Shown: piece after piece, positions 1 through 64,000 of the stretch | How the letters are laid out: every line of letters starts with the position of its first letter | Position numbering within the stretch: position 1 is the first letter of the stretch | From: Qipengyuania sp. SS22 | Lineage (GTDB): Bacteria; Pseudomonadota; Alphaproteobacteria; Sphingomonadales; Sphingomonadaceae | Length of the DNA stretch: 64,000 bases | Assembly (NCBI RefSeq): GCF_025736935.1 | Contig: NZ_CP107048.1 | Coordinates: forward strand, 1,116,001 to 1,180,000 | Direction: 5' to 3' | Position numbers and translations under genes: made by a program | The notes under the pieces: generated by a model | Told to the model about the DNA's origin: nothing | The model's input: the letters and a program-made list of their open reading frames with translations, nothing else | Database searches by the model: none

Positions 1-1
1 T

Positions 2-1543
2 GACGCGACGAGAGTATGGATTGATATCGATCGAGAGAATGACAGTTTTATGATCTCGGATGATGGGGTGGGAATGACGTCGGATGATTTTGAGAATAAG
101 TTTCTCAAGATTGGATATTCGAAACGCAAAGAAGGGGGAATGGCAAGCGTCAAAGGAAGGCCCTATATTGGCGCCAAAGGTATTGGAAAGCTTGCCCTCT
201 TATCTTGCGCAGATAAAGTGTCCATTTTCACTCATACCGAAGGCACCCCTTATACTGGCGGCGTTATCATAAATGAGCAGCTTGATGCTGCGATTCAAAA
301 TGATCTAGTCCCCGATCAGTATCCGTTGGAACAACTTGATTACGATCTCATCGAAGACGTGTTCGAAAGAGATAAACATGGAACCACGATAGTTTTTGAA
401 GGAGCCGGTCGCGTTCTCAGTAATACTGATGGCTACATCAGAAAAATCCTGGCCCTATCTTTTCAATTTAGTCTGATTGATCCAAATTTCACTATCTACG
501 TGAACGATGAGGAGATAGCAGTCCACGACCTCGCGGATCTTTCCAAGAATACACAATTCTTGTGGACAATTAACGGGTACGACGATGATTACTTGGGAAC
601 GCTCGACAAGTTAGCGAGGCCCAAAGAAGAATTGACCACAGACCTAGCGATTTCCGGATATATAGCTTCGGTTGAATTACCGAGACATGCGAAGATACAC
701 GGGATGGACGAACGGGTGACTATCGATCTTTTCGTCAACGGGAGAGTGAGAGACAAAAACGTTATAAGGCATGTTCCCACCCAGCGAATTGTCGAAAGCT
801 ACATATACGGGCAACTACATTTCGATGGTCTCGACCGCGAGAATGCGGACCCTTTCACAAGCAGTCGTGAGGGCATCGTAGAAAACGACGTGGAGTTTAA
901 AAAGCTCCTAGAATACATACAGAAGGTCTTACTGCCGAAGGTCTTCGATGATTGGGACAAATTTCGCGGAGAAATCGGCAAGGAAGGCGATGATGAAAAT
1001 CCTCGCCGGACGAAAAAGGAGAGAAAAGCCGCCGCCCTCGTCTCAGCAGCCGAAGAGGAATTCACCGAGGACCTTCCACCTGAGCAGAAAAATACCGTTG
1101 ATGGGTGGGTGAATGAAATCCGTCCCGACGCACAATTTAACGTGGCTGCTTACATCGATTGCTTCTTGTCAGAAAATTTGGTCCGCAAATTCATGAGCGA
1201 GAAGGATATTGCCGTTCACAACTCGGTGACAGGCGAGGTTACGAAATATCGCACCAGAGAAACGCAGGCAAAACAAAGGGCTAACATAAACTTCGACGTT
1301 CGCCGTGGTGACGACGATTTGCTTTATCTGGGCATGAATGAGCTTGCTATTTGTGCTGAAGGGGGCGCTGCTCAAGACGGTCAAGTGAATCCAATGGTTC
1401 AATCTGCAACCGCCTACAAACCAGTGCGCGATGCAGTTGGGCATACAAGTCGATTGGCAGATCCCGCCAAATTGCATCTGACCGTTACCTTCGAAAATAT
1501 AAAGGGGCGGGTAAAGACGCTGTTGAGCGAGATGGAACCCTAG
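2..1543 (+). CDS. GHKL (HSP90/MutL-like) ATPase with C-terminal HEPN-like motif, 5'-truncated by the window edge
   Basis: The open frame runs in from base 2, so the N-terminus is missing; 513 residues are visible. They begin at the end of an N-box (DATRVWID), followed by the ATP-lid aspartate motif SDDGVGM (residues 19-25) and the glycine motif GAKGIGKLA (57-65), which together define a GHKL/HATPase_c_3 fold. A transducer-like region follows, including FVNGRVRD. Near the C-terminus, VRDAVGHTSRL (475-485) contains R-X4-H, the signature of HEPN ribonuclease or scaffold domains. Base composition is clearly more AT-rich than the neighbouring genes, suggesting transfer. Proteins of this type occur in defence and restriction islands, sometimes beside Z1, AIPR or Vsr genes, but those would lie outside this window. 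The ATPase call is firm; HEPN and the defence role are inference. Confidence 0.8.
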   Translation, partial: DATRVWIDIDRENDSFMISDDGVGMTSDDFENKFLKIGYSKRKEGGMASVKGRPYIGAKGIGKLALLSCADKVSIFTHTEGTPYTGGVIINEQLDAAIQNDLVPDQYPLEQLDYDLIEDVFERDKHGTTIVFEGAGRVLSNTDGYIRKILALSFQFSLIDPNFTIYVNDEEIAVHDLADLSKNTQFLWTINGYDDDYLGTLDKLARPKEELTTDLAISGYIASVELPRHAKIHGMDERVTIDLFVNGRVRDKNVIRHVPTQRIVESYIYGQLHFDGLDRENADPFTSSREGIVENDVEFKKLLEYIQKVLLPKVFDDWDKFRGEIGKEGDDENPRRTKKERKAAALVSAAEEEFTEDLPPEQKNTVDGWVNEIRPDAQFNVAAYIDCFLSENLVRKFMSEKDIAVHNSVTGEVTKYRTRETQAKQRANINFDVRRGDDDLLYLGMNELAICAEGGAAQDGQVNPMVQSATAYKPVRDAVGHTSRLADPAKLHLTVTFENIKGRVKTLLSEMEP

Positions 1544-1547
1544 GAAC

Positions 1548-1608
1548 CTATTCCTTGTCCCACAATCAGCAGAGCGGCGATTGACGCGTCCTGCGGGATG
1601 GTTACGTG
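1548..1608. repeat. Degenerate copy of the lepA 3' end
   Basis: This stretch resembles the lepA 3' end at 2168-2228 in the same orientation. Both start ctattcct and share gcggcgat and tcctgcgggat. Read on the minus strand it encodes VTIPQDASIAAL, against [12 protein letters not shown] in LepA. It sits 5 bases after the stop of the AT-rich ATPase gene, at the visible composition boundary. It may be an old attachment-site duplication or a scar of recombination with a foreign lepA end. No integrase is visible. Confidence 0.6.
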
Positions 1609-1755
1609 GCCCGCCACTTTCGCGGGGGTAGGCCGCCCTTCAGGCGATCGCGCGTTCTTCGTCGCTTTGCGTCTTCGCGCGGAGCACCTCTCGCCCGCCG
1701 TCGGGCGCCGCTCCACGATTGCTGGGGCAATCGCTCCATGCGCCCGCAAAATCCC

Positions 1756-2082
1756 CTACCCCTTCTTCCGCTTCTTCCGCGCCGCATATTTCGCGTCGCG
1801 CGCGGCCTTCAACTCCGCTTCGGTTGGTGCGGGGACCGCCTCGGCTTCGGCCTTGGCCTTGGCGGCGGCCTGTTTGTCGGCCTTGGCCTGCGCGATCGCG
1901 GCGCGCTTGGCGGCGCTCTTTTCGGCGATGGCGGCTTCTCGCGCTTCCTGTGCGGCCTTGCGCTTGGCAATCGTCGCCTCGTCGAGCTTGGGCGCGTCGG
2001 CCAGCTTCTTCAGCGCCTGCTCGCGCGCCTTCTGCGCCAGGGCGAGGCGGTCTTGCAGATTGGGGTCCTTGTATCCGGACAT
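1756..2082 (-). CDS. DUF6481 family protein
   Basis: A 108-residue, highly charged alanine- and lysine-rich protein starting MSGYKDPNLQDRL and ending in a basic tail (ARKKRKKG). Almost the whole length is predicted helical and probably coiled coil, with repeated Ala/Lys/Glu blocks; there is no signal peptide or membrane segment. The start at 2082 is chosen because the family begins near this methionine and AAGAGA lies about 9 bases upstream; an upstream in-frame start would add a low-complexity extension. It lies between the intact lepA end and its degenerate copy. DUF6481 is common in sphingomonads and has no known function; nucleic-acid binding is only a guess from the charge. Confidence 0.75.
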   Translation of the reverse strand: MSGYKDPNLQDRLALAQKAREQALKKLADAPKLDEATIAKRKAAQEAREAAIAEKSAAKRAAIAQAKADKQAAAKAKAEAEAVPAPTEAELKAARDAKYAARKKRKKG

Positions 2083-2167
2083 AAGCGGTAATCTCTTTTC
2101 TGGTTGGCCGGCGGGGTGAGCCGCGGGCTGATGGGGGCTGGACAGCACTGGCGCCGGGGGCGCGGGC

Positions 2168-4003
2168 CTATTCCTCGCCCATGCGCAGCGCGGCGATGAA
2201 CGCCTCCTGCGGGATACTCACATTGCCATACTCGCGCATCCGGGCCTTGCCCTTCTTCTGCTTTTCGAGCAGCTTTTTCTTGCGGCTGATGTCGCCGCCA
2301 TAGCATTTGGCGGTCACGTCCTTGCGCATCGCGGCGATGGTTTCGCGCGCGATGACCTTGCCGCCGATCGCCGCCTGGATGGGCACCTTGAACAGGTGCC
2401 GCGGGATGAGGTCCTTCAGTCGTTCGCACATGCCGCGCCCGCGGCTTTCGGCGACATCGCGGTGGACGATCATCGACAGCGCATCGACCGGTTCGTTGTT
2501 CACTAGGATGCTCATCTTGACGAGGTCGCCCTCGCGCAGGCCGATCTGTTCATAGTCGAAGCTGGCATAGCCGCGGCTGATCGATTTCAGGCGGTCGTAG
2601 AAATCGAACACCACTTCGTTGAGCGGCAATTCGTAGGTCACCTGCGCGCGCCCGCCGACATAGGTCAGATCGACCTGGATGCCGCGCCGGTCCTGGCACA
2701 GCTTGAGGATCGAGCCGAGATATTCGTCGGGCGTGTAGATCACCGCCTTGATCCACGGCTCCTCGATCTGCTCGATACGGCTGGGATCGGGATAGTCGGC
2801 GGGGTTGTGCAGCATCAGCTCCTGCGCCGGGTCGGTCCGCGACTTGTTGAGCTGGATGCGATAGACCACCGAGGGGGCGGTGGTGATCAGGTCGAGATCG
2901 TATTCGCGCGTGAGGCGTTCCTGGATGATCTCGAGATGCAGCAGGCCGAGGAAGCCCGCGCGGAAGCCGAAGCCCAGCGCGGCGCTGCTTTCGGCCTCGA
3001 AGCTGAAGCTGGCATCGTTGAGCCGCAGCTTGCCGATGCTCTCGCGCAGTTTCTCGAAATCGGCGGCATCGACGGGGAACAGCCCGCAGAACACCACCGG
3101 CTGGACTTCCTTGTAGCCGGGCAGCGCCTTCTCCGCCCCGCCCTTCACCGTGGTGATCGTGTCGCCGACGCGCGCCTGTTCGACTTCCTTGATCTGCGCG
3201 GTGATGAAGCCGATCTCGCCCGGGCCGAGTTCGGGCAGGTCGGTGCGCTTGGGGGTGAAGCAGCCGACGCGGTCGATCAGGTGCTGCGTGCCGCCCTGCA
3301 TGAATTTGACGTTGAGGCCCTTCTTGATCGCGCCGTCCATCACGCGGACGAGGATGACCACGCCGAGATAGGGGTCGTACCATGAGTCGACCAGCATGGC
3401 TTTCAGCGGGGCGTCGCGGTCGCCCGTGGGGGACGGGATGCGTGCGACGAGCGCCTCGAGCGTGTCTTCGATGCCGATGCCCGACTTGGCGCTGGTGAGC
3501 ACCGCGCCGCCCTCCTGCCAGGTGCCGGTGGCCTCGATGCCGACGATTTCCTCGATTTCCTCGGCCACACGCTGCGGTTCGGCGGCGGGGAGGTCGATCT
3601 TGTTGATGACGGGGAGGATCTCGTGGTCGTGCTCGATCGACTGGTAGACATTGGCAAGCGTCTGCGCCTCGACGCCTTGCGCGGCATCGACCACCAGCAG
3701 CGCGCCTTCGCACGCGGCGAGGGAGCGCGAGACTTCATAGGCGAAGTCGACATGGCCGGGCGTGTCCATGAGGTTGAGCTCATAGGTCTCGCCATCCTTG
3801 GCGGTGTAGTTGAGGCGCACCGTCTGCGCCTTGATCGTGATGCCGCGCTCCTTCTCAATGTCCATGTTATCAAGGACTTGCTCGGACATCTCGCGATCGG
3901 TCAGCCCGCCGCAATGCTGGATCAGCCGGTCGGCAAGCGTCGACTTGCCATGGTCGATATGGGCGATGATACTGAAATTGCGTATTTTTGTGAGGTCGGT
4001 CAT
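2168..4003 (-). CDS. lepA: Elongation factor 4 (LepA), translational GTPase
   Basis: A 611-residue ribosome-associated GTPase that acts on stalled or mistranslocated ribosomes and in ribosome assembly. The G domain shows AHIDHGKS (residues 14-21), the switch [10 protein letters not shown] and the NKID specificity motif. EF-Tu-like domain II, two EF-G-like alpha/beta domains and the LepA-specific C-terminal domain follow, ending [15 protein letters not shown]. Length is close to the usual 600. The start [15 protein letters not shown] matches the family N-terminus. A diverged copy of its last codons lies 600 bases downstream at 1548-1608. The product is cytosolic, partly membrane-associated in other bacteria. 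Confidence 0.98.
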
Positions 4004-4099
4004 ACAAACTGCTTAAGCGGAAAAAGGCGGCACACAGAATGCCTTGCGCGCGCCTTAGCCGGGGGAGACTAACTCGCCAAGCACCGTATCCTCGCGGGG

Positions 4100-6319
4100 T
4101 CAGTAACCTGTGCCCGGTTTGGGTGTCCCGACTTCGACCTCGACGAACTGCCTGGGTGAGCCGGCACCCTCCTGCTCGCCCATGATCAGCGAATAGGGAT
4201 CCTGCGGCAATGCGGCGAGCGGACGCCCCGCAGCCTCGATCTGGTAGGGCGAGACGCGGTGGCGCGTACACAGCCCCTCGGCGCCGTCGCTAATGAGTGG
4301 GTTCTCGAACTCGACGCCTTGCAGCGCCCCCTTCGAGCGCCGCACCGTTGCCACCGCCAGCTGCCCGCCGCCAAGATCGAGCACCACCTGCGTGCCCAGC
4401 GGCACTTCGAGCAAGCCCTCGATCATCGCGCCCGTCTTCGACAGGTTGCGCATCACGACCTTGTAGCGATTGTCCTCGTGGATCAGCCCGATCCGGCGGA
4501 ACACGGTCTTGCGCGCGGCGCGATATTTGGCCGGCCCCCGCGCCTCGTAGGTCTGCTGCCCATTGGCCAGCCGGTCGACGAAATCCTCGTTTGGCATCGG
4601 GCGGGCGAAGATGAAGCCCTGGACCAGCGTCGCGCCGCGTTGGGTAACGAGTTCGAGTTCGTCCCTGGCCTCGACCCCCTCGGCTACCGTTTCCATGCCC
4701 AGCGCATCGGCAAGACCGACGATCGCGGTAAGAATCGCGGCGTTGTTATTCCCTTCCTCGGTGGCCCCGCGAACAAAGCCCTGGTCGATCTTGATCGTGT
4801 CGAACGACGCAGTGCGCAGATAGCTCAGCGAGCTGTAGCCCGAGCCGAAATCGTCGAGCGCGAGATTGACGCCCAGTTCCTTGAGTTCGGCGAACATCCC
4901 CTGCGCGCGGCCGATATCGCCGAGGAACACGTTTTCGGTGATCTCTAGTTCAAGGCGCGCGGCGTCGAGACCGCTATTGGTCAGGGCGTTCCGGACAGTC
5001 TGCGCAAAATCGTCATGTGCGAACTGCATGGGCGATACATTGACCGCGACCCGCAGCTCGACCGGCCATTGCTTGGCCTGGCGGCACACCTCATTGAGCG
5101 CCCACTCCCCCATCTCCCTGATGATCCCGATATCCTCGGCTACCGGGATAAAAACCGCGGGCGGGACATCGCCATTCTCTGGATGGTCCCACCGCATCAG
5201 CGCCTCGCAGGACTGCACTTTGTAGGTCTTGGCGCAGACGACCGGCTGGTAGTGCATCGAAATCTGGCCATTGGCAATCGCGTCGCGCAGATCCTCCTCG
5301 ACCCGGCGTCGTTCTTGAACGCTGTTTTTGAGGTCGCTCGAATAGAACCGGTACTGGCCGCGCCCGCCGCCCTTGGCTGCATAGAGCGCCAGATCGGCAG
5401 CGGTAACCAGTTCCTTGGTATCGAGCCCGTCATAGGGTGCGATGGCTACGCCGATCGACGCCCCGATGATCGCACGTGCGCCATCGATCGAATAGGGCTG
5501 CGACAATGCCTGGATGAGGCGCTGTCCAAGCTCGCCGAGCGCGCCGCGATCGTCGACATCGGGCTGAACGATCTGGAACTTACCGCCACCCAGATGGCCG
5601 ATCTCGCCCTCGCTATCGACGATCTGTTCGAGCCGCGCCGCCACCTGCTTGAGCAGTTCGTCGCCGCCCTGCTGGCCCATGGTGTCGGTGATCTGCTTGA
5701 ACCGGTCCAGATCGAGCGTCAGCAGCGCACAGGCGCGTTTGGAATTGCGATAGGAGGTGAGCGTCTCGGTCAGCCGCGTAGTCAGGCGTTCGCGATTGGC
5801 GAGGCCGGTCAGCGGATCGAATTGCGCGACCCGTTCGGCATTGAGATCGCTTTCGCGACTGGCAGTGACATCCCTGGCGCTACCGCGATAACCGGTGAAA
5901 CGGCCCTTCTCGTCGAATTGCGGTTTTCCGGCGATTTCCCACCAGACTTCCTCTTTGGTGAAAGCCAGCCGGACATTGAGCCCGCTGATCGAATTGCGCG
6001 CGCTCAGCAGGAAGACAAGCGGGCGCTGGGTCTTGTTCGGATCATCGAACCGTTCGGGAATAAACAATTCGCCCAGCGGTTTGCCGATCGCCTCGCCATC
6101 CGACCAGCCCAGCTTCTCGGAGGCATTGTCCGACAGATAGATGAGGCGTCCTTGCGCATCGGTGGCCCAGAACCAGCCAAGCCCGGCAGCCTCGAAACTG
6201 TCGAGCAGTTCAACCCGGCGGACGGCATCGGAAGCGGCGATGGGGCGCAGCGGTGCCTCGTCCGACCCCGCGTCCTCGTCCGCCGTTGCCCGCACCGATC
6301 GCGAGAAGAACCCTGCCAT
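4100..6319 (-). CDS. PAS-GGDEF-EAL-PilZ protein with degenerate GGDEF (probable c-di-GMP phosphodiesterase)
   Basis: A 739-residue soluble signalling protein. Order with rough positions: PAS (40-150, with WFWATDAQGRLIYLS), GGDEF (160-320), EAL (340-590), PilZ (600-680) and a short tail. The GGDEF site reads GGGKF (244-248; bases 5576-5590), lacking the acidic residues needed for diguanylate cyclase activity. The EAL site looks complete: EALMRW, NVSPMQF, ELEITENVF, LDDFGSGYSSL, the lysine of IKIDQGFV, and VAEGVEAR. PilZ keeps the NLSKTG element and an arginine-rich entry. It should therefore hydrolyse c-di-GMP, with PilZ sensing product or substrate and the dead GGDEF perhaps binding GTP. The start at 6319 (MAGFFSRS) is preferred; 6385 is possible. 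Confidence 0.9.
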   Translation of the reverse strand: MAGFFSRSVRATADEDAGSDEAPLRPIAASDAVRRVELLDSFEAAGLGWFWATDAQGRLIYLSDNASEKLGWSDGEAIGKPLGELFIPERFDDPNKTQRPLVFLLSARNSISGLNVRLAFTKEEVWWEIAGKPQFDEKGRFTGYRGSARDVTASRESDLNAERVAQFDPLTGLANRERLTTRLTETLTSYRNSKRACALLTLDLDRFKQITDTMGQQGGDELLKQVAARLEQIVDSEGEIGHLGGGKFQIVQPDVDDRGALGELGQRLIQALSQPYSIDGARAIIGASIGVAIAPYDGLDTKELVTAADLALYAAKGGGRGQYRFYSSDLKNSVQERRRVEEDLRDAIANGQISMHYQPVVCAKTYKVQSCEALMRWDHPENGDVPPAVFIPVAEDIGIIREMGEWALNEVCRQAKQWPVELRVAVNVSPMQFAHDDFAQTVRNALTNSGLDAARLELEITENVFLGDIGRAQGMFAELKELGVNLALDDFGSGYSSLSYLRTASFDTIKIDQGFVRGATEEGNNNAAILTAIVGLADALGMETVAEGVEARDELELVTQRGATLVQGFIFARPMPNEDFVDRLANGQQTYEARGPAKYRAARKTVFRRIGLIHEDNRYKVVMRNLSKTGAMIEGLLEVPLGTQVVLDLGGGQLAVATVRRSKGALQGVEFENPLISDGAEGLCTRHRVSPYQIEAAGRPLAALPQDPYSLIMGEQEGAGSPRQFVEVEVGTPKPGTGY

Positions 6320-6502
6320 GTGTATTGTTGCTCCGATTGATTGCCCGGGGGTGCAGTCCGGTGCCCCCCGGCGAAGGCCAATCATAGCAAATGTACCTTA
6401 ACAGGCGGCTAACCATGTTTTCCGGGGGTTTACGGCTGTCCGCATCGGGTTGCCAGCCAGCGGGTGCACGTGCATGGATTGCCCGTCTTGTGGGAGAAGG
6501 AC

Positions 6503-7813
6503 ATGCGGCACATTGCGATCGTGGGGTCGGGCCCGGCGGGCTATTACACGGCCGAAGCAGCGGTCAAGAAATGGGGCGAGGACGCCCGCATCGACGTGTT
6601 CGACAAACTTCCCGTGCCCTTCGGGCTGATCCGCACCGGGGTCGCCCCCGACCACCAATCGATCAAGGCCGTCGCGCGTCGCTATGAAAAGACCGCGATC
6701 GGCGACACCGTCCGGTTCGTCGGCAATGTCGCGGTGGGCGAAGACATCACGATTGCCGAACTGGGCGAGCTTTACGATGCGGTGGTGCTGGCCACCGGGG
6801 CGCCGGTCGACCGCGCGCTGCCGATTGCCGGTGCCGAAGCGGACAACGTCATTGGCAGTGCGGCCTTCGTCGGCTGGTACAATGGCCACCCCGAATTCGC
6901 CGCGCTCGAACCGCAGCTATCGGGCAAGCATGTAATCGTGATCGGGATGGGCAATGTCGCGCTCGACGTCGCACGCATCCTCGCCAAGACCGAAAGCGAG
7001 TTCGCGGGATCGGATATCGTCACCCATGCGCTCGGCTCCCTGCGCGCCAGCTCTATCGAGACGATCACCATCCTTGGACGTCGCGGGCCGCATCAGATCA
7101 TGATGACGCCCAAGGAACTGGGCGAACTGCTGCATCTCGAACGCGCCTGCCCGCAAGTCGATGAAGCCGACCTGCCGCCGGTCGATGACGATGCCGCACT
7201 CGAGCCGGGCCAGCGTAAATCGGTTACCCTGCTGCGCGAATTTGCCGCCCTTCCCGCCGCGGCAAGCAGCGAAAAGCCGCTCACGATCGCGTTCGATTTC
7301 TATGCCAGTCCGCAGGCGATCGTGAGCGAGAACGGCACGGTCACCGGCGTCGAGGTAGAGCGGACCGTGATCGAGGACGGCCGTGCGACGGGCACGGGCG
7401 AGACCTACCGCCTGCCGGCCGATCTGGTAGTGACATGCATCGGCTATCAGACATCCCCGATACCCGGCGTCCCCTTCGACGAGCGCGCCGGTCGCTTCGC
7501 CAATGACGAGGGGCGGATCGAACCCGGCCTTTACTGCGTCGGTTGGGCCAAGCGCGGCCCCAGCGGCACGATCGGCACCAACCGGCCCGATGGCTATGCG
7601 GTGATCGATATCGTGGACGCGGACATCGGCGCTGACTCGGACAGAGCCGGACGCGACGGGTTCGACCAGCTCGCCCGCGAGCGCGACCTCGACGTGGTGA
7701 CCTTTCGCGACTGGCAGAAGATCGAGGAAGCCGAGGTCGCGGCTGCCCGCACCGGTGCCCCGCGTGAAAAATTCGTCGATATCGCCAGCATGATCGCTGC
7801 CCGCGGGGAATAA
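6503..7813 (+). CDS. Ferredoxin/adrenodoxin-type NADP reductase (FprA-like flavoprotein)
   Basis: A 436-residue FAD enzyme that moves electrons between NADPH and a ferredoxin. The N-terminal Rossmann motif IAIVGSGPAGYYTAEA begins at residue 4; the FAD-binding LPVPFGLIRTGVAPDHQSIK block follows. A second nucleotide motif, VIGMGNVALDVARIL, lies near 150, with the GRRGP and TPKELGEL blocks typical of the FprA/adrenodoxin-reductase family. The C-terminal WAKRGPSGTIGTNRPD is the family FAD/NADP motif. The start at 6503 has GGAG six bases upstream; a methionine at 6464 lacks a good site. It is transcribed divergently from the EAL gene. Its ferredoxin partner is not in the window. Confidence 0.92.
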   Translation: MRHIAIVGSGPAGYYTAEAAVKKWGEDARIDVFDKLPVPFGLIRTGVAPDHQSIKAVARRYEKTAIGDTVRFVGNVAVGEDITIAELGELYDAVVLATGAPVDRALPIAGAEADNVIGSAAFVGWYNGHPEFAALEPQLSGKHVIVIGMGNVALDVARILAKTESEFAGSDIVTHALGSLRASSIETITILGRRGPHQIMMTPKELGELLHLERACPQVDEADLPPVDDDAALEPGQRKSVTLLREFAALPAAASSEKPLTIAFDFYASPQAIVSENGTVTGVEVERTVIEDGRATGTGETYRLPADLVVTCIGYQTSPIPGVPFDERAGRFANDEGRIEPGLYCVGWAKRGPSGTIGTNRPDGYAVIDIVDADIGADSDRAGRDGFDQLARERDLDVVTFRDWQKIEEAEVAAARTGAPREKFVDIASMIAARGE

Positions 7814-7901
7814 GCCACGCTTGCCTAATTCGCCTCGCCGCAGCATGAACCGCCGCGGTCGCATCTATACCATAAGAAAATCAGCGGAGAGACCCTCGAA
7901 C

Positions 7902-8024
7902 ATGACCAGGCTCGACAGCGAAGCTGCGCGGCACACCGGCGGCTGCGGCCCACATGGCCAACCGGCGCGGGAGAATGCGGCCACACCGAAAGGTGTGGAT
8001 ATTTGTTCGGGGAGTGCCAGCTAG
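7902..8024 (+). CDS. Possible 40-residue leader peptide upstream of the transporter
   Basis: A short frame starting MTRLDSEAARHTGGCGPHGQ and ending at TAG 8022-8024, immediately before the GTG start of the transporter and in the same frame. GGAGAG lies about 10 bases before its ATG, the same spacing as the transporter's own ribosome site. The direct abutment suggests a translated upstream frame that tunes transporter translation. It has no recognisable domain, and a non-coding structured leader explains the sequence equally well. Confidence 0.3.
   Translation: MTRLDSEAARHTGGCGPHGQPARENAATPKGVDICSGSAS
7981..7998 (+). promoter_or_regulatory. Perfect 7-bp hairpin with GAAA tetraloop in the transporter leader
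   Basis: CCACACC-GAAA-GGTGTGG forms a perfect stem closed by a GNRA tetraloop, ending about 10 bases before the GGGGAG ribosome-binding site of the transporter. It lies inside the possible leader peptide. It is too far from a U-run to be a terminator and is better read as an element of a structured mRNA leader. Confidence 0.4.
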
Positions 8025-9512
8025 GTGGCCGGGGATCCGGCGCTGGCTGCCAATCCGCTCTCCCATCAATCCATCCGCCCGACCTCCGGCGAAGGTGGCG
8101 CACTGGGCCGGACCGGCTTTGCCTGGGCGGTCTTCGAATGGGCCCGCAATCCCTATTACGTTCTCGTCGTCATCTACATTTTCGCGCCCTATTTCGCGCG
8201 CGACATCATCGGTGCGGATTTGCTGGCCAGCGGCACACTCGACGCGATGGAGCCCGAGGCGGCATTGGCCGCGGCCAATGCGCAAGGCCAGGCCACGATC
8301 GCCTCGGTCACCAAATGGGCCGGGATCATCGCTGCCCTGACTGCGCCCTTCCTTGGCGCGGCGCTCGATCGCGGGGGGCGGCTCAAGCCGATTCTCGTTA
8401 TTTTCCTCGGCTCGATCGCGATCTGCTCGGCGCTACTGTGGTTTGCCATGCCAGGCGGTGCGGGCCTGCCGGTGCCGATGATCATGGCGCTGCTGGTCGT
8501 CGCCTATGTCAGCTTCACTTATTCCGAGGTCACGCATAACGCGATGCTCAGCGTCGCCGGTGAGCCGCGACGGCTGGCGATGATCTCGGGTCTCGGCCTT
8601 GGCTTGGGCAATCTTGCCGCGACGTTGATCTTCATCGCCATCGCATTGTTGTTCGTCCTGCCCGCGATGATCGGCTGGCCCTTCGCAGTCCCGCAATTCG
8701 GCGTCGACCTAGCGAGCTTCGAACATGCCCGCATGGTCGGCCCGATCTGCGCGGTCTGGCTGGTGCTGTTCTCGATCCCTTTCTTCCGCAATGCCCGCGA
8801 TCCGGGTGTTCCGGGGGCAAGCTGGATTGCGGCATTCCGCGATGGCGCGCGTAGCGTTTGGCGCACGGTGCGCGAGGCAGCGCAATACCGCCAGCTTATG
8901 ACCTTTCTGGTGGCGCGCATGTTCTATGCCGACGCCATGGCCGCGCTGCTGGCGCTCGGCGCGGTCTATGTCGCGCTGTTCCTCGGCTGGAACTTCCTTG
9001 AAATGCTGTGTTACGCGATCTTCGCCAGCGCCTGCGCCTTCTGTGGCGGCATCTTTGGCGGGTGGCTGGAAGGGAAGGTCGGCGTGAAACGTGCGCTGGC
9101 GCTGGAAATCCTCGCGATGATCGTCGTCGGGCTGGTCCAGCTCAGCATCACGCGCGACAGCCTGTTTCTCGGGCAGGTCGAAAATTTCGTGGTGTGGGAT
9201 GGGTTGGTCTTCCGCACGCTGTCGGACCTCGTCTATCTCGGGCTGATCAGCATCATCGCGGTGACCGCCACGGCAAGCATTTCATCGAGCCGGAGCATGC
9301 TGGTCACCCTCGCCCCGCCGGGACGCAGCGGCGAATTCTTCGGGCTCTACGCCATTGCCGGGACGATCACCGTGTGGATGGGACCGCTGCTGGTCGAACA
9401 GTTCACGCTGTGGTCGGGCGACCAGCGAATCGGGATGACCTCGATCCACCTGCTGTTCGTTGTCGGCCTTGCCGCACTGCTGACGGTGAGGATGCCCGAC
9501 CGGGCCGCCTAG
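8025..9512 (+). CDS. MFS transporter, UMF1/Atg22-like
   Basis: A 495-residue inner-membrane protein with about 12 hydrophobic segments. The N-terminal block RTGFAWAVFEWARNPYYVLVV, the early FAPYF segment and the long first loop are typical of the UMF1 (Atg22-like) branch of the major facilitator superfamily. The middle loop carries FRNARDPGVPG. The substrate is unknown; amino-acid efflux is known for the yeast relative but cannot be read from the sequence. It starts at GTG 8025 with GGGGAG about 10 bases upstream, directly after the TAG of a small in-frame leader. Divergent genes do not overlap it. Confidence 0.85.
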   Translation: MAGDPALAANPLSHQSIRPTSGEGGALGRTGFAWAVFEWARNPYYVLVVIYIFAPYFARDIIGADLLASGTLDAMEPEAALAAANAQGQATIASVTKWAGIIAALTAPFLGAALDRGGRLKPILVIFLGSIAICSALLWFAMPGGAGLPVPMIMALLVVAYVSFTYSEVTHNAMLSVAGEPRRLAMISGLGLGLGNLAATLIFIAIALLFVLPAMIGWPFAVPQFGVDLASFEHARMVGPICAVWLVLFSIPFFRNARDPGVPGASWIAAFRDGARSVWRTVREAAQYRQLMTFLVARMFYADAMAALLALGAVYVALFLGWNFLEMLCYAIFASACAFCGGIFGGWLEGKVGVKRALALEILAMIVVGLVQLSITRDSLFLGQVENFVVWDGLVFRTLSDLVYLGLISIIAVTATASISSSRSMLVTLAPPGRSGEFFGLYAIAGTITVWMGPLLVEQFTLWSGDQRIGMTSIHLLFVVGLAALLTVRMPDRAA

Positions 9513-9573
9513 TCTGCGCTGGACTCATCGGTTGCAATGTGGAACCTTCCTCCGTGGAGAGAGGAGCACAAAC

Positions 9574-11325
9574 ATGCCCGCATATGATTTGATCATTCGC
9601 AACGGGACCATCGTCGATGGCACCGGCCAGGACCGCTTTACCGGCGACATCGCCATCAAGGATGGCCTGATCGCCCAGGTGGGCGAGGTCAGCGGCGATG
9701 CCGCCGAGGAAATCGACGCGCAGGGGCATCTGGTTACTCCCGGCTTTGTCGACATCCACACGCATTACGACGGGCAGGCGACCTGGGACCAGGAAATGGC
9801 CCCCTCGAGTTGGCACGGCGTGACCACCGTGGTGATGGGCAATTGCGGCGTTGGCTTCGCGCCCGCCAAGCCCGACAAGCACGAATGGCTGATCGGCCTG
9901 ATGGAAGGCGTCGAGGATATTCCGGGCACCGCTCTGGCCGAAGGCATGAACTGGGATTGGGAGACCTTCCCCGAATATCTCGATGCGCTCGAGAAACTGC
10001 CGCGCACCGTCGATGTGGGCACGCATGTCCCGCATGGTTCGGTCCGCGCCTATGTGCTGGGCGACCGCGAGCGTCCCGGAGCCGTGCCGACCGCCGAAGA
10101 TATTGCCGCCATGAGCCGCATCGTCGAAGACGGCGTACGCGCGGGCGCGCTGGGTTTCTCCACCTCGCGCACCGTGCTGCACCGCGATATCGGCGGCGAA
10201 GTCGTTCCCGGGACCACCGCCACCGCCGAAGAACTGGTCGAGATCGGCCGCGCCATGGGCCGCGCCGGGCATGGGGTGTTCGAAATGGCCAGCGACATGA
10301 TGCGCGAATGGGACGAGTTCGGCTGGATGGGGCAGATGAGCCGCGAAACCGGCCTGCCCGTCACCTTCGCAGCGCTCCAGTCGATCGCCAAGGAAATGCC
10401 GCTCGACGAGCAGATCGAAAGCATGCGCGCCGAGAACGACAATGGCGCCAATATCGTCGCGCAGATTGCGCTGCGTGGCAACGGCATCGTGATGGCGTGG
10501 CAGGGTACCGTCCACCCCTTCCGCCTCAAGCCAAGCTGGAAGGAGGTCGAGGATCTGCCGTGGGAAGAGCAGCGCGCAAAGCTGATGGATCCCGAGTTCA
10601 AGGCGCGCCTGATCGCCGAGCAGCATGACTTTTCCGAGGTCAACCAGGACATCATGGGGCTGATCATGGTCGTCTGCGGCGGCTGGAACATGCAGTTCGA
10701 GATGGACCCGGACTTCAATTACGAACCAACTGCGGACGAAAGCATTCTCGAACGCGCCAAGGCCGCGGGCATGTCCGGCGATGAATATGCCTATGAGCTG
10801 CTCTGCCGCGACGAGGGCAAGGGCTTCATCTACCTGCCCATCCTCAATTACGCCGATGGCAATCTCGATTTCCTGAAGGACCTGCAGCACGCTGACGACA
10901 CGGTGAATTCGCTGTCCGATGGCGGCGCACATTGCGGCACGATCTGCGATGCCGCATCGCCCACCTTCATGCTGCAACACTGGGTGCGCGACCGTGCGCG
11001 CGGCACGATCAGCCTGGAAAACGCGATCAAGCGCCAGTGCAACGACACCGCCCGGCTTTACGGGCTCGAGGATCGCGGCGTGCTCGCGCCGGGCTATCTC
11101 GCCGATCTCAACATCATCGACATGGACCGGCTCAAACTCGGCAAGCCGTGGCTGGCCTTCGACCTGCCTGCAGGCGGCAAGCGGCTGTTGCAAAAGGCCG
11201 AAGGCTATGTCGCCACGATCAAGAATGGCACGGTCACCTTCCGCGAAGGTGAATGGACCGGCGAAGCGCCCGGGGGCCTGATCCGCGGCCCGCAGCGGGT
11301 CGAACTGCTGGAGGCAGCCGAATGA
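9574..11325 (+). CDS. N-acyl-D-amino-acid deacylase family amidohydrolase
   Basis: A 583-residue metal-dependent hydrolase of the D-aminoacylase group. It begins with the beta-sandwich segment [15 protein letters not shown], followed by the metal motif [13 protein letters not shown] (about residues 63-75). GNCGVGFAP, a later HVPHGSVR and SDGGAHCG near the C-terminus contribute other metal or catalytic positions. A C-terminal composite domain, [14 protein letters not shown], is typical of the superfamily. There is no signal peptide, so it is probably cytosolic. The start at 9574 has GAGAGGAG close upstream. Its stop overlaps the next gene by ATGA, implying coupled translation with the MDR reductase. 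The precise substrate (acyl-D-amino acid, dihydropyrimidine or other) cannot be fixed. Confidence 0.87.
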
Positions 11326-12332
11326 AAGCCATTCGTACGGGCGCGGCCCCGTCCACCCTCGACGCGCTCGAATATTGCGACATCGACGATGCGGCCGCGC
11401 CCGGACCCGGCGAAATTACGGTCGGGTTGAAGGCCAGCTCGCTCAACTATCACGACTATGCGGTGGTCAAGGGCATGATCCCGACCCCGCAAGGCCGCAT
11501 CCCGATGTCCGATGGTGCGGGCGTGGTCACCGCGGTGGGCGAAGGCGTGACCGAATTCGCCGTGGGCGATCGCGTCGTCAGCACCTTCTTTCCCGACTGG
11601 CTCGACGGGTCTCCGCCGACCAGCGCGTTCACCCGCGTGCCGGGTGACGGGATCGACGGCTATGCGCGCGAAGCGGTTACCGCGCCGACGCACTGGTTCA
11701 CCCGTGCGCCCAAGGGTTTCAGCCATGCCGAAGCGGCCACGCTGACCTGCGCCGGGCTGACCGCGTGGCGGGCTTTGTTCGTCGATTATACGCTCAAACC
11801 CGGTGACACGGTGCTGGTCCAGGGTACCGGCGGCGTGTCGATCTTCGCGCTTCAGTTTGCCAAGACGGCGGGCGCGACGGTGATCGCCACCAGCTCCTCG
11901 GACGAGAAGCTCGAGCGGGTGAAGGCGCTCGGTGCCGACCATCTGATCAATTACAAGGAAGTGCAGGCCTGGGGGCCCAAGGCGCTGGAGATCACCGGCG
12001 GCCGCGGGGTCGATTGCGTGGTCGAGATCGGCGGTGCGGGCACGCTCGACCAGTCGATGCTGGCGAGCCGCGTGAGCGGGCATGTCGCGCTGATCGGCGT
12101 GCTGGCCGGTTTTGCCGGTCCGGTGCAGACCGCGCTGCTGTTCTCCAAGAACCTCAAGGTGCAGGGCCTGACCGTGGGCAGCCGCAAGATGCAGCAGGAT
12201 ATGGTCGCGGCGATCGAGGCGAACGGGTTGAAACCCGAGATCAGCGATACATTCACGCTTGAAAACCTCGCCGATGCTTTCCGCCACCAGGAAAGCGGCG
12301 GCCACTTCGGCAAGATCGCGGTCGAGATCTAG
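11322..12332 (+). CDS. MDR-superfamily NAD(P)-dependent alcohol dehydrogenase / quinone reductase
   Basis: A 336-residue medium-chain dehydrogenase/reductase. The GroES-like N-terminal domain has KASSLNYHDYAVVKG and SDGAGVV; the nucleotide fold has VLVQGTGGVSIFALQFAK and a conserved ALGADHLINY. The cysteine cluster of structural-zinc alcohol dehydrogenases is absent, so it is nearer the zinc-independent quinone oxidoreductase or enoyl reductase branch. It overlaps the amidohydrolase stop by 4 bases (ATGA), suggesting one operon. Its stop shares CTAG (12329-12332) with the convergent DUF2855 gene. The substrate is unknown. Confidence 0.88.
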   Translation: MKAIRTGAAPSTLDALEYCDIDDAAAPGPGEITVGLKASSLNYHDYAVVKGMIPTPQGRIPMSDGAGVVTAVGEGVTEFAVGDRVVSTFFPDWLDGSPPTSAFTRVPGDGIDGYAREAVTAPTHWFTRAPKGFSHAEAATLTCAGLTAWRALFVDYTLKPGDTVLVQGTGGVSIFALQFAKTAGATVIATSSSDEKLERVKALGADHLINYKEVQAWGPKALEITGGRGVDCVVEIGGAGTLDQSMLASRVSGHVALIGVLAGFAGPVQTALLFSKNLKVQGLTVGSRKMQQDMVAAIEANGLKPEISDTFTLENLADAFRHQESGGHFGKIAVEI

Positions 12333-13399
12333 GGCTCGATCACGATCCCCCTTGCGGGATCGACGCTGCCGCCGGCCATGGCGGCGAACATGTCGCGCGC
12401 GGCGGCGAGGCCCGCGAGCCGTTCGATGGTTACGCTGTCACCCGCATCGGCAAGGAATGCGCGCCAGCTGGCCGCCATCTGCTTGCCCGCCTCCTCGGGG
12501 CCGAGGTCCTTGAACAGCGCCACCGCGTGATCGGGCGCGAAGAACAGCGTGGGCGTCGGCCCGGGAAGCTCTGCGCTGCCCCCGCCCCGTTCGTCGATAT
12601 GCGTCGCCCCGACGAGGCAGGAGTATTGCAACACCTCGCCCAGCTGTTCGTGGATCTCGCGCAGGAGGCCGGCATTGCCCGCGAAATCGACCGCCACGCT
12701 CGGCTCTTGGGTGACCTCGCCAACGCGGTCATAGGCGATCACCTCGTCGTACAGCTCGCTCGCCTCGACAAATGCGACATTGCCCGCCGAGGTCAGCCCC
12801 ACCCGCCGCACGTCGGGCGAACGATGCTTGGCCACGCTCGCCAGACCCATCGCGGTCTTTGACGAGGCGCTGGTGATGACCAATTGCTGCGCACCGAACC
12901 AGTCTTGCGAGCGCATGAAATATTCGATCAGGAAGCCGGTCTTGAACAGCGGCCCGAAGATCATCCGCTCGCCCTCACGCGAAGGGTCATGCTCGGGATC
13001 GGCGGCGAGCCGGGAATACTGGTTGTAGATCGGGCTCATCGGCTGGCGATGCTCGGCCATGTCGGTGAAACCGCTCGCAGAAAGCTTGCCGGGCACGACA
13101 TCGAGATGCGTCGCCATGGGCAGGTAGCCATAGACCCGCTCGCCAACCGCCACATCGGGGTGGTTGCTTTCGATCACCCGCGCATGCCCCCACATCGGCA
13201 CGATGCCCATGCCTTCGGGAGCAGGAAAGAAGTTCCAATAGCCGAAACCGTCGCCAACGACCGCATAGGTCACATTGTTGGCGGTGACCGAGAAGCTCTC
13301 GATCGCGAGGCGGATGGCGCCTGCGGCCAACTCGCCCTGTTCGCCTTCGACCAGTTCGGTCTTGGCAATTGCATCCTTGCGGACATGAACCTGCTGCAT
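12329..13399 (-). CDS. DUF2855 family protein
   Basis: A 356-residue soluble protein starting MQQVHVRKDAIAKTELVEG. The family looks like a divergent MDR-type fold: an N-terminal IRLAIESFSVTANNVTYAVVG segment, a conserved VPMWGHARVI-ESNHPDVAVGERVYGYLPM block that mirrors the GroES region, and LVITSASSKTAMGLA at the nucleotide-fold position. No function has been established. The start at 13399 has AAGGAGAGG a few bases upstream. It converges on the MDR gene and shares its stop tetranucleotide CTAG. The next gene on this strand, upstream, is dnaN, and the gap contains nothing notable. Confidence 0.82.
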   Translation of the reverse strand: MQQVHVRKDAIAKTELVEGEQGELAAGAIRLAIESFSVTANNVTYAVVGDGFGYWNFFPAPEGMGIVPMWGHARVIESNHPDVAVGERVYGYLPMATHLDVVPGKLSASGFTDMAEHRQPMSPIYNQYSRLAADPEHDPSREGERMIFGPLFKTGFLIEYFMRSQDWFGAQQLVITSASSKTAMGLASVAKHRSPDVRRVGLTSAGNVAFVEASELYDEVIAYDRVGEVTQEPSVAVDFAGNAGLLREIHEQLGEVLQYSCLVGATHIDERGGGSAELPGPTPTLFFAPDHAVALFKDLGPEEAGKQMAASWRAFLADAGDSVTIERLAGLAAARDMFAAMAGGSVDPARGIVIEP

Positions 13400-13454
13400 T
13401 CGCACCTCTCCTTGCAGAGCGAGGCTACCGCCCCGCCGATGCGAATGCGAGCGA

Positions 13455-14579
13455 TTAAACCCGCATCGGCATCAGCACGTACAGCGCGGGCGAATTCTCG
13501 TCCTTGCGGATCAGCGTCGGGGCGCCAGCATCGGCCAGGTGGATCTCCACCGTATCGGCATCGATCTGGTTGAGGATGTCCTTGAGATAGCCCGCGTTGA
13601 AGCCGATCTCGAACCCGTCGGACGAATATTCGGCGGGCACTTCCTCGGTCGCGGTGCCGTTGTCAGGACTGGTAACGGTGAGCGTTACCTTGTCCTTGTC
13701 GAGCCCCATCTTGACCGCACGGGTCTTCTCGGTGGCGATCGTTGCGACACGGTCGACGCCCTCGTGGAAGCTCTTCGGATCGAGCCTCAACAGCTTGTCG
13801 TTACCCGTTGGGATAACGCGCGAATAATCCGGGAAGGTGCCGTCGATCAGCTTGCTGGTCAGGACCACCCCGCCCGTCCCGCCAAGCTTGAAGCGGATCT
13901 TGCTGGCGGACAGGTCGATCTGGACATTTCCGTCGAGCGATTCGTCGAGCAGCTTGCGCAATTCGGCCACGGCTTTGCGCGGCACGATGACATCGGGCAT
14001 GCCTTCCGCACCGGCCGGACGCGGCAAGGTGAAACGCGCGAGGCGGTGGCCATCGGTGGCAGCCGCCCGGAGCACGGGTTCATTGTCGTCCGAGACGTGG
14101 AAGAAGATACCGTTGAGATAGTAGCGGGTCTCTTCGGTCGAGATCGCGAAGCGGGTGCGGTCGATCAGTTCGGCCAGCGTCTTGGCGGGCAGTTCGAAAC
14201 TGGTCGGCAGATCGCCTTCGACGATGACGGGGAAATCGTCGCGCGGCAGCGTGGGCAGCGAGAAGCGGCTGCGCCCGGCGTTGATCGCCATGCGGTTTTC
14301 CGCCGCTTCGAGGCTGACCTGCGACCCTTCGGGCAGCTTGCGCGCAATGTCGAACAGCAAGTGCGCCGACACCGTGATCGCGCCCGCACTGTCGACGCTG
14401 GCATCCATATGCTCGACCACCTGCAGATCGAGATCGGTCGCCATGACCTTAAGCGAATTGTCGCCTTTGGCCTCGATCAGCACGTTGGAGAGGATGGGGA
14501 TGGTGTTACGGCGTTCTACGACCGACTGCACGTGGCTGAGACAACGCAGCAGCGTCGCGCGTTCGATGGTGGCCTTCAT
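13455..14579 (-). CDS. dnaN: DNA polymerase III beta subunit (sliding clamp)
   Basis: A 374-residue processivity clamp that forms a ring on DNA and tethers polymerase III, MutS and other partners. The start MKATIERATLLRCLSHVQSV and the end MPMRV, whose hydrophobic tail helps form the partner-binding cleft, are family hallmarks. Three repeated clamp domains of about 120 residues fill the length, which is normal. An AGGA lies just before the ATG. It is not next to dnaA or recF here, as is common in alphaproteobacteria. The gene is followed by DUF2855 and preceded by fabG on the same strand. Confidence 0.98.
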   Translation of the reverse strand: MKATIERATLLRCLSHVQSVVERRNTIPILSNVLIEAKGDNSLKVMATDLDLQVVEHMDASVDSAGAITVSAHLLFDIARKLPEGSQVSLEAAENRMAINAGRSRFSLPTLPRDDFPVIVEGDLPTSFELPAKTLAELIDRTRFAISTEETRYYLNGIFFHVSDDNEPVLRAAATDGHRLARFTLPRPAGAEGMPDVIVPRKAVAELRKLLDESLDGNVQIDLSASKIRFKLGGTGGVVLTSKLIDGTFPDYSRVIPTGNDKLLRLDPKSFHEGVDRVATIATEKTRAVKMGLDKDKVTLTVTSPDNGTATEEVPAEYSSDGFEIGFNAGYLKDILNQIDADTVEIHLADAGAPTLIRKDENSPALYVLMPMRV

Positions 14580-14726
14580 GGTCCTACTTTCGTCCCTTTT
14601 GGGCGCCTGGCAGGCCGGAATCGCCCCACCAGCGCCGGAATACGGATAGTCACCCTAGCGGGGCGGGCTTGGGGGGCAAGGCCGGACGCCGCGGCGCCGC
14701 AATTCCTTGGGGAAAAGTGGGCGGAA

Positions 14727-15482
14727 TCAGCCCATCATCGCCATGCCGCCATTCACATGGAGCGTCTGGCCCGTGACATAGGCGGCCTCGTCGCTCGCAA
14801 GGTAGGCCACCGCAGCGCCGATCTCGTCGCCCTCGCCCATCCGGCCCATCGGAATGCGGCCGTTGATCGCCGCCTTCTGGTCGTCGGTCAGCGCTTCGGT
14901 CATCGCGGTGCGGATGAAGCCGGGAGCGACGCAGTTCACGGTGATGTTCCGGCTGGCCAGTTCCTGCGCGAGGCTCTTCGACATGCCGGTCAGGCCCGAT
15001 TTGGCAGCGACATAGTTCATCTGCCCCGGATTGCCGGTATGGCCGACGACGCTGGTGATCGAGATGATCCGCCCACCCCTGGCCTTCATCATCGGCCGCG
15101 CGCTCGCGCGCATCAGGCGAAAGCTCGCCTCGAGATTGATCCGGATGACCTGGTCCCATTCGTCATCCTTCATCCGCATCGCGAGGTTGTCGCGGGTAAT
15201 GCCGGCATTGTTGACGAGGATGTCCATCGAACCGAGCGTATCGACGGTGGCCGGGATCAGTTCCTCGACCTGCGTCGTGTTCGACAGGTCGCAGGTGATC
15301 TCGACATGGTCGTGGCCGAATTCGTCGTTGAGCTGTTCGCGGAAGGCGCGCAGCTTGTCGCCATTGGAGCCCGACAGCGCCAGGCGCGCGCCCTGCTTGG
15401 CCAGGGCATAGGCGATCGACGAACCGATCCCGCCGCTCGCACCGGTGACAAGGGCGGTCTTGCCTTCGAGGCTGAACATCAT
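14727..15482 (-). CDS. fabG: 3-oxoacyl-[acyl-carrier-protein] reductase
   Basis: A 251-residue short-chain dehydrogenase that reduces 3-oxoacyl-ACP with NADPH in fatty-acid elongation. It shows the cofactor motif TGASGGIG near residue 14, NNAG, the catalytic serine in ISITSVVG and the YVAAK tyrosine-lysine pair. The C-terminal family ending VTGQTLHVNGGMAMMG is present. The start overlaps the fabD stop by ATGA; the following ATG at 15479 is an equally good alternative, with AAGGAG about 8 bases upstream. Adjacency to fabD supports the fatty-acid role over other SDR functions. Confidence 0.95.
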   Translation of the reverse strand: MMFSLEGKTALVTGASGGIGSSIAYALAKQGARLALSGSNGDKLRAFREQLNDEFGHDHVEITCDLSNTTQVEELIPATVDTLGSMDILVNNAGITRDNLAMRMKDDEWDQVIRINLEASFRLMRASARPMMKARGGRIISITSVVGHTGNPGQMNYVAAKSGLTGMSKSLAQELASRNITVNCVAPGFIRTAMTEALTDDQKAAINGRIPMGRMGEGDEIGAAVAYLASDEAAYVTGQTLHVNGGMAMMG

Positions 15483-16417
15483 GCGTTCTCCTTGGCGAAA
15501 TTCTCGAGGTCTTCCATGGTGACGAGGCTGACCGTGGTCGCCTCCTTGTCGATGCGGCCCACCATGGGGGCAAGCACCTTGCCGCCCACTTCGACGAAGC
15601 GTTCGATCCCGGCTTCACGCATCGCCAGCACGCTTTCGCGCCAGCGGACGCGGCCGGTGATCTGTTCGACCAGCAGCGCCTGTTCCTCCGCCGGGTCGGT
15701 GACGCGCGCGGCGGTGACATTGGCGTACAGCGGCACGGAGAAAGCCTGCGGCGGGGTCGCCTCGAGCGCATTCTTCATGCGCAACGCGGCCGGACCCATC
15801 AGCGAACAGTGGAACGGCGCCGAAACGGGCAGCTTGATGCCGCGCTTGATGCCGTGATCCTTGGCCATTTCGATCGCGCGGTCGATCGCCTCGGCATGGC
15901 CGGAGATAACCACCTGCGTCGGGTCGTTGTCATTGGCGACTTCGCAGACCTGCCCCTCGGCAGCCGCCTCGGCGAGCGCGGTGGCCTTTTCGATATCCGC
16001 ACCGAGCAGCGCCGCCATCGCGCCGACGCCGATGGGCACGGCATCCTGCATGGCGATGCCGCGCAGGCGCAGCAGTTTGGCCGTATCGGTCAGCGAGAAC
16101 GCCCCGGCGGCGCACAAGGCACTGTATTCGCCAAGCGAATGGCCCGCAACGCAATCGGCGCTTTGCGCGAGAGCGATCCCGAATTCCTTTTCGAGCACGC
16201 GGGCGGTGGCGACCGAATTGGCCATGATCGCGGGCTGGGCGTTGGCGGTCATGGTCAACTCGCTTTCCGGCCCTTCCTTCATCAGCGCCGAAAGCTTCTG
16301 CTTGAGCGCCTCGTCGACCTCTTCGAACACCGCGCGGGCATGCGCGCTGGCATCGGCGAGGTCGGCGCCCATGCCGACTTTCTGGCTTCCCTGACCGGGA
16401 AAGATGAATGCAGTCAT
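15479..16417 (-). CDS. fabD: Malonyl-CoA:ACP transacylase
   Basis: A 312-residue acyltransferase that loads malonyl groups from CoA onto acyl carrier protein. The N-terminus MTAFIFPGQGSQKVGMG is the family signature; the nucleophile lies in GHSLGEYSA (serine near residue 92), and the conserved arginine and histidine blocks follow, including SAPFHCSLM. GAGGAG sits 5 bases before the ATG at 16417; the longer frame upstream is not credible. It is translationally coupled to fabG. A 22-base gap separates it from the LD-carboxypeptidase gene upstream. Confidence 0.97.
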   Translation of the reverse strand: MTAFIFPGQGSQKVGMGADLADASAHARAVFEEVDEALKQKLSALMKEGPESELTMTANAQPAIMANSVATARVLEKEFGIALAQSADCVAGHSLGEYSALCAAGAFSLTDTAKLLRLRGIAMQDAVPIGVGAMAALLGADIEKATALAEAAAEGQVCEVANDNDPTQVVISGHAEAIDRAIEMAKDHGIKRGIKLPVSAPFHCSLMGPAALRMKNALEATPPQAFSVPLYANVTAARVTDPAEEQALLVEQITGRVRWRESVLAMREAGIERFVEVGGKVLAPMVGRIDKEATTVSLVTMEDLENFAKENA

Positions 16418-16439
16418 GTAATTCTCCTCGCCGCCGCGC

Positions 16440-17264
16440 CTAGGCGCGCGCGGCGCGCGCCTCAAGCCCGAAGGGGACAATCTTGTTGGCAGCATCGTGC
16501 CCGATATCCGCCCGGCCGAGATAGGGAATGCCGCTCCGCTGGCACCAGTCCTGCGCGATCGCCACCTCGTCGCTGCCGAAGGGGCGATCGTTCTCGGGGA
16601 TATCGCTGATCCGGCCAAGGCGCAGGCCCGCAATGCCACCGAGGTGCTGCGTCACATGGAACAGCAGCCGGTCGACCGCATAGAGATGTTCGGCCACTTC
16701 CTCGATCAGCACGACATGGCCCGACAGGTCGGGGGCAAGCTCGGTGCCGACCAGCATCGCCAGCGTGGCCAGGTTGAAAGCCACCGCGGGGCGCGCATCG
16801 AGACCGGGTTCGAGACCGCCCTCCCCGCCCATGAACCAGTCGAGCGCGCGTTCGACCGCCTGTGTCCCGCCCTCGCGTCGCACGTCACCCGCCAGCGGGC
16901 CATGCGCCACGCGGCCGATACCATGCTTGTAGAGCGCGGCGAGCAGGAAGCCGGTGTCCGAATAGCCGAGATAGGATTTGGTCCGCGCCACCTCGTTCAT
17001 TTGCGCGACCGCCTGCGCGGCGATGCGGTTGGAGCCATAGCCGCCCATCGCGAACCATACGGCATCGAAACCGGGATCGTTGGCGCAGTCGAGCAGCGCG
17101 GCGAGCCGCACTTCGTCGCTACCGGCGAAATGCCCGTCTTCGGCAAAGCACTGTTCGTGGAAGTGCAACGAGATATCGCTACGCTCAGCCACCAGCGCTT
17201 CGACCGCCTCGGCCCGTTCGCGCTTCAACCGCTTTCCGGGGGCGCAGATCGCAATTCTGACCAT
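16440..17264 (-). CDS. LD-carboxypeptidase (murein peptidase, S66 family)
   Basis: A 274-residue cytosolic peptidase that removes the terminal D-alanine from murein tetrapeptides during cell-wall recycling. It shows the GGYGSNRI segment, the nucleophile in YLGYSDTG, an acidic VVLIEEVAEHLYAVDR block and the histidine in RADIGHDAANKIVPFG, which fit the Ser-Glu-His triad of the family. The start MVRIAICAPG at 17264 matches family N-termini. It is divergent from a Mur ligase starting 54 bases away. That pairing suggests both act on recycled murein peptides. Confidence 0.9.
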   Translation of the reverse strand: MVRIAICAPGKRLKRERAEAVEALVAERSDISLHFHEQCFAEDGHFAGSDEVRLAALLDCANDPGFDAVWFAMGGYGSNRIAAQAVAQMNEVARTKSYLGYSDTGFLLAALYKHGIGRVAHGPLAGDVRREGGTQAVERALDWFMGGEGGLEPGLDARPAVAFNLATLAMLVGTELAPDLSGHVVLIEEVAEHLYAVDRLLFHVTQHLGGIAGLRLGRISDIPENDRPFGSDEVAIAQDWCQRSGIPYLGRADIGHDAANKIVPFGLEARAARA

Positions 17265-17317
17265 GCGCCCTGCTAGCGTGCTTGTATCGCGCGGCACAAC
17301 TCAATAGCTGCACCGCC

Positions 17318-18745
17318 ATGAGCGATATGCCCACTCCAGACGAATTGTTCGCCCGCCCCTTCTTCTTCTGCGGGATCGGCGGATCGGGAATGCTGCCGCT
17401 GGCGCAGATCCTGAAAGGTCGCGGCTGCACGGTCGAGGGATCGGATCGCAGCCACGACCAGAGGCGCACGCCCGACAAATTCGCCGCGCTCGAACAACAG
17501 GGTTTTATGCTGCATCCGCAGGACGGCAGCGGGATCGTCTCGGCCGAGCAGATCCTCGTCGCCAGCGCCGCAGTCGAGGATACGGTGCCCGATGCCAAGC
17601 GCGCCAAGGAACTGGGCTGCCTGCGGCTGACGCGCGCCGAGCTCAATTCGATCCTGTTCAACACCAGCGGCGCGGGGCTGGCGGTGGCCGGGACCAGCGG
17701 CAAGTCGACCGTGACCGGCATGCTTGGCTGGATCCTGCACGCCTGCGGGCGCGAGCCGACGATCATGAACGGCGCGGTGATGAAGAACTTCGTCTCGCCC
17801 GAACGCCCCTATGCCAGCGCGGTGGTCGGCGGGCAGAGCCTGTTCGTCAGCGAGGTAGATGAAAGCGACGGCTCGATCGCGCTATATCGCCCCGCGGTGG
17901 GCGTGCTGCTCAATGTCAGCCTCGACCACAAGAGCATGGAAGAACTGCGCCAACTGTTCGGCGACTATCTTTCGCGCAGCCGCATCGCGGTGATCAATGC
18001 CGACGATCCCGAGGCGCTCGCGCTGCTGCCGCACGCCAAGGAAGTCGTCACCTTCGGGATCGAGCAGGAGAAGGCGCAGATCGGCGTGGTCCCCGGTTCG
18101 ATCGCCGAAGGCCCGATGCGGCAGGCCGCGCTGATCATCGACCGGCACGATGGCAGCGAGCATGCGCTGACGCTCGACCTGCCCGGACGCCACAACCTCT
18201 CCAATGCGCTTGCCGCGATCGCGGGTGCAACTGCTGCGGGTATCCCGGTGGCCAAGGCGGTCGCGGCGCTGGCGGGTTTCGCGGGCCTTGCGCGCCGCTT
18301 CGACATTATCGGCACCAGCGCTTCGGGAATCACCGTGATCGACGATTTCGGCCACAACCCCGAGAAATGCGCCGCCACGCTGCGCACGCTCAAGGCGCAT
18401 CCGGGACGCGTGCTCGCCTTCTTCCAGCCGCATGGTTACGGCCCCTTGCGCCAGATGGGCGAGGAACTGGCCGAAACCTTTGCGCACGAACTGGACGACG
18501 GCGACCGCGTGATCCTGTGCGATCCGGTCTATTTCGGCGGTTCGGTCGATCGCAGCGAGGGCAGCGAGCGAATCGTGCGGCTGATCGAGGACGCGGGCGG
18601 ACATGCGGAACACATTCCCACGCGCGAGGCAGTGGGCGACCGGCTGGCGGAAATCGCCCAGCCCGGTGACCGGATCGTGATCATGGGGGCACGCGACGAC
18701 ACGCTGAGCGGTTTCGCGCGCAGCCTGTTCGACCGGCTGCCCTAG
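17318..18745 (+). CDS. Mur ligase family protein (MurC/Mpl-like)
   Basis: A 475-residue ATP-dependent ligase with the three-domain Mur layout. It has an N-terminal MurC-like CGIGGSGMLPLAQIL and VEGSD, the P-loop AGTSGKSTVTGM near residue 125 (MurC and Mpl usually have AGTHGKT), SEVDESDGS, NVSLDHKSM and a C-terminal VIDDFGHNPEK. The divergent LD-carboxypeptidase suggests a recycling role like Mpl, which attaches tripeptide to UDP-MurNAc, but sequence alone does not separate MurC from Mpl or another specificity. The start at 17318 (MSDMPTP) is uncertain by a few codons. Its stop shares CTAG with the convergent GST gene. Confidence 0.85.
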   Translation: MSDMPTPDELFARPFFFCGIGGSGMLPLAQILKGRGCTVEGSDRSHDQRRTPDKFAALEQQGFMLHPQDGSGIVSAEQILVASAAVEDTVPDAKRAKELGCLRLTRAELNSILFNTSGAGLAVAGTSGKSTVTGMLGWILHACGREPTIMNGAVMKNFVSPERPYASAVVGGQSLFVSEVDESDGSIALYRPAVGVLLNVSLDHKSMEELRQLFGDYLSRSRIAVINADDPEALALLPHAKEVVTFGIEQEKAQIGVVPGSIAEGPMRQAALIIDRHDGSEHALTLDLPGRHNLSNALAAIAGATAAGIPVAKAVAALAGFAGLARRFDIIGTSASGITVIDDFGHNPEKCAATLRTLKAHPGRVLAFFQPHGYGPLRQMGEELAETFAHELDDGDRVILCDPVYFGGSVDRSEGSERIVRLIEDAGGHAEHIPTREAVGDRLAEIAQPGDRIVIMGARDDTLSGFARSLFDRLP

Positions 18746-19380
18746 ATCGCGGCAGGCCCCACGGCTTCGCGCGTCACTGCACGGCGATACCCCTCGCGCG
18801 CGGTCAGCCGGTCGCGGTAGTCCTTGAGCGATTGCGGTACGCCCTCGTCCAGTCCGACCCGTCCCGCCAGGATCAGCGCATAACCGCAACAGATATCGGC
18901 CACGGTGAAGCGATCCGCGCACAGGAATTCGCGGGTTTCAAGGCGCTGCTCCAACTTGATCAACCGCTTCCAGAACCATTTGGCATAGGCCTCACCCGCC
19001 TCGCCCCAGCCCTTGTCCTTTTCGAACAGGGAGAAACGCATATAGACCGTCTGCGGGAAGGTGATCGTCGCATCGGCGTGATAGGTGAAGTCGAGATAGG
19101 CCGGATAATCCAGCTCTCCCGGTGCCACCACCAGCGACGCGTCGCTGCCCGTGGTCGCCAGATAATGCGCGATGGCGCAGCTTTCGGTCATCTGCACATC
19201 GCCCTCGACCAGCATCGGCACCGTGCCCAGCGGATTGGTCTCGAGATAGTCGGGCGCGGTGAAGCGCGGCGGAAACGGCAACAGTTTCAGCTCGACATCG
19301 ACGCCGGCTTCTTCGGCTGCCCAGGTTGCGCGCAGGCCGCGCGAACCGGCGCAGGTGTAGAGAACCGGCCGCTCAGCCAT
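18742..19380 (-). CDS. Glutathione S-transferase family protein
   Basis: A 212-residue protein with the GST layout. The thioredoxin-like N-terminal domain has LYTCAGSRGLRATWAAEEAG, the NPLGTVPMLVEGD cis-proline segment and the ESCAIAHYL glutathione-binding motif near residue 66. The all-helical C-terminal domain contains the FTVADICCGYAL N-capping box. The reaction is unknown; detoxifying conjugation, peroxidase or isomerase roles are possible. It overlaps the DUF808 gene by 8 bases and the Mur ligase stop by CTAG. Confidence 0.88.
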   Translation of the reverse strand: MAERPVLYTCAGSRGLRATWAAEEAGVDVELKLLPFPPRFTAPDYLETNPLGTVPMLVEGDVQMTESCAIAHYLATTGSDASLVVAPGELDYPAYLDFTYHADATITFPQTVYMRFSLFEKDKGWGEAGEAYAKWFWKRLIKLEQRLETREFLCADRFTVADICCGYALILAGRVGLDEGVPQSLKDYRDRLTAREGYRRAVTREAVGPAAI

Positions 19381-20323
19381 GATCGTGGGTCTTGCCGACC
19401 TTCAACACATTGTGGATCACGAACGCGAGCACGAAGCCCAGCCCCAGCCCGGCCAGCGCCGACAGGCCGGCATAAGTTGCCCATCCAAGAATACCCGAGA
19501 GACCGCCGGTAACGCCCTCGACCATGTGCTGCACCCCGTGCGCCCAGTCGGAGGGGCCGTGCAGGCCAAGCTCGTGCAGACTGTGGAGGATGATCCCGCC
19601 GCCGACCCACAACATCGCGATCGTGCCCACAAAGGACAGCGTGGTCAGCAGATAGGGGACCGAGGTGACCAGAAACTGGCCGAACCTCTGCGCCAGTTCG
19701 GAAGTCTTCGCGCGCAGGTGCAGACCGATGTCATCGAGCTTCACGATCAGCGCCACCGCGCCATAGACGAACAGCGTGACCGCGACCCCGACGATCGCCA
19801 GCACGCCCGCGCGGACGATGAAATCCTCCGCCGCCACTTCGTTGAGCGTGATTGCCATGATTTCCGCCGACAGGATAAGATCGGTGCGGATCGCGCCCGC
19901 AACGCGCTGTTTCTCGAACGCCACGGGATCGGCGATCTCGTCATCCACCGTCAGGCCGTGTTTTTCACTGCCCAGTTTCTCCATCACCTTTTCGGCGCCT
20001 TCATAGGAGAGGTAACCGCCCCCCAGCATCAGGATGAAGATAATCGCGCTTGGCAACAGCCAGCTGAGCAACAGCGCCCCGGGCAGCAGGATGATAAGCT
20101 TGTTCTTCAAGCTGCCCTTGGTAATGTTCCAGATGATAGGCAATTCGCGCGCGGGGCTGAGCCCGGTGACATAGCTCGGCGTCACTGCCGCATCGTCGAT
20201 CACGACGCCTGCGGTTTTCGTACCCGCACGGCTGGCAGCCACACCGATATCGTCGGCCGAGGCCGCCGCGGCGCGGGCAATGATCGAAACGTCGTCGAGC
20301 AGGGCTACTAATCCACCGGGCAC
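19373..20323 (-). CDS. DUF808 (YedI-like) inner-membrane protein
   Basis: A 316-residue integral membrane protein. The N-terminal LVALLDDVSIIARAAA and the KTAGVVIDDAAVTPSYVTG blocks are the DUF808 signature. Several hydrophobic helices follow, including LIILLPGALLLSWLLP and VGTIAMLWVGGGIILH, and the C-terminus is a glycine/alanine-rich helix with a histidine tail. The start is GTG 20323 with AAGGAG six bases upstream; extending further would add an implausible proline/arginine-rich leader. It overlaps the GST start by 8 bases. The function is unknown. Confidence 0.85.
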   Translation of the reverse strand: MPGGLVALLDDVSIIARAAAASADDIGVAASRAGTKTAGVVIDDAAVTPSYVTGLSPARELPIIWNITKGSLKNKLIILLPGALLLSWLLPSAIIFILMLGGGYLSYEGAEKVMEKLGSEKHGLTVDDEIADPVAFEKQRVAGAIRTDLILSAEIMAITLNEVAAEDFIVRAGVLAIVGVAVTLFVYGAVALIVKLDDIGLHLRAKTSELAQRFGQFLVTSVPYLLTTLSFVGTIAMLWVGGGIILHSLHELGLHGPSDWAHGVQHMVEGVTGGLSGILGWATYAGLSALAGLGLGFVLAFVIHNVLKVGKTHDHG

Positions 20324-20538
20324 GCAATACTCCTTGGTTGCAGATGCAATGCCGCCCTGCCCGCGCGGTTCCACCCTGCCAAGCCCCGAGATTGGCTTGC
20401 ATTCGCCGCCAATCCCGTTATGTGCGCGCATCCCTAGGGTCCGGCGGATATCGGATTCGGGGATGACGAAGAAAGCCGGAGGGGCCCCGCAATCCCGCGG
20501 ATCAGCCAGCGATCGGCCATATGTGAAAGGACAAGGGC

Positions 20539-20904
20539 ATGGCTCATTACGAGCATGTTTTCCTGGCGCGACAGGACCTGAGCCAGGCTCAGGTCGACCA
20601 GCTCGCCGCCACCGCTACCGAAATTGTCGAGCAGAACGAAGGCAAGGTCACCAAGACGGAGACCTGGGGCCTCAAGAACCTCGCCTACAAGATCGACCGC
20701 AACCGCAAGGCGCATTTCGTGATGCTCAACATCGAGGGCCCCGGCGCCGTCGTGCAGGAGCTCGAACGCCAGACCCGCATCAATGAAGACGTCATCCGCT
20801 ACATGACCATCCGTGTCGAAGAGCACGAAGAAGGTCCGAGCGTGATGATGCGCAAGAACGAGCGCGATGCCAAGAAGCGCCGCGACCGCGAGGAGCGTAA
20901 CTGA
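20539..20904 (+). CDS. rpsF: 30S ribosomal protein S6
   Basis: A 121-residue ribosomal protein that pairs with S18 on the small-subunit platform. The start [20 protein letters not shown] and [12 protein letters not shown] are family hallmarks. The C-terminal extension is basic and ends REERN, not the Glu-Glu tail that RimK extends in E. coli, although a rimK gene lies about 4.3 kb downstream on the other strand. AAGGGC precedes the ATG. The stop overlaps the rpsR start by one base (TGATG). Confidence 0.98.
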
Positions 20905-21128
20905 TGGCCCGCCCGTTTTTCCGCCGCCGCAAGTCCTGCCCCTTCTCGGGCAAGAACGCCCCCGCGATCGACTACAAGGATGTGCGCCTGCTGCAGGGCT
21001 TCATGTCCGAGCGTGGCAAGATCGTCCCCAGCCGCATCACCGCCGTCAGCGCGAAGAAGCAGCGTGAACTGGCCAAGGCCATCAAGCGCGCCCGCCACAT
21101 CGGCCTGCTGCCGTACATCGTGAAGTAG
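20904..21128 (+). CDS. rpsR: 30S ribosomal protein S18
   Basis: A 74-residue small-subunit protein binding S6 and 16S rRNA. It starts [16 protein letters not shown], keeps the family core [13 protein letters not shown] and [23 protein letters not shown], and ends with the usual basic [13 protein letters not shown] cysteine near residue 12 is retained. It is cotranslated with rpsF and lies 10 bases before rplI in the conserved rpsF-rpsR-rplI operon. Confidence 0.98.
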
Positions 21129-21138
21129 GGGAATAACC

Positions 21139-21807
21139 ATGGATATCATTCTCCTTCAGAGGATCGAAAAGCTCGGCTCGATCGGTGACGTCGTCACCGT
21201 GAAGGACGGCTACGCCCGCAACTTCCTGCTCCCGCAGAAGAAGGCCCTGCGCGCCAACGAGTCGAACAAGAAGGTCTTCGAAGCGAACCGCGACCGCCTG
21301 GAAAAGGAAAATGCGGAACGTCGCGGCGAAGCCGAGAAGGCTGGCGAAAAGGTCCAGGGCGAGGAAATCGTCCTGCTCCGCGCGGCATCGAACACCGGCC
21401 AGCTCTACGGCTCGGTCAACGTGCGCGACATCGCTGCATCGCTGGGCGAAAAGGGCCACGAGATCGACAAGAAGCAGGTCATCATGGGTGATCCGATCAA
21501 GGCGATCGGCATGCATGAAGTCCGCATCGATCTTCACCCCGAAGTCTCGGTCACGGTGAAGGCCAATGTCGCCCGCAGCGACGACGAAGCCGAACTGCAG
21601 AGCCAGGGCATCGACGTGATGGCGCAGATGTTCGAAGACGAACAGCGCGAGATCGAAGAAGCTGCCGAAGCCAACCGGACCGACCCGACACTCGAGCCGG
21701 GTGAAATCCCCGCCGACATGCTCGAAGACGGTGTCAGCACCGAAGACGGCGTGAGCGAGACCGAAGCGAAGATCGAAGCCACGGCGCCGGACGGCGACGA
21801 AGGCTGA
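21139..21807 (+). CDS. rplI: 50S ribosomal protein L9 with long acidic C-terminal extension
   Basis: A 222-residue large-subunit protein, longer than the roughly 150 of E. coli. The N-terminal domain [19 protein letters not shown] with [16 protein letters not shown], the connecting helix and the C-terminal RNA-binding domain ([11 protein letters not shown]) are all present. From about residue 150 an acidic tail follows, rich in Glu, Asp and Ala, a feature of alphaproteobacterial L9. GGGGA precedes the ATG. A strong terminator lies 23 bases after the stop. Confidence 0.97.
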
Positions 21808-21829
21808 TCCCCGCGATCACGATCAAAAC

Positions 21830-21863
21830 AGGGCGCGGCGGCTTCGGTCACCGCGCCCTTTTT
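21830..21863 (+). terminator. Rho-independent terminator of the rpsF-rpsR-rplI operon
   Basis: AGGGCGCGG (21830-21838) pairs perfectly with CCGCGCCCT (21851-21859) across a 12-base loop and is followed by a five-T run. It is the textbook form and the clearest terminator in the window. Confidence 0.9.
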
Positions 21864-21939
21864 GTAAGTAGCGCCCGCACACCCTATGTGCAGGCACGAG
21901 ACGCGAAAGCGAAAACAACAAGAGGCAGGAGGAACGCCC

Positions 21940-23379
21940 ATGGAATCGATCGAACAGACCCTCGACCGGCTTGAAAAGATCTATGACGCCGCGGTGGAAC
22001 GGCTGCGCGAGGACGTGATCGCATTCGGCCGCGAGCGTGAGATACCCGCCCCCGAACGGCGCAGCGACGGCAGCTATGCCTATCCCGAACTGCGGCTGCG
22101 GTTTCGCGGTGGCGACCAGCCCGAGGATCGCAACCGCGCCTTTGGACGGCTCAACGCGCCGGGCCTCTACACTACCACCGTCACCCGACCCGCGCTGTTC
22201 CGCGATTACCTGCGCGAGCAGCTCGAACTGATCGACGAGAATTACGAAGTCGAAATCGAAGTCGGCTCGTCGAAGCAGGAAATCCCCTTCCCCTATGTCC
22301 TCGACGGCCAGGCCGGTGCGGAATTGGTCGGCGTCGACCCCAATCTCATCGCGCGGCATTTCCCCTCGACCGAGCTCGCCGATATCGGCGACGAGCTGGC
22401 CGACGGGATCATGCTCGAGAATGCCGACGATCCCATCCCGCTGTCACTGTTCGACGGCTTGCGGACCGATTTCAGTCTCGCGCGGCTCGCGCATTACACC
22501 GGTACCAGTACCGAGCATTTCCAGCGCTTCATCCTGTTCACCAACTATCACCGTTATGTCGATGAATTTGTTGACTGGGCTGGTTCGCAGCTCGGCAAGG
22601 ACGGCTATACCGCGCTGGCTGGTGCGGGCGGCATGATGCTGACCGAGCAGACCGACAACGCCCGCGCGCAATTGTCCGACACTGCATGGCGCCGGCACCA
22701 GATGCCCGCCTATCACCTGGTCGGCCCCAACCGCGAAGGCATCACGCTGGTCAATATCGGCGTCGGCCCGAGCAATGCGAAGACGATCTGCGACCATCTC
22801 GCGGTGCTACGTCCCGAAGCGTGGCTAATGATCGGCCATTGCGGCGGCCTGCGTCCAAGCCAGAAGATTGGCGATTACGTCCTCGCCCATGCGTATCTGC
22901 GCGATGACCACGTGCTCGATTCGGTGCTGCCGCCGGAAATCCCCCTCCCAGCGATTGCCGAGGTCCAGCAGGCGCTGGCGGGTGCCGCGCAAGAGGTTTC
23001 GGGAACGCATGGCGCCGACCTCAAGCGGCGCATGCGCACGGGCACCGTGGTCACTACCGACGATCGCAACTGGGAACTGCGTTATACCAGTTCTGCGCAT
23101 CGCATGAGCCTGAGCCGCGCGGTCGGCGTCGATATGGAAAGCGCGACCATCGCCGGCCAGGGATACCGCTTCCGCGTACCCTACGGCACGCTGCTGTGCG
23201 TATCGGACAAGCCGCTGCACGGCGAGATCAAGCTGCCGGGCCAGGCCAATGCCTTCTACGAGGAAGCCATCGCGGCGCATCTCCAGATCGGCGTGACCGC
23301 GTGCAAGCTGCTCAAGGCGGAAGGCCCGCGCCTCCACAGCCGCAAACTGCGCGCTTTCAACGAACCTCCGTTCAGGTAA
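21940..23379 (+). CDS. amn: AMP nucleosidase
   Basis: A 479-residue enzyme that splits AMP into adenine and ribose 5-phosphate, adjusting adenylate pools. The N-terminal AMP-binding domain (about 1-170) contains RFRGGDQPEDRNRAFGRLN-like segments. The C-terminal nucleoside-phosphorylase-like domain contains LVNIGVGPSNAKTICDHLAV, MIGHCGGLRPSQ, VGVDMESATIAGQGYRF and CVSDKPLHGE. Length is typical. GGAGG lies 6-7 bases before the ATG at 21940. It is a separate unit beyond the rplI terminator. Confidence 0.95.
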   Translation: MESIEQTLDRLEKIYDAAVERLREDVIAFGREREIPAPERRSDGSYAYPELRLRFRGGDQPEDRNRAFGRLNAPGLYTTTVTRPALFRDYLREQLELIDENYEVEIEVGSSKQEIPFPYVLDGQAGAELVGVDPNLIARHFPSTELADIGDELADGIMLENADDPIPLSLFDGLRTDFSLARLAHYTGTSTEHFQRFILFTNYHRYVDEFVDWAGSQLGKDGYTALAGAGGMMLTEQTDNARAQLSDTAWRRHQMPAYHLVGPNREGITLVNIGVGPSNAKTICDHLAVLRPEAWLMIGHCGGLRPSQKIGDYVLAHAYLRDDHVLDSVLPPEIPLPAIAEVQQALAGAAQEVSGTHGADLKRRMRTGTVVTTDDRNWELRYTSSAHRMSLSRAVGVDMESATIAGQGYRFRVPYGTLLCVSDKPLHGEIKLPGQANAFYEEAIAAHLQIGVTACKLLKAEGPRLHSRKLRAFNEPPFR

Positions 23380-23407
23380 ACTAGCCCCCGGCAAGGGGAG
23401 AGATTGC

Positions 23408-24181
23408 ATGACCGAGACAGTGGACCGCTCGCGCTCGATCGCGGGCCGGGTGGCAATCGTGACCGGCGCCGCGAGCGGCATGGGCGCCGCCACCGCCAGG
23501 CTGTTCGCAGCCGAAGGGGCGCAGGTGGCAGTGACCGACCTCGATATGGCGGCGTGCGAAAAACGGGCGGCAGAATGCGGCAATGGCGCGCGTGCCTACG
23601 CGCTCGACGTGGCGGACAAGGAGGCAATCGCCGGTACCGTTGCGCAGATCTCGGCGGATTTCGGGCGGATCGATATTCTCGTCAACAACGCCGGGGTGTC
23701 GAGCTTTGCCCCGCTCGATGACGGCGATGCCTATGAGGAGGTCTGGCACCGCGCGCTGGCGGTCATGCTGACCGCGCATCAACGCATGGTCCGCGCCGCC
23801 CTGCCGTATCTGCGCGCCAGCGATGCCGCGCGGATCGTCAATATCGCCAGCACCGAAGGGCTCGGCGCGACACCCGGCGACACGCCCTATGTCGCCGCCA
23901 AGACGGGGGTAACCGGCCTCACCCGCGGTCTCGCAGTCGATCTCGGGCCGGAGGGTATTACCGTCAACTGCATCTGCCCCGGCCCGATCCGCACCGCGAT
24001 GACCGATGCCGTGCCCGACGAACACAAGACCATCTACGCCAAGCGCCGCACCGCGCTCAAACGGTATGGTGAACCCGAAGAAGTCGCGCATATGACGTTG
24101 TCGCTGGTGCTGCCCGCGGCGAGCTATATCACCGGAACGGTGATCCCGGTCGATGGCGGGTTGATGGCGCGCAACGCCTGA
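23408..24181 (+). CDS. SDR family NAD(P)-dependent oxidoreductase
   Basis: A 257-residue classical short-chain dehydrogenase. It shows TGAASGMGAATA near residue 20, VTDLDMAA at the cofactor-specificity strand, NNAG, the catalytic serine in IASTEG, YVAAK and a VDGGLMARN C-terminus. An aspartate at the end of the second strand suggests NAD preference. AAGGGGAG precedes the ATG. It follows amn by 28 bases and may be cotranscribed, but no shared pathway is evident. The substrate is unknown. Confidence 0.9.
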   Translation: MTETVDRSRSIAGRVAIVTGAASGMGAATARLFAAEGAQVAVTDLDMAACEKRAAECGNGARAYALDVADKEAIAGTVAQISADFGRIDILVNNAGVSSFAPLDDGDAYEEVWHRALAVMLTAHQRMVRAALPYLRASDAARIVNIASTEGLGATPGDTPYVAAKTGVTGLTRGLAVDLGPEGITVNCICPGPIRTAMTDAVPDEHKTIYAKRRTALKRYGEPEEVAHMTLSLVLPAASYITGTVIPVDGGLMARNA

Positions 24182-24194
24182 GGCCTACGCAGTC

Positions 24195-25160
24195 TCAGCG
24201 GGTGATCTGGACCACGCAGCGCAGCCCCTCGGGACGGTAGTCGAACTCGACCTGTCCGGTGCCGCCGAGCACGATCGACATCATGCGGGTGCCAAAGCCG
24301 GGCTGAATGTCCGCCTCGACCGGAGGACCGCCGCTTTCTTCCCAGACCAGCTGCATCCCGCCAGCAGTTTTCTCGATATCCATCGCCACGCGTCCTGCGG
24401 GGCTGGCGAGCGCGCCATGGGCGATGGCATTGGTCAGGAGCTCGTGCACAACCAGCGTGAAGCCCTCGGCGATATTGCCCTTCAGCCGCGGCCTGCCGCT
24501 CACTTCGAGCGTCACCCGGTCCGCGACATCCGCGAACGCTGCAAGTTCGCCTTCGATGATCGTGCGCGGACTGAACAGCTGGTCGGCATTGTCCACCAGC
24601 AGGTCATGCGTGCGCGACAAGGCGGCGACGCGGCCCTCCAGCGCCTTGCCAAAGCGGCCGACATCGGTCGCCTTGCGCGCCGACATCGAAATCATCGCGC
24701 GGATCGTCGCAAGCATGTTGCGCACGCGGTGGTTGAGTTCGGAAGTGAGGGTTTCCAGCCGCGTCTCGTTGCGCTTGGTATCGGTGATATCGATAACATG
24801 GCCGATGATCTTGGTGGGAATGCCGCTCACCACCAGTGGGCGCCCCGCCGCACTGATCCAGCGTTCCTCGCCGTCGGCGCGGGTAATGCGGCATTCGAAA
24901 ATCCAGTCCTCGACGCGTTCGAGCGCTTCGCCCTGGCGGTCGTCGACGTCGCTGCGATCTGCCGGGATCACATGATCGAGGAACTGTTCATAGGTCCATT
25001 CGGGAAGCAATTCGTCATAGCCGAAAATTTCGTCATGGCGGGTGTTGCGCCATACCTGGCCGGATTCCAGGTCGAGTTCCCAAATGCCGATCTTCCCGGC
25101 GGCGAGGACCAGCCGGAGATGATCGAGCGACGATTCGGCGAGGTGCTCTAACTCGGACAT
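24195..25160 (-). CDS. PAS-containing HWE-family sensor histidine kinase
   Basis: A 321-residue cytosolic kinase with no membrane segment. One PAS fold with its PAC extension spans about 15-130 (IGIWELDLESGQVW, then ADGEERWISAAGRP). The phosphoacceptor box is ELNHRVRNML with His144; the ATPase domain has HELLTNAIAHGA (Asn244, His248), WEESGGPP (273-280) and GFGTRM. The WxE element and the histidine in the N-box place it in the HWE group, common in alphaproteobacteria and often linked to the general stress response or light sensing. The PAS lacks an obvious LOV cysteine motif. No response regulator is adjacent. Confidence 0.9.
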   Translation of the reverse strand: MSELEHLAESSLDHLRLVLAAGKIGIWELDLESGQVWRNTRHDEIFGYDELLPEWTYEQFLDHVIPADRSDVDDRQGEALERVEDWIFECRITRADGEERWISAAGRPLVVSGIPTKIIGHVIDITDTKRNETRLETLTSELNHRVRNMLATIRAMISMSARKATDVGRFGKALEGRVAALSRTHDLLVDNADQLFSPRTIIEGELAAFADVADRVTLEVSGRPRLKGNIAEGFTLVVHELLTNAIAHGALASPAGRVAMDIEKTAGGMQLVWEESGGPPVEADIQPGFGTRMMSIVLGGTGQVEFDYRPEGLRCVVQITR

Positions 25161-25231
25161 GCGCCAAACCTATCCGCTACGGAGTGAGTGCCAAGATATT
25201 TTTCGTACGCCGGCCAGCGCACGGGGGAAGA

Positions 25232-26137
25232 TCAGCCCTGCCCCTTGGTCTTGGTCTTCCCGTCCTTGGCGCGTTTCTCGATGAATTCGATGATCATCCC
25301 GGCAATATCCTTGCCGGTCGCATTTTCGATCCCTTCGAGCCCCGGCGAGGAATTGACTTCCATGATCACCGGGCCGTGATTGGACCGCAGCATGTCGACG
25401 CCGCAGACATTGAGGCCCATGCGGCCCGCCGCACGGACGGCGGTGCTGCGTTCCTCGGGGGTAATCTTGATCAGCTGCGCGCTGCCGCCGCGGTGCAGAT
25501 TGCTACGGAAATCGTCGGGCGCGCCGGTGCGCTTCATCGCCGCGACCACCTTGCCGCCGACCACCAGCGCGCGAATATCGGTGCCGCCCGCTTCCTTGAT
25601 GAACTCCTGCACCAGGATGTTGACGTTCGCGCCGCGAAACGCCTCGATCACCGATTTGGCGCTGCTCATGGTTTCGGCAAGCACCACCCCGATGCCCTGC
25701 GTGCCTTCGAGCAGCTTGATCACCACCGGCGGCCCCTTGACCGCCTTGATGATCTCCTCCGCTGCCTTGGGGTCGTTGGCATAGGCGGTCAGCGGCAGGC
25801 CGAGCCCATGCTTGGCGAGGATCTGCATGCTGCGCAGCTTGTCGCGGCTGCGCCCGATCGCCACGCTTTCATTGAGCGGCCAGCAACCGCGCATCTCGAA
25901 CTGGCGCAGGATCGCGAGGCCGTAATTGGTGATCGAAGCGCCAATGCGCGGGATCACCGCATCGTAGCCGATGCAGGGCTCGCCATTGTAGAACACTTCG
26001 GGCTTGTGGCTGGCGATATGCACCGTGCAGCGCAGCGTATTGAGGATGTCGAGCTGGTGACCGCGTTCCTCCGCCGCCTGTTGCAGGCGCTGGTGCGAAT
26101 AGAGATTGGCGTTCCGCGCCAGCATGGCGATCTTCAT
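25232..26137 (-). CDS. rimK: RimK-type ATP-grasp ligase (ribosomal protein S6 glutamate ligase)
   Basis: A 301-residue ATP-grasp enzyme closely resembling E. coli RimK, which adds glutamates to the S6 C-terminus. It shows [95 protein letters not shown] and the magnesium/ATP segment [15 protein letters not shown]. It lies 10 bases after the RimB-like protease gene and ends a four-gene overlapping operon. The S6 encoded in this window ends EERN, so the true acceptor may not be an exposed C-terminal glutamate. Confidence 0.94.
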
Positions 26138-26147
26138 CGTGAGCTCC

Positions 26148-26612
26148 TCAGGGCTTGTGCCCCTTCGTCGTTTTGCGCTCGGGCGTCTGCAACCAGGAAT
26201 AGCCGCTGTCGACTACAAAACGCCGACGCAGCGACGAACGGCCGATCAGCATCGGGAATTTCATATCCCGGCGGTCGGCGAGGCTGATTTCGGCGCGGAA
26301 CTCCAGATCGCCGATCCGCAGCGGTGTCTTGATGACATAGCGCCGCTGGGTTTCGCCATTCGAGCTGGTGATGCCGCGGATATCGACATGCACCGCCTCG
26401 CATACCTGGCGCACATGCTGCTGTTCGAAATCGACCGCAAAGCGGACGAAATTCTCGCCGTCGCGTTCGAATTCCTCAAGCACCGTACCGTGCAGCGAGG
26501 ACGTTCGCGCGCCGGTATCGATCTTGGCCGGCATGGCGTGCAGCCCCAATTGTGGCAGGTGGACCAGCTCGCGCCAGCCGACGACGGGCAACGCGTTGCG
26601 TTTCAGGCTCAT
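26148..26612 (-). CDS. RimB-like retropepsin-type protease (annotated as ATP-dependent zinc protease)
   Basis: A 154-residue single-domain protein with the aspartyl-protease motif [14 protein letters not shown] (Asp32-Thr33-Gly34). The family pattern continues through [48 protein letters not shown] and a VVDSGYSWL tail. Relatives sit beside rimK in many bacteria; in Pseudomonas RimB is reported to control RimK/S6 modification. The start at 26612 overlaps the stop of the upstream beta-propeller gene (ATGA). The zinc-protease name is historical; the visible motif is retropepsin-like. Confidence 0.88.
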
Positions 26613-27625
26613 TCGATGATCGCGATCCCGTCGCCGCCGCCTTCGCCGGGCAACCGACGCAGCACTTCGCCGCTGGCGAAATCGACTTCGGCGATCGTAT
26701 TGGCGGTGGTTTCGGCGACATAGAGCCGCTCTCCACCGGGCGAAAACAGGATCGTGACCTGCGTGCGCGCCTCCGCCTCTGCGGGGCTCGACACGGCAAT
26801 GCTGCGCACGACTTCGCCGCTGGCGGTATCGATCACGCTCAGCCCGCCATCGGCGAGGTCCGAGGTCACCGCGTAATCGCCCTGCGGACGCAGCGTGATC
26901 CGCAAGGGGAACGCACCTGTTTCGACACGCTGGCGGATCGCCAGCGTGTGCGGGTCGAGCGCGAAGGCAGCGTTGGAACCGCGCGCGGATACCCACAGCG
27001 TGTCCCCTTCGGCAGACAGCCAGATGCCTTCGGGTTCCTCGCCTACCTCGACAGAGCGCGGCGCGCGCCGGGTCTTGAGGTCAATCAGGCTGACCGTGCG
27101 CGACCCCAAATTGGTCGTCCAGGCATGCAGTGCGTCGGGCGCGACGGCAAGCATATGCGTGCCCTGCTGGCCGGAGGCGTATTCGAAGGTTTGCGCCGCG
27201 CCCAGCGGGTCGCGAACCCAGAAGATCGAGCCGCGCCCTTCGGCGGTCGCGTAGAGATCGCCATTGGCATGCCAGACGACGCCGTGCGGGCGCGCATTCT
27301 CTCCCAGATCGATGCTTGCGACACGTTCGAGATCCACCGTGCGGAAAATATCGAGTGTCTGCCCGCCATAGCAAGCCAGCGCGACATGTGCCGCGTCGGG
27401 CGATGTCGCCAGTTCATGCGGATTGGTACAGCTGGCGACCGAAGCGACCACCGCGCCGCTCTTCAGATCGACCTTTGACAGCGTATTGCCGAACTTGCCC
27501 GCCACGAACAGCGCGCCATCGACATCCGCAGCGGTGGGCAGTGACGCGGCATCCCCGCCCCCCGCGACGGGCGCACAGGCGACCGCCAGCGGAAGGGCAA
27601 GGAGCGGGGCGAAGCGGCTTACCAC
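26609..27625 (-). CDS. YncE-like beta-propeller lipoprotein
   Basis: A 338-residue exported protein. From GTG 27625 it reads MVSRFAPLLALPLAVACAPV, a lipoprotein signal with lipobox AVAC; this start is preferred because the longer frame is arginine-rich and lacks a signal. The mature part is built of repeated YVTN-type blades (GALFVAGKFGNTLSKVDL, then DGGLSVIDTASGEVVRSI), so a seven-bladed propeller is likely. It overlaps the M2 peptidase stop by 7 bases and the RimB-like start by ATGA. The function is unknown; binding of a ligand, protein or metal at the cell surface or periplasm is plausible. Confidence 0.8.
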   Translation of the reverse strand: MVSRFAPLLALPLAVACAPVAGGGDAASLPTAADVDGALFVAGKFGNTLSKVDLKSGAVVASVASCTNPHELATSPDAAHVALACYGGQTLDIFRTVDLERVASIDLGENARPHGVVWHANGDLYATAEGRGSIFWVRDPLGAAQTFEYASGQQGTHMLAVAPDALHAWTTNLGSRTVSLIDLKTRRAPRSVEVGEEPEGIWLSAEGDTLWVSARGSNAAFALDPHTLAIRQRVETGAFPLRITLRPQGDYAVTSDLADGGLSVIDTASGEVVRSIAVSSPAEAEARTQVTILFSPGGERLYVAETTANTIAEVDFASGEVLRRLPGEGGGDGIAIIE

Positions 27626-29466
27626 CCTTCGGTCTGGCCCGCGTTCTGCTCGTCGAGCCACGCCTTGAGCGGGGCAAAATACTCGACCATCGCCGCGCCG
27701 CTCATCTGGCGCTCGCCGGTGAAGGCTTCGAGCGCGTCGGGCCACGGCTTGCTGGCGCCCATTTCGAGCATCGCGTCGAGGTTCTTGCCGACTTCCTCAT
27801 TGCCGTAGAACGAACAGCGGTGCAGCGGCCCGTCCCAGCCCGCCTGGTCGCATGCGGCCTTGTAGAACTGGAACTGCAGGATCCGCGCGAGGAAATAGCG
27901 CGTGTAGGGCACATTGCCCGGAATGTGGTACTTCGCGCCCGCATCGAACCCGCTTTCATCGCGCGCGACCGGCGGGGTGATGCCCTGATATTCCAGCCGC
28001 AGCGCATTCCAGCCGGTGTTGAGCTGGTCGGCCGGGATCGACCCGTCGAACAGCTGCCAGCGATAACGGTCGACCATCAGGCCGAAGGGCAGGAAGGCAA
28101 CCTTGTCCATCGCCTGACGCAGCAGCAGGCCGATATCCTTGTCGGCGCTCGGCACGTCGGCCTCGTCGAGCATGTCGATCTGGACGAGGTATTCGGGCGT
28201 GATCGACAGCGCGATCATGTCGCCGATTGCCTCGTGGAAGCCGTCGTTGGCGCCGTTGAGGTGCAGATAGTCCTGCTGGTTATAGGCGCGCTGGTAGTAA
28301 TTGTGGCCGAGCTCGTGATGGATGGTGACGAAATCGTCAGCGTTCTTCTTGATGCACATCTTGATGCGCAGATCGTCGACATTGTCGACGTCCCAGGCGC
28401 TGGCGTGGCAGACCACGTCGCGGTCCTGCGGCTTCACGAACTGGCTGCGTTCCCAGAACGTGCCCGGCAGCGGATCGAAGCCGAGCGAGGAGAAGAACTG
28501 TTCGCCGGTGCGGACCATCTGAATTTCGTCGAGTCCCTTGGCGGTGATCAGGTCGGTGAGGTCGTACCCGATGTCGCCCGCCCCTTCGGGCGCGACCAGC
28601 GGGTAGATATTGCCCCATTCCTGCGCCCACATATTGCCGAGCAGGTCGGCGCGGATCGCCCCCGTGGCGGGCTGGACATCGTCGCCGTATTTCTCGTTGA
28701 GCTTGCTGCGAACATAGGTGTGCAGCGCCATGTAGAGCGGCTTCACTTCCTGCCACATCCGCTCGGTCTCACCGGCAAACTGGTCGGGGTCCATGTCGTA
28801 GTTGGAGCGCCACATCGCTCCCAGATCGGCAAAGCCCAGATCTTTCGAGCCCTCGTTGGCGATGGCGATCATACGCTGGTAATCCCCGCGCATGGGCGCA
28901 CCGACATTGTCGTGCCAGCTGGTCCACATCTCGGCGAGTTCGGCAGGCGTACGGTCGAGATTGCCCATCTCGGCCTCGATATCGCTGCCGTTGATTTCCT
29001 CGCCATTGAGCGTGCCCGTGCCTTGGCCGTAGGCCGCGCCGAGCTTGGTGGCGATTTCGTTGAGTTCGGTTGCCGCGCCGTCGCGAACCGGCGCGGGCAT
29101 GACGATGCCATTGCGCAGGATGTCGAGCTTGCGCGCGACTTCGGGATCGAGCCCCGCGACACGCGCGTATTGCGCTGCCTCATTGGCATAGGTCACCGAT
29201 TTCTCGGTCGCCTGCGCGCCGTATTTTGCCGCCAGCTGGTTGCTGTCGTGAACGATATAGGTGTTGTTGAGCCACAGCACTCGGCCGTATTCGACCGAGA
29301 AATCGAACATGTCCTGCTCGACCATCGCAACCCAGTCGGCGGCGCCCTGCGGCGTCATCGGATAGGCGGAGACGGCCGCTTCGGATGTCTCCGCATGGTG
29401 ATCGGCCAAGGCCGGGGTGGCGAGCGAGACGGCAAGCGCGGAGAGCGCGACGGATGCGAATTTCAT
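27619..29466 (-). CDS. M2 family (ACE-like) peptidyl-dipeptidase
   Basis: A 615-residue secreted zinc peptidase. The signal peptide MKFASVALSALAVSLATPALA is cleaved before DHH. The zinc site is HELGH (384-388) with the third ligand in GFHEAIGD (Glu412), the exact 24-residue spacing of angiotensin-converting-enzyme relatives. Length matches single-domain bacterial ACE homologues, which release C-terminal dipeptides in the periplasm. The start at 29466 is set by the signal peptide. It begins an operon with the YncE-like lipoprotein, the RimB-like protease and RimK. Confidence 0.93.
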   Translation of the reverse strand: MKFASVALSALAVSLATPALADHHAETSEAAVSAYPMTPQGAADWVAMVEQDMFDFSVEYGRVLWLNNTYIVHDSNQLAAKYGAQATEKSVTYANEAAQYARVAGLDPEVARKLDILRNGIVMPAPVRDGAATELNEIATKLGAAYGQGTGTLNGEEINGSDIEAEMGNLDRTPAELAEMWTSWHDNVGAPMRGDYQRMIAIANEGSKDLGFADLGAMWRSNYDMDPDQFAGETERMWQEVKPLYMALHTYVRSKLNEKYGDDVQPATGAIRADLLGNMWAQEWGNIYPLVAPEGAGDIGYDLTDLITAKGLDEIQMVRTGEQFFSSLGFDPLPGTFWERSQFVKPQDRDVVCHASAWDVDNVDDLRIKMCIKKNADDFVTIHHELGHNYYQRAYNQQDYLHLNGANDGFHEAIGDMIALSITPEYLVQIDMLDEADVPSADKDIGLLLRQAMDKVAFLPFGLMVDRYRWQLFDGSIPADQLNTGWNALRLEYQGITPPVARDESGFDAGAKYHIPGNVPYTRYFLARILQFQFYKAACDQAGWDGPLHRCSFYGNEEVGKNLDAMLEMGASKPWPDALEAFTGERQMSGAAMVEYFAPLKAWLDEQNAGQTEGW

Positions 29467-29535
29467 GCGGGTCCTCTCAGGATCGGAATGATGTGGTTTC
29501 ACGTGCTACCGGATTGCACCTGCCGCGCAGCTTAA

Positions 29536-30054
29536 TCAAGCGGTTGGCGCGGCAAAGCGATGGATGAGCCATCCCGCGATCACGCCGAAGAAGGTGACGA
29601 TCCACGCCGCAACCTTCACCGGTCGCGCGGTGGCCGCGATCCCCGCCGACTGATCCGACCCCTGATCACGCAGCAATTGCACCAGTTGCAGCAGTGTTTC
29701 GGTATAGTCGGTCAGCACGAATACCACCGCAGATGCGGCCACGATCGCACCGATGATCCGGAGAATTCCGCCCATCGGCAGGAAGCTGCGCCCGGCGATC
29801 CAGCTGCCCCAGCCATAGATGGCAATGAACACGAGATCGCCGATCACGGCGAAAATCGCCAGTGGTCGCACGCCGCCCGCGTGCCATTGCGCATGGATTT
29901 CATCGACCCGTGCGGCCGTCGCGGCCGCCTGGTGTTCGGCGATGCCAAGCGTCACATCTGCGGGCGCGGTGACTGCGAGACTGAGCGCGACTACCACGGC
30001 AAAGGCCACGAGCCCCCACATCCACCAACCCAATTCGGCGCGCGTGCTGCTCAC
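29536..30054 (-). CDS. Hypothetical membrane protein with four predicted helices
   Basis: A 172-residue protein of unknown family. Hydrophobic segments are MWGLVAFAVVVALSLAV (near 12), LAIFAVIGDLVFIAIYGW (about 65), IIGAIVAASAVVFVLTDY (about 105) and VAAWIVTFFGVIAGWLIHRF at the end. The region between helices one and two is probably periplasmic. It starts at GTG 30054, overlapping the hydrolase stop by GTGA with GGGAG nearby, so it is the third gene of a coupled isomerase-hydrolase-membrane protein operon. I recognise no motif that suggests an activity. Confidence 0.75.
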   Translation of the reverse strand: MSSTRAELGWWMWGLVAFAVVVALSLAVTAPADVTLGIAEHQAAATAARVDEIHAQWHAGGVRPLAIFAVIGDLVFIAIYGWGSWIAGRSFLPMGGILRIIGAIVAASAVVFVLTDYTETLLQLVQLLRDQGSDQSAGIAATARPVKVAAWIVTFFGVIAGWLIHRFAAPTA

Positions 30055-30806
30055 GCCTTGTCTCCCAGCCAATCGGCGATCGCGCGCCCCAGATCGGGCT
30101 TGGTCACGCTGCTCATATGCGTCCCCGGTACTTCGACGAAGTTGGCGTCGGGCAACAGCTTCGCCAGATCGGCGGCCGAGCCATTGTCGCGGTCCTCGTC
30201 ACCGCAGACCACCAGCGTGGGCATGGTGATATTGTCGAGCAGGGCGAGATCGAGATCGGGCATGGTGTCGAGCAGCAGCCGCGCCGCGACGCGGTCGACC
30301 CCCTGCGATTTGAGGAACTGCATCGAGAAATAGTCCGGGTCGCCCTTGGGGATGGCATCGAATTCGTCGATCACCCGCTTGAACTTTGCCGCGCGGCGCT
30401 GCCATTCGCCCAGCCCCGCGGTGCCCATGCCGCCAATGACCAGATGCGCAGGCGTCAGCACGCCGTGCGCCACACCGTGCAGCGATGTGCGCGCGCCGAG
30501 CGAAAACCCGCCAAGGTCATAGTCGTCGAGCCCGAGGTGATCGACCAGCGCGGCCACATCGCGGACCAGCACATTGCTCGGATAGCTTTCGGAATCATGC
30601 GGCGCATCGCTCTCCCCATGCACGCGAAAGTCGAGCATCACTACTTCACGGCCCTGCGCGGCAATCGCTTCGTGGTGGCCCCATTTGATCCAGTTCATCT
30701 GCGCGCTGGAAAACAGCCCGTGGAGCAGGATGAAAGGGCGTCCCGCACCATGACGATAGAAGGCCAGCCGCGTTCCGTCGAAACTGTCGAAGAATTCGGT
30801 GGTCAT
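30051..30806 (-). CDS. Alpha/beta hydrolase
   Basis: A 251-residue alpha/beta-fold enzyme. The oxyanion segment ILLHGLFSS, nucleophile elbow GGFSLGA (serine near 95), acid CGDEDRD and catalytic histidine in VPGTHMSSV are all visible, with a VHGESD motif after strand four. There is no signal peptide, so it is cytosolic. Its start overlaps the isomerase stop (ATGA) and its stop overlaps the membrane-protein start (GTGA). Neighbouring a chromene-carboxylate-isomerase-type gene hints at aromatic or xenobiotic metabolism, but the substrate cannot be named. Confidence 0.88.
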   Translation of the reverse strand: MTTEFFDSFDGTRLAFYRHGAGRPFILLHGLFSSAQMNWIKWGHHEAIAAQGREVVMLDFRVHGESDAPHDSESYPSNVLVRDVAALVDHLGLDDYDLGGFSLGARTSLHGVAHGVLTPAHLVIGGMGTAGLGEWQRRAAKFKRVIDEFDAIPKGDPDYFSMQFLKSQGVDRVAARLLLDTMPDLDLALLDNITMPTLVVCGDEDRDNGSAADLAKLLPDANFVEVPGTHMSSVTKPDLGRAIADWLGDKA

Positions 30807-31450
30807 CGCTTCGCCAGCCCCCTCTGCTCCATGCGCCACTGCGCCATTTCGATGCGGTCCTGGCCGAAGAACGGTTCGCCTTCGAACACCAGCGTCGGCA
30901 CGCCCCAATGGCCAGCGGTTTCGAGCGCAGCCTGATTGGCGGCGATTTCGGCATCGAGGTCATCGGACCTTGCGCCGACTTCCTGTTCGATCTCAGCCGC
31001 GTCGAGCCCGGCGCGTTCGAGCGCGCCGGCAAGGTGGTTACCCTCGTGCCAGTTCTCCTGCCCGCCCCAGATTAGCTGGCCTGCCTCATGCGCGAACACG
31101 AGGCCCTTGCCGCGCCGCGCAGCAGCCTGGCCCATCCGCGTGACACGGCGGATATAGGGCTGCTCGGCGGCGATTTTGCGCGTCGCGGCATCCTGCACGA
31201 TCGGATCGGGACGCGGCGGGCCGAAGGCAATGCCGTGGAACTGCGCCACGCGCATCATGTCGCGCAGCGTATAGGCCAGCCAGTTGGGATGGTTGCGCTC
31301 GAAGAAATCGGGCTCGCGGATCGCCAGCGGCCAGACCGGGCGCAGCGCGATCTCGAGATCGTATTGCTCGGCCATGGCGCGATAGCGGCCGACCGAAAGG
31401 TAGCTGTAGGGCGAACGGAAGCTGAAATAGAGCTCGGCAGTAAGGGTCAT
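30803..31450 (-). CDS. 2-hydroxychromene-2-carboxylate isomerase family / DsbA-like protein
   Basis: A 215-residue protein of the kappa-GST/DsbA fold. The N-terminal YFSFRSPYSYLSVGRY holds the serine that binds glutathione in this family. IREPDFFERNHPNWLAY and the C-terminal WGVPTLVFEGEPFFGQDRIE cis-proline region are typical. Characterised relatives isomerise 2-hydroxychromene-2-carboxylate in naphthalene breakdown, but most chromosomal copies are uncharacterised. It is the first gene of a three-gene coupled operon, separated from the upstream lipoprotein gene by a palindromic repeat. Confidence 0.85.
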   Translation of the reverse strand: MTLTAELYFSFRSPYSYLSVGRYRAMAEQYDLEIALRPVWPLAIREPDFFERNHPNWLAYTLRDMMRVAQFHGIAFGPPRPDPIVQDAATRKIAAEQPYIRRVTRMGQAAARRGKGLVFAHEAGQLIWGGQENWHEGNHLAGALERAGLDAAEIEQEVGARSDDLDAEIAANQAALETAGHWGVPTLVFEGEPFFGQDRIEMAQWRMEQRGLAKR

Positions 31451-31469
31451 GCAGAGACTTATACATCTC

Positions 31470-31547
31470 CGTCGTCTCGGCGAAAGCCGGGACCGCTATC
31501 TGCGTTGCGTCAGATAGATAAAGACCCCGGCTTGCCCCGGGATGACG
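31470..31547. repeat. Palindromic intergenic element, copy 1
   Basis: A 78-base element whose ends are imperfect inverted copies of one another (CGTCGTC... and ...GATGACG), each end carrying its own GCCGG-type hairpin. A central CTATCTG-N8-CAGATAG stem joins them. It fills the gap between the lipoprotein stop and the isomerase start. Copies with related ends lie at 46049-46130 and 62867-62958. Confidence 0.65.
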
Positions 31548-31548
31548 C

Positions 31549-32106
31549 TCAGCGGAAGAAGCAGCTTATCCCCGCCTGCAACGCGGTGACCGTCTCGCCA
31601 TCCTCGGCAAAGCCGGTGATCGTGCCGTAATCCGCAGTGGTATACTGGAATTCGCCCGGCAGCGTGGTGTCGAGTTCGCGAACTTCCCGGTCGCGCTTGA
31701 GTCCCGCAAAGGTGGTCTCACCCGGACGCACGCCATCCGACGTGGCCATGCCCTCGCCCTCGCGCAGGAACCAGCCGGCGAAGTTGCCGTCCATATAGGC
31801 GATCTGGAGCGCGCCGAACTGGCTGAACTCCATCGGCCCCGCCCCGCATTCCTCGTTGCTCGAGGTTGCAGGCGCAGCGCCGAAGGCCGCCGCGATCGCC
31901 TCGTCGACCTCGGCCCGCGGTGCGCCGAACCGCAGCGGTTCCTCGCCTTTCGCGCCCAGACCATTGGCATCGACGACGATCGCAACATCGCTGAGATCGA
32001 CCGTCGCAGCAGACGACGCGGTTTCAACCGGCTCGGGCGCGGGTTCGGACTGCCCGCAGGCGGCCAGCGCCAGCGGCAGGGCGAGCAGGAGTGCGCCGCG
32101 GATCAT
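31549..32106 (-). CDS. Predicted lipoprotein of unknown function
   Basis: A 185-residue exported protein. The start MIRGALLLALPLALAACGQS at 32106 gives a lipoprotein signal with lipobox LAAC, followed by a Pro/Glu-rich linker. The mature domain has DVAIVVDANGLG, LRFGAPRAEVDEAIAAAFG and ISCFFR at the end; two cysteines (ECGAG and SCFFR) could form a disulfide. I recognise no family. It is translationally coupled to asd (ATGA), but a direct role in aspartate metabolism is unlikely. Confidence 0.72.
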   Translation of the reverse strand: MIRGALLLALPLALAACGQSEPAPEPVETASSAATVDLSDVAIVVDANGLGAKGEEPLRFGAPRAEVDEAIAAAFGAAPATSSNEECGAGPMEFSQFGALQIAYMDGNFAGWFLREGEGMATSDGVRPGETTFAGLKRDREVRELDTTLPGEFQYTTADYGTITGFAEDGETVTALQAGISCFFR

Positions 32107-33128
32107 CCCTTCTTGAGGCATTCGCGGCCCAGCAGCTCGGCGATCTGCACTGCGTTGAGCGCGGCACCCTTGCGCAGATTGTCGGATACGCACCACAGGT
32201 TGAGGCCGTTTTCGACTGTCGGATCCTCGCGCACGCGGCTGATATAGGTCGCGCTGTCGCCCGCGGCCTCGACCGCGGTGATATAGCCGCCGTCCTCGCG
32301 CTTATCGACCAGCATGCAGCCCGGCGCTTCACGCAGGATGTCCTGCGCCTCGGCAGCGGAAATCTCGTTCTCGAACTCGATGCTGACGGCTTCGGAATGC
32401 CCGACGAAGACCGGCACGCGCACGCAGGTCGCGGTGAGCTTGATCTTCGGATCGAGGATTTTCTTGGTCTCGACCACCATCTTCCATTCTTCCTTGGTCG
32501 ATCCATCGTCGAGGAAGACATCGATATGCGGGATCACGTTGAACGCGATCTGCTTGGTGAACTTCACCGGTTCGACCTGGTCGCCGACGAAGATCGCCCG
32601 GCTCTGCTGGAACAGCTCGTCCATGCCCGCCTTCCCCGCGCCCGAAACCGACTGGTAGGTCGAGACGACGACGCGCTTGATCGTGGCGGCATCGTGCAGC
32701 GGCTTGAGCGCCACGACCAGTTGCGCGGTCGAGCAGTTCGGATTGGCGATGATATTGCGCTTGGCATAATCGTGGATCGCCTCGGGGTTCACCTCGGGTA
32801 CGATCAGCGGCACGTCGGGGTCCATGCGGTAGAGCGAGCTGTTGTCGATCACCACGCAGCCCGCGGCCGCCGCCTTGGGGGCGAATTCCTTGGCCGGACC
32901 GCTGCCCGCAGCGAACAGCGCGATGTCCCAGCCGGCCCAGTCGAAATGCTCGATATTCTTGCATTTGAGCATCTTGCCCGTGTCACCGAATTCGACCTCG
33001 GTGCCATGCGAACGCGAGCTGGCGACCGCCGCCACCTCGTCGCAGGGGAACCCGCGCTCGGCGAGGACCTGCATGATTTCGCGCCCGACATTCCCGGTCG
33101 CGCCGACCACGGCAACACGATAACCCAA
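32103..33128 (-). CDS. asd: Aspartate-semialdehyde dehydrogenase
   Basis: A 341-residue enzyme that reduces aspartyl phosphate to aspartate semialdehyde, the branch point to lysine, diaminopimelate, threonine and methionine. It shows GYRVAVVGATGNVGREIMQVL (NADP motif GATGNVG), ASSRSHG, the catalytic cysteine in NPNCSTAQLV, VVSTYQSVSGAGKAG and the FVGHSEAVSIEFE block. Length is typical. It is followed, with overlap, by a lipoprotein gene. No leader with an obvious lysine or threonine attenuator was seen upstream. Confidence 0.97.
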   Translation of the reverse strand: MGYRVAVVGATGNVGREIMQVLAERGFPCDEVAAVASSRSHGTEVEFGDTGKMLKCKNIEHFDWAGWDIALFAAGSGPAKEFAPKAAAAGCVVIDNSSLYRMDPDVPLIVPEVNPEAIHDYAKRNIIANPNCSTAQLVVALKPLHDAATIKRVVVSTYQSVSGAGKAGMDELFQQSRAIFVGDQVEPVKFTKQIAFNVIPHIDVFLDDGSTKEEWKMVVETKKILDPKIKLTATCVRVPVFVGHSEAVSIEFENEISAAEAQDILREAPGCMLVDKREDGGYITAVEAAGDSATYISRVREDPTVENGLNLWCVSDNLRKGAALNAVQIAELLGRECLKKG

Positions 33129-33213
33129 ATTACGTCTCCAGTATCTCTAGGCCGCCGAGATAGCGATTAGCTACGCACCCGCAAGCGCACATTCGATTGC
33201 ACGGGCTAAAGCG

Positions 33214-35463
33214 TCATTCGGGCGGGGTGACGCCGTGGCTTTCGAGAAACCGGAAGATCGTGTTGTAACGATGCGGCGAGATCTGTTCGCCCGACACGCG
33301 GTGGGTGTATCCAGGATAAAGCATCATCTCGAACGGCACGTTGGCTTCCTGCATCGCAGAGATCACTTCGGTCGCGTTTTCGAACACCACATTGTCATCG
33401 GCCATGCCATGGATGATCAGCAGCGGATCGGCGATCTTGGCCGCGTCGGGGATCGCGCTCGTCGCGGTATAGGCGGCGCCGTCCGCTTGCGGCGTGCCCA
33501 TGTAGCGCTCGGTATAATGCGTATCGTAGAGCTCCCAGCGCGTGACCGGCGCGCCGCTTATGCCAGCTGCATAATACCCCGGATCGGCCTGCAGCTGCTT
33601 GAGCGTCATATAGCCGCCATAGGACCAGCCATCGATTGCAATCTTCGCCGGATCGACGAAGTCGAGCGTCTTGAGATACTCCGCCCCAGCCCTCTGGTCG
33701 CGCACTTCCACCCCGCCCATCGCGCGATAGAGCGGCTGTTCGAACGCGACGCCGCGATTGGCCGACCCGCGATTGTCGAGCGCGAACCAGATGTACCCCC
33801 GGTCGACCACGGCTTGCTGCAGGGCGCCGTTCCAGCCCTTGTTGACGATCTGCGGCCCGGGCCCGCCATAGTGATAGAAATAGACCGGGTAGCGCTTGCC
33901 CGGCTCCAGTTCGGGCGTGACCATTTCCCAATAGAGCGGCGTGCCGTCCTCTGCCGGGATCGTGCCGTATTGCGTCGGGCGATGGCTGGCGAGGAAAGGC
34001 GCATAGGGGTGCGAGCCGTCGAGCGCGTTTTCCTCGATCCAGGCGAGGCGATTGCCCTGCTGGTCGGCGATATAGCTCTGCGGCGGCGTGTCGGCGTTCG
34101 AGCGGCTGACAACCAGCGTTTGCGCCTTGTCGTCCATGCTGGCCGAATTCGCATAGGCAGGATCGGTCAGCAGCGTGATGCGCGATGGATCGGCGAGATC
34201 GAAGGCATAGACCTGCTGCGCAAGGACATCGTCCTTCGTGCCCTGGAAAAACACCCGTCCGGCATCCTGGTCGACCCCGACCAGCTTGGTCACCACCCAT
34301 TCGCCCTGGGTCAGCTGCGTCCATGCGCCATCGACATAATGATAGAGATGGCCGTAGCCGTCGCGCTCGGACCACCAGATCAGGCTGCCGTCGTCGAGCC
34401 ATTTGTAATTGTCCGACAGATTGAGCCAGTAATCGTCCACCGCGGCGTGTTCGGTGAACAGCACTTCGCTTGCCCCCGTCGCCGGATCGACCCGGAGCAT
34501 GTCGAGCACGGTCTGCGCGCGGTTCTGCCGCTGGACATAGAGCGCTCTGCCATCGGGCGCCCAGTCCACCCGCGCGAGATAGATATCGCTCTCCGCCCCC
34601 AGATCGACCTGTACGCGGTCCTGGCCGTCGGGATCCATGACATAGAGCGCGACTTCGGCATTCGCGCTGCCCGCAACGGGATAGCGCTGGTCGAACACTT
34701 TGGTGCCCGTGGCACCGATCGCGGCGCGCGTGACCACGCCGACCATGCTTTCGTCGAAGCGCTCGACCGCGATACGGCGGTCGTCGGGACCCCACCAATA
34801 GCCGGTCATCCGGCCCATTTCCTCTTGCGCGACGAACTCGGCCTCGCCCCAGCGGATCGCCTCGCCTTCCTGCGGCGTGACCGGCCGGGCTTCGCCGCCC
34901 ACCTCGCCGACCCACAGCCGGCGGTCGCGAACGAAGGAGACATGGCTGCCCGTGCTGCTCAGGGCGGGATTGAGTTCGCTTTCCTCGGTGTCGGTCAGAA
35001 GCACGACCTCGCCGCCGATGCGCGCGAGGTAGAGATCGCCGTCGAGCGGGACGAGTACGCCCGCGCCATCCTCGGTCCACTGATAGTCGATAATGCCTGC
35101 AAGGTTGCCGACGCGCGCGCGTTCGCGCTGCATCTTCTCGTCCTCGGACAATTCGCGCCCCGTCCCCAGCGCCTCGCTATCGACCAGCATCGCCCAGGCC
35201 GCGCTGTCGCGGTCATAGGCCCACAGATCGTAGCGCTCGCGATCGTCTGCGCGGTTGCGCAGCAGCGTGAGATAGCGGCCATCGGGCGAGATCTTGACCT
35301 TGCGCGGGCTCGGCCCGTCGAGATCGGGCGAGGCGAAGACGCGTTCGAAACTCAGTTCCATCGGCGCGGTCTCCGTGCTCTGCGGGGTGGTCTGGGCAGC
35401 AAGCGGCGCAGCGAGGCAAGTGCCCAGCGCCAGCGCGGCGGCGAATTTCAACGGCCTCATCAT
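33214..35463 (-). CDS. Dipeptidyl-peptidase IV family serine peptidase (S9)
   Basis: A 749-residue exported peptidase. The signal peptide MMRPLKFAAALALGTCLAAPLAAQ fits a start at 35463, with GGAGAG just upstream. An N-terminal eight-bladed propeller region (the DPPIV_N type) is followed by the catalytic alpha/beta-hydrolase domain: nucleophile in GWSYGGYMTL, acid in HGMADDNVVF and histidine in YPGYTHRVSG. EEMGRMTGYWWGPDDR resembles the double-Glu substrate-anchoring motif of DPP IV. It probably releases X-Pro or X-Ala dipeptides in the periplasm. It is transcribed alone. Confidence 0.92.
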   Translation of the reverse strand: MMRPLKFAAALALGTCLAAPLAAQTTPQSTETAPMELSFERVFASPDLDGPSPRKVKISPDGRYLTLLRNRADDRERYDLWAYDRDSAAWAMLVDSEALGTGRELSEDEKMQRERARVGNLAGIIDYQWTEDGAGVLVPLDGDLYLARIGGEVVLLTDTEESELNPALSSTGSHVSFVRDRRLWVGEVGGEARPVTPQEGEAIRWGEAEFVAQEEMGRMTGYWWGPDDRRIAVERFDESMVGVVTRAAIGATGTKVFDQRYPVAGSANAEVALYVMDPDGQDRVQVDLGAESDIYLARVDWAPDGRALYVQRQNRAQTVLDMLRVDPATGASEVLFTEHAAVDDYWLNLSDNYKWLDDGSLIWWSERDGYGHLYHYVDGAWTQLTQGEWVVTKLVGVDQDAGRVFFQGTKDDVLAQQVYAFDLADPSRITLLTDPAYANSASMDDKAQTLVVSRSNADTPPQSYIADQQGNRLAWIEENALDGSHPYAPFLASHRPTQYGTIPAEDGTPLYWEMVTPELEPGKRYPVYFYHYGGPGPQIVNKGWNGALQQAVVDRGYIWFALDNRGSANRGVAFEQPLYRAMGGVEVRDQRAGAEYLKTLDFVDPAKIAIDGWSYGGYMTLKQLQADPGYYAAGISGAPVTRWELYDTHYTERYMGTPQADGAAYTATSAIPDAAKIADPLLIIHGMADDNVVFENATEVISAMQEANVPFEMMLYPGYTHRVSGEQISPHRYNTIFRFLESHGVTPPE

Positions 35464-35696
35464 CTCTCCGGTCAATGCAGGCGGGACGCATCGACTGCAG
35501 CTCCTCGCAACGACGGTGAGCGAAAGCAAGCGCGTGCCGTGCAAACACACCTAATTTCGGCTTAAGCGCGAGCGTTGAAATTCGGCTAATACCTCGAAGC
35601 GACAGTGGTCAGGACCCCGGGCGGCCCATTCCGGTTCACCGGCCGCGCGGGGTCAAACACATGGGGCCGATTACGGCGACCATCACGCTTCGCACG
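35464..35696. other. Intergenic stretch upstream of the DPP IV gene
   Basis: Together with the neighbouring terminator this gap separates the DPP IV gene from rplS. It must hold the DPP IV promoter, but I see no clear -35/-10 pair, repeat or small gene in it. Confidence 0.5.
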
Positions 35697-35730
35697 AAAA
35701 AGGGCGGCTTCCCCAACGGGAGGCCGCCCT
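35697..35730 (-). terminator. Rho-independent terminator downstream of rplS
   Basis: Read on the minus strand, AGGGCGGC pairs with GCCGCCCT and is followed by a run of five T. It lies about 32 bases beyond the rplS stop and should end the trmD-rplS transcript. Confidence 0.85.
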
Positions 35731-35762
35731 CGATCTTCTCGCGAAGAGAAACGGGTTGGCTC

Positions 35763-36131
35763 TTACGCCTTGGGCGCGTTGTCGCGGCGCTCGGCGATAC
35801 GAGCGCGCTTACCGGTGCGGCCACGCAGGTAATAGAGCTTGGCGCGACGCACGATGCCGCGGCGGACCACGGTAAGGCTGTCGACGATCGGCGAGTAGAG
35901 CGGGAACACACGTTCCACGCCTTCGCCGAAGCTCATCTTGCGGACGGTGAAGTTGCTGCCCATGCCGCGGTTCGAGCGGGCAATGACAACGCCTTCGAAA
36001 TTCTGGACACGCTCGCGGGTGCCCTCGACAACCTTCACGCCGACGCGAACGGTGTCGCCCGCACGGAATTCGGGAATGTCCTTGCCGAGGTTTTCAATCG
36101 CTTCGGCTTCGAGCTGCTGGATCAGGTTCAT
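35763..36131 (-). CDS. rplS: 50S ribosomal protein L19
   Basis: A 122-residue large-subunit protein at the subunit interface. Family blocks [66 protein letters not shown] and [16 protein letters not shown] are all present. It starts inside the trmD stop (ATGA overlap), the usual trmD-rplS coupling, and is followed by a strong terminator. Confidence 0.98.
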
Positions 36132-36868
36132 GCCTGGTCTTCCTGGTTTTTTCGCCGCGCGCCAGAGGCAGGTCGGTCCCGAGCGTCACAGTAACGCTCC
36201 CAAAGGTCCGGCCTGCGTAACCGAGTATCGTCTTCGCTCCTTGCCTTGCGCCAAGCAGCGATCTTCGCATGATCCCCCGATCGCAGCACTTCAGGGATCG
36301 TGCGCCCTTCCCATTGCTGAGGTCGGGTATATTGCGGGTATTCGAGCAAACCGTCTTCGAACGATTCCTCCTGCCCGCTATCGGGCGCGCCCATTACTCC
36401 GGGAAGCAGGCGAATGCAAGCATCGAGAATCGCCAGCGCGGCGGGTTCTCCGCCCGACAGGACGATATCGGCCAGCGAAACCTGTTCAACCTGCGGAAAA
36501 GCGTCGAAAATCCGCTCGTCGAAGCCTTCGAACCGCCCGCACAAAATGGCGACACCGGGCTCCTGTGCGATCTCGCGGATGCGCGCCTGCGATATCGGCT
36601 TGCCGCGCGGCGTCATGGCGAGGATCGGCCGCCCTTCGCCCACGCTGGCGATGGCCGCGCCGAGGACATCAGGCTTGAGCACCATGCCCGCCCCGCCCCC
36701 GGCCGGCGTATCGTCGACCGTGCGATGCTTGCCTTGCGCGTAATCGCGGATCTGCACGGTCTCGCACGACCAGTCGCCACGTTCGAGCGCACGGCCTGCC
36801 AGCGAGACCCCCAGGGGCCCCGGAAACATCTCGGGATAGAGCGTCAGGATGGTAGCGGCGAAACCCAT
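36128..36868 (-). CDS. trmD: tRNA (guanine-N1-)-methyltransferase
   Basis: A 246-residue SPOUT methyltransferase that makes m1G37 next to the anticodon and so prevents frameshifting. It shows [13 protein letters not shown], the flexible [18 protein letters not shown] segment, [13 protein letters not shown] and the knot region [30 protein letters not shown]. The start MGFAATIL at 36868 fits the family. It is coupled to rplS. In most bacteria rimM lies directly upstream; here two other genes intervene. Confidence 0.97.
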
Positions 36869-36919
36869 GGCGCGCGCCCTAGCCGCCAATCGCGACCAGC
36901 ACCATAGCGCGAACCGCGA

Positions 36920-37234
36920 TCAGCGGGTCGGCAGGCGCTGGTCCGCGGTTTCGACGCCCACGCGCGGGGCGGTTGGCACGACTTTGCCGACCATGGTCGA
37001 TGTTACGACGCCAAGCACCACCAGTCCCCCGGCGCCGAGCAGGTCCATGCCGTGCAGGGTCACGCTATCGGCTTCTGCCAGCCGCGCGCCGAGCACCGCC
37101 GCCAGCGGCGCGCCGCCCGCGAAAAGATGGCGCAGGCGCAGCCCGATCGAGGGGGAAACCTTGGCGACCACCGCGCTGAGGCCCGCTGCCATCGCGGCAT
37201 AGGACCCGGCGAGAAATACAACATTGTCGATCAT
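36920..37234 (-). CDS. Small hypothetical membrane protein
   Basis: A 104-residue protein with hydrophobic helices at about 4-24 ([20 protein letters not shown]) and in the second half ([19 protein letters not shown]), joined by a basic LRLRHLF segment. The start at 37234 has GGAGGG about 10 bases upstream. It lies between trmD and the divergent TrxR-like gene, in the interval that breaks the usual rimM-trmD linkage. No family is recognised. Confidence 0.6.
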
Positions 37235-37365
37235 TGGTCTGCAGCCCTCCCGGTTGTGGGGCGATGGTGTGGCACGGTTGGAAATTTGTGCAAAGCACGT
37301 GTCGGTCGGGCAGCCATTATCCCTCTGCGAACGGCACACTTGGGCGCGTGGTGCGTAGGTGGGCC

Positions 37366-38280
37366 ATGGATGTCGACGATTGCATCATCGTGGGTGCGGG
37401 GCCCGCCGGGTTGACCGCCGCGATCTATCTGGCGCGCTACCACCTCTCGATCCGCATGTTCGACTGCGGGACCAGCCGCGCAAGCTGGATCCCGACCAGC
37501 CACAACCATGCAGGCTTCCCCGAGGGCATCAACGGCAACGACCTGCTCGAGCGGATGCGCGACCAGGCGGCCCAATACGGCGCGCTGCGCGAGCCGAAGC
37601 GGGTGACCGACCTCAAGCGCGAAGACGGCCATTTCGTGGTGTGCTGCGAGGAAGAGGAATTCCGTGCGCGCACCGTCCTGCTCGCCACCGGGGTGGTCAA
37701 CAACCGGCCCGAGGGGATCGACGAGCAGTTCCATGCCGAAGCGATGCAACGCGGGCTGATCCGCTATTGCCCGGTGTGCGACGGCTATGAAGTCACCGAC
37801 CAGCGCGTCGCGGTGATCGGCATCGGCGATCATGGCACGGCAGAGGCGCAGTTCGTCCGCACCTATACCAGCGATCTGACGCTCGTTTCACCGGATGGCG
37901 ACCACGATCTTTCGCAAGCAAGTTCGCGCGCGCTCGACGAGGCGGGAATTGCGCGGATTGCCGGACCCTGCGGCGACTATGCCATCGAGAACGGGCGGAT
38001 TGCCTTCGACACCGCCGAGGGGCGCAAGACCTTCGACACCGTCTATCCCGCGCTCGGGTCAGTGGTTCGCTCAGGGCTGGCGGTGAAATGCGGCGCGGAG
38101 GTGACCGAGGGTGACTGCATTATCGTCGACGACCATCTCGAAACCAGCGTGCCGGGTCTGTTCGCTGCGGGTGACGTGGTGCTTGGCCTCGACCAGATCA
38201 GCCATGCGATGGGCCAAGCGGGCGTCGCGGCGACCACGATCCGCAACCATCTCGCGGCGGAGCGACCGCTGAGGCGTTAG
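37366..38280 (+). CDS. Thioredoxin-reductase-like FAD/NAD(P) oxidoreductase
   Basis: A 304-residue two-dinucleotide-domain flavoprotein. It shows [19 protein letters not shown] (FAD), the conserved [26 protein letters not shown], a redox pair in [11 protein letters not shown] (near residue 137), the NADP motif [14 protein letters not shown] and the C-terminal [10 protein letters not shown]. The CPVC sequence replaces the CATC of standard thioredoxin reductase, so the partner may be another thioredoxin-like protein. It is the only plus-strand gene between two parts of a ribosomal operon. A short AGGTGG site precedes the ATG. Confidence 0.88.
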
Positions 38281-38326
38281 CGGCGATAGCGGTGACAGCG
38301 TAAGCGAGTGATCCGGTAGGCGGCGC

Positions 38327-38827
38327 TTACCGCTCCCAGAAGTCGTCGGCGATAGTCAGGGTGTCGGCGGTCCATCCGAGGACGGCCTGTTCGGTCAGCG
38401 GGACCATGAATTTCTTGCCGTCCGCCTGTTCGATCTCGACGATGTCGGTGGCGCCGTAATTCTCGACCGCGCAGACCTGCCCGACGGACTCGCCCTTGTC
38501 GGTGACCACCGCAAGCCCGAGCAGGTCGGAGAAATAGAATTCGCCCTCTTCCAGCGCGGGCAGTGCCTCGCGCGAGACGGACAGGGCGGTGCCCCGCAAG
38601 CGCTCCGCCGAGGTGCGATCCGCAACCTCGGTAAAGCGTGCGATGGCACCGCCCTTATTGTCGCTGCGGATTTTCACGAGGGTCAGCGTGCCCCCGGTAT
38701 CACCCGCATTGAAGCGCTTGTGCGGCTTGAGGGCATCCACCCCCTCGCCGAACAGCTTCAGCCGAACCTCGCCCGTCACCCCATGCGCACCGGTGACGGC
38801 GGCAAGCGTGACGGGTTTGTCCGACAT
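38327..38827 (-). CDS. rimM: Ribosome maturation factor RimM
   Basis: A 166-residue assembly factor for the 30S head that binds S19. The N-terminal barrel starts VTLAAVTGAHGVTGEVRLK; the PRC-barrel half shows EFYFSDLLGLAVVT and MVPLTEQAVLGW. It lies 8 bases after rpsP and is surely cotranscribed with it. Length is typical. Confidence 0.96.
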   Translation of the reverse strand: MSDKPVTLAAVTGAHGVTGEVRLKLFGEGVDALKPHKRFNAGDTGGTLTLVKIRSDNKGGAIARFTEVADRTSAERLRGTALSVSREALPALEEGEFYFSDLLGLAVVTDKGESVGQVCAVENYGATDIVEIEQADGKKFMVPLTEQAVLGWTADTLTIADDFWER

Positions 38828-38835
38828 GCAGCCGC

Positions 38836-39333
38836 TTACTCGGCCTTGGCTTCGGCGTCGTCGGCCGCAGCTTCCTCGGCGGGAGCGTCTGCGGCAGCGG
38901 CGTCTTCGGCCGGTGCTTCTTCAGCAGGTGCTTCAGCAGGTGCTTCAGCAGCGGTCTTGGCTTCTTCCTCGGCAGCCTTGGCGGCTTCTTCGGCTTCAGC
39001 GACCTTGGCGGCCTTTTCTTCAGCGCGTTCCTTGGCGGCTTCGCCCGGCTCACCCTTCTTGGGGTTGTTGCGCTGTTCGCGCTCGAGGATGCCCGCGGCG
39101 TCGAAGAAACGGTGGACGCGGTCGCTCGGCGTGGCGCCAACGCTCAGCCAGTGGCGTGCGCGGTCTTCGTCGAGCTTGACGCGCTCGCCCGAATCCTTGG
39201 GCAGCATCGGGTTGTAGGTGCCGATCTGCTCGAGATATTTGCCGTCACGCGCTGCGCGCGAGTCGGCGACGACGATGCGGTAGTAGGGGCGCTTCTTGGC
39301 ACCACCACGCGAAAGCCGGATTGCAACTGCCAT
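38836..39333 (-). CDS. rpsP: 30S ribosomal protein S16 with long Ala/Glu-rich tail
   Basis: The first 80 residues are canonical S16: [41 protein letters not shown] and [15 protein letters not shown]. The remaining half is a low-complexity Ala/Glu/Lys extension, doubling the usual length to 165 residues. Such tails occur on S16 in sphingomonads and are probably disordered on the ribosome surface. It begins the rpsP-rimM pair, 34 bases after ffh. Confidence 0.97.
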
Positions 39334-39367
39334 TGTGTATTACCTTTCGAATGTAAACGTTTGAAAC

Positions 39368-40849
39368 TTATTTCTTCTTGAGCATGTTCTGGAGGTCGGG
39401 GGGAAGCGTGGAAGGATCCACCCCGGGGCCCTTGCCGCCGCCCATTCCGGGCAGGCCGCCAGCGCCGCTTCCCGGCCCGCCGAGGCCCGGCATGGCGGCA
39501 CCCATGCCGCCTCCGCCGAACAGCGCGCCAAGGCCCTTCATCCCGCCCATTTTCTTGATCTGCTTCATGGCGCGGCCCATCTCCTGGTGCATCTTGAGCA
39601 CCTTGTTGACGGTCTGCACGTCGGTGCCCGAACCCGCCGCAACGCGCTTCTTGCGCTTGGCGTTGAGCAGCGCCGGCTTGGTCCGTTCCTTGGGCGTCAT
39701 CGAACCGATGATCGCGTCCATATGCAGCAGCACCCGGTCGTCCATGTTCGACGCGGCCATCGCGGCCTTGGCCTTCTTCATGCCCGGCAGCATCCCGGCG
39801 AGCATGCCCAGCCCGCCCATGTTCTGCATCTGCTTCAATTGCATGCGCAGGTCCTCGAGGTCGAACTTGCCCTGCGCCATTTTCTTGGCGAGCGCTTCGG
39901 CCTCGTCCTGCTTGATGCTCTCGGCGGCCTTTTCGACCAGCGACACGACATCGCCCATGCCGAGGATACGGCCGGCCACGCGCCGGGGATCGAATGCCTC
40001 GATCGCGTCGAGCTTCTCGCCCGTACCGGCAAACTTGATCGGCTTGCCGGTGACATAGCGCATCGACAGCGCCGCACCGCCGCGTGCATCGCCGTCCATC
40101 CGGGTCAGCACGACGCCGGTCAGCGGCACTTCGCCGGTAAAGCTCTGCGCGACATTGACCGCGTCCTGGCCGGTCAGGCTGTCGACCACCAGCAGCACTT
40201 CGGTTGGCGTCGAGACACCGGCAATCGCCTTCATCTCGGCCATCAGCGCTTCATCGACATGCAGGCGGCCCGCGGTATCGAGCAGCAGCACGTCGGCAGC
40301 CTGCAGCTTGGCGCTTTCCATCGCGCGGCGGGCGATATCGACCGGCTGCTGGCCCTCGATAATCGGCAGCGTCCCGACATCGACCTGCTCGCCGAGCACC
40401 TTGAGCTGTTCCTGCGCGGCCGGACGGTTGACGTCGAGCGACGCCATCAGCGCCTTCTTGCCGTGCTTTTCGCGGATCAGCTTGCCGAGCTTGGCGGTGG
40501 TGGTGGTCTTGCCCGAGCCCTGCAGGCCGACCATCATGATCACGACCGGCGGCTTGGCGGCGAAATTGAGCCCCTCGACCTCGGTTCCGCCGAGCATGTC
40601 GACCAGCTCGTCATCGACGATCTTGACGACCTGCTGGCCCGGAGTGACCGATTTGAGGACGTCCTGCCCGATCGCCTTTTCGGTGACGGCATCGATGAAG
40701 CGGCGCACGACGGGCAGCGCGACATCGGCTTCGAGCAGCGCGATGCGGATTTCGCGCATCGCCTCGCGCACGTCGCTTTCGCTCAGCGCGCCACGCCCCT
40801 TCAGGCGGTCGAAGACATTACCGAGGCGGTCGGACAGATTGTCGAACAT
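39368..40849 (-). CDS. ffh: Signal recognition particle protein Ffh
   Basis: A 493-residue SRP GTPase that targets nascent membrane proteins to FtsY. The N domain is followed by the G domain (GLQGSGKTTTTAKLG, DTAGRLHVDE, TRMDGDARGG) and a methionine-rich M domain that binds 4.5S RNA and signal sequences. A Gly/Pro/Met-rich tail (GGGMGAAMPGLGG) ends in LQNMLKKK. It precedes rpsP in the common ffh-rpsP-rimM order. Confidence 0.98.
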   Translation of the reverse strand: MFDNLSDRLGNVFDRLKGRGALSESDVREAMREIRIALLEADVALPVVRRFIDAVTEKAIGQDVLKSVTPGQQVVKIVDDELVDMLGGTEVEGLNFAAKPPVVIMMVGLQGSGKTTTTAKLGKLIREKHGKKALMASLDVNRPAAQEQLKVLGEQVDVGTLPIIEGQQPVDIARRAMESAKLQAADVLLLDTAGRLHVDEALMAEMKAIAGVSTPTEVLLVVDSLTGQDAVNVAQSFTGEVPLTGVVLTRMDGDARGGAALSMRYVTGKPIKFAGTGEKLDAIEAFDPRRVAGRILGMGDVVSLVEKAAESIKQDEAEALAKKMAQGKFDLEDLRMQLKQMQNMGGLGMLAGMLPGMKKAKAAMAASNMDDRVLLHMDAIIGSMTPKERTKPALLNAKRKKRVAAGSGTDVQTVNKVLKMHQEMGRAMKQIKKMGGMKGLGALFGGGGMGAAMPGLGGPGSGAGGLPGMGGGKGPGVDPSTLPPDLQNMLKKK

Positions 40850-41028
40850 GCCGGCCTAAACTCCTTTCGAACCCTGCAGGGCCCGAATACGCGAAAAACG
40901 CCGACGGACGAAAACTCGTCGGTCAGCGTGGGGAAATCCCCGATGGAACCCAAACTTGTGCCCGGGTGAGGTGGAAGCAAGCCGTAACCGTCGCCACGGC
41001 CTGCTACCAGCGCACTCGGTAGTTGAAA

Positions 41029-41104
<76 letters not shown>

Positions 41105-41195
41105 GAGCCATTTCAATCGGCACGCCCTGGGAGGCGCGCCAGCCTTGCGGAGGCAGCCCTTTATGGGGCCGCCCCGCGCAAGGCAAGCGAAAAAA

Positions 41196-41543
41196 TCAGC
41201 TCTCGTCGGCGTCGTCGTCGTCGCCCTTGGCTTTGGTTTCGACACCGAGGTCGTCGTCACCGCCAAGATCGACTTCATTGTCGGGCGAATCGTTATCTTC
41301 ATCGATGTCGAGATCGAGATCGTCGTCATCATCATCGCCGCTCAGATCGCTATCCGGCTCGGCGTCCTTCTTCTTCTTGCTTTCTTCCTCGGCAAGAATC
41401 GGCTGCTTCGACTTAAGCACCGGTTCGGGCGACCATTCTTCGCCGCATTCGATGCAGGCGACGGGATCGTCCTTGTTAAGATCGTAGAAGCGGGTGCCAC
41501 AGTTCGGGCAGGTCCGCTTGGTGCCCCATTCCGGTTTGACCAT
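41196..41543 (-). CDS. TIGR02300 family protein (acidic, zinc-ribbon N-terminus)
   Basis: A 115-residue protein with an N-terminal zinc ribbon (CPNCGTRFYDLNKD, then CIECGEEW) followed by a very acidic low-complexity tail dominated by Asp. The RFYDLNKDDP block is the family signature, restricted mostly to alphaproteobacteria. The function is unknown; the ribbon could bind nucleic acid or another protein, with the tail acting as a charged mimic. It is transcribed away from aroA. Confidence 0.88.
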   Translation of the reverse strand: MVKPEWGTKRTCPNCGTRFYDLNKDDPVACIECGEEWSPEPVLKSKQPILAEEESKKKKDAEPDSDLSGDDDDDDLDLDIDEDNDSPDNEVDLGGDDDLGVETKAKGDDDDADES

Positions 41544-41688
41544 GTGTAATCCTTAGGCTTTGCCGCCCCTGGCGAACTGCGCAGGGGCCGTGAATTCGTA
41601 ATCGTATTGATGGGAACCTGCAGCGCAGGAATCAACAGCGCGCGCGCCTTGCCAGAAGCACCTGCCACTGTCAAAGCGCCGCATCCGA

Positions 41689-43023
41689 ATGAACTGCCGA
41701 TACGGAAACCCCCGCTTGACCGCCCACCGCTTCACCCCCGCAGGACCGCTGACCGGACGCATTCGCGTACCCGGCGACAAATCGATCAGCCACCGCGCGC
41801 TGATGTTCGGCGCGTTGGCAGTCGGCCGCAGCCGCATTTCGGGCCTGCTCGAGGGCGAGGACGTGCTCGCCACCGCCGCCGCGCTGCGCGCGATGGGCGC
41901 GCAGATCGAACGCGACGGTGACGATTGGGTGGTCGACGGCGTCGGTGTGGGCGGGCTGCTGCAACCGGACGCAGCGCTCGACATGGGCAATTCGGGCACT
42001 TCTACCCGACTGCTGCTGGGCCTTGTCGCAAGCCACGCGATCACTGCCGCCTTTACCGGCGATGCCAGCCTTTCGAAGCGCCCGATGGGCCGTGTGATCG
42101 ACCCGCTCTCCTTGATGGGGGCCAGTTTCACCCCCTCGCCCGGCGGCACGCTGCCGCTGATGATGGAGGGCATCGAGCCTGCTGTGCCGATCGAATACTG
42201 CCTGCCCGTCGCCAGCGCGCAGGTGAAGAGCGCGGTGCTGCTGGCAGGCCTCAACACGCCGGGCATCACCACCGTGATCGAGCCGGTTCCGACCCGCGAC
42301 CATACCGAGCGCATGCTGCGCGGCTTCGGCGCCGACCTGAGCGTGGAAGAGACCGATGGCGCGCGCATCATCCGCGTGCATGGCCCCGCCGACCTGCACC
42401 CCTGCGATATCGAGGTGCCGGGCGATCCGTCTTCTGCGGCATTCTTTGCGGTTGCGGCCAGCATCGTGCCCGGCAGCGACCTCGTGATCGCAAACGTCGG
42501 CCTCAATCCGACCCGCAACGGCATTTTGGAAGTGCTCGGGCAGATGGGCGCGAAGATCGAGTATCAGGACGCGCGTGAAGTCGGCGGCGAGCCGGTGGCC
42601 GACCTGCGCGTGCGCCATGCTCAGCTGACCGGCATCACGGTCGAGCCCGCAGTCGCCCCCCGCATGATCGACGAATTTCCCGTACTGTTCGTCGCCGCCG
42701 CGCTGGCCGAAGGCACCACCGTTACCAGCGGCCTCGAGGAATTGCGCGTCAAGGAAAGCGACCGCCTGTCCGCCATGGCGCAGGCGCTGCGCGCAGCAGG
42801 GGTCACGTTGGAAGAAACCGACGACGGCCTGATCATCGAAGGTACCGGCGGCGCGCCGCTGGCGGGCGGCGGCCCGGTCACCACCCATCTCGATCATCGC
42901 ATCGCGATGAGCATGGCGATTGCCGGCCTCGTCAGCCGCGAGGGCGTTGCGCTCGACACGGTCGACCCCATCGCGACCAGCTTCCCCGGCTTCGTCGGTT
43001 TGTTGCAGGAGGCCGCGGCATGA
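41689..43023 (+). CDS. aroA: 3-phosphoshikimate 1-carboxyvinyltransferase (EPSP synthase), class-II-like
   Basis: A 444-residue enzyme joining shikimate 3-phosphate and PEP in aromatic amino-acid synthesis. It has PGDKSISHRALMFGAL, SGLLEGEDVL, SKRPMGRVIDPL, ASAQVKSAVLLAGLNTPGIT, RDHTERML, LEELRVKESDRLSAMA and LDHRIAMSMAIAGL. Overall it resembles class II enzymes such as Agrobacterium CP4, but the active-site loop reads MGNSGTSTR with glycine at position 103, where CP4 has alanine. The start at 41689 lacks a good ribosome site; a TTG at 41716 is possible. The stop overlaps the next gene by ATGA. Confidence 0.95.
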   Translation: MNCRYGNPRLTAHRFTPAGPLTGRIRVPGDKSISHRALMFGALAVGRSRISGLLEGEDVLATAAALRAMGAQIERDGDDWVVDGVGVGGLLQPDAALDMGNSGTSTRLLLGLVASHAITAAFTGDASLSKRPMGRVIDPLSLMGASFTPSPGGTLPLMMEGIEPAVPIEYCLPVASAQVKSAVLLAGLNTPGITTVIEPVPTRDHTERMLRGFGADLSVEETDGARIIRVHGPADLHPCDIEVPGDPSSAAFFAVAASIVPGSDLVIANVGLNPTRNGILEVLGQMGAKIEYQDAREVGGEPVADLRVRHAQLTGITVEPAVAPRMIDEFPVLFVAAALAEGTTVTSGLEELRVKESDRLSAMAQALRAAGVTLEETDDGLIIEGTGGAPLAGGGPVTTHLDHRIAMSMAIAGLVSREGVALDTVDPIATSFPGFVGLLQEAAA

Positions 43024-43277
43024 TCGACCTCGACTGGGCAGCCTGGATCGGCTTCGTCGGCACCGCCTGTATAATCGGTGCCTATGCCTATCTCACCTCT
43101 ACCGAGAAACCCAACTCCTTCATCCTGCATGGCACCAATCTGGCAGGTGCCGCGCTGCTGACCGTCTCGCTGCTGGTTCACACCAATTGGCCCAGCCTCG
43201 TGCTCGAAGGATTCTGGGCAGCGATTGCCCTGTGGGGCTTGGCCAAGGCGGTCCGCGGGCGCAAACAGGCACGATGA
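43020..43277 (+). CDS. CBU_0592-family small membrane protein
   Basis: An 85-residue protein with three predicted helices: WIGFVGTACIIGAYAYLT, FILHGTNLAGAALLTVSLLV and WPSLVLEGFWAAIALWGLA. The pattern with asparagine in helix two and WPS before helix three fits the CBU_0592 family, whose function is unknown. It overlaps aroA and cmk by ATGA on both sides, so it is translated within the aroA-cmk operon. Confidence 0.8.
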   Translation: MIDLDWAAWIGFVGTACIIGAYAYLTSTEKPNSFILHGTNLAGAALLTVSLLVHTNWPSLVLEGFWAAIALWGLAKAVRGRKQAR

Positions 43278-43894
43278 TTATCGCCGTCGACGGACCGACC
43301 GCCTCGGGCAAGGGCACCATTGCGCAAGCGCTGGCCGAGCATTTCGGCCTGCCGCATCTCGATACCGGGCTGCTTTATCGTGCGGTCGGGCGGCAGGTGT
43401 TCCTCGACGGCGGCGACCCCGACAATGGCGGCGATGCGCTGGCGGGCTGCGCCTTTCCCGACGAACTGCTGCTCGATCCGCATCTGCGAAACGAGGAAAC
43501 CGGCGGGCTGGCGAGCCGGGTCTCGGTCCACCCGGCGGTGCGTCAGGCACTGTATGAACGCCAGCGCCGCTTCGCCATGCAGGACGGCGGCGCTGTGCTC
43601 GACGGGCGCGATATCGGCACCGTCATCGCGCCCGAGGCCGACGCCAAGCTGTTCATCATCGCCAGCGTCGAGGCGCGCGCGCAGCGCCGCTTCATCGAAA
43701 TGCGCGAACGCGGTGTGCATGTCACCAAGCTCGAGATCGCGGACGATCTGCGCCGGCGCGACGAACGCGACAGCAATCGCGCGGTCGCCCCGCTGGCTCC
43801 CGCGCCCGATGCGATGGTCATCGACACCAGCCCGCTGAGCCGCGAGCAGTCGATCGAAGCCGCGATCGAAGCGGTGAGGGAAGCCACTTCCTAG
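43274..43894 (+). CDS. cmk: Cytidylate kinase
   Basis: A 206-residue nucleoside monophosphate kinase making CDP and dCDP. The P-loop IAVDGPTASGKGTIA begins at residue 3; LDTGLLYRAVG and LDGRDIGTVIAPEA are the substrate-binding motifs, and RRRDERDSNR is the lid. Length is slightly short for the family (about 210-230). The start at 43274 overlaps the preceding stop (ATGA). The aroA-cmk-rpsA order is conserved in proteobacteria. Confidence 0.96.
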   Translation: MIIAVDGPTASGKGTIAQALAEHFGLPHLDTGLLYRAVGRQVFLDGGDPDNGGDALAGCAFPDELLLDPHLRNEETGGLASRVSVHPAVRQALYERQRRFAMQDGGAVLDGRDIGTVIAPEADAKLFIIASVEARAQRRFIEMRERGVHVTKLEIADDLRRRDERDSNRAVAPLAPAPDAMVIDTSPLSREQSIEAAIEAVREATS

Positions 43895-43954
43895 CCCGAT
43901 CGACCATCGCGTGGCGCCGTTTCGCGGACGCCGCTTTCCTACAGGAGGGTGGCA

Positions 43955-44044
43955 ATGGCAGCATCATCGTCATGCCCGCCGCCAGCCCCCTCCCCGGACC
44001 GCTCCATTTCGCCAGATCAGCGCACATGTACCGGTCCCGGATAA
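43955..44044 (+). CDS. Possible 29-residue small ORF between cmk and rpsA
   Basis: An ATG preceded by a strong AGGAGG at 7 bases opens a 29-codon frame (MAASSSCPPPAPSPDRS...). It is Ser/Pro-rich with two cysteines and resembles no known peptide. The Shine-Dalgarno sequence is better than that of most genes here, which is the only reason to list it. It ends 10 bases before the palindrome at 44054. Translation is unproven. Confidence 0.25.
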   Translation: MAASSSCPPPAPSPDRSISPDQRTCTGPG

Positions 44045-44053
44045 AGTTCTCCA

Positions 44054-44074
44054 GGACCGTGTAACATGCGGTCC
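44054..44074. promoter_or_regulatory. Operator-like palindrome upstream of rpsA
   Basis: GGACCG-N9-CGGTCC is a perfect inverted repeat with centre TGTAACATG, followed by CATGTCT-like bases. A near-copy occurs upstream of trpA at 63082-63102. The form suits a dimeric repressor such as a TetR-type protein, possibly overlapping a promoter, but no regulator is identified. Confidence 0.4.
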
Positions 44075-44080
44075 ATGTCT

Positions 44081-44303
44081 AGAGGCCGATGCCCGCAATT
44101 CGCTTGCGTTTCGCGACCATTTCGCCTAGGCGCGCGCCCGTTCTCTCAATCCCCGATTGAAAGGACTTCCGCGGCGGCATTCGGCCCTGCGGGAGACAGC
44201 GGCCCTCTTGCCCCGTTGGCCTGCGCAATCGTGCGCAGAGACGGGTAAAGACCCCGGGAAAACCGGTGGCCGGTAGCAAAACGTAAGTTAGGACTACTCA
44301 CAC
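44081..44303 (+). promoter_or_regulatory. rpsA upstream/leader region with hairpin
   Basis: This part of a 409-base gap before rpsA has no convincing gene. It contains a perfect CTGCGCA-ATCG-TGCGCAG stem (44221-44238) with outer CCCGT/ACGGG pairing, about 65 bases before the start codon. S1 synthesis is commonly autoregulated through its mRNA leader, so a structured leader is plausible. No clear Shine-Dalgarno precedes the ATG, which is common for rpsA. Confidence 0.4.
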
Positions 44304-46007
<1,704 letters not shown>

Positions 46008-46048
46008 CGGCAACAGGTTGGCGCCTGCGAAGCGGGCGCTTACCGCAC

Positions 46049-46130
46049 CGTCATCCCGGGCTCGATCCGGGATCATGGGCCGATAAGTCCCGCGGTGCCG
46101 TCAGCGATCCCAGCTTCCGCTGGGATGACG
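46049..46130. repeat. Palindromic intergenic element, copy 2
   Basis: An 82-base element bounded by perfect inverted ends CGTCATCCC/GGGATGACG. Each half folds separately: ATCCCGG...CCGGGAT at the left and ATCCCAGC-TTCC-GCTGGGAT at the right. It lies just after rpsA. Related copies are at 31470-31547 and 62867-62958. Confidence 0.75.
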
Positions 46131-46138
46131 ATTACAGG

Positions 46139-46174
46139 AAGGCCCGCTTGCGAGATCCGCAAGCGGGCCTTTCC
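46139..46174 (+). terminator. Rho-independent terminator after rpsA
   Basis: A perfect 14-bp stem, AAGGCCCGCTTGCG (46139-46152) with CGCAAGCGGGCCTT (46158-46171), around a 5-base loop and ending in a short T-rich tract. It lies directly after the palindromic element. Confidence 0.8.
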
Positions 46175-46205
46175 TATGTGGGGGAACCGTCCTAGGTTCC
46201 CCGTC

Positions 46206-46961
46206 ATGCTAGACGTCCACCAGTTCCCCTGCCTGACCGACAATTACGGTTTCCTGCTCCACGATCCCGCCAGCGGGGAAACCGCGGCGATCGACACGCC
46301 CGATGGCGGCGAATACCTCAAGCAGGCCGACGCCAAGGGCTGGCGTATCACGCAGATCTGGAACACGCATTGGCACCCCGACCATGCCGGCGGGAACAAG
46401 ACCATCGTCGAGGCGACTGGGGCAACGGTCATCGCGCCGCGCGAAGTCGAACGCCTGTCACCCATCGACCGCGTGGTCGGCAATGGCGACAGCGTAATGC
46501 TGGGCGACTGGCAGGCGCGGGTGATCGACGTGTCGGGCCACACCAACGGCCACATCGCCTATTACATAGCCGAGGCAGACATGGCTTTTGTCGGCGACAG
46601 CGTCTTCGCACTGGGCTGCGGGCGGATGTTCGAAGGCGAGCCCGAGCAGTTCTGGAACAGCCTCGACCGGATACGCCAGCTCCCCGACAACACGCTGCTC
46701 TATTGCGCGCATGAATATACCGCGGCGAATGCCAAGTTCGCGCTCCATGCCGATCCCGACAATGCCGAGCTCGCGCTCTATGCCGCGCGGATCGACGAGC
46801 AGCGCGCCAAGGACGAACCGACCGTTCCCACCTTGCTGTCGCGCGAACTGGCGACCAACCCCTTCCTGCGCGCCGACGACGCCGATCTGCGCGATCGTTG
46901 GGGCGGATCGAGCCCGGCGGAGACCTTCGCCGCATTGCGCGCCGCAAAGGACAGTTTCTAA
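46206..46961 (+). CDS. gloB: Hydroxyacylglutathione hydrolase (glyoxalase II)
   Basis: A 251-residue metallo-beta-lactamase-fold enzyme that hydrolyses S-D-lactoylglutathione to lactate and glutathione in methylglyoxal removal. The metal motif is THWHPDHAGG (near residue 55); other ligands are in VSGHTNGHIAYY, GDSVFALGCGRMFEG and LLYCAHEYTAANAKF, a segment specific to glyoxalase II. The C-terminal helical domain is present and ends AALRAAKDSF. The start MLDVHQFPCLTDNYGF at 46206 fits the family. Confidence 0.95.
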   Translation: MLDVHQFPCLTDNYGFLLHDPASGETAAIDTPDGGEYLKQADAKGWRITQIWNTHWHPDHAGGNKTIVEATGATVIAPREVERLSPIDRVVGNGDSVMLGDWQARVIDVSGHTNGHIAYYIAEADMAFVGDSVFALGCGRMFEGEPEQFWNSLDRIRQLPDNTLLYCAHEYTAANAKFALHADPDNAELALYAARIDEQRAKDEPTVPTLLSRELATNPFLRADDADLRDRWGGSSPAETFAALRAAKDSF

Positions 46962-46966
46962 CTGCG

Positions 46967-47932
46967 ATGAAGGCCGTTCTCGTCCGCGAACTGTCGCCCG
47001 ACCTGTCGGGGGTCGAGCTGGCCGAGATCGCCCAGCCTGCCGGCGATGTGCTGGTCCGCGTACGCGCCGCCTCGCTCAACTATCCCGACCTGCTGATGAC
47101 GCAGGGCACATACCAGTTCAAACCCGAGCCGCCCTTCGTCTCGGGTCTCGAAATGGCTGGCGAAGTGGTGGAAGCCCCTGCCGATTGCGGCTTCGTCCCG
47201 GGTGACAGGGTACGCGGCGGGGCCAAGACCGGCGCCTTTGCCGAATATGTCGCGCTGCCCGCTGCCGCGCTGCGCAAGGTCCCTGAGGCAATGGACTGCG
47301 CGCACGCTGCGGCGATGGGCGCTGCCTATCACACCGCCTATGTCGCGCTGGTCGAGATTGGCGGGCTGGAAGCCGGACAGACGGTGCTGGTGCATGGGGC
47401 CAGCGGCGGGGTCGGCCTTGCCGCCTGCGATCTGGCCCAGGCGATGGGCGCAAAGGTAATCGCCGCCACGCACCGCGAGGACAAGCTCGACCGTTTGCGC
47501 GTGATCGCCAAACCCGATGCGGCGATCCTCAACACCGGCCGCTTCCGCGAAGATGTCAGCGAATTGACCGGGGGGCGATTGTGCGACCTCGTCTTCGATC
47601 CCGTCGGCGGCGATGTGTTCGACGAGAGCACCCGCTGCGTCACTTTCGGTGGCAAGCTGCTGGTGATCGGGTTCGTCGCCGGGCGCATCCCCGAAATCGC
47701 GGTCAACATCCCGCTGATCAAGGGGTTCTCGGTGGTCGGTGTCCGCGCGGGCGAATACGCCCGCCGTTTCCCCGAGCGCGGCGCCCACATCGCGCAGGCG
47801 ATCGACCAGCTTGCCAGCGAGGGCCGCATCACGCCCCATGTCGAGCGCACGCTCCCCCTCGCCTCGTGGCGCGAGGCTTTCGAGGCGATGGCGCGCGGCG
47901 AGATCATCGGCAAGCTCGTCCTCGAACCGTAA
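46967..47932 (+). CDS. NADPH:quinone oxidoreductase family protein (MDR)
   Basis: A 321-residue zinc-independent medium-chain reductase. It has RAASLNYPDLLMTQGTYQFKP, a FVSGLEMAGEV segment, VHGASGGVGLAACDLAQAMGA for NADPH binding, DPVGGDVFDES and PERGAHIAQAID. The family reduces quinones or enoyl/enone substrates with NADPH. It starts 5 bases after the gloB stop, so both detoxification-type genes are cotranscribed. A hairpin terminator follows at 47951. Confidence 0.9.
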   Translation: MKAVLVRELSPDLSGVELAEIAQPAGDVLVRVRAASLNYPDLLMTQGTYQFKPEPPFVSGLEMAGEVVEAPADCGFVPGDRVRGGAKTGAFAEYVALPAAALRKVPEAMDCAHAAAMGAAYHTAYVALVEIGGLEAGQTVLVHGASGGVGLAACDLAQAMGAKVIAATHREDKLDRLRVIAKPDAAILNTGRFREDVSELTGGRLCDLVFDPVGGDVFDESTRCVTFGGKLLVIGFVAGRIPEIAVNIPLIKGFSVVGVRAGEYARRFPERGAHIAQAIDQLASEGRITPHVERTLPLASWREAFEAMARGEIIGKLVLEP

Positions 47933-47950
47933 GCTTCGCGGCTCAAACGC

Positions 47951-47980
47951 AAAAGGGCGGCCCCGCAGGACCGCCCTTTC
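47951..47980. terminator. Bidirectional terminator between the quinone reductase and atpF
   Basis: AAAGGGCGG pairs with CCGCCCTTT around a 10-base loop, with A-rich and T-rich flanks on both sides. Being convergently placed, it can end both the gloB-quinone reductase transcript and the minus-strand F0 operon. Confidence 0.8.
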
Positions 47981-48002
47981 GAAAACTCCATGACAGCCGG
48001 AA

Positions 48003-48575
48003 TCAGATCCCGGCGATCACCGTATCGGCCAGCGCCTTGTCGGCCGTAGCATCGTGCTTTTCGGAAATCAGCGTGCGGCTGGCATTGGTCGCGGCATTGA
48101 CGGCGCGATTACGGACATCGTCGACCGCCTCGCGCTCGGCGGCAGCGATCTTGTCTTCGGCCATCCGCTTGCGGCGCTCGACCATGGCCTTGCTGTCGGC
48201 CTCGGCCTTTTCGAGCAGCGCATCGGCTTCGTGCCGGGCATTGACCAGCATCGCTTCGGCGTCCTTCTCGGCACCGGCGATCTTGGCGGCATATTCCTGG
48301 CGCAGCGCTTCGGCTTCGGCGCGCAGCTGCTTGGCCTCGTCGAGCTGGTCCTTGATCGCGGCAATCTTGCCGTCGAGCCCACCGGCGATGGTCTTGTGGG
48401 CCTTAGCCCCGAACAGCGCGATCAGCAGCAGGACAAGCATCGACAGCGAGACGATCTGGAACGGTGCCAGGCCCCACAGCTCGGGTTCGGCATGCGTTCC
48501 GGCACCGCCGTGGCTGTCCTCGACGAGGACCTGGGCCGCTTCGGTGGCGAAGACTTCGGGCGCGGCGTTAGCCAT
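48003..48575 (-). CDS. atpF: ATP synthase F0 subunit b
   Basis: A 190-residue peripheral-stalk subunit. One membrane helix (IVSLSMLVLLLIALFG, about 41-56) is followed by a long charged coiled coil running to the C-terminus. An Ala/Glu-rich N-terminal leader precedes the helix. It overlaps the b' gene by 8 bases and is last in the F0 operon. The presence of two b-type genes forming a heterodimer is normal for alphaproteobacteria. Confidence 0.94.
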   Translation of the reverse strand: MANAAPEVFATEAAQVLVEDSHGGAGTHAEPELWGLAPFQIVSLSMLVLLLIALFGAKAHKTIAGGLDGKIAAIKDQLDEAKQLRAEAEALRQEYAAKIAGAEKDAEAMLVNARHEADALLEKAEADSKAMVERRKRMAEDKIAAAEREAVDDVRNRAVNAATNASRTLISEKHDATADKALADTVIAGI

Positions 48576-49062
48576 GGCTCAGGGCCTCCTTGACGGCCTT
48601 AGTGGCGACGGGCTTGGTCACGCTGACGCCGGCGAGGCGCGAGACGATGTCCTGTGCCGCTTCGGCAGCGACCGCTTCGACTTCGGTCAGCGCCGCAGTG
48701 CGGGCTTCGGCGATACCGTGTTCGGCTTCGGCAAGTTTCTTGTCGAGCCGCGCCTGTGCCGCCTTCAGTTTCTTTTCGGACTTGGCCGCAGCCTCGTCCT
48801 TGGCCCCGGCGACGATTGCCTGCGCCGCGGCGCGGTTCTCGTTCTCGCGGACCCGCCAGGCTTCTTCCTCGGCGTCGGCAGCATCGCGCGCAGCCTTGGC
48901 TGCAGCGAGGTCGGCGGCGATCTGGCCGTCACGCTGGGCGACGGTTTCCATCACCCTCGGCACCATGCCGCGGCCGATGACGAAGAAGGTGATGCCGAAA
49001 AAGACCAGCAGCCAGAAGACCTGGCTGGACCATGTTTCGGCAAGCTGTGCGATCTGGGGCAT
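48568..49062 (-). CDS. atpF': ATP synthase F0 subunit b'
   Basis: A 164-residue second peripheral-stalk subunit starting MPQIAQLAETWSSQVFWLLVFF. That aromatic membrane helix is followed by GMVPRVMETVAQRDGQI and a long Ala/Glu/Lys coiled coil, the b' pattern of photosynthetic and alphaproteobacterial ATP synthases. It lies between atpE and atpF and pairs with the b subunit in the stalk. Confidence 0.94.
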   Translation of the reverse strand: MPQIAQLAETWSSQVFWLLVFFGITFFVIGRGMVPRVMETVAQRDGQIAADLAAAKAARDAADAEEEAWRVRENENRAAAQAIVAGAKDEAAAKSEKKLKAAQARLDKKLAEAEHGIAEARTAALTEVEAVAAEAAQDIVSRLAGVSVTKPVATKAVKEALSHG

Positions 49063-49145
49063 GGCAGCTCTCGAAAGGCGGGTACGAAAAATTCACGGCA
49101 CCGGCCAGGACATGTCCCCGGCCGGTGCGATATCGGCAGTCGCTG

Positions 49146-49373
49146 TTAGGCGACGAAGATCAGGATCATCGACACGACGAACGCCAGCAGGCCGAGAAGT
49201 TCGGCAGCGGCGAAGCCGATGAACAGGCGGCCCTGCTGGCCGTCGGCAGCACCCGGATTGCGCAGCGCGCTTTCGAGGAACGAACCGAAGACGTTACCCA
49301 CACCGATCGCGGCCATACCGGCACCGATCGCTGCGAGGCCTGCACCGATGAGCTTTGCAGCTTCCATTTCCAT
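49146..49373 (-). CDS. atpE: ATP synthase F0 subunit c
   Basis: A 75-residue hairpin of two membrane helices forming the rotor ring. Helix one has the glycine-packed IGAGLAAIGAGMAAIGVG; the loop RNPGAADGQQG faces F1; helix two carries the proton-binding Glu58 in FAAAELLGLL. No sodium-binding signature (Gln/Glu plus Ser-Thr) is evident, so proton coupling is expected. Length is standard. Confidence 0.98.
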   Translation of the reverse strand: MEMEAAKLIGAGLAAIGAGMAAIGVGNVFGSFLESALRNPGAADGQQGRLFIGFAAAELLGLLAFVVSMILIFVA

Positions 49374-49409
49374 GACAAACTCCTTTGAAAAATCTGATTG
49401 ATAGATGAC

Positions 49410-50198
49410 TTAGTGAAGGTTCTCGGCGTCGTTGATATACAGCGACGTCAGAAGAGCGAAAACATAGGCTTGGATACCGGCGACCAGCAGTTCGAGCGCG
49501 CAGATGCCGATCATCAGGATAAAGCTGGGCAGGCCGACCATCAGGCCGAAAGTGGCGCCGGCATTGGTGCCGTCGATCACGAAGCTCGACAGCACTTCGA
49601 GCAGCACGTGGCCGGCCATCATGGCGACGAACAGTCGCAGGCCGAGGCTGAACGGACGCACCATGAACGAGATGAACTCGATCGGCGCGATGATCGGAAT
49701 CATCGGCAGCGGCGTGCCTTGCGGCACGAACAGGCTGAAGAAGTGGAAGCCGTGCTTCCAGAAGCCGACCAGCAGCACGATCGAGAAACTGATGATCGCG
49801 AGCACGCCGGTAACGGTGAAGTGGCTGGTGAAAGTGAACGGGTGCAGCCCGAAAATGCCCAACGGCAGCAGGCCGAGGAGGTTGGCGAACAGGATGAACA
49901 TGAACAGGCTGAAGACATAGGGCACGTATTTGCGCCCGGCCTTGCCGATATTGGCTTCCAGCATGTTGTCGATGAAACCGGTGAAGGTTTCGACCGTCAT
50001 CTGCCAGCGCCCGGGCACCAGTTCGCGCTTCATCCCGCCCAGCACGAAGAGGAAGAGCACCACGGTGGTGATCAGCATCCACATTGCGCTGTTGGTGAAG
50101 GCGATGTTGTAACCGGCCAGTTCCCAACCGCCCGAACCGGCAAGCGGTTCGATGGTGAACTGGTACATCGGATCGACTTTGGCCTGCTCGGCTGCCAC
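49410..50198 (-). CDS. atpB: ATP synthase F0 subunit a
   Basis: A 262-residue multi-helix stator subunit providing the proton half-channels. It shows FTNSAMWMLITT, MLEANIGKAGRKYVPYVFSLFMFIL, IEFISFMVRPFSLGLRLFVAMMAGHVLL with the essential arginine of SLGLRLF, and a C-terminal LELLVAGIQAYVFALLTSLYI. Length is typical. It follows the AtpZ-like gene by 54 bases and precedes atpE by 36. Confidence 0.98.
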   Translation of the reverse strand: MAAEQAKVDPMYQFTIEPLAGSGGWELAGYNIAFTNSAMWMLITTVVLFLFVLGGMKRELVPGRWQMTVETFTGFIDNMLEANIGKAGRKYVPYVFSLFMFILFANLLGLLPLGIFGLHPFTFTSHFTVTGVLAIISFSIVLLVGFWKHGFHFFSLFVPQGTPLPMIPIIAPIEFISFMVRPFSLGLRLFVAMMAGHVLLEVLSSFVIDGTNAGATFGLMVGLPSFILMIGICALELLVAGIQAYVFALLTSLYINDAENLH

Positions 50199-50252
50199 GT
50201 CTGTTTCGTCCCTAGAACCTGTAACGAACGCCCCGGAAATCCCGCGAGGGGA

Positions 50253-50573
50253 TCATTCGTCGGGGCGCTTGTTTGCCGCACGGAAAATGTTTCTGAAGGC
50301 GACCACTATTCCGAGGAACAGGCCGATCAACAGACCCCAGGGATTGGTACCGGTGAAATAGCCGATGGCATAACCGATGACCGCACCGCCAAGAAGCCCG
50401 CCGAGAAGGTCCGCCAGAACCCGGTTGCCGCTACGATAATTCGCATCGGCACCCGAAGCCGTGGGACGGTTACGCTGCTCTTCGCGCTGCTGGGCGGCCG
50501 AGAGCCGCTTCTCCAGCGCGTCGATCCGCGCATCCTCCTCGATAGGTTCTCGTGCGGGTTCGTCGTCGCTCAT
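50253..50573 (-). CDS. AtpZ/AtpI family protein
   Basis: A 106-residue membrane protein at the head of the F0 operon. A charged N-terminal half (DEPAREPIEEDARIDALEKRL) is followed by two glycine-rich helices, LADLLGGLLGGAVIGYAIGYF and WGLLIGLFLGIVVAFRNIF. AtpI/AtpZ proteins help c-ring assembly or magnesium and calcium entry. The promoter of the operon should lie in the gap 50574-50714, where no clear -35/-10 pair could be fixed. Confidence 0.9.
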   Translation of the reverse strand: MSDDEPAREPIEEDARIDALEKRLSAAQQREEQRNRPTASGADANYRSGNRVLADLLGGLLGGAVIGYAIGYFTGTNPWGLLIGLFLGIVVAFRNIFRAANKRPDE

Positions 50574-50714
50574 GCCTTGCTCCTTTAAGGGGGTTGCGCG
50601 GCACGGGCACGGACTTGCCCGCCGAGGGCGACGACCCCTTAGAAGGGGGGTGGTGGCAAGTCAACACGGAGCGGGGCGAGCTACGCCCGAAGTATCACAA
50701 AAAAGCCCACTTTC

Positions 50715-51104
50715 TTACGGACAGCGTGGATCGCGCAGCGGGGCACCGGTGCCGCGGGTCTGCCAGCTGCCATCGGGTGCCTGGTATTTCTCGCCCGGTT
50801 CGGTGGCGAGGATCGCCTGGCAACCGGCGGTCAGGGCATATTCCTCGATCGTCGCATTGTTCGCCTTAGCGCGTTCCGAATAAACAGCGCGGCGCTTGAT
50901 GTTGATATCGTTGACGATCCGGCGCAGCGCGGGCGTTTCGCCGACCACGATGCCCAGATAGCCATCCATCCGCTCGCCGACCTGGCCCGACGAACGGGCC
51001 GCGGCATAGGCGGGATCGCGCTGTGCGAAGGCCGGTGCGGCGAAGCCGCCCAGCGCGGTGGCCATGGCCGCAGCCACCAGAACCGGTTTCGTCATCTTGT
51101 TCAT
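50715..51104 (-). CDS. YdbL family (DUF1318) periplasmic protein
   Basis: A 129-residue exported protein. The start MNKMTKPVLVAAAMATALGG at 51104 gives a signal peptide cleaved after AFA. The mature part has RSSGQVGERMDGYLGIV and VNDINIKRRAVYSERAKANN, the DUF1318 core. An alternative start at 51116 would overlap the YnbE stop by ATGA. YdbL works with YdbH and YnbE; in E. coli it is reported as a chaperone-like factor for YnbE assembly. The three genes are adjacent here in that order of transcription. Confidence 0.9.
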   Translation of the reverse strand: MNKMTKPVLVAAAMATALGGFAAPAFAQRDPAYAAARSSGQVGERMDGYLGIVVGETPALRRIVNDINIKRRAVYSERAKANNATIEEYALTAGCQAILATEPGEKYQAPDGSWQTRGTGAPLRDPRCP

Positions 51105-51115
51105 AATGTCACCCA

Positions 51116-51310
51116 TCAGAAGATATCCGCATTGTCCTCGATCGTATTGCCCGCATCCTCGGCGAGCCGGTAGATCACTTCCTGGCGGATGTTGACGTTC
51201 AACTCGATCACGATCGGCTCTTCGGGCGCATTCACCGTAATGCATCCGCCCAGCGCGACTGTGGCCAGCATGGCCGCCGCCATCCTCCCGGTCAATTTGG
51301 GGTATTTCAT
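51116..51310 (-). CDS. YnbE family lipoprotein
   Basis: A 64-residue outer-membrane lipoprotein. The signal ends in lipobox LGGC, followed by a short mature part, VNAPEEPIVIELNVNIRQEV, the conserved beta-strand that extends YdbH. A GTG at 51319 overlapping the YdbH stop is an alternative start. It is the middle gene of the YdbH-YnbE-YdbL set, which is thought to bridge the periplasm for phospholipid traffic. Confidence 0.9.
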   Translation of the reverse strand: MKYPKLTGRMAAAMLATVALGGCITVNAPEEPIVIELNVNIRQEVIYRLAEDAGNTIEDNADIF

Positions 51311-51315
51311 AGCCC

Positions 51316-54300
51316 TCACTCGCTTTCCTGCTCCTGAATAGGGATTTCATCCGGAATGATGTCGTCCGGGTCGATAATCGGTTCGGCCTCGGCGCCGGTA
51401 ATCGAACGGCGCAGCAATCGCGTGCCATCGTCGGACAGCAATCCCAGCGAACGCGGATCGCGCACCGAGGCCGGATCGTACAGCGATTTGAGATTGTTCA
51501 ACAGCTGGTAGAACTGGGCCTTGATGTTGATACGGAACTGCAGCGGCAGCGATGCGAGGCGCTTGGTGACGAAATTGGACTTGGCGTCCTCCCCCTGCCG
51601 AATCCCGTCGAAGCGGACACGGGTGACGATCTCGCCGGTCAGCGGGCCTTCCATGATCACGCGCATCTGCGAATAATCGAGGCTCTTCAGCGCATCGAAG
51701 GCAAAATTCGCGATCGGCGAGAGGTCTTCATAAGTCAGCTCGCCGACATAGGAAACGGTGCCGCCCGGCGGGCGCGAGATAAGGACTCCGGTATCGATCC
51801 GGCCATTGCCGCGTTCGTCGAACACGATCGGCACGGTCCCGTCGAACAGCCCCGTCGCGGTGATGTTCTCCAGCTCCATCTCGGTGACGAAGGTCCCCGC
51901 ATCGAGACCGACGATCTCGAAGATATAGCGCCGTTCCTCGCTGACCCCGAGATTGAGATCGACATCGCGCAGGATCAGCTGCCCACCCATGAACGGCCAG
52001 TTGCCACCCGACACCGCGAGCAATTCGCCGTTCTGCAGCGCAAAGCCGACTTCGCCGTCGAACACTTCGACCCCGGGATTGACCGAAGCGACGCGAATCG
52101 TTTGCCCGGGCGCAGTCGTCAAATTGAGCAAATCGGTAAACTCGATCGTCCCGCTGGCTCCCTTGACCGGGCCAAAGGCAGCCGCGAAATCGAGATCGTC
52201 GGTGGTAAAGCGCCCGGTACTGGTCACCGTGCCGTCTGCCGCCCAGTCGATCCGGCCCCGCCCGGTGACGGTTCCTTCGGTATTGGCGATCACACCCTTG
52301 GTCAGGCTCGACAGCTCCATCGGCTGTAGGCCAGCGTCGAATTGCAGGCCGGGGACTGCAAGATCGGCAAAGCCCGCACCGCTGGCCAGATCGTGGCGGA
52401 TATCGACCGCGGTGACGAGCCGGTCGCTCGCCGGATGGCGCAAATCGGCCTGCGCAGCGATGACATTATCGATCAGAGCAAGCACCGCATCGCGCGCGAC
52501 CAGCGGCTCGAACCGGGCGGGTTCGTCGCGGTCGACGAGTGTGAACTCGCCTTCCTCGATCGCCAGCCGGCCATCGGCGAAACGCCACTGGCCGCTGGCC
52601 TGCGTCAGGTTCATCGGCACCGCCGCGAGCGCGATATCCGCATCGCTGAACGTCCCCGCGATTTCGTCGCCGAGCCGCGCCTCCAGTCCCGATACGCGGA
52701 ACCGGCTGGCGGTCTCCGCCGGGCCGAGCGCGACATCGATGGCCTTGGCGGTCATCACGCCCGGATAGGCGAAGCCGACCGGACCGGAGACGAGCCGGAT
52801 CGGCGTTTCGCCGAGATATCCCTCGAGATCGAGCGACGAGGTTCCGGCAGCGATCTGCAGGCCGCCGGGTCCGCTCTTCAGAATCGCGCGTCCACGCGGC
52901 GGGCATAGCGTCAGGCCGCGCTTCTCGACGGCGAGATTGGCGAGTTCGAGGCGATCGAAGCGCACCTCGGTGCACGAGCGCCACAAAGCGAGTTGTCCCT
53001 CGCCGTACCGCCCTTCCACCGGCAACCGCAGATTGGTCGCCGAGCCGCCCGGTAGCGCGCCGCTGGCCTCGACCCGACCCGCAAAGCCGAGCGCCCCGCC
53101 CGGCCCCTGCGCGATCATGATCTGCGGCACGGCCAGCATCGAACTGCCCGCAGCATACCGCTCCATCGCCAGGCGGAAAATCGACCCGCCCGAATCGCTG
53201 CGCTCCATCCGTCCGCTGATCCGCGGCATATCCGCGCCGCCGGTTGCGATATTGCCCACGATGCGCGGCATTTCGCCAGTCCTCGCAGCGATCTCGACGC
53301 GCGATAGCGACACCAGCCGTGCGCCGCTGCCGCCGCGCAATTCGGCGCGCGGGGTGAGCAGCGAATACCCCTCGGGATCGAACCGCAAACGGATATCGGC
53401 ATCGAGCGCGCTGCCGCGGGTCTCCGCCTGCAATGCATTGGCCATCTTGCGGGTCAGCGGTGCGACCAGCGTCCCCTCGCCCGTTCGCACAAGCGATTCG
53501 ACCGTCGCCACCAATCCGCGCCCGAGCCGCAGCCCGTTGCCCTCGAGGTTGCCTTCGAGCTGGAGCCGCTCGACCCCGTCGCTGGCACGCAATTGCCCTT
53601 CGGCGGTGAGCACCGCCGCGAGCACCTGCGGGGTATCGACGCCGCGTGCTGCGAGCGAATATTTCGCGGTGGTCAGCCGGTCGCGCATCTGCGCGCGAAC
53701 CGTGCCCATGATGGCGGAAGCGGTATTACCCGCATAGCGCGTTTCGCCGCCCTCGAGCCGGACCTCGATCGCCGGGTTTGCCAATCGCGTGTCGGCTGCA
53801 ACCGTGAAGTCCAGCGCATAGTCGTCGAGGGTGAGCGCCTGGTCTTCGCACGCCAGCGAGGCGAGACGCACGGGGCCGGAGAATTGCGGCTCGCCCGAGG
53901 TCGAAGTGAGCTTGCCATAGGCGCTCGTCCGCCCTGCTTCACATCCAGGCAGCGCAAGGCTGGGCGCAATCGCGGCCAGCGTGCCGTCCCAGCCATGGCT
54001 GACCAGTCCGGTGCCCGCGATCTTGAGTCCGACCGGGCCGTAATCGGTTTCGATCAATCCGCGCCCGTCGTGGATGGTCAGGTTGAGATTAGGCAAGCCG
54101 GCAGGGCCTTCGCTCGGTCCGAAGACCAGCGGGTCGAGGCTTCCCAGGCTGAATTGGCTGTCGCGATAGGTTCCGTAGAGGCGCGGTTCGACCAGCGTGA
54201 CGCCGCCAATTTCGGGCGTGCCAAAGCGGTGCCTCAGCGTGACGATCACGCGTTCGGCGGTGAAATCGGGGGCGTCGGGATCGCCGAGGACGACCTGCGA

Positions 54301-54540
54301 CAGAACCTGCGTCTGGCCGCCGACGCGGTCGATCGTGTAACTGGCGGGGATATTGTTCGCATCGAGCTGGTCGCGGATGATGTCGTCGACAATCTGCTCG
54401 CGCGACAGCCATACTACCAGTGCGGCACCCAGCAGCACGGCAAGGAAGGCAAGCGCGAACGCCCAGCGCTTGCGACGCCAGCCTGCCCGCCGCACGGAAT
54501 CGTCGGCCGTCATGTCATCGTCGCTCGCGGCCCGCTCCAT
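51316..54540 (-). CDS. YdbH family AsmA-like intermembrane protein
   Basis: A 1074-residue inner-membrane-anchored protein. After a basic N-terminus (GWRRKRW), one helix, AFALAFLAVLLGAALVVWLS, is followed by a long periplasmic part rich in beta strands, the bridge-like repeat layout of AsmA/TamB-type proteins. The C-terminus has LKSLYDPASVRDPRSLGLLS. In E. coli YdbH acts redundantly with TamB and YhdP in moving phospholipids to the outer membrane. The start at 54540 is chosen over GTG 54549. It is coupled to ynbE by overlap. Confidence 0.9.
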   Translation of the reverse strand: MERAASDDDMTADDSVRRAGWRRKRWAFALAFLAVLLGAALVVWLSREQIVDDIIRDQLDANNIPASYTIDRVGGQTQVLSQVVLGDPDAPDFTAERVIVTLRHRFGTPEIGGVTLVEPRLYGTYRDSQFSLGSLDPLVFGPSEGPAGLPNLNLTIHDGRGLIETDYGPVGLKIAGTGLVSHGWDGTLAAIAPSLALPGCEAGRTSAYGKLTSTSGEPQFSGPVRLASLACEDQALTLDDYALDFTVAADTRLANPAIEVRLEGGETRYAGNTASAIMGTVRAQMRDRLTTAKYSLAARGVDTPQVLAAVLTAEGQLRASDGVERLQLEGNLEGNGLRLGRGLVATVESLVRTGEGTLVAPLTRKMANALQAETRGSALDADIRLRFDPEGYSLLTPRAELRGGSGARLVSLSRVEIAARTGEMPRIVGNIATGGADMPRISGRMERSDSGGSIFRLAMERYAAGSSMLAVPQIMIAQGPGGALGFAGRVEASGALPGGSATNLRLPVEGRYGEGQLALWRSCTEVRFDRLELANLAVEKRGLTLCPPRGRAILKSGPGGLQIAAGTSSLDLEGYLGETPIRLVSGPVGFAYPGVMTAKAIDVALGPAETASRFRVSGLEARLGDEIAGTFSDADIALAAVPMNLTQASGQWRFADGRLAIEEGEFTLVDRDEPARFEPLVARDAVLALIDNVIAAQADLRHPASDRLVTAVDIRHDLASGAGFADLAVPGLQFDAGLQPMELSSLTKGVIANTEGTVTGRGRIDWAADGTVTSTGRFTTDDLDFAAAFGPVKGASGTIEFTDLLNLTTAPGQTIRVASVNPGVEVFDGEVGFALQNGELLAVSGGNWPFMGGQLILRDVDLNLGVSEERRYIFEIVGLDAGTFVTEMELENITATGLFDGTVPIVFDERGNGRIDTGVLISRPPGGTVSYVGELTYEDLSPIANFAFDALKSLDYSQMRVIMEGPLTGEIVTRVRFDGIRQGEDAKSNFVTKRLASLPLQFRINIKAQFYQLLNNLKSLYDPASVRDPRSLGLLSDDGTRLLRRSITGAEAEPIIDPDDIIPDEIPIQEQESE

Positions 54541-54576
54541 CGATCCCACACTTGCGCGTATTGCCTGCTAAAGGCA

Positions 54577-55311
54577 ATGCAAGTGCGTCAAACGCGGCGC
54601 ATGGGGGAATGGTTGCCGGGGGATACGAATAAATCGGCGACGCATGCCGGTGCCGGGCACCGCCAGCGTCTGCGCGACCGCCTGCTGTCAGGCGGTGCCG
54701 AAGCGCTCGCCGATTACGAACTGCTGGAATTCCTGCTGTTCGCCACCATCCGCCAGGGCGATACCAAGCCGCTGGCCAAGGCGCTGATTGCCCATTTCGG
54801 ATCGTTCGCGGGCGTTCTTGCCGCCGATCCGCAGGCGCTGCAGCGGGTCAAGGGCATGGGCGAAGCGAGTGCCGCCGCGCTTTATGCCTGCAGTCTGGCA
54901 GCCCGGCGGATGGCGCGCGGCGCAGTGCAGGACAAGCCGGTGCTGGCAAGTTGGCAGGCGCTGCTCGATTATCTCGCGATCGACATGGCGCATCTCGCTC
55001 ACGAGCGCGTCCGCGTGCTTTACCTGAATGCGCAGAACCGGCTGATCCTCGACCACCTGCTCGGCGAAGGGTCGATCGACGAAGCCGCGATCCACCCGCG
55101 CGAGGTGATCCGCAAGGCGTTCGATATCGGCGCGACGGCGCTGATCCTGGTGCACAACCATCCCAGCGGAAACCCCGAACCGAGCCGTGCCGATATCGCG
55201 ATCACCGCGCGTATTGCCGAGGCTGGCCGCCTGCTTGGCGTGACCGTGCACGACCATGTGATCATCGGCCGCGAGGGCAATGTCTCGCTGCGCGCGAAGG
55301 GCCTGATCTGA
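54577..55311 (+). CDS. radC: RadC family JAB-domain protein
   Basis: A 244-residue protein. A helix-hairpin-helix part (LLEFLLFATIRQGDTKPLAKALI, then LQRVKGMGEASAAALYA) precedes a JAB/MPN metalloprotease-like domain with VHNHPSGNPEPSRADIAIT, the complete zinc motif. Relatives are chromosomal and phage or island encoded; despite the name, a DNA-repair role is doubtful. The start at 54577 has AAAGG very close; 54601 is an alternative. Its stop abuts the convergent DUF3857 stop as the palindrome TGATCA. Confidence 0.88.
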   Translation: MQVRQTRRMGEWLPGDTNKSATHAGAGHRQRLRDRLLSGGAEALADYELLEFLLFATIRQGDTKPLAKALIAHFGSFAGVLAADPQALQRVKGMGEASAAALYACSLAARRMARGAVQDKPVLASWQALLDYLAIDMAHLAHERVRVLYLNAQNRLILDHLLGEGSIDEAAIHPREVIRKAFDIGATALILVHNHPSGNPEPSRADIAITARIAEAGRLLGVTVHDHVIIGREGNVSLRAKGLI

Positions 55312-58086
55312 TCAGCGCGGGACCAGGCCGTAGCCCTTGTACAAGCGATCGATACCGGGTTCGATCCGCCGCGCGTAAACCAGATCCTCGCGCCCGCGCT
55401 TGTCGCCATCCTCCAGCCGGATCAGACCGCGCATGAACAGGCTCGCCGCCTGCCCCGGCTCCTGCGCCAATGCCGCCTCCAGATCCGCCATCGCCTCGTC
55501 CTTGCGGCCAAGACGGTAATAGGCAAGCGCGCGGCTATCGAGCACGCCGGGCGCATTGCCCGAAACCGCGACCGCCCGATCACAGACCTCCTCGGCCAGC
55601 TCGATCTGGTAGCTCCAGATACCCGCGGTCCAGCACTGCGAATTGAGCAGCGATACGTCGTCGGGCTGCCGGTCGAGAGCGATCTGGAGCCGATCCCAGG
55701 CCTCGGCGGCGCGGTCCGCATGACCGGAAATTTCCGCCCATGCGGTGTCGACGCCAACGCCTTCGTCCCCGGAAAGACCAAGGCGGTCGAGCAGATCGAG
55801 CGCCTCGTCAGCGCGGCCCGCCAGCGACAGTCCCTCAGCGAGGCTCGCGGCGTATTCGAGATCGCCTTGCAAATCGAAAGCGGTCTGCGCATCGGCCAGC
55901 GCCAGATCGTATTCGCCCATGGCGTTGTAGACCCCGCCGCGTAGCACATACAAATCTGCGCTGCCTTCCAGATCGATGGCGCGATCGAACTCGACAATCG
56001 CCTCCTCGTAATCGCGCGCGAAAGTCAACATGGTTCCGCGAAAGGTATGAAATACCGCCAAATCGGCCTTGAGTTCAGTCAATGCCGACGCGCCCTCGAT
56101 ATGCGGCTGGAGCCGTCGGGCGATGACCTTGTCGTCGAGCTCCCAATGCCGCTTGGGATTTTCGATGCGCAACACCGGATCCCCACTGGCGATCCGGCGA
56201 ATCGCACGTCGCGCATCGCCGAGTTCGGCGGCGGGAATTTCGGCGGGAATAAACGATGTCGAATCGCGAAATTCGAAAGTCCCCTCGGCAAGGCTGCTGG
56301 CGCGCTTGAAACGCACCCCCGCAGCAAGCTCGTCGAGTGCCTCGACACCGGTAAGCTGAACCACATCGCTGCCTTCGGGCAGGCGGTAGGTCCAGTGTTC
56401 CTCCATCGTCACCGGACCGCCGGTTCGATAGGGAATATCGCGCCACGCGGAGCGTGCACGATCGGGCTGGAAGCTCCAGTTGGTGGTCGCCCCGGTGACG
56501 TAATAGCTGGCCACGCCGCGATCGAATTCGAACTGGTCGAAGGTCATGCCCTTGGCCACCAGCCGCGCAATCCCGGCCTCGTCATCATAGGTAATGCGCG
56601 CGTCGTAAACGAGGCCGCCGATGATGTCTTCGAGATACTTGGTCACAGCCCCGACCACGATCATGGGATCGTCCTGTGCTGCCTCCGCGCGCCAACGCGC
56701 ACCCATCGATCCGCGCAATTCGACATCGGCCGTATAAAGCACGGGCATGTCGACCCCGGCCGACATGTCATAGGTCATTTTCAGCACCCGGTCGGACGTT
56801 TGCGGCCAGCGCTGCGCGACCGGGATCAGGTCGGCGCCTTCGCTGCGGATCGGCAGTGCCCAGCCGAAGTCGGGCACTTCGTCGATCGTCGCCAGCCGCG
56901 TGCCGGCATTGGTCCCGTCGAGCCAATAGTCCTTGCCGGCGATGTGCGCGCGGACAATCATGTGGTCGAAGGCACCGGGGATTGGCTGCGAAATCGCCAC
57001 CGCATCGCCATTGTCGCTATCGACCAGCACCGCTTCGGCCTCGATCCCCATCGCGCGCAGCATGGCCAGCAGCAGCAGGCTCTTGGCCTTGCAGTCGCCA
57101 TAGCGATTCGCCCACGTCAATTCGGGCGCCTGCGGCAGGTAATTGCCCCCGTCCATCCCGTTGAGCAGGTAGCTGACCTCGTCCTGCACCATGCGCAGTG
57201 CCAACGCCGCGCGTTCGAGCGGTACGTCGGTGGCCTGTTCGATGCGCGCCACCTCGCGGGCGATCGCGCTGTCGGACGCAATCGTGCCTTCGGTCGTGTA
57301 ATAACGGCTCATCGACTGCGAGACGTGGGCCCAATCGGTGAAGCTGCCGACCTGGATTTGCGGCATCACCTTGAAGCGGCTCGGCGCATCCTCGGGCATG
57401 GGGTCGGGCTCGGCCACCGGGAGGTTGAAATCGAGCACGGTAAACCCGCTCTCGTTCCAGCTTTTGGGCGCAGCGACATCGCCCAGCGTCTTCCACTGTA
57501 TCGGCGCAGATTCGGGCCATGACAGCCGCAGGCGTCCCAATCCGATCTTGGTCGGCTCGGCAACGATTCCTTCAGCAAACTGCATTTCGCCCGCCAGCGC
57601 CTGGTCGCGCAGGCTGCTCGACGACGTGACGCGCAGCACATCGCCGATCTTCAGTCCGGGAATGGCAAAGGCGGCTGTCAGTACACCATCGACCGAGCGC
57701 CGCTCGAGTTCGCGTTCGCGGCGCAGGATTTCGGGCCGCAGCCCCCCCGCGAGGAGATCGATGGCTTCCCCATCGCGCAGGATCTCGAGCCGGTGCACTG
57801 CCAGATCGCCCTTGTCGGGCAACCAGGCCAGCTGGATCGTTCCCATCTGCTGCAACGCCTGCGCGGTATCGAGCCAATAGGCAATGTCGGTATAGCGCGT
57901 GACGGTGCCGTCCTCGAGCCGGACCTGCCGGTCGTAGAGGGGAATGTTGTCGCGCGATTCCGCCAGCCCACCATCATACAGCGGTTCGACCCAGGCGGGC
58001 GGCTCGATATAACGCACATCCTCACCCGCCAATACGGGAGCGGCGAGGACAAAAAGCGGCACGGCAGCAAGTGAACGGTACGACAA
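55312..58086 (-). CDS. DUF3857 / transglutaminase-core / TPR protein
   Basis: A 924-residue exported protein. A TTG at 58086 with GGGGAG about 10 bases upstream gives the signal peptide MSYRSLAAVPLFVLAAPVLA; the longer upstream frame has no signal. The DUF3857 domain fills about 30-230, a transglutaminase-like core follows with its cysteine in NRYGDCKAKSLLLLAML, and tetratricopeptide repeats form the C-terminal third (LYVLRGGVYNAMGEYDLALA). The role is unknown; the family is common in Bacteroidetes and sphingomonads, often with outer-membrane or peptidase genes. Confidence 0.85.
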   Translation of the reverse strand: MSYRSLAAVPLFVLAAPVLAGEDVRYIEPPAWVEPLYDGGLAESRDNIPLYDRQVRLEDGTVTRYTDIAYWLDTAQALQQMGTIQLAWLPDKGDLAVHRLEILRDGEAIDLLAGGLRPEILRRERELERRSVDGVLTAAFAIPGLKIGDVLRVTSSSSLRDQALAGEMQFAEGIVAEPTKIGLGRLRLSWPESAPIQWKTLGDVAAPKSWNESGFTVLDFNLPVAEPDPMPEDAPSRFKVMPQIQVGSFTDWAHVSQSMSRYYTTEGTIASDSAIAREVARIEQATDVPLERAALALRMVQDEVSYLLNGMDGGNYLPQAPELTWANRYGDCKAKSLLLLAMLRAMGIEAEAVLVDSDNGDAVAISQPIPGAFDHMIVRAHIAGKDYWLDGTNAGTRLATIDEVPDFGWALPIRSEGADLIPVAQRWPQTSDRVLKMTYDMSAGVDMPVLYTADVELRGSMGARWRAEAAQDDPMIVVGAVTKYLEDIIGGLVYDARITYDDEAGIARLVAKGMTFDQFEFDRGVASYYVTGATTNWSFQPDRARSAWRDIPYRTGGPVTMEEHWTYRLPEGSDVVQLTGVEALDELAAGVRFKRASSLAEGTFEFRDSTSFIPAEIPAAELGDARRAIRRIASGDPVLRIENPKRHWELDDKVIARRLQPHIEGASALTELKADLAVFHTFRGTMLTFARDYEEAIVEFDRAIDLEGSADLYVLRGGVYNAMGEYDLALADAQTAFDLQGDLEYAASLAEGLSLAGRADEALDLLDRLGLSGDEGVGVDTAWAEISGHADRAAEAWDRLQIALDRQPDDVSLLNSQCWTAGIWSYQIELAEEVCDRAVAVSGNAPGVLDSRALAYYRLGRKDEAMADLEAALAQEPGQAASLFMRGLIRLEDGDKRGREDLVYARRIEPGIDRLYKGYGLVPR

Positions 58087-58289
58087 GTCTTTGGAACTCC
58101 CCCCAATTCCTGCGCATCTATGGGATAAGTGCGGACCTGCCAAGATTTCGCCGCGCGAAAGCCGTGGTTTTGTGCCGCGCATGACGCGGGCACCACAGCG
58201 CCGACCGGCTCGCGCGAACCTTGCTATTCGGCTGCGCTCCGCCTAGCGGCAGCGCCACGTTTCAGCCCCTATCGCATCCGGAGCTCACC

Positions 58290-59600
58290 ATGGTCCCCCG
58301 CTACGCCCGTCCCGAAATGACCGCTTTGTGGGAGGCCGAAGCGAAGTATCGCATCTGGTTCGAAATCGAAGCGCATGCGACCGAAAAGCTCGGCGAACTG
58401 GGCGTGGTCCCGCCGAGCGCGGCCAAGGCGCTGTGGGACTGGTGGGCAACCGATCCCAAGATCGACGTCGAGGCGATCGACGCGATCGAGGCGGTCACCA
58501 AGCACGATGTCATCGCCTTCCTCACCTGGGTAGCCGAAAACGTCGGCGACGAGGCGCGCTTCATGCACCAGGGCATGACCAGCAGCGACGTGCTCGACAC
58601 CACGCTGGCGGTCCAGCTGGCACGTTCCGCCGATATCCTGCTGGCCGATCTGGACGCGCTGCTGGAAGCGATCAAGCGCCGCGCCGAGGAACACAAATAC
58701 ACGCCGACCATCGGGCGCAGCCATGGCATCCATGCCGAACCGGTGACCTTCGGTCTCAAGCTGGCGCAAGCCTATGCCGAGTTCGACCGCTGCAAGACGC
58801 GGCTGGTGGCGGCGCGCGCGGAAATCGCCACCTGCGCCATTTCGGGCGCAGTCGGCACCTTCGCCAATATCGATCCGCAGGTCGAAGAGCATGTCGCGGA
58901 CAAGCTCGGCCTGACCGTGGAGCCGGTTTCGACGCAGGTCATCCCGCGTGACCGGCACGCCATGTTCTTCTCGACGCTGGCGGTTATCGCCGGTTCGATC
59001 GAACGGCTCGCGGTCGAGGTTCGCCACCTCCAGCGCACCGAAGTGCTCGAAGCCGAAGAGTATTTCTCGCCCGGCCAGAAGGGATCGAGCGCGATGCCGC
59101 ACAAGCGCAACCCGATCCTGACCGAAAACCTTACCGGGCAGGCCCGGATGATCCGCGCCTACGCCCTGCCCGCGCTCGAAAACGTGGCGCTGTGGCACGA
59201 GCGCGATATCTCGCATTCCTCGGTCGAACGCTTCATCGGGCCCGATTCCTGCATCACGCTAGATTTCGCGCTCGCCCGGCTGACCGGCGTAGTCGACAAG
59301 CTGCTGGTCTATCCCGAGCGGATGCAGGCGAATATGGACCGCATGGGCGGGTTGATCCATTCGCAGCGCGTGCTGCTGGCGCTGACTCAGAACGGGGTCA
59401 GCCGCGAGGATGCCTACCGCCTCGTCCAGCGTAACGCGATGAAGGTGTGGGAATCGGACGGCCAGCTGACGCTGCTCGACCTGCTCAAGCGCGACGAGGA
59501 TGTGACCGCCGCGCTCGGCGTCGAACAGCTCGAAGAGAAATTCGACCTCGAATACCACTTCAAGCACGTCGACACGATCTTCGCGCGGGTCTTCGGCTAG
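58290..59600 (+). CDS. purB: Adenylosuccinate lyase
   Basis: A 436-residue fumarase-superfamily enzyme acting twice in purine synthesis: SAICAR to AICAR, and adenylosuccinate to AMP. It shows [45 protein letters not shown] and the superfamily signature [11 protein letters not shown] with the catalytic serine. The start at 58290 ([14 protein letters not shown]) has GGAG 8 bases upstream. Length is typical of the PurB type in this group. Confidence 0.97.
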
Positions 59601-59658
59601 ACGCGGGACGGGTCCCGGCCTAGCATCGACCGACAAGACACAAGAGGGGCTTCACTTC

Positions 59659-60024
59659 ATGCAAATCGTGCGCACCATCGGTTGGGTCCTGCTGCTGTTT
59701 TCGCTGCTGGCCTTCAGCTTTTTCAATTGGAAGCCGGTCGAAGTGCAGATCTGGTCGAACCTCGTGCTCGAGACCAAGCTGCCCGCGCTGGTGATCATTT
59801 CCTTCCTGCTCGGCTTGGTGCCGATGTGGCTGGTTCACCGCGCCAGCAAATGGCGCGCGCAGCGCCGCATCAATGCGCTGGAGGCGGCGACCACTCGCCT
59901 GACAACCCCGGCAGCGGCACCCGCGCCAGCGCCGGCGCAAATGCCCACCGCCGAGACACCCGCGAGCGACCTGCCGCCCGAACCGGTCAACCCGGTCGAC
60001 CCCGAGCCGTCAAAACCCGCATGA
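59659..60024 (+). CDS. LapA family (DUF1049) membrane protein
   Basis: A 121-residue inner-membrane protein with two helices, VLLLFSLLAFSFFNW and LVIISFLLGLVPMWLV, and a cytoplasmic region RASKWRAQRRINALEAATTRL. Its C-terminal 40 residues are a Pro/Ala-rich low-complexity tail. LapA proteins act in lipopolysaccharide assembly control together with LapB/YciM in enterobacteria. Its stop overlaps pyrF (ATGA), a linkage often seen in proteobacteria. Confidence 0.85.
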   Translation: MQIVRTIGWVLLLFSLLAFSFFNWKPVEVQIWSNLVLETKLPALVIISFLLGLVPMWLVHRASKWRAQRRINALEAATTRLTTPAAAPAPAPAQMPTAETPASDLPPEPVNPVDPEPSKPA

Positions 60025-60695
60025 CCAATCCGATCTATCTTGCACTCGACGTTCCGCACCTGCGCGACGGCCTCGATCTGGCCAAGAAGGTCAAGGGCCA
60101 TGTCGGCGGAATCAAGCTGGGGCTCGAATTCTTCTGCGCACACGGCGCGCACGGTGTGCATATGATCGGCCAGCTCGGCCTGCCGATCTTCCTCGACCTC
60201 AAGCTCTACGACATCCCCAACACCGTCGCCGGCGCGATGCAGGCGATCCACGTGCTCGAACCCAGCATCGTCACGGTGCATGCCAGCGGCGGGCGCGCCA
60301 TGCTGGAAGATGCCAAGGCGGCCGCAGGAGAGAATACCAGGGTCGTCGGCGTCACCATGCTCACCAGCATGGACGATCGCGACCTTGCGCGCACGGGCAT
60401 CGCGGGCAGCGCGCACGATCATGTGAAGCGCCTCGCCGAACTGTCGCATGAAGCGGGTCTCGACGGGATCGTCTGCTCGGGTCAGGAAATGAAGGCGGTT
60501 CACGACCAGTGGAAGGACGGCTTCTTCGTCGTTCCCGGCCTGCGCCCCGCAGGCAGCGCGGTAGGTGACCAGAAACGCGTCGTCACCCCGCGCCAGGCCC
60601 GCGACGATGGAGCTAGCGTCCTCGTGATCGGCCGCCCGATCAGCCGCGCCGACGATCCAGCGCAGGCCGCGCGCGATATCGAAGCGACGCTGTAG
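60021..60695 (+). CDS. pyrF: Orotidine 5'-phosphate decarboxylase
   Basis: A 224-residue TIM-barrel enzyme making UMP. It has IYLALDVPHLRDGL, GGIKLGLEFF, the catalytic Asp-Lys-Asp set in FLDLKLYDIPNTV, VTVHASGGRAML and VVPGLRPAGSAVGDQKR. The C-terminal VIGRPISRADDPAQAA phosphate loop is intact. It is translated with lapA and ends 8 bases before trpF. Confidence 0.97.
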   Translation: MTNPIYLALDVPHLRDGLDLAKKVKGHVGGIKLGLEFFCAHGAHGVHMIGQLGLPIFLDLKLYDIPNTVAGAMQAIHVLEPSIVTVHASGGRAMLEDAKAAAGENTRVVGVTMLTSMDDRDLARTGIAGSAHDHVKRLAELSHEAGLDGIVCSGQEMKAVHDQWKDGFFVVPGLRPAGSAVGDQKRVVTPRQARDDGASVLVIGRPISRADDPAQAARDIEATL

Positions 60696-60703
60696 GACAT
60701 CCG

Positions 60704-61336
60704 ATGTCGGTTCAGATCAAGATATGCGGGCTCTCGACGCCCGAAACCGTGGACGCCGCGATCGAAGCGGGCGCGACGCATATTGGGCTCGTGCATTTCG
60801 AACCCTCACCGCGCCATGTCGCGCTCGACCAAGCCCGGGAACTGCGTGAGCGAGCCCGCGGCAAAGCCAAGGCGGTGCTGCTGCTGGTCAATGCCGATCC
60901 CGAGCTGACCGGGCGCGCTCTCAATGCGATCCAACCCGACATCATCCAGTTCCACGGCAGCGAGACGCCCGAATGGATCGGCGGCATCCGCCGCAGCCTG
61001 CCCTATGAAGTGTGGAAGGCGGTCGGGCTGAAAGACGCGGGCACGCTGACCCGCAGCGAAAAATATATCGGCAAGGTCGATCGCCTGCTGTTCGATGCCC
61101 CCGCCAAGAAGCTGCCCGGTGGCAATGGCACTGTCTTCGACTGGTCGCTGCTCGCCGGGCACGATCACAAGATCGACTGGGCGCTGGCGGGCGGCCTCAC
61201 GGCGGACAACGTCGCTGAGGCGATCCGTGCGACCCAGGCACCGCTGGTCGACACCTCGAGCGGGGTGGAAAGCGCGCCCGGGGTCAAGGATCCGCAGCGT
61301 ATCGCCGACTTCTGCCGCGCCGCGCGGAGCGCCTGA
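60704..61336 (+). CDS. trpF: Phosphoribosylanthranilate isomerase
   Basis: A 210-residue TIM-barrel enzyme of tryptophan synthesis. The catalytic cysteine lies in QIKICGLSTPETV (near residue 7) and the aspartate in LLFDAPAKK. IQFHGSETPEW, ALAGGLTADNVAEAI and VDTSSGVESAPGVKD are family blocks. It is followed by trpB after 96 bases without an obvious attenuator. Confidence 0.97.
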   Translation: MSVQIKICGLSTPETVDAAIEAGATHIGLVHFEPSPRHVALDQARELRERARGKAKAVLLLVNADPELTGRALNAIQPDIIQFHGSETPEWIGGIRRSLPYEVWKAVGLKDAGTLTRSEKYIGKVDRLLFDAPAKKLPGGNGTVFDWSLLAGHDHKIDWALAGGLTADNVAEAIRATQAPLVDTSSGVESAPGVKDPQRIADFCRAARSA

Positions 61337-61432
61337 CCCACCGCTTGAATAGGTGCGGTCCGGAGTCCTGATGCTCTGCAAAATAGCAAAGCTGTCTCGA
61401 CTTCGGCTTCCAGCGACGGCAAGGGGAAGGCG

Positions 61433-62650
61433 ATGACCGAAACCACCCCCAACTCCTACCGCACCCAGCCCGACGAGCGCGGGCATTTCGGCGATTACGG
61501 CGGGCGCTATGTCGCCGAAACGCTGATGCCGCTGGTGCTCGATCTCGAGCGCGAATATCGCGCAGCGCAAGCCGATCCCGAGTTCCAGCGCGAGTTCGAC
61601 GATTTGCTCGAACATTATGTCGGCCGCCCCAGCCCGCTCTATTTCGCCGAGCGGCTGACCGAGGCGGTCGGGGGGGCGCAGATCTGGTTCAAGCGCGATG
61701 AACTCAATCACACCGGCGCGCACAAGATCAACAATTGCATCGGGCAGATCCTGCTGGCGATCCGCATGGGCAAGACGCGCATCATTGCCGAAACCGGCGC
61801 GGGCCAGCACGGCGTGGCCACCGCCACCGTCTGCGCGCGCTTCGGCCTGCCCTGCGTGGTCTACATGGGCGCGGAAGACGTCCGGCGGCAGTCGCCCAAT
61901 GTCTTCCGCATGAAGCTACTCGGCGCCGAAGTGGTGCCCGTGACCAGCGGGCGCGGCACGCTCAAGGACGCGATGAACGAAGGGCTGCGCGACTGGGTCG
62001 CGAACGTCCACGACACATTCTACATCATCGGCACCGCCGCGGGGCCGCATCCCTACCCCGAGCTTGTCCGCGACTTCCAGAGCGTGATTGGCAAGGAAGC
62101 GCGGCAGCAGATGCAGGACCGCATCGGTCGCCTGCCCGACCTGCTGGTCGCAGCGATCGGCGGCGGCTCCAACGCGCTCGGCCTGTTCCACCCCTTCCTC
62201 GACGACGCGGACGTGAAGATGCTCGGCGTGGAAGCGGCCGGTTATGGCCTCGATGGCGACCAACATGCTGCCAGCCTGCTCGGCGGCTTCCCCGGCGTAC
62301 TCCACGGCAACAAGACCTATCTGCTGCAGGACGAGGACGGCCAGATCACCGAGGGTCACTCGATCAGCGCGGGTCTCGACTATCCGGGCATCGGCCCCGA
62401 ACACGCGTGGCTCAAGGACATGGAGCGGGTCGAATATACCGCCGTCACGGATGAGGAAGCGCTGGAAGCCTTCCAGCTCCTGTGCCGCACCGAGGGCATC
62501 ATCCCCGCGCTGGAGCCGAGCCACGCGATTGCCGCGGTGACGAAGGTCGCGAAAGACATGCCCAAGGACAGCGTGATCCTCGCCAATCTGTGCGGACGCG
62601 GCGACAAGGACATCTTTACGGTGGCCGAGAAGCTCGGGGTGGAGATTTGA
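61433..62650 (+). CDS. trpB: Tryptophan synthase beta chain
   Basis: A 405-residue PLP enzyme that joins indole and serine. [16 protein letters not shown], the PLP lysine in [14 protein letters not shown] (written here as NHTGAHKIN), [26 protein letters not shown] and the phosphate loop [10 protein letters not shown] are intact. The stop overlaps a TTG that starts the small DUF6980 gene, which separates it from trpA. Confidence 0.98.
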
Positions 62651-62853
62651 CGACGCACTGTTGCGACATGATGCGGGAGAATGTCGAAAAAACGTGTTCA
62701 GAGCATCCAGATCGCTCGGAGTGCCCCGATTGTCTTATCGAATTCAATCCTGAATTCGAACGATACGGTATCCTGATTCATGACGGCGGCTCGTCGATGA
62801 TTGCGATCAATTTCTGTCCCTGGCGTGGGACTGATCTCAGAATTGGACAATGA
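62647..62853 (+). CDS. DUF6980 family small cysteine-rich protein
   Basis: A 68-residue protein read from TTG 62647, which overlaps the trpB stop as TTGA; later ATGs at 62668 and 62671 would lose the conserved N-terminal HCC pair. Cysteines occur as HCC, CPDC and CPWRG, spaced as in a zinc-binding ribbon, and [15 protein letters not shown] is the family core. Base composition is lower in GC than trpB and trpA, with GAATTC twice nearby, hinting at acquisition. The function is unknown. Confidence 0.75.
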
Positions 62854-62866
62854 CAAGCGTAGCATC

Positions 62867-62958
62867 TTTCGTCACCCCGGACTTGATCCGGGGTCCAGCT
62901 ACTTCCACCGCGGCGCTCAAGGCAGCGGGACCCCGGCTCGGGGGCCGGGGTGACGAAA
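62867..62958. repeat. Palindromic intergenic element, copy 3
   Basis: A 92-base element with perfect 14-base inverted ends TTTCGTCACCCCGG/CCGGGGTGACGAAA. Each half forms its own hairpin (CCCCGG...CCGGGG). It lies between the DUF6980 gene and trpA and is related to the copies at 31470 and 46049 by the CGTCA(T/C)CCC ends and two-hairpin layout. Confidence 0.75.
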
Positions 62959-63081
62959 AGTGGATTGGCGCTGTCCTACACGGCCATGTCCGTGCCATGG
63001 GAAACGCATGAACTTTCGCCATTTCCTCCCTCCCGCCGCACCCACAGCAGTCCGCTTGCCCCCTCCAGCTTTTTCCTCCTT

Positions 63082-63102
63082 GGACAGTGTAACACCCGGT
63101 CC
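63082..63102. promoter_or_regulatory. Operator-like repeat upstream of trpA
   Basis: GGACAG-N9-CGGTCC differs from the perfect palindrome at 44054-44074 by one arm base and two loop bases, and shares the following CATGTCT. It begins 46 bases before the trpA start. A TTGGAC at its left edge could be a -35 element. Confidence 0.4.
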
Positions 63103-63127
63103 ATGTCTCAGACTTCTGCCGAGCTAG

Positions 63128-63934
63128 ATGAACGAACCTGACCTTATGAGCACCTCTACCCGCCTCTCGAATGCCTTTGCCAAGCCACACCCGGCGCTCG
63201 TCTGTTTCCTTACCGCAGGCGACGGCGATACCGCAGCCAATCTCGACGCGCTGGTCGCGGGCGGCGCCGATGTGATCGAGCTGGGGATGCCCTTCACCGA
63301 TCCGATGGCCGATGGTCCCGCGATCCAGCAGGCCAATATCCGCTCGCTCGGCAAAGGCACGACGACCGCCGATGTGCTGCGCATCGCGACCGCGTTCCGC
63401 GAACGTCATCCCGAGGTGCCGCTGGTGCTGATGGGCTATGCCAATCCGATGATCCGCCGCGGGCCCGAATGGTTCGCGCAAGCCGCGAAGGATGCGGGCG
63501 TCGACGGCGTGATCTGTGTCGACATCCCGCCCGAGGAAGACGACGCGCTCGGCCCCCAACTGCGCGCTGCGGGAATCGCCCCGATCCGGCTCGCCACGCC
63601 GACCACCGACGACCAGCGCCTGCCCGCGGTCGTCGATGGCAGCGAAGGCTTCCTCTACTACGTCGCGGTCGCGGGTATCACCGGCATGCAGCAGGCGGCG
63701 ATCGAATCGATCGAAGCCAATGTCAGCCGAATCAAGGCGGCGACCGACATTCCGGTCGCGGTCGGCTTCGGTGTGCGCACGCCGCAGCAGGCCGCCGAGA
63801 TCGCACGCGTGGCCGATGGCGTAGTGGTGGGTTCGGCGCTGGTCGAACTGGTCGCCGAGCATGATACGGACGCGCCTGCCAAGCTACGCGCTTTGGCTTC
63901 ATCGCTTGCCGAAGCGGTGCGATCAGCCCGCTAG
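63128..63934 (+). CDS. trpA: Tryptophan synthase alpha chain
   Basis: A 268-residue TIM-barrel enzyme that cleaves indole-3-glycerol phosphate and passes indole to TrpB. It has ELGMPFTDPMADGPAIQ with catalytic acids, VLMGYANPMIRRG, DGVICVDIPPEEDD and PVAVGFGVRTPQQ. The start at 63128 is taken; MSTSTRL at 63146 is possible. It is separated from trpB by the DUF6980 gene and a palindromic element, and carries its own candidate control site. Confidence 0.97.
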   Translation: MNEPDLMSTSTRLSNAFAKPHPALVCFLTAGDGDTAANLDALVAGGADVIELGMPFTDPMADGPAIQQANIRSLGKGTTTADVLRIATAFRERHPEVPLVLMGYANPMIRRGPEWFAQAAKDAGVDGVICVDIPPEEDDALGPQLRAAGIAPIRLATPTTDDQRLPAVVDGSEGFLYYVAVAGITGMQQAAIESIEANVSRIKAATDIPVAVGFGVRTPQQAAEIARVADGVVVGSALVELVAEHDTDAPAKLRALASSLAEAVRSAR

Positions 63935-64000
63935 TTCGTCGCCCCTGCGCAGGCAGGGCCCAGATAACGCATGCGGTGTGCCCGACGATCGCTCAGCTGG

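Follow-up and report, generated by a model that had tools for sequence, protein, structure and literature searches.

Exchange of HEPN-like and DNase-type GHKL effectors beside nearly the same C5 methyltransferase at one chromosomal site

Computational analysis of the left edge of the window (the whole stretch of 64,000 nucleotides of Qipengyuania sp. SS22 DNA that was analysed) revealed a cassette of Vsr, C5 methyltransferase (MTase) and GHKL ATPase genes. The SS22 ATPase ends in a HEPN-like domain; in a relative of the same family a DNase-type GHKL effector occupies this site beside an 84%-identical MTase, the two effectors having been exchanged. The cassette is probably restriction-modification (R-M)-like, with the ATPase testing DNA for its partner's mark and unmarked DNA eliciting a HEPN-like RNase output. 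More tentatively, we propose that a single 5-methylcytosine mark may guard either a DNA- or an RNA-cutting GHKL effector, and that bacteria swap the effectors beside the same MTase.

The open frame at 2-1543 (+ strand), taken for a GHKL gene in the initial annotation, proved to comprise the 3′-terminal 513 of the 557 codons of a GHKL ATPase gene; the gene starts 131 bases left of window base 1, so that the window opens 44 codons into it. The source genome (G000) consists of one contig of 2,680,032 bases. The terminase-small-subunit (terS)-like ORF, Vsr, MTase and GHKL genes follow one another on the + strand and are succeeded by the DUF6481 gene and lepA, both on the − strand. The name lepA, like those of the proC- and proA-like genes further left, is presumed from the look of the sequence. 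The Vsr and MTase reading frames share the bases ATGA, and 3 bases past the MTase stop comes the GHKL start codon; thus, the three genes look like one operon. Inspection of the upstream DNA, which had been recommended for finding partners, yielded Vsr and MTase in a tight low-GC cassette with the GHKL gene.

Table 1. Features of the SS22 locus. Plain coordinates are window positions; L004 positions minus 6000 give window positions.
Feature	Coordinates	Strand	Details
Terminase-small-subunit-like ORF	5′ of Vsr	+	phrog_4044, E 2.2e-16
Vsr, 137 aa	G000:C1:1114428-1114841, left of window	+	TIGR00632, E 2.5e-42
C5 methyltransferase	G000:C1:1114838-1115866, left of window	+	PF00145, E 1.3e-51
GHKL gene, complete	L004:5870-7543; start G000:C1:1115870	+	
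GHKL-S5-HEPN-like gene, 3′ part	1..1543	+	last 513 of 557 codons
GHKL ATPase and S5-like domain	2..988	+	residues 45-373 of 557
GHKL motif DDGVGM	59..76	+	residues 64-69; D64, G66, G68, M69 invariant in 58/58
GHKL motif GAKGIGKLA	170..196	+	residues 101-109; G101, K103-A109 invariant in 58/58
HEPN-like all-helical C-terminal domain	1025..1540	+	residues 386-557; AlphaFold2 pLDDT 93.9, pTM 0.84
E435-x3-R439, second HEPN-type motif	1172..1186	+	E435, N436, R439 in 58/58
R520-D-x3-H525, Rx4H motif, proposed RNase active site	1427..1444	+	R520, H525 in 58/58
DUF6481 gene, between GHKL gene and lepA	1756-2148	−	

The remark that the gene is lower in GC than the sequence to its right was correct: in 500-base windows, GC was 0.44-0.50 inside the GHKL gene as against 0.60-0.68 beyond it. 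Since the low GC runs upstream through MTase and Vsr (0.53-0.57), the GHKL gene closes off, on the right, a small cassette of about 3.1 kb, in agreement with the suspected island edge; overall, cassette GC (0.44-0.57) lies below that of its surroundings. An insertion linked to a tRNA gene was rejected, as ARAGORN found no tRNA in L003 or L004, and no RNA family reached its gathering threshold within the cassette. A phage origin suggested by the terS-like ORF was also rejected: a similar ORF stands beside other contents in G422 (L114) and G557 (L125), so that it was taken as a resident neighbour. A 43-base direct repeat, 79% identical, at 1569-1611 and 2185-2227 reflects a diverged second copy of the lepA 3′ end immediately past the GHKL gene; the DUF6481 gene separates the two copies. 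This arrangement resembles the trace of an integration or duplication event at the lepA end; in G523 and G557 the effector adjoins lepA and no DUF6481 ORF was called between them. The SS22 genome has a second GHKL gene outside the window (G000:C1:2244732-2245268; L002, L078), of about 700 codons, which as read from its sequence ends in a histidine-kinase-like second ATPase region.

Both GHKL motifs are present, and the R-x4-H motif (R520-D-A-V-G-H525) stands exactly where the initial annotation had placed it. In the available part of PMC3710099, HEPN domains are characterized by an Rx4-6H motif whose arginine is followed by N, D or H and, in many families, by Ex3[KR]. The SS22 C-terminus conforms to both patterns. 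Metal-independent RNase activity is a further hallmark of the superfamily. R520, H525 and T526 were invariant in all 58 aligned full-length relatives, which are 36-93% identical to the SS22 protein, and this places the Rx4H motif beyond chance; R520 is followed by N in 35 of them and by D in the other 23. Ex3R is equally constant, and the invariant columns of the C-terminal domain in a 30-row alignment number seven (Y, E, N, R, R, H, T). These data support the proposed fusion of a GHKL ATPase to a HEPN-like C-terminus, as well as the conservation of the R/H pair on which it hinged. A fold comparison with the full-length protein was filled by GHKL structures and was uninformative for the C-terminus. 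When used as query, the C-terminal piece retrieved 30 proteins of 102-317 aa, which may be free-standing domains or fragments. Profile-level comparison of the tail covered the Ymh and DUF4145 families. Membership in Ymh was not supported: PF09509 was absent from the families matched by the full protein or by its tail, and the hhalign value against a 37-row Ymh profile (12.5) fell within shuffled controls. DUF4145 was not supported either, the match to its shallow profile not being significant. Among the proteins encountered was P0268, a 535-aa chain joining an N6-methyltransferase domain (PF02384) to a Ymh HEPN domain (PF09509).

The relatives of the SS22 protein that were examined fall into two kinds. 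The 58 sequences of alignment A2, the short kind, all have R[NDH]x3H in the tail. The long kind (620-690 aa) has a PD-(D/E)xK-like motif such as VIVELKR and lacks R[NDH]x3H in 11 of 11 proteins examined (L067, L068, L101, L102, L116, L118-L123). The PD-(D/E)xK motif was not found in 57 of the 58 short sequences; L025 has the pattern IEFK alongside RNx3H, and this looks accidental. Three of six long tails scanned gave weak nuclease matches in Pfam: SduA_C (5.4e-4, L123), PDDEXK_4 (0.031, L121) and PDDEXK_2 (0.088, L122). A branch with support 100/100 set the short kind apart from the rest in a 51-row chassis tree, in which long branches, that of L068 above all, leave the inner joins unsure. Alignment A2 took in 35 of 41 loci; L010, L012 and L015 were omitted as close to rows kept (motif intact), L032 because its frame ends early, and L042 and L044 as cut by contig ends. 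Out of 120 listed proteins (4365 matches, 8000 candidates scored), 22 went into A2 and 61 into A1. The DNase-type set is a selection, with six (H4, H5, H6, H10, H11, H12) of 12 chassis-only plasmid matches fetched and nine weaker GHKL matches (L070-L078) left out.

An ordinary Type II restriction endonuclease, whose helical, HEPN-looking tail would cut unmethylated DNA as the BbrUII/HgiDII-type tail is thought to, would account for the chassis, MTase clade and site held in common with the DNase type, for the placement of the N-terminal half among restriction enzymes by PADLOC and NCBIfam, and for the fact that no other nuclease recurs nearby. We nevertheless consider it unlikely, given the lack of the PD-(D/E)xK motif in 57 of 58 short sequences and the identity of the invariant polar residues with those of HEPN RNases.

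Of all neighbours of the short GHKL gene, the MTase alone recurred widely. Across 41 loci from Pseudomonadota, Bacteroidota, Actinomycetota and Saccharibacteria, an MTase relative (at least 40% identity over at least 200 aa) immediately preceded the GHKL gene on its strand in 35 and stood elsewhere in the locus in three (L005, L017, L018); none was found in L011, L016 or L042, the last at a contig end. By mechanical ORF calls, no other neighbour family occurred in more than 6 of the 41 neighbourhoods, and the idea of a separate nuclease gene was rejected on this ground. A modification methyltransferase and an effector thus share one operon, as in R-M systems. MTase and short GHKL genes also occur together on a conjugative Paracoccus plasmid. 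In Celeribacter indicus plasmid pP73D (L124), an IS1380 transposase splits the short GHKL copy, with the MTase remaining upstream. Among long proteins, ten of the eleven had a C5 MTase in the stretch examined, the exception being L121. An E. coli phage has a GHKL gene of the long kind that is annotated ParaMORC3 and adjoins a Dcm gene. On the Deinococcus sp. AJ005 plasmid p96k (L119), a DNase-type GHKL gene, a C5 MTase and Vsr adjoin drmC (DISARM).

The neighbourhood data bear on a second alternative, in which the tail would be non-catalytic, serving dimerisation or nucleic-acid binding, and the GHKL protein would be a MutL-like clamp loading or regulating Vsr or a host nuclease. The N-terminal half is weakly similar to MutL, Vsr belongs to the SS22 operon, and MutL cooperates with Vsr during very short patch repair (PMC2292703, in the part available). 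Vsr, however, was found within 3 kb in only 5 of the 41 loci, and the invariance of the R, H and E residues (58/58) would be difficult to account for unless they took part in catalysis or formed a strict binding site. Such a clamp therefore seems quite improbable.

Gene presence across relatives, a comparison that had also been called for, was patchy. Of 149 family genomes, two carried the full-length short kind, one of them being the source genome; it was not found in the two other genomes of the genus. Two further family matches, G557 and G570, are of the long kind. Among 398 sampled genomes of the phylum only the source genome had it, a second match (G239) covering the chassis only. Several relatives are called "DNA mismatch repair protein" in database records, and weak MutL and HtpG matches were obtained, which might point to a housekeeping mismatch-repair protein. 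This rarity, the occurrence on a conjugative plasmid and the presence of other cassettes at the same site in sister genomes make that reading exceedingly improbable.

The interval between proA and lepA is variable across family genomes. Two genomes of the same genus hold other low-GC contents there: four ORFs, one with HNH_2, in G606 (L113, 925-3651), and a D12 adenine methyltransferase plus two ORFs lacking Pfam matches in G422 (L114, 2001-4965). The site is a small hot spot for defence-like cassettes. G523 has the same Vsr, MTase and short GHKL genes at this site. G557, from another genus of the family, presents the terS-like ORF, Vsr (78%), MTase (84%), a long GHKL gene (669 aa) and lepA. 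Nucleotide similarity between G000 and G557 (73.7%) begins at L004:4290, covers Vsr and nearly all of the MTase gene, and breaks off at 5851, 15 bases before the MTase stop codon; it reappears at the lepA end (8167). Across 381 residues the GHKL proteins of the two genomes are 32% identical, and just 19 residues of the tails can be aligned. Thus, HEPN-like and DNase-type effectors have been exchanged at one site beside nearly the same MTase. The natural alleles of G000/G523 and G557 constitute a close control, with nearly the same marking enzyme and a different output.

In the tree of 47 MTases the two partner kinds were mixed, with six changes of partner, at least four of them forced by well-supported branches. 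A single clade of DNase-partner MTases was rejected (p-AU 1.7e-45; 8 versus 39 rows); shuffled labels needed as few partner changes in 43/500 and 32/500 cases. The tree was built without L072 and L076, and likewise without L100 and L115 (same genome as L026, the Blastomonas marina record), L017 (partial) and L119 (long branch). The MTase stretch between motifs VIII and IX, presumably the recognition region, was strongly conserved in both kinds (17 relatives plus SS22). The resemblance of the MTases to those of BbrUII/HgiDII includes this region. As M.HgiDII marks GTCGAC (PMC5867850, in the part available), the SS22 MTase is predicted to act on GTCGAC or a near relative, M.HgiDII itself lying outside the alignment.

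The R-M-like reading could work as follows. The MTase would mark host DNA, and Vsr would repair the T:G mismatches arising from deamination of 5-methylcytosine. The GHKL-S5 protein would be the restriction half, an ATP-driven dimer that closes on DNA like its DNase-type relatives. Its clamp might read the site marked by the partner MTase, in which case one MTase could serve both kinds of effector. Closing on unmarked DNA would free or activate the C-terminal domain: the long tail would cut DNA, and the short tail RNA by means of R520, H525 and E435. RNA cleavage is the expected output because the tail is HEPN-like instead of PD-(D/E)xK, and might shut down the infected cell, either in place of phage DNA cleavage or in addition to it. 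R-M is usually pictured as a methylase set against a DNA endonuclease; here an RNase-like output appears on the same chassis, within the same methylase clade and even in the same chromosomal slot. If this is true, DNA methylation status would directly switch an RNase, restriction and abortive infection would be joined in one two-gene module, and restriction would amount to a check of DNA identity whose output is modular, either cutting DNA or arresting growth by way of RNA.

Of known systems, BbrUII/HgiDII (NF050001) matches the GHKL-S5 chassis of the SS22 protein (residues 10-375, E 5.3e-82) and the MTase partnership. The SS22 protein nevertheless scores 276 bits against a full-length cut-off of 550, which L067 alone in 299 genomes searched exceeded (719 bits); it is also shorter (557 versus 620-690 aa) and HEPN-tailed, unlike the 11 long relatives with their PD-(D/E)xK-like C-terminal nuclease. 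With its GHKL ATP-binding motifs, the S5 domain behind them and its R-M neighbourhood, it qualifies as a paraMORC in the broad sense. The closest likeness is to paraMORC3, whose surroundings include a C5 MTase and Vsr; that family is typified by a C-terminal restriction-endonuclease fold, and the available part of PMC2292703 mentions no HEPN tail. Our literature searches found, among the titles listed, no paper on the SS22-type HEPN family, which was likewise not found in the available parts of PMC8011034 and PMC13092281; neither a two-gene HEPN-GHKL/C5 MTase unit nor in-place exchange of DNase and HEPN effectors was found in the literature searched, and the exchange looks new. The architecture class, a HEPN-tailed paraMORC, is anticipated, as HEPN, GHKL and restriction were already brought together in 2013: the part of PMC3710099 available describes Ymh-HEPN domains at the C-terminus of GHKL paraMORCs within R-M genes and proposes that they act like PrrC and RloC. 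The SS22 tail, which matches neither PF09509 nor the Ymh profile, may belong to a family counted there or to a separate HEPN family. Finally, VcSduA (Shedu) differs in its DUF4263 PD-(D/E)xK tail, with no MTase partner described in the available part of PMC12137116, but offers the parallel of a GHKL ATPase that governs a C-terminal nuclease within a single defence protein, in which E27A and K557A each abolish protection, ATPase and nuclease both being needed.
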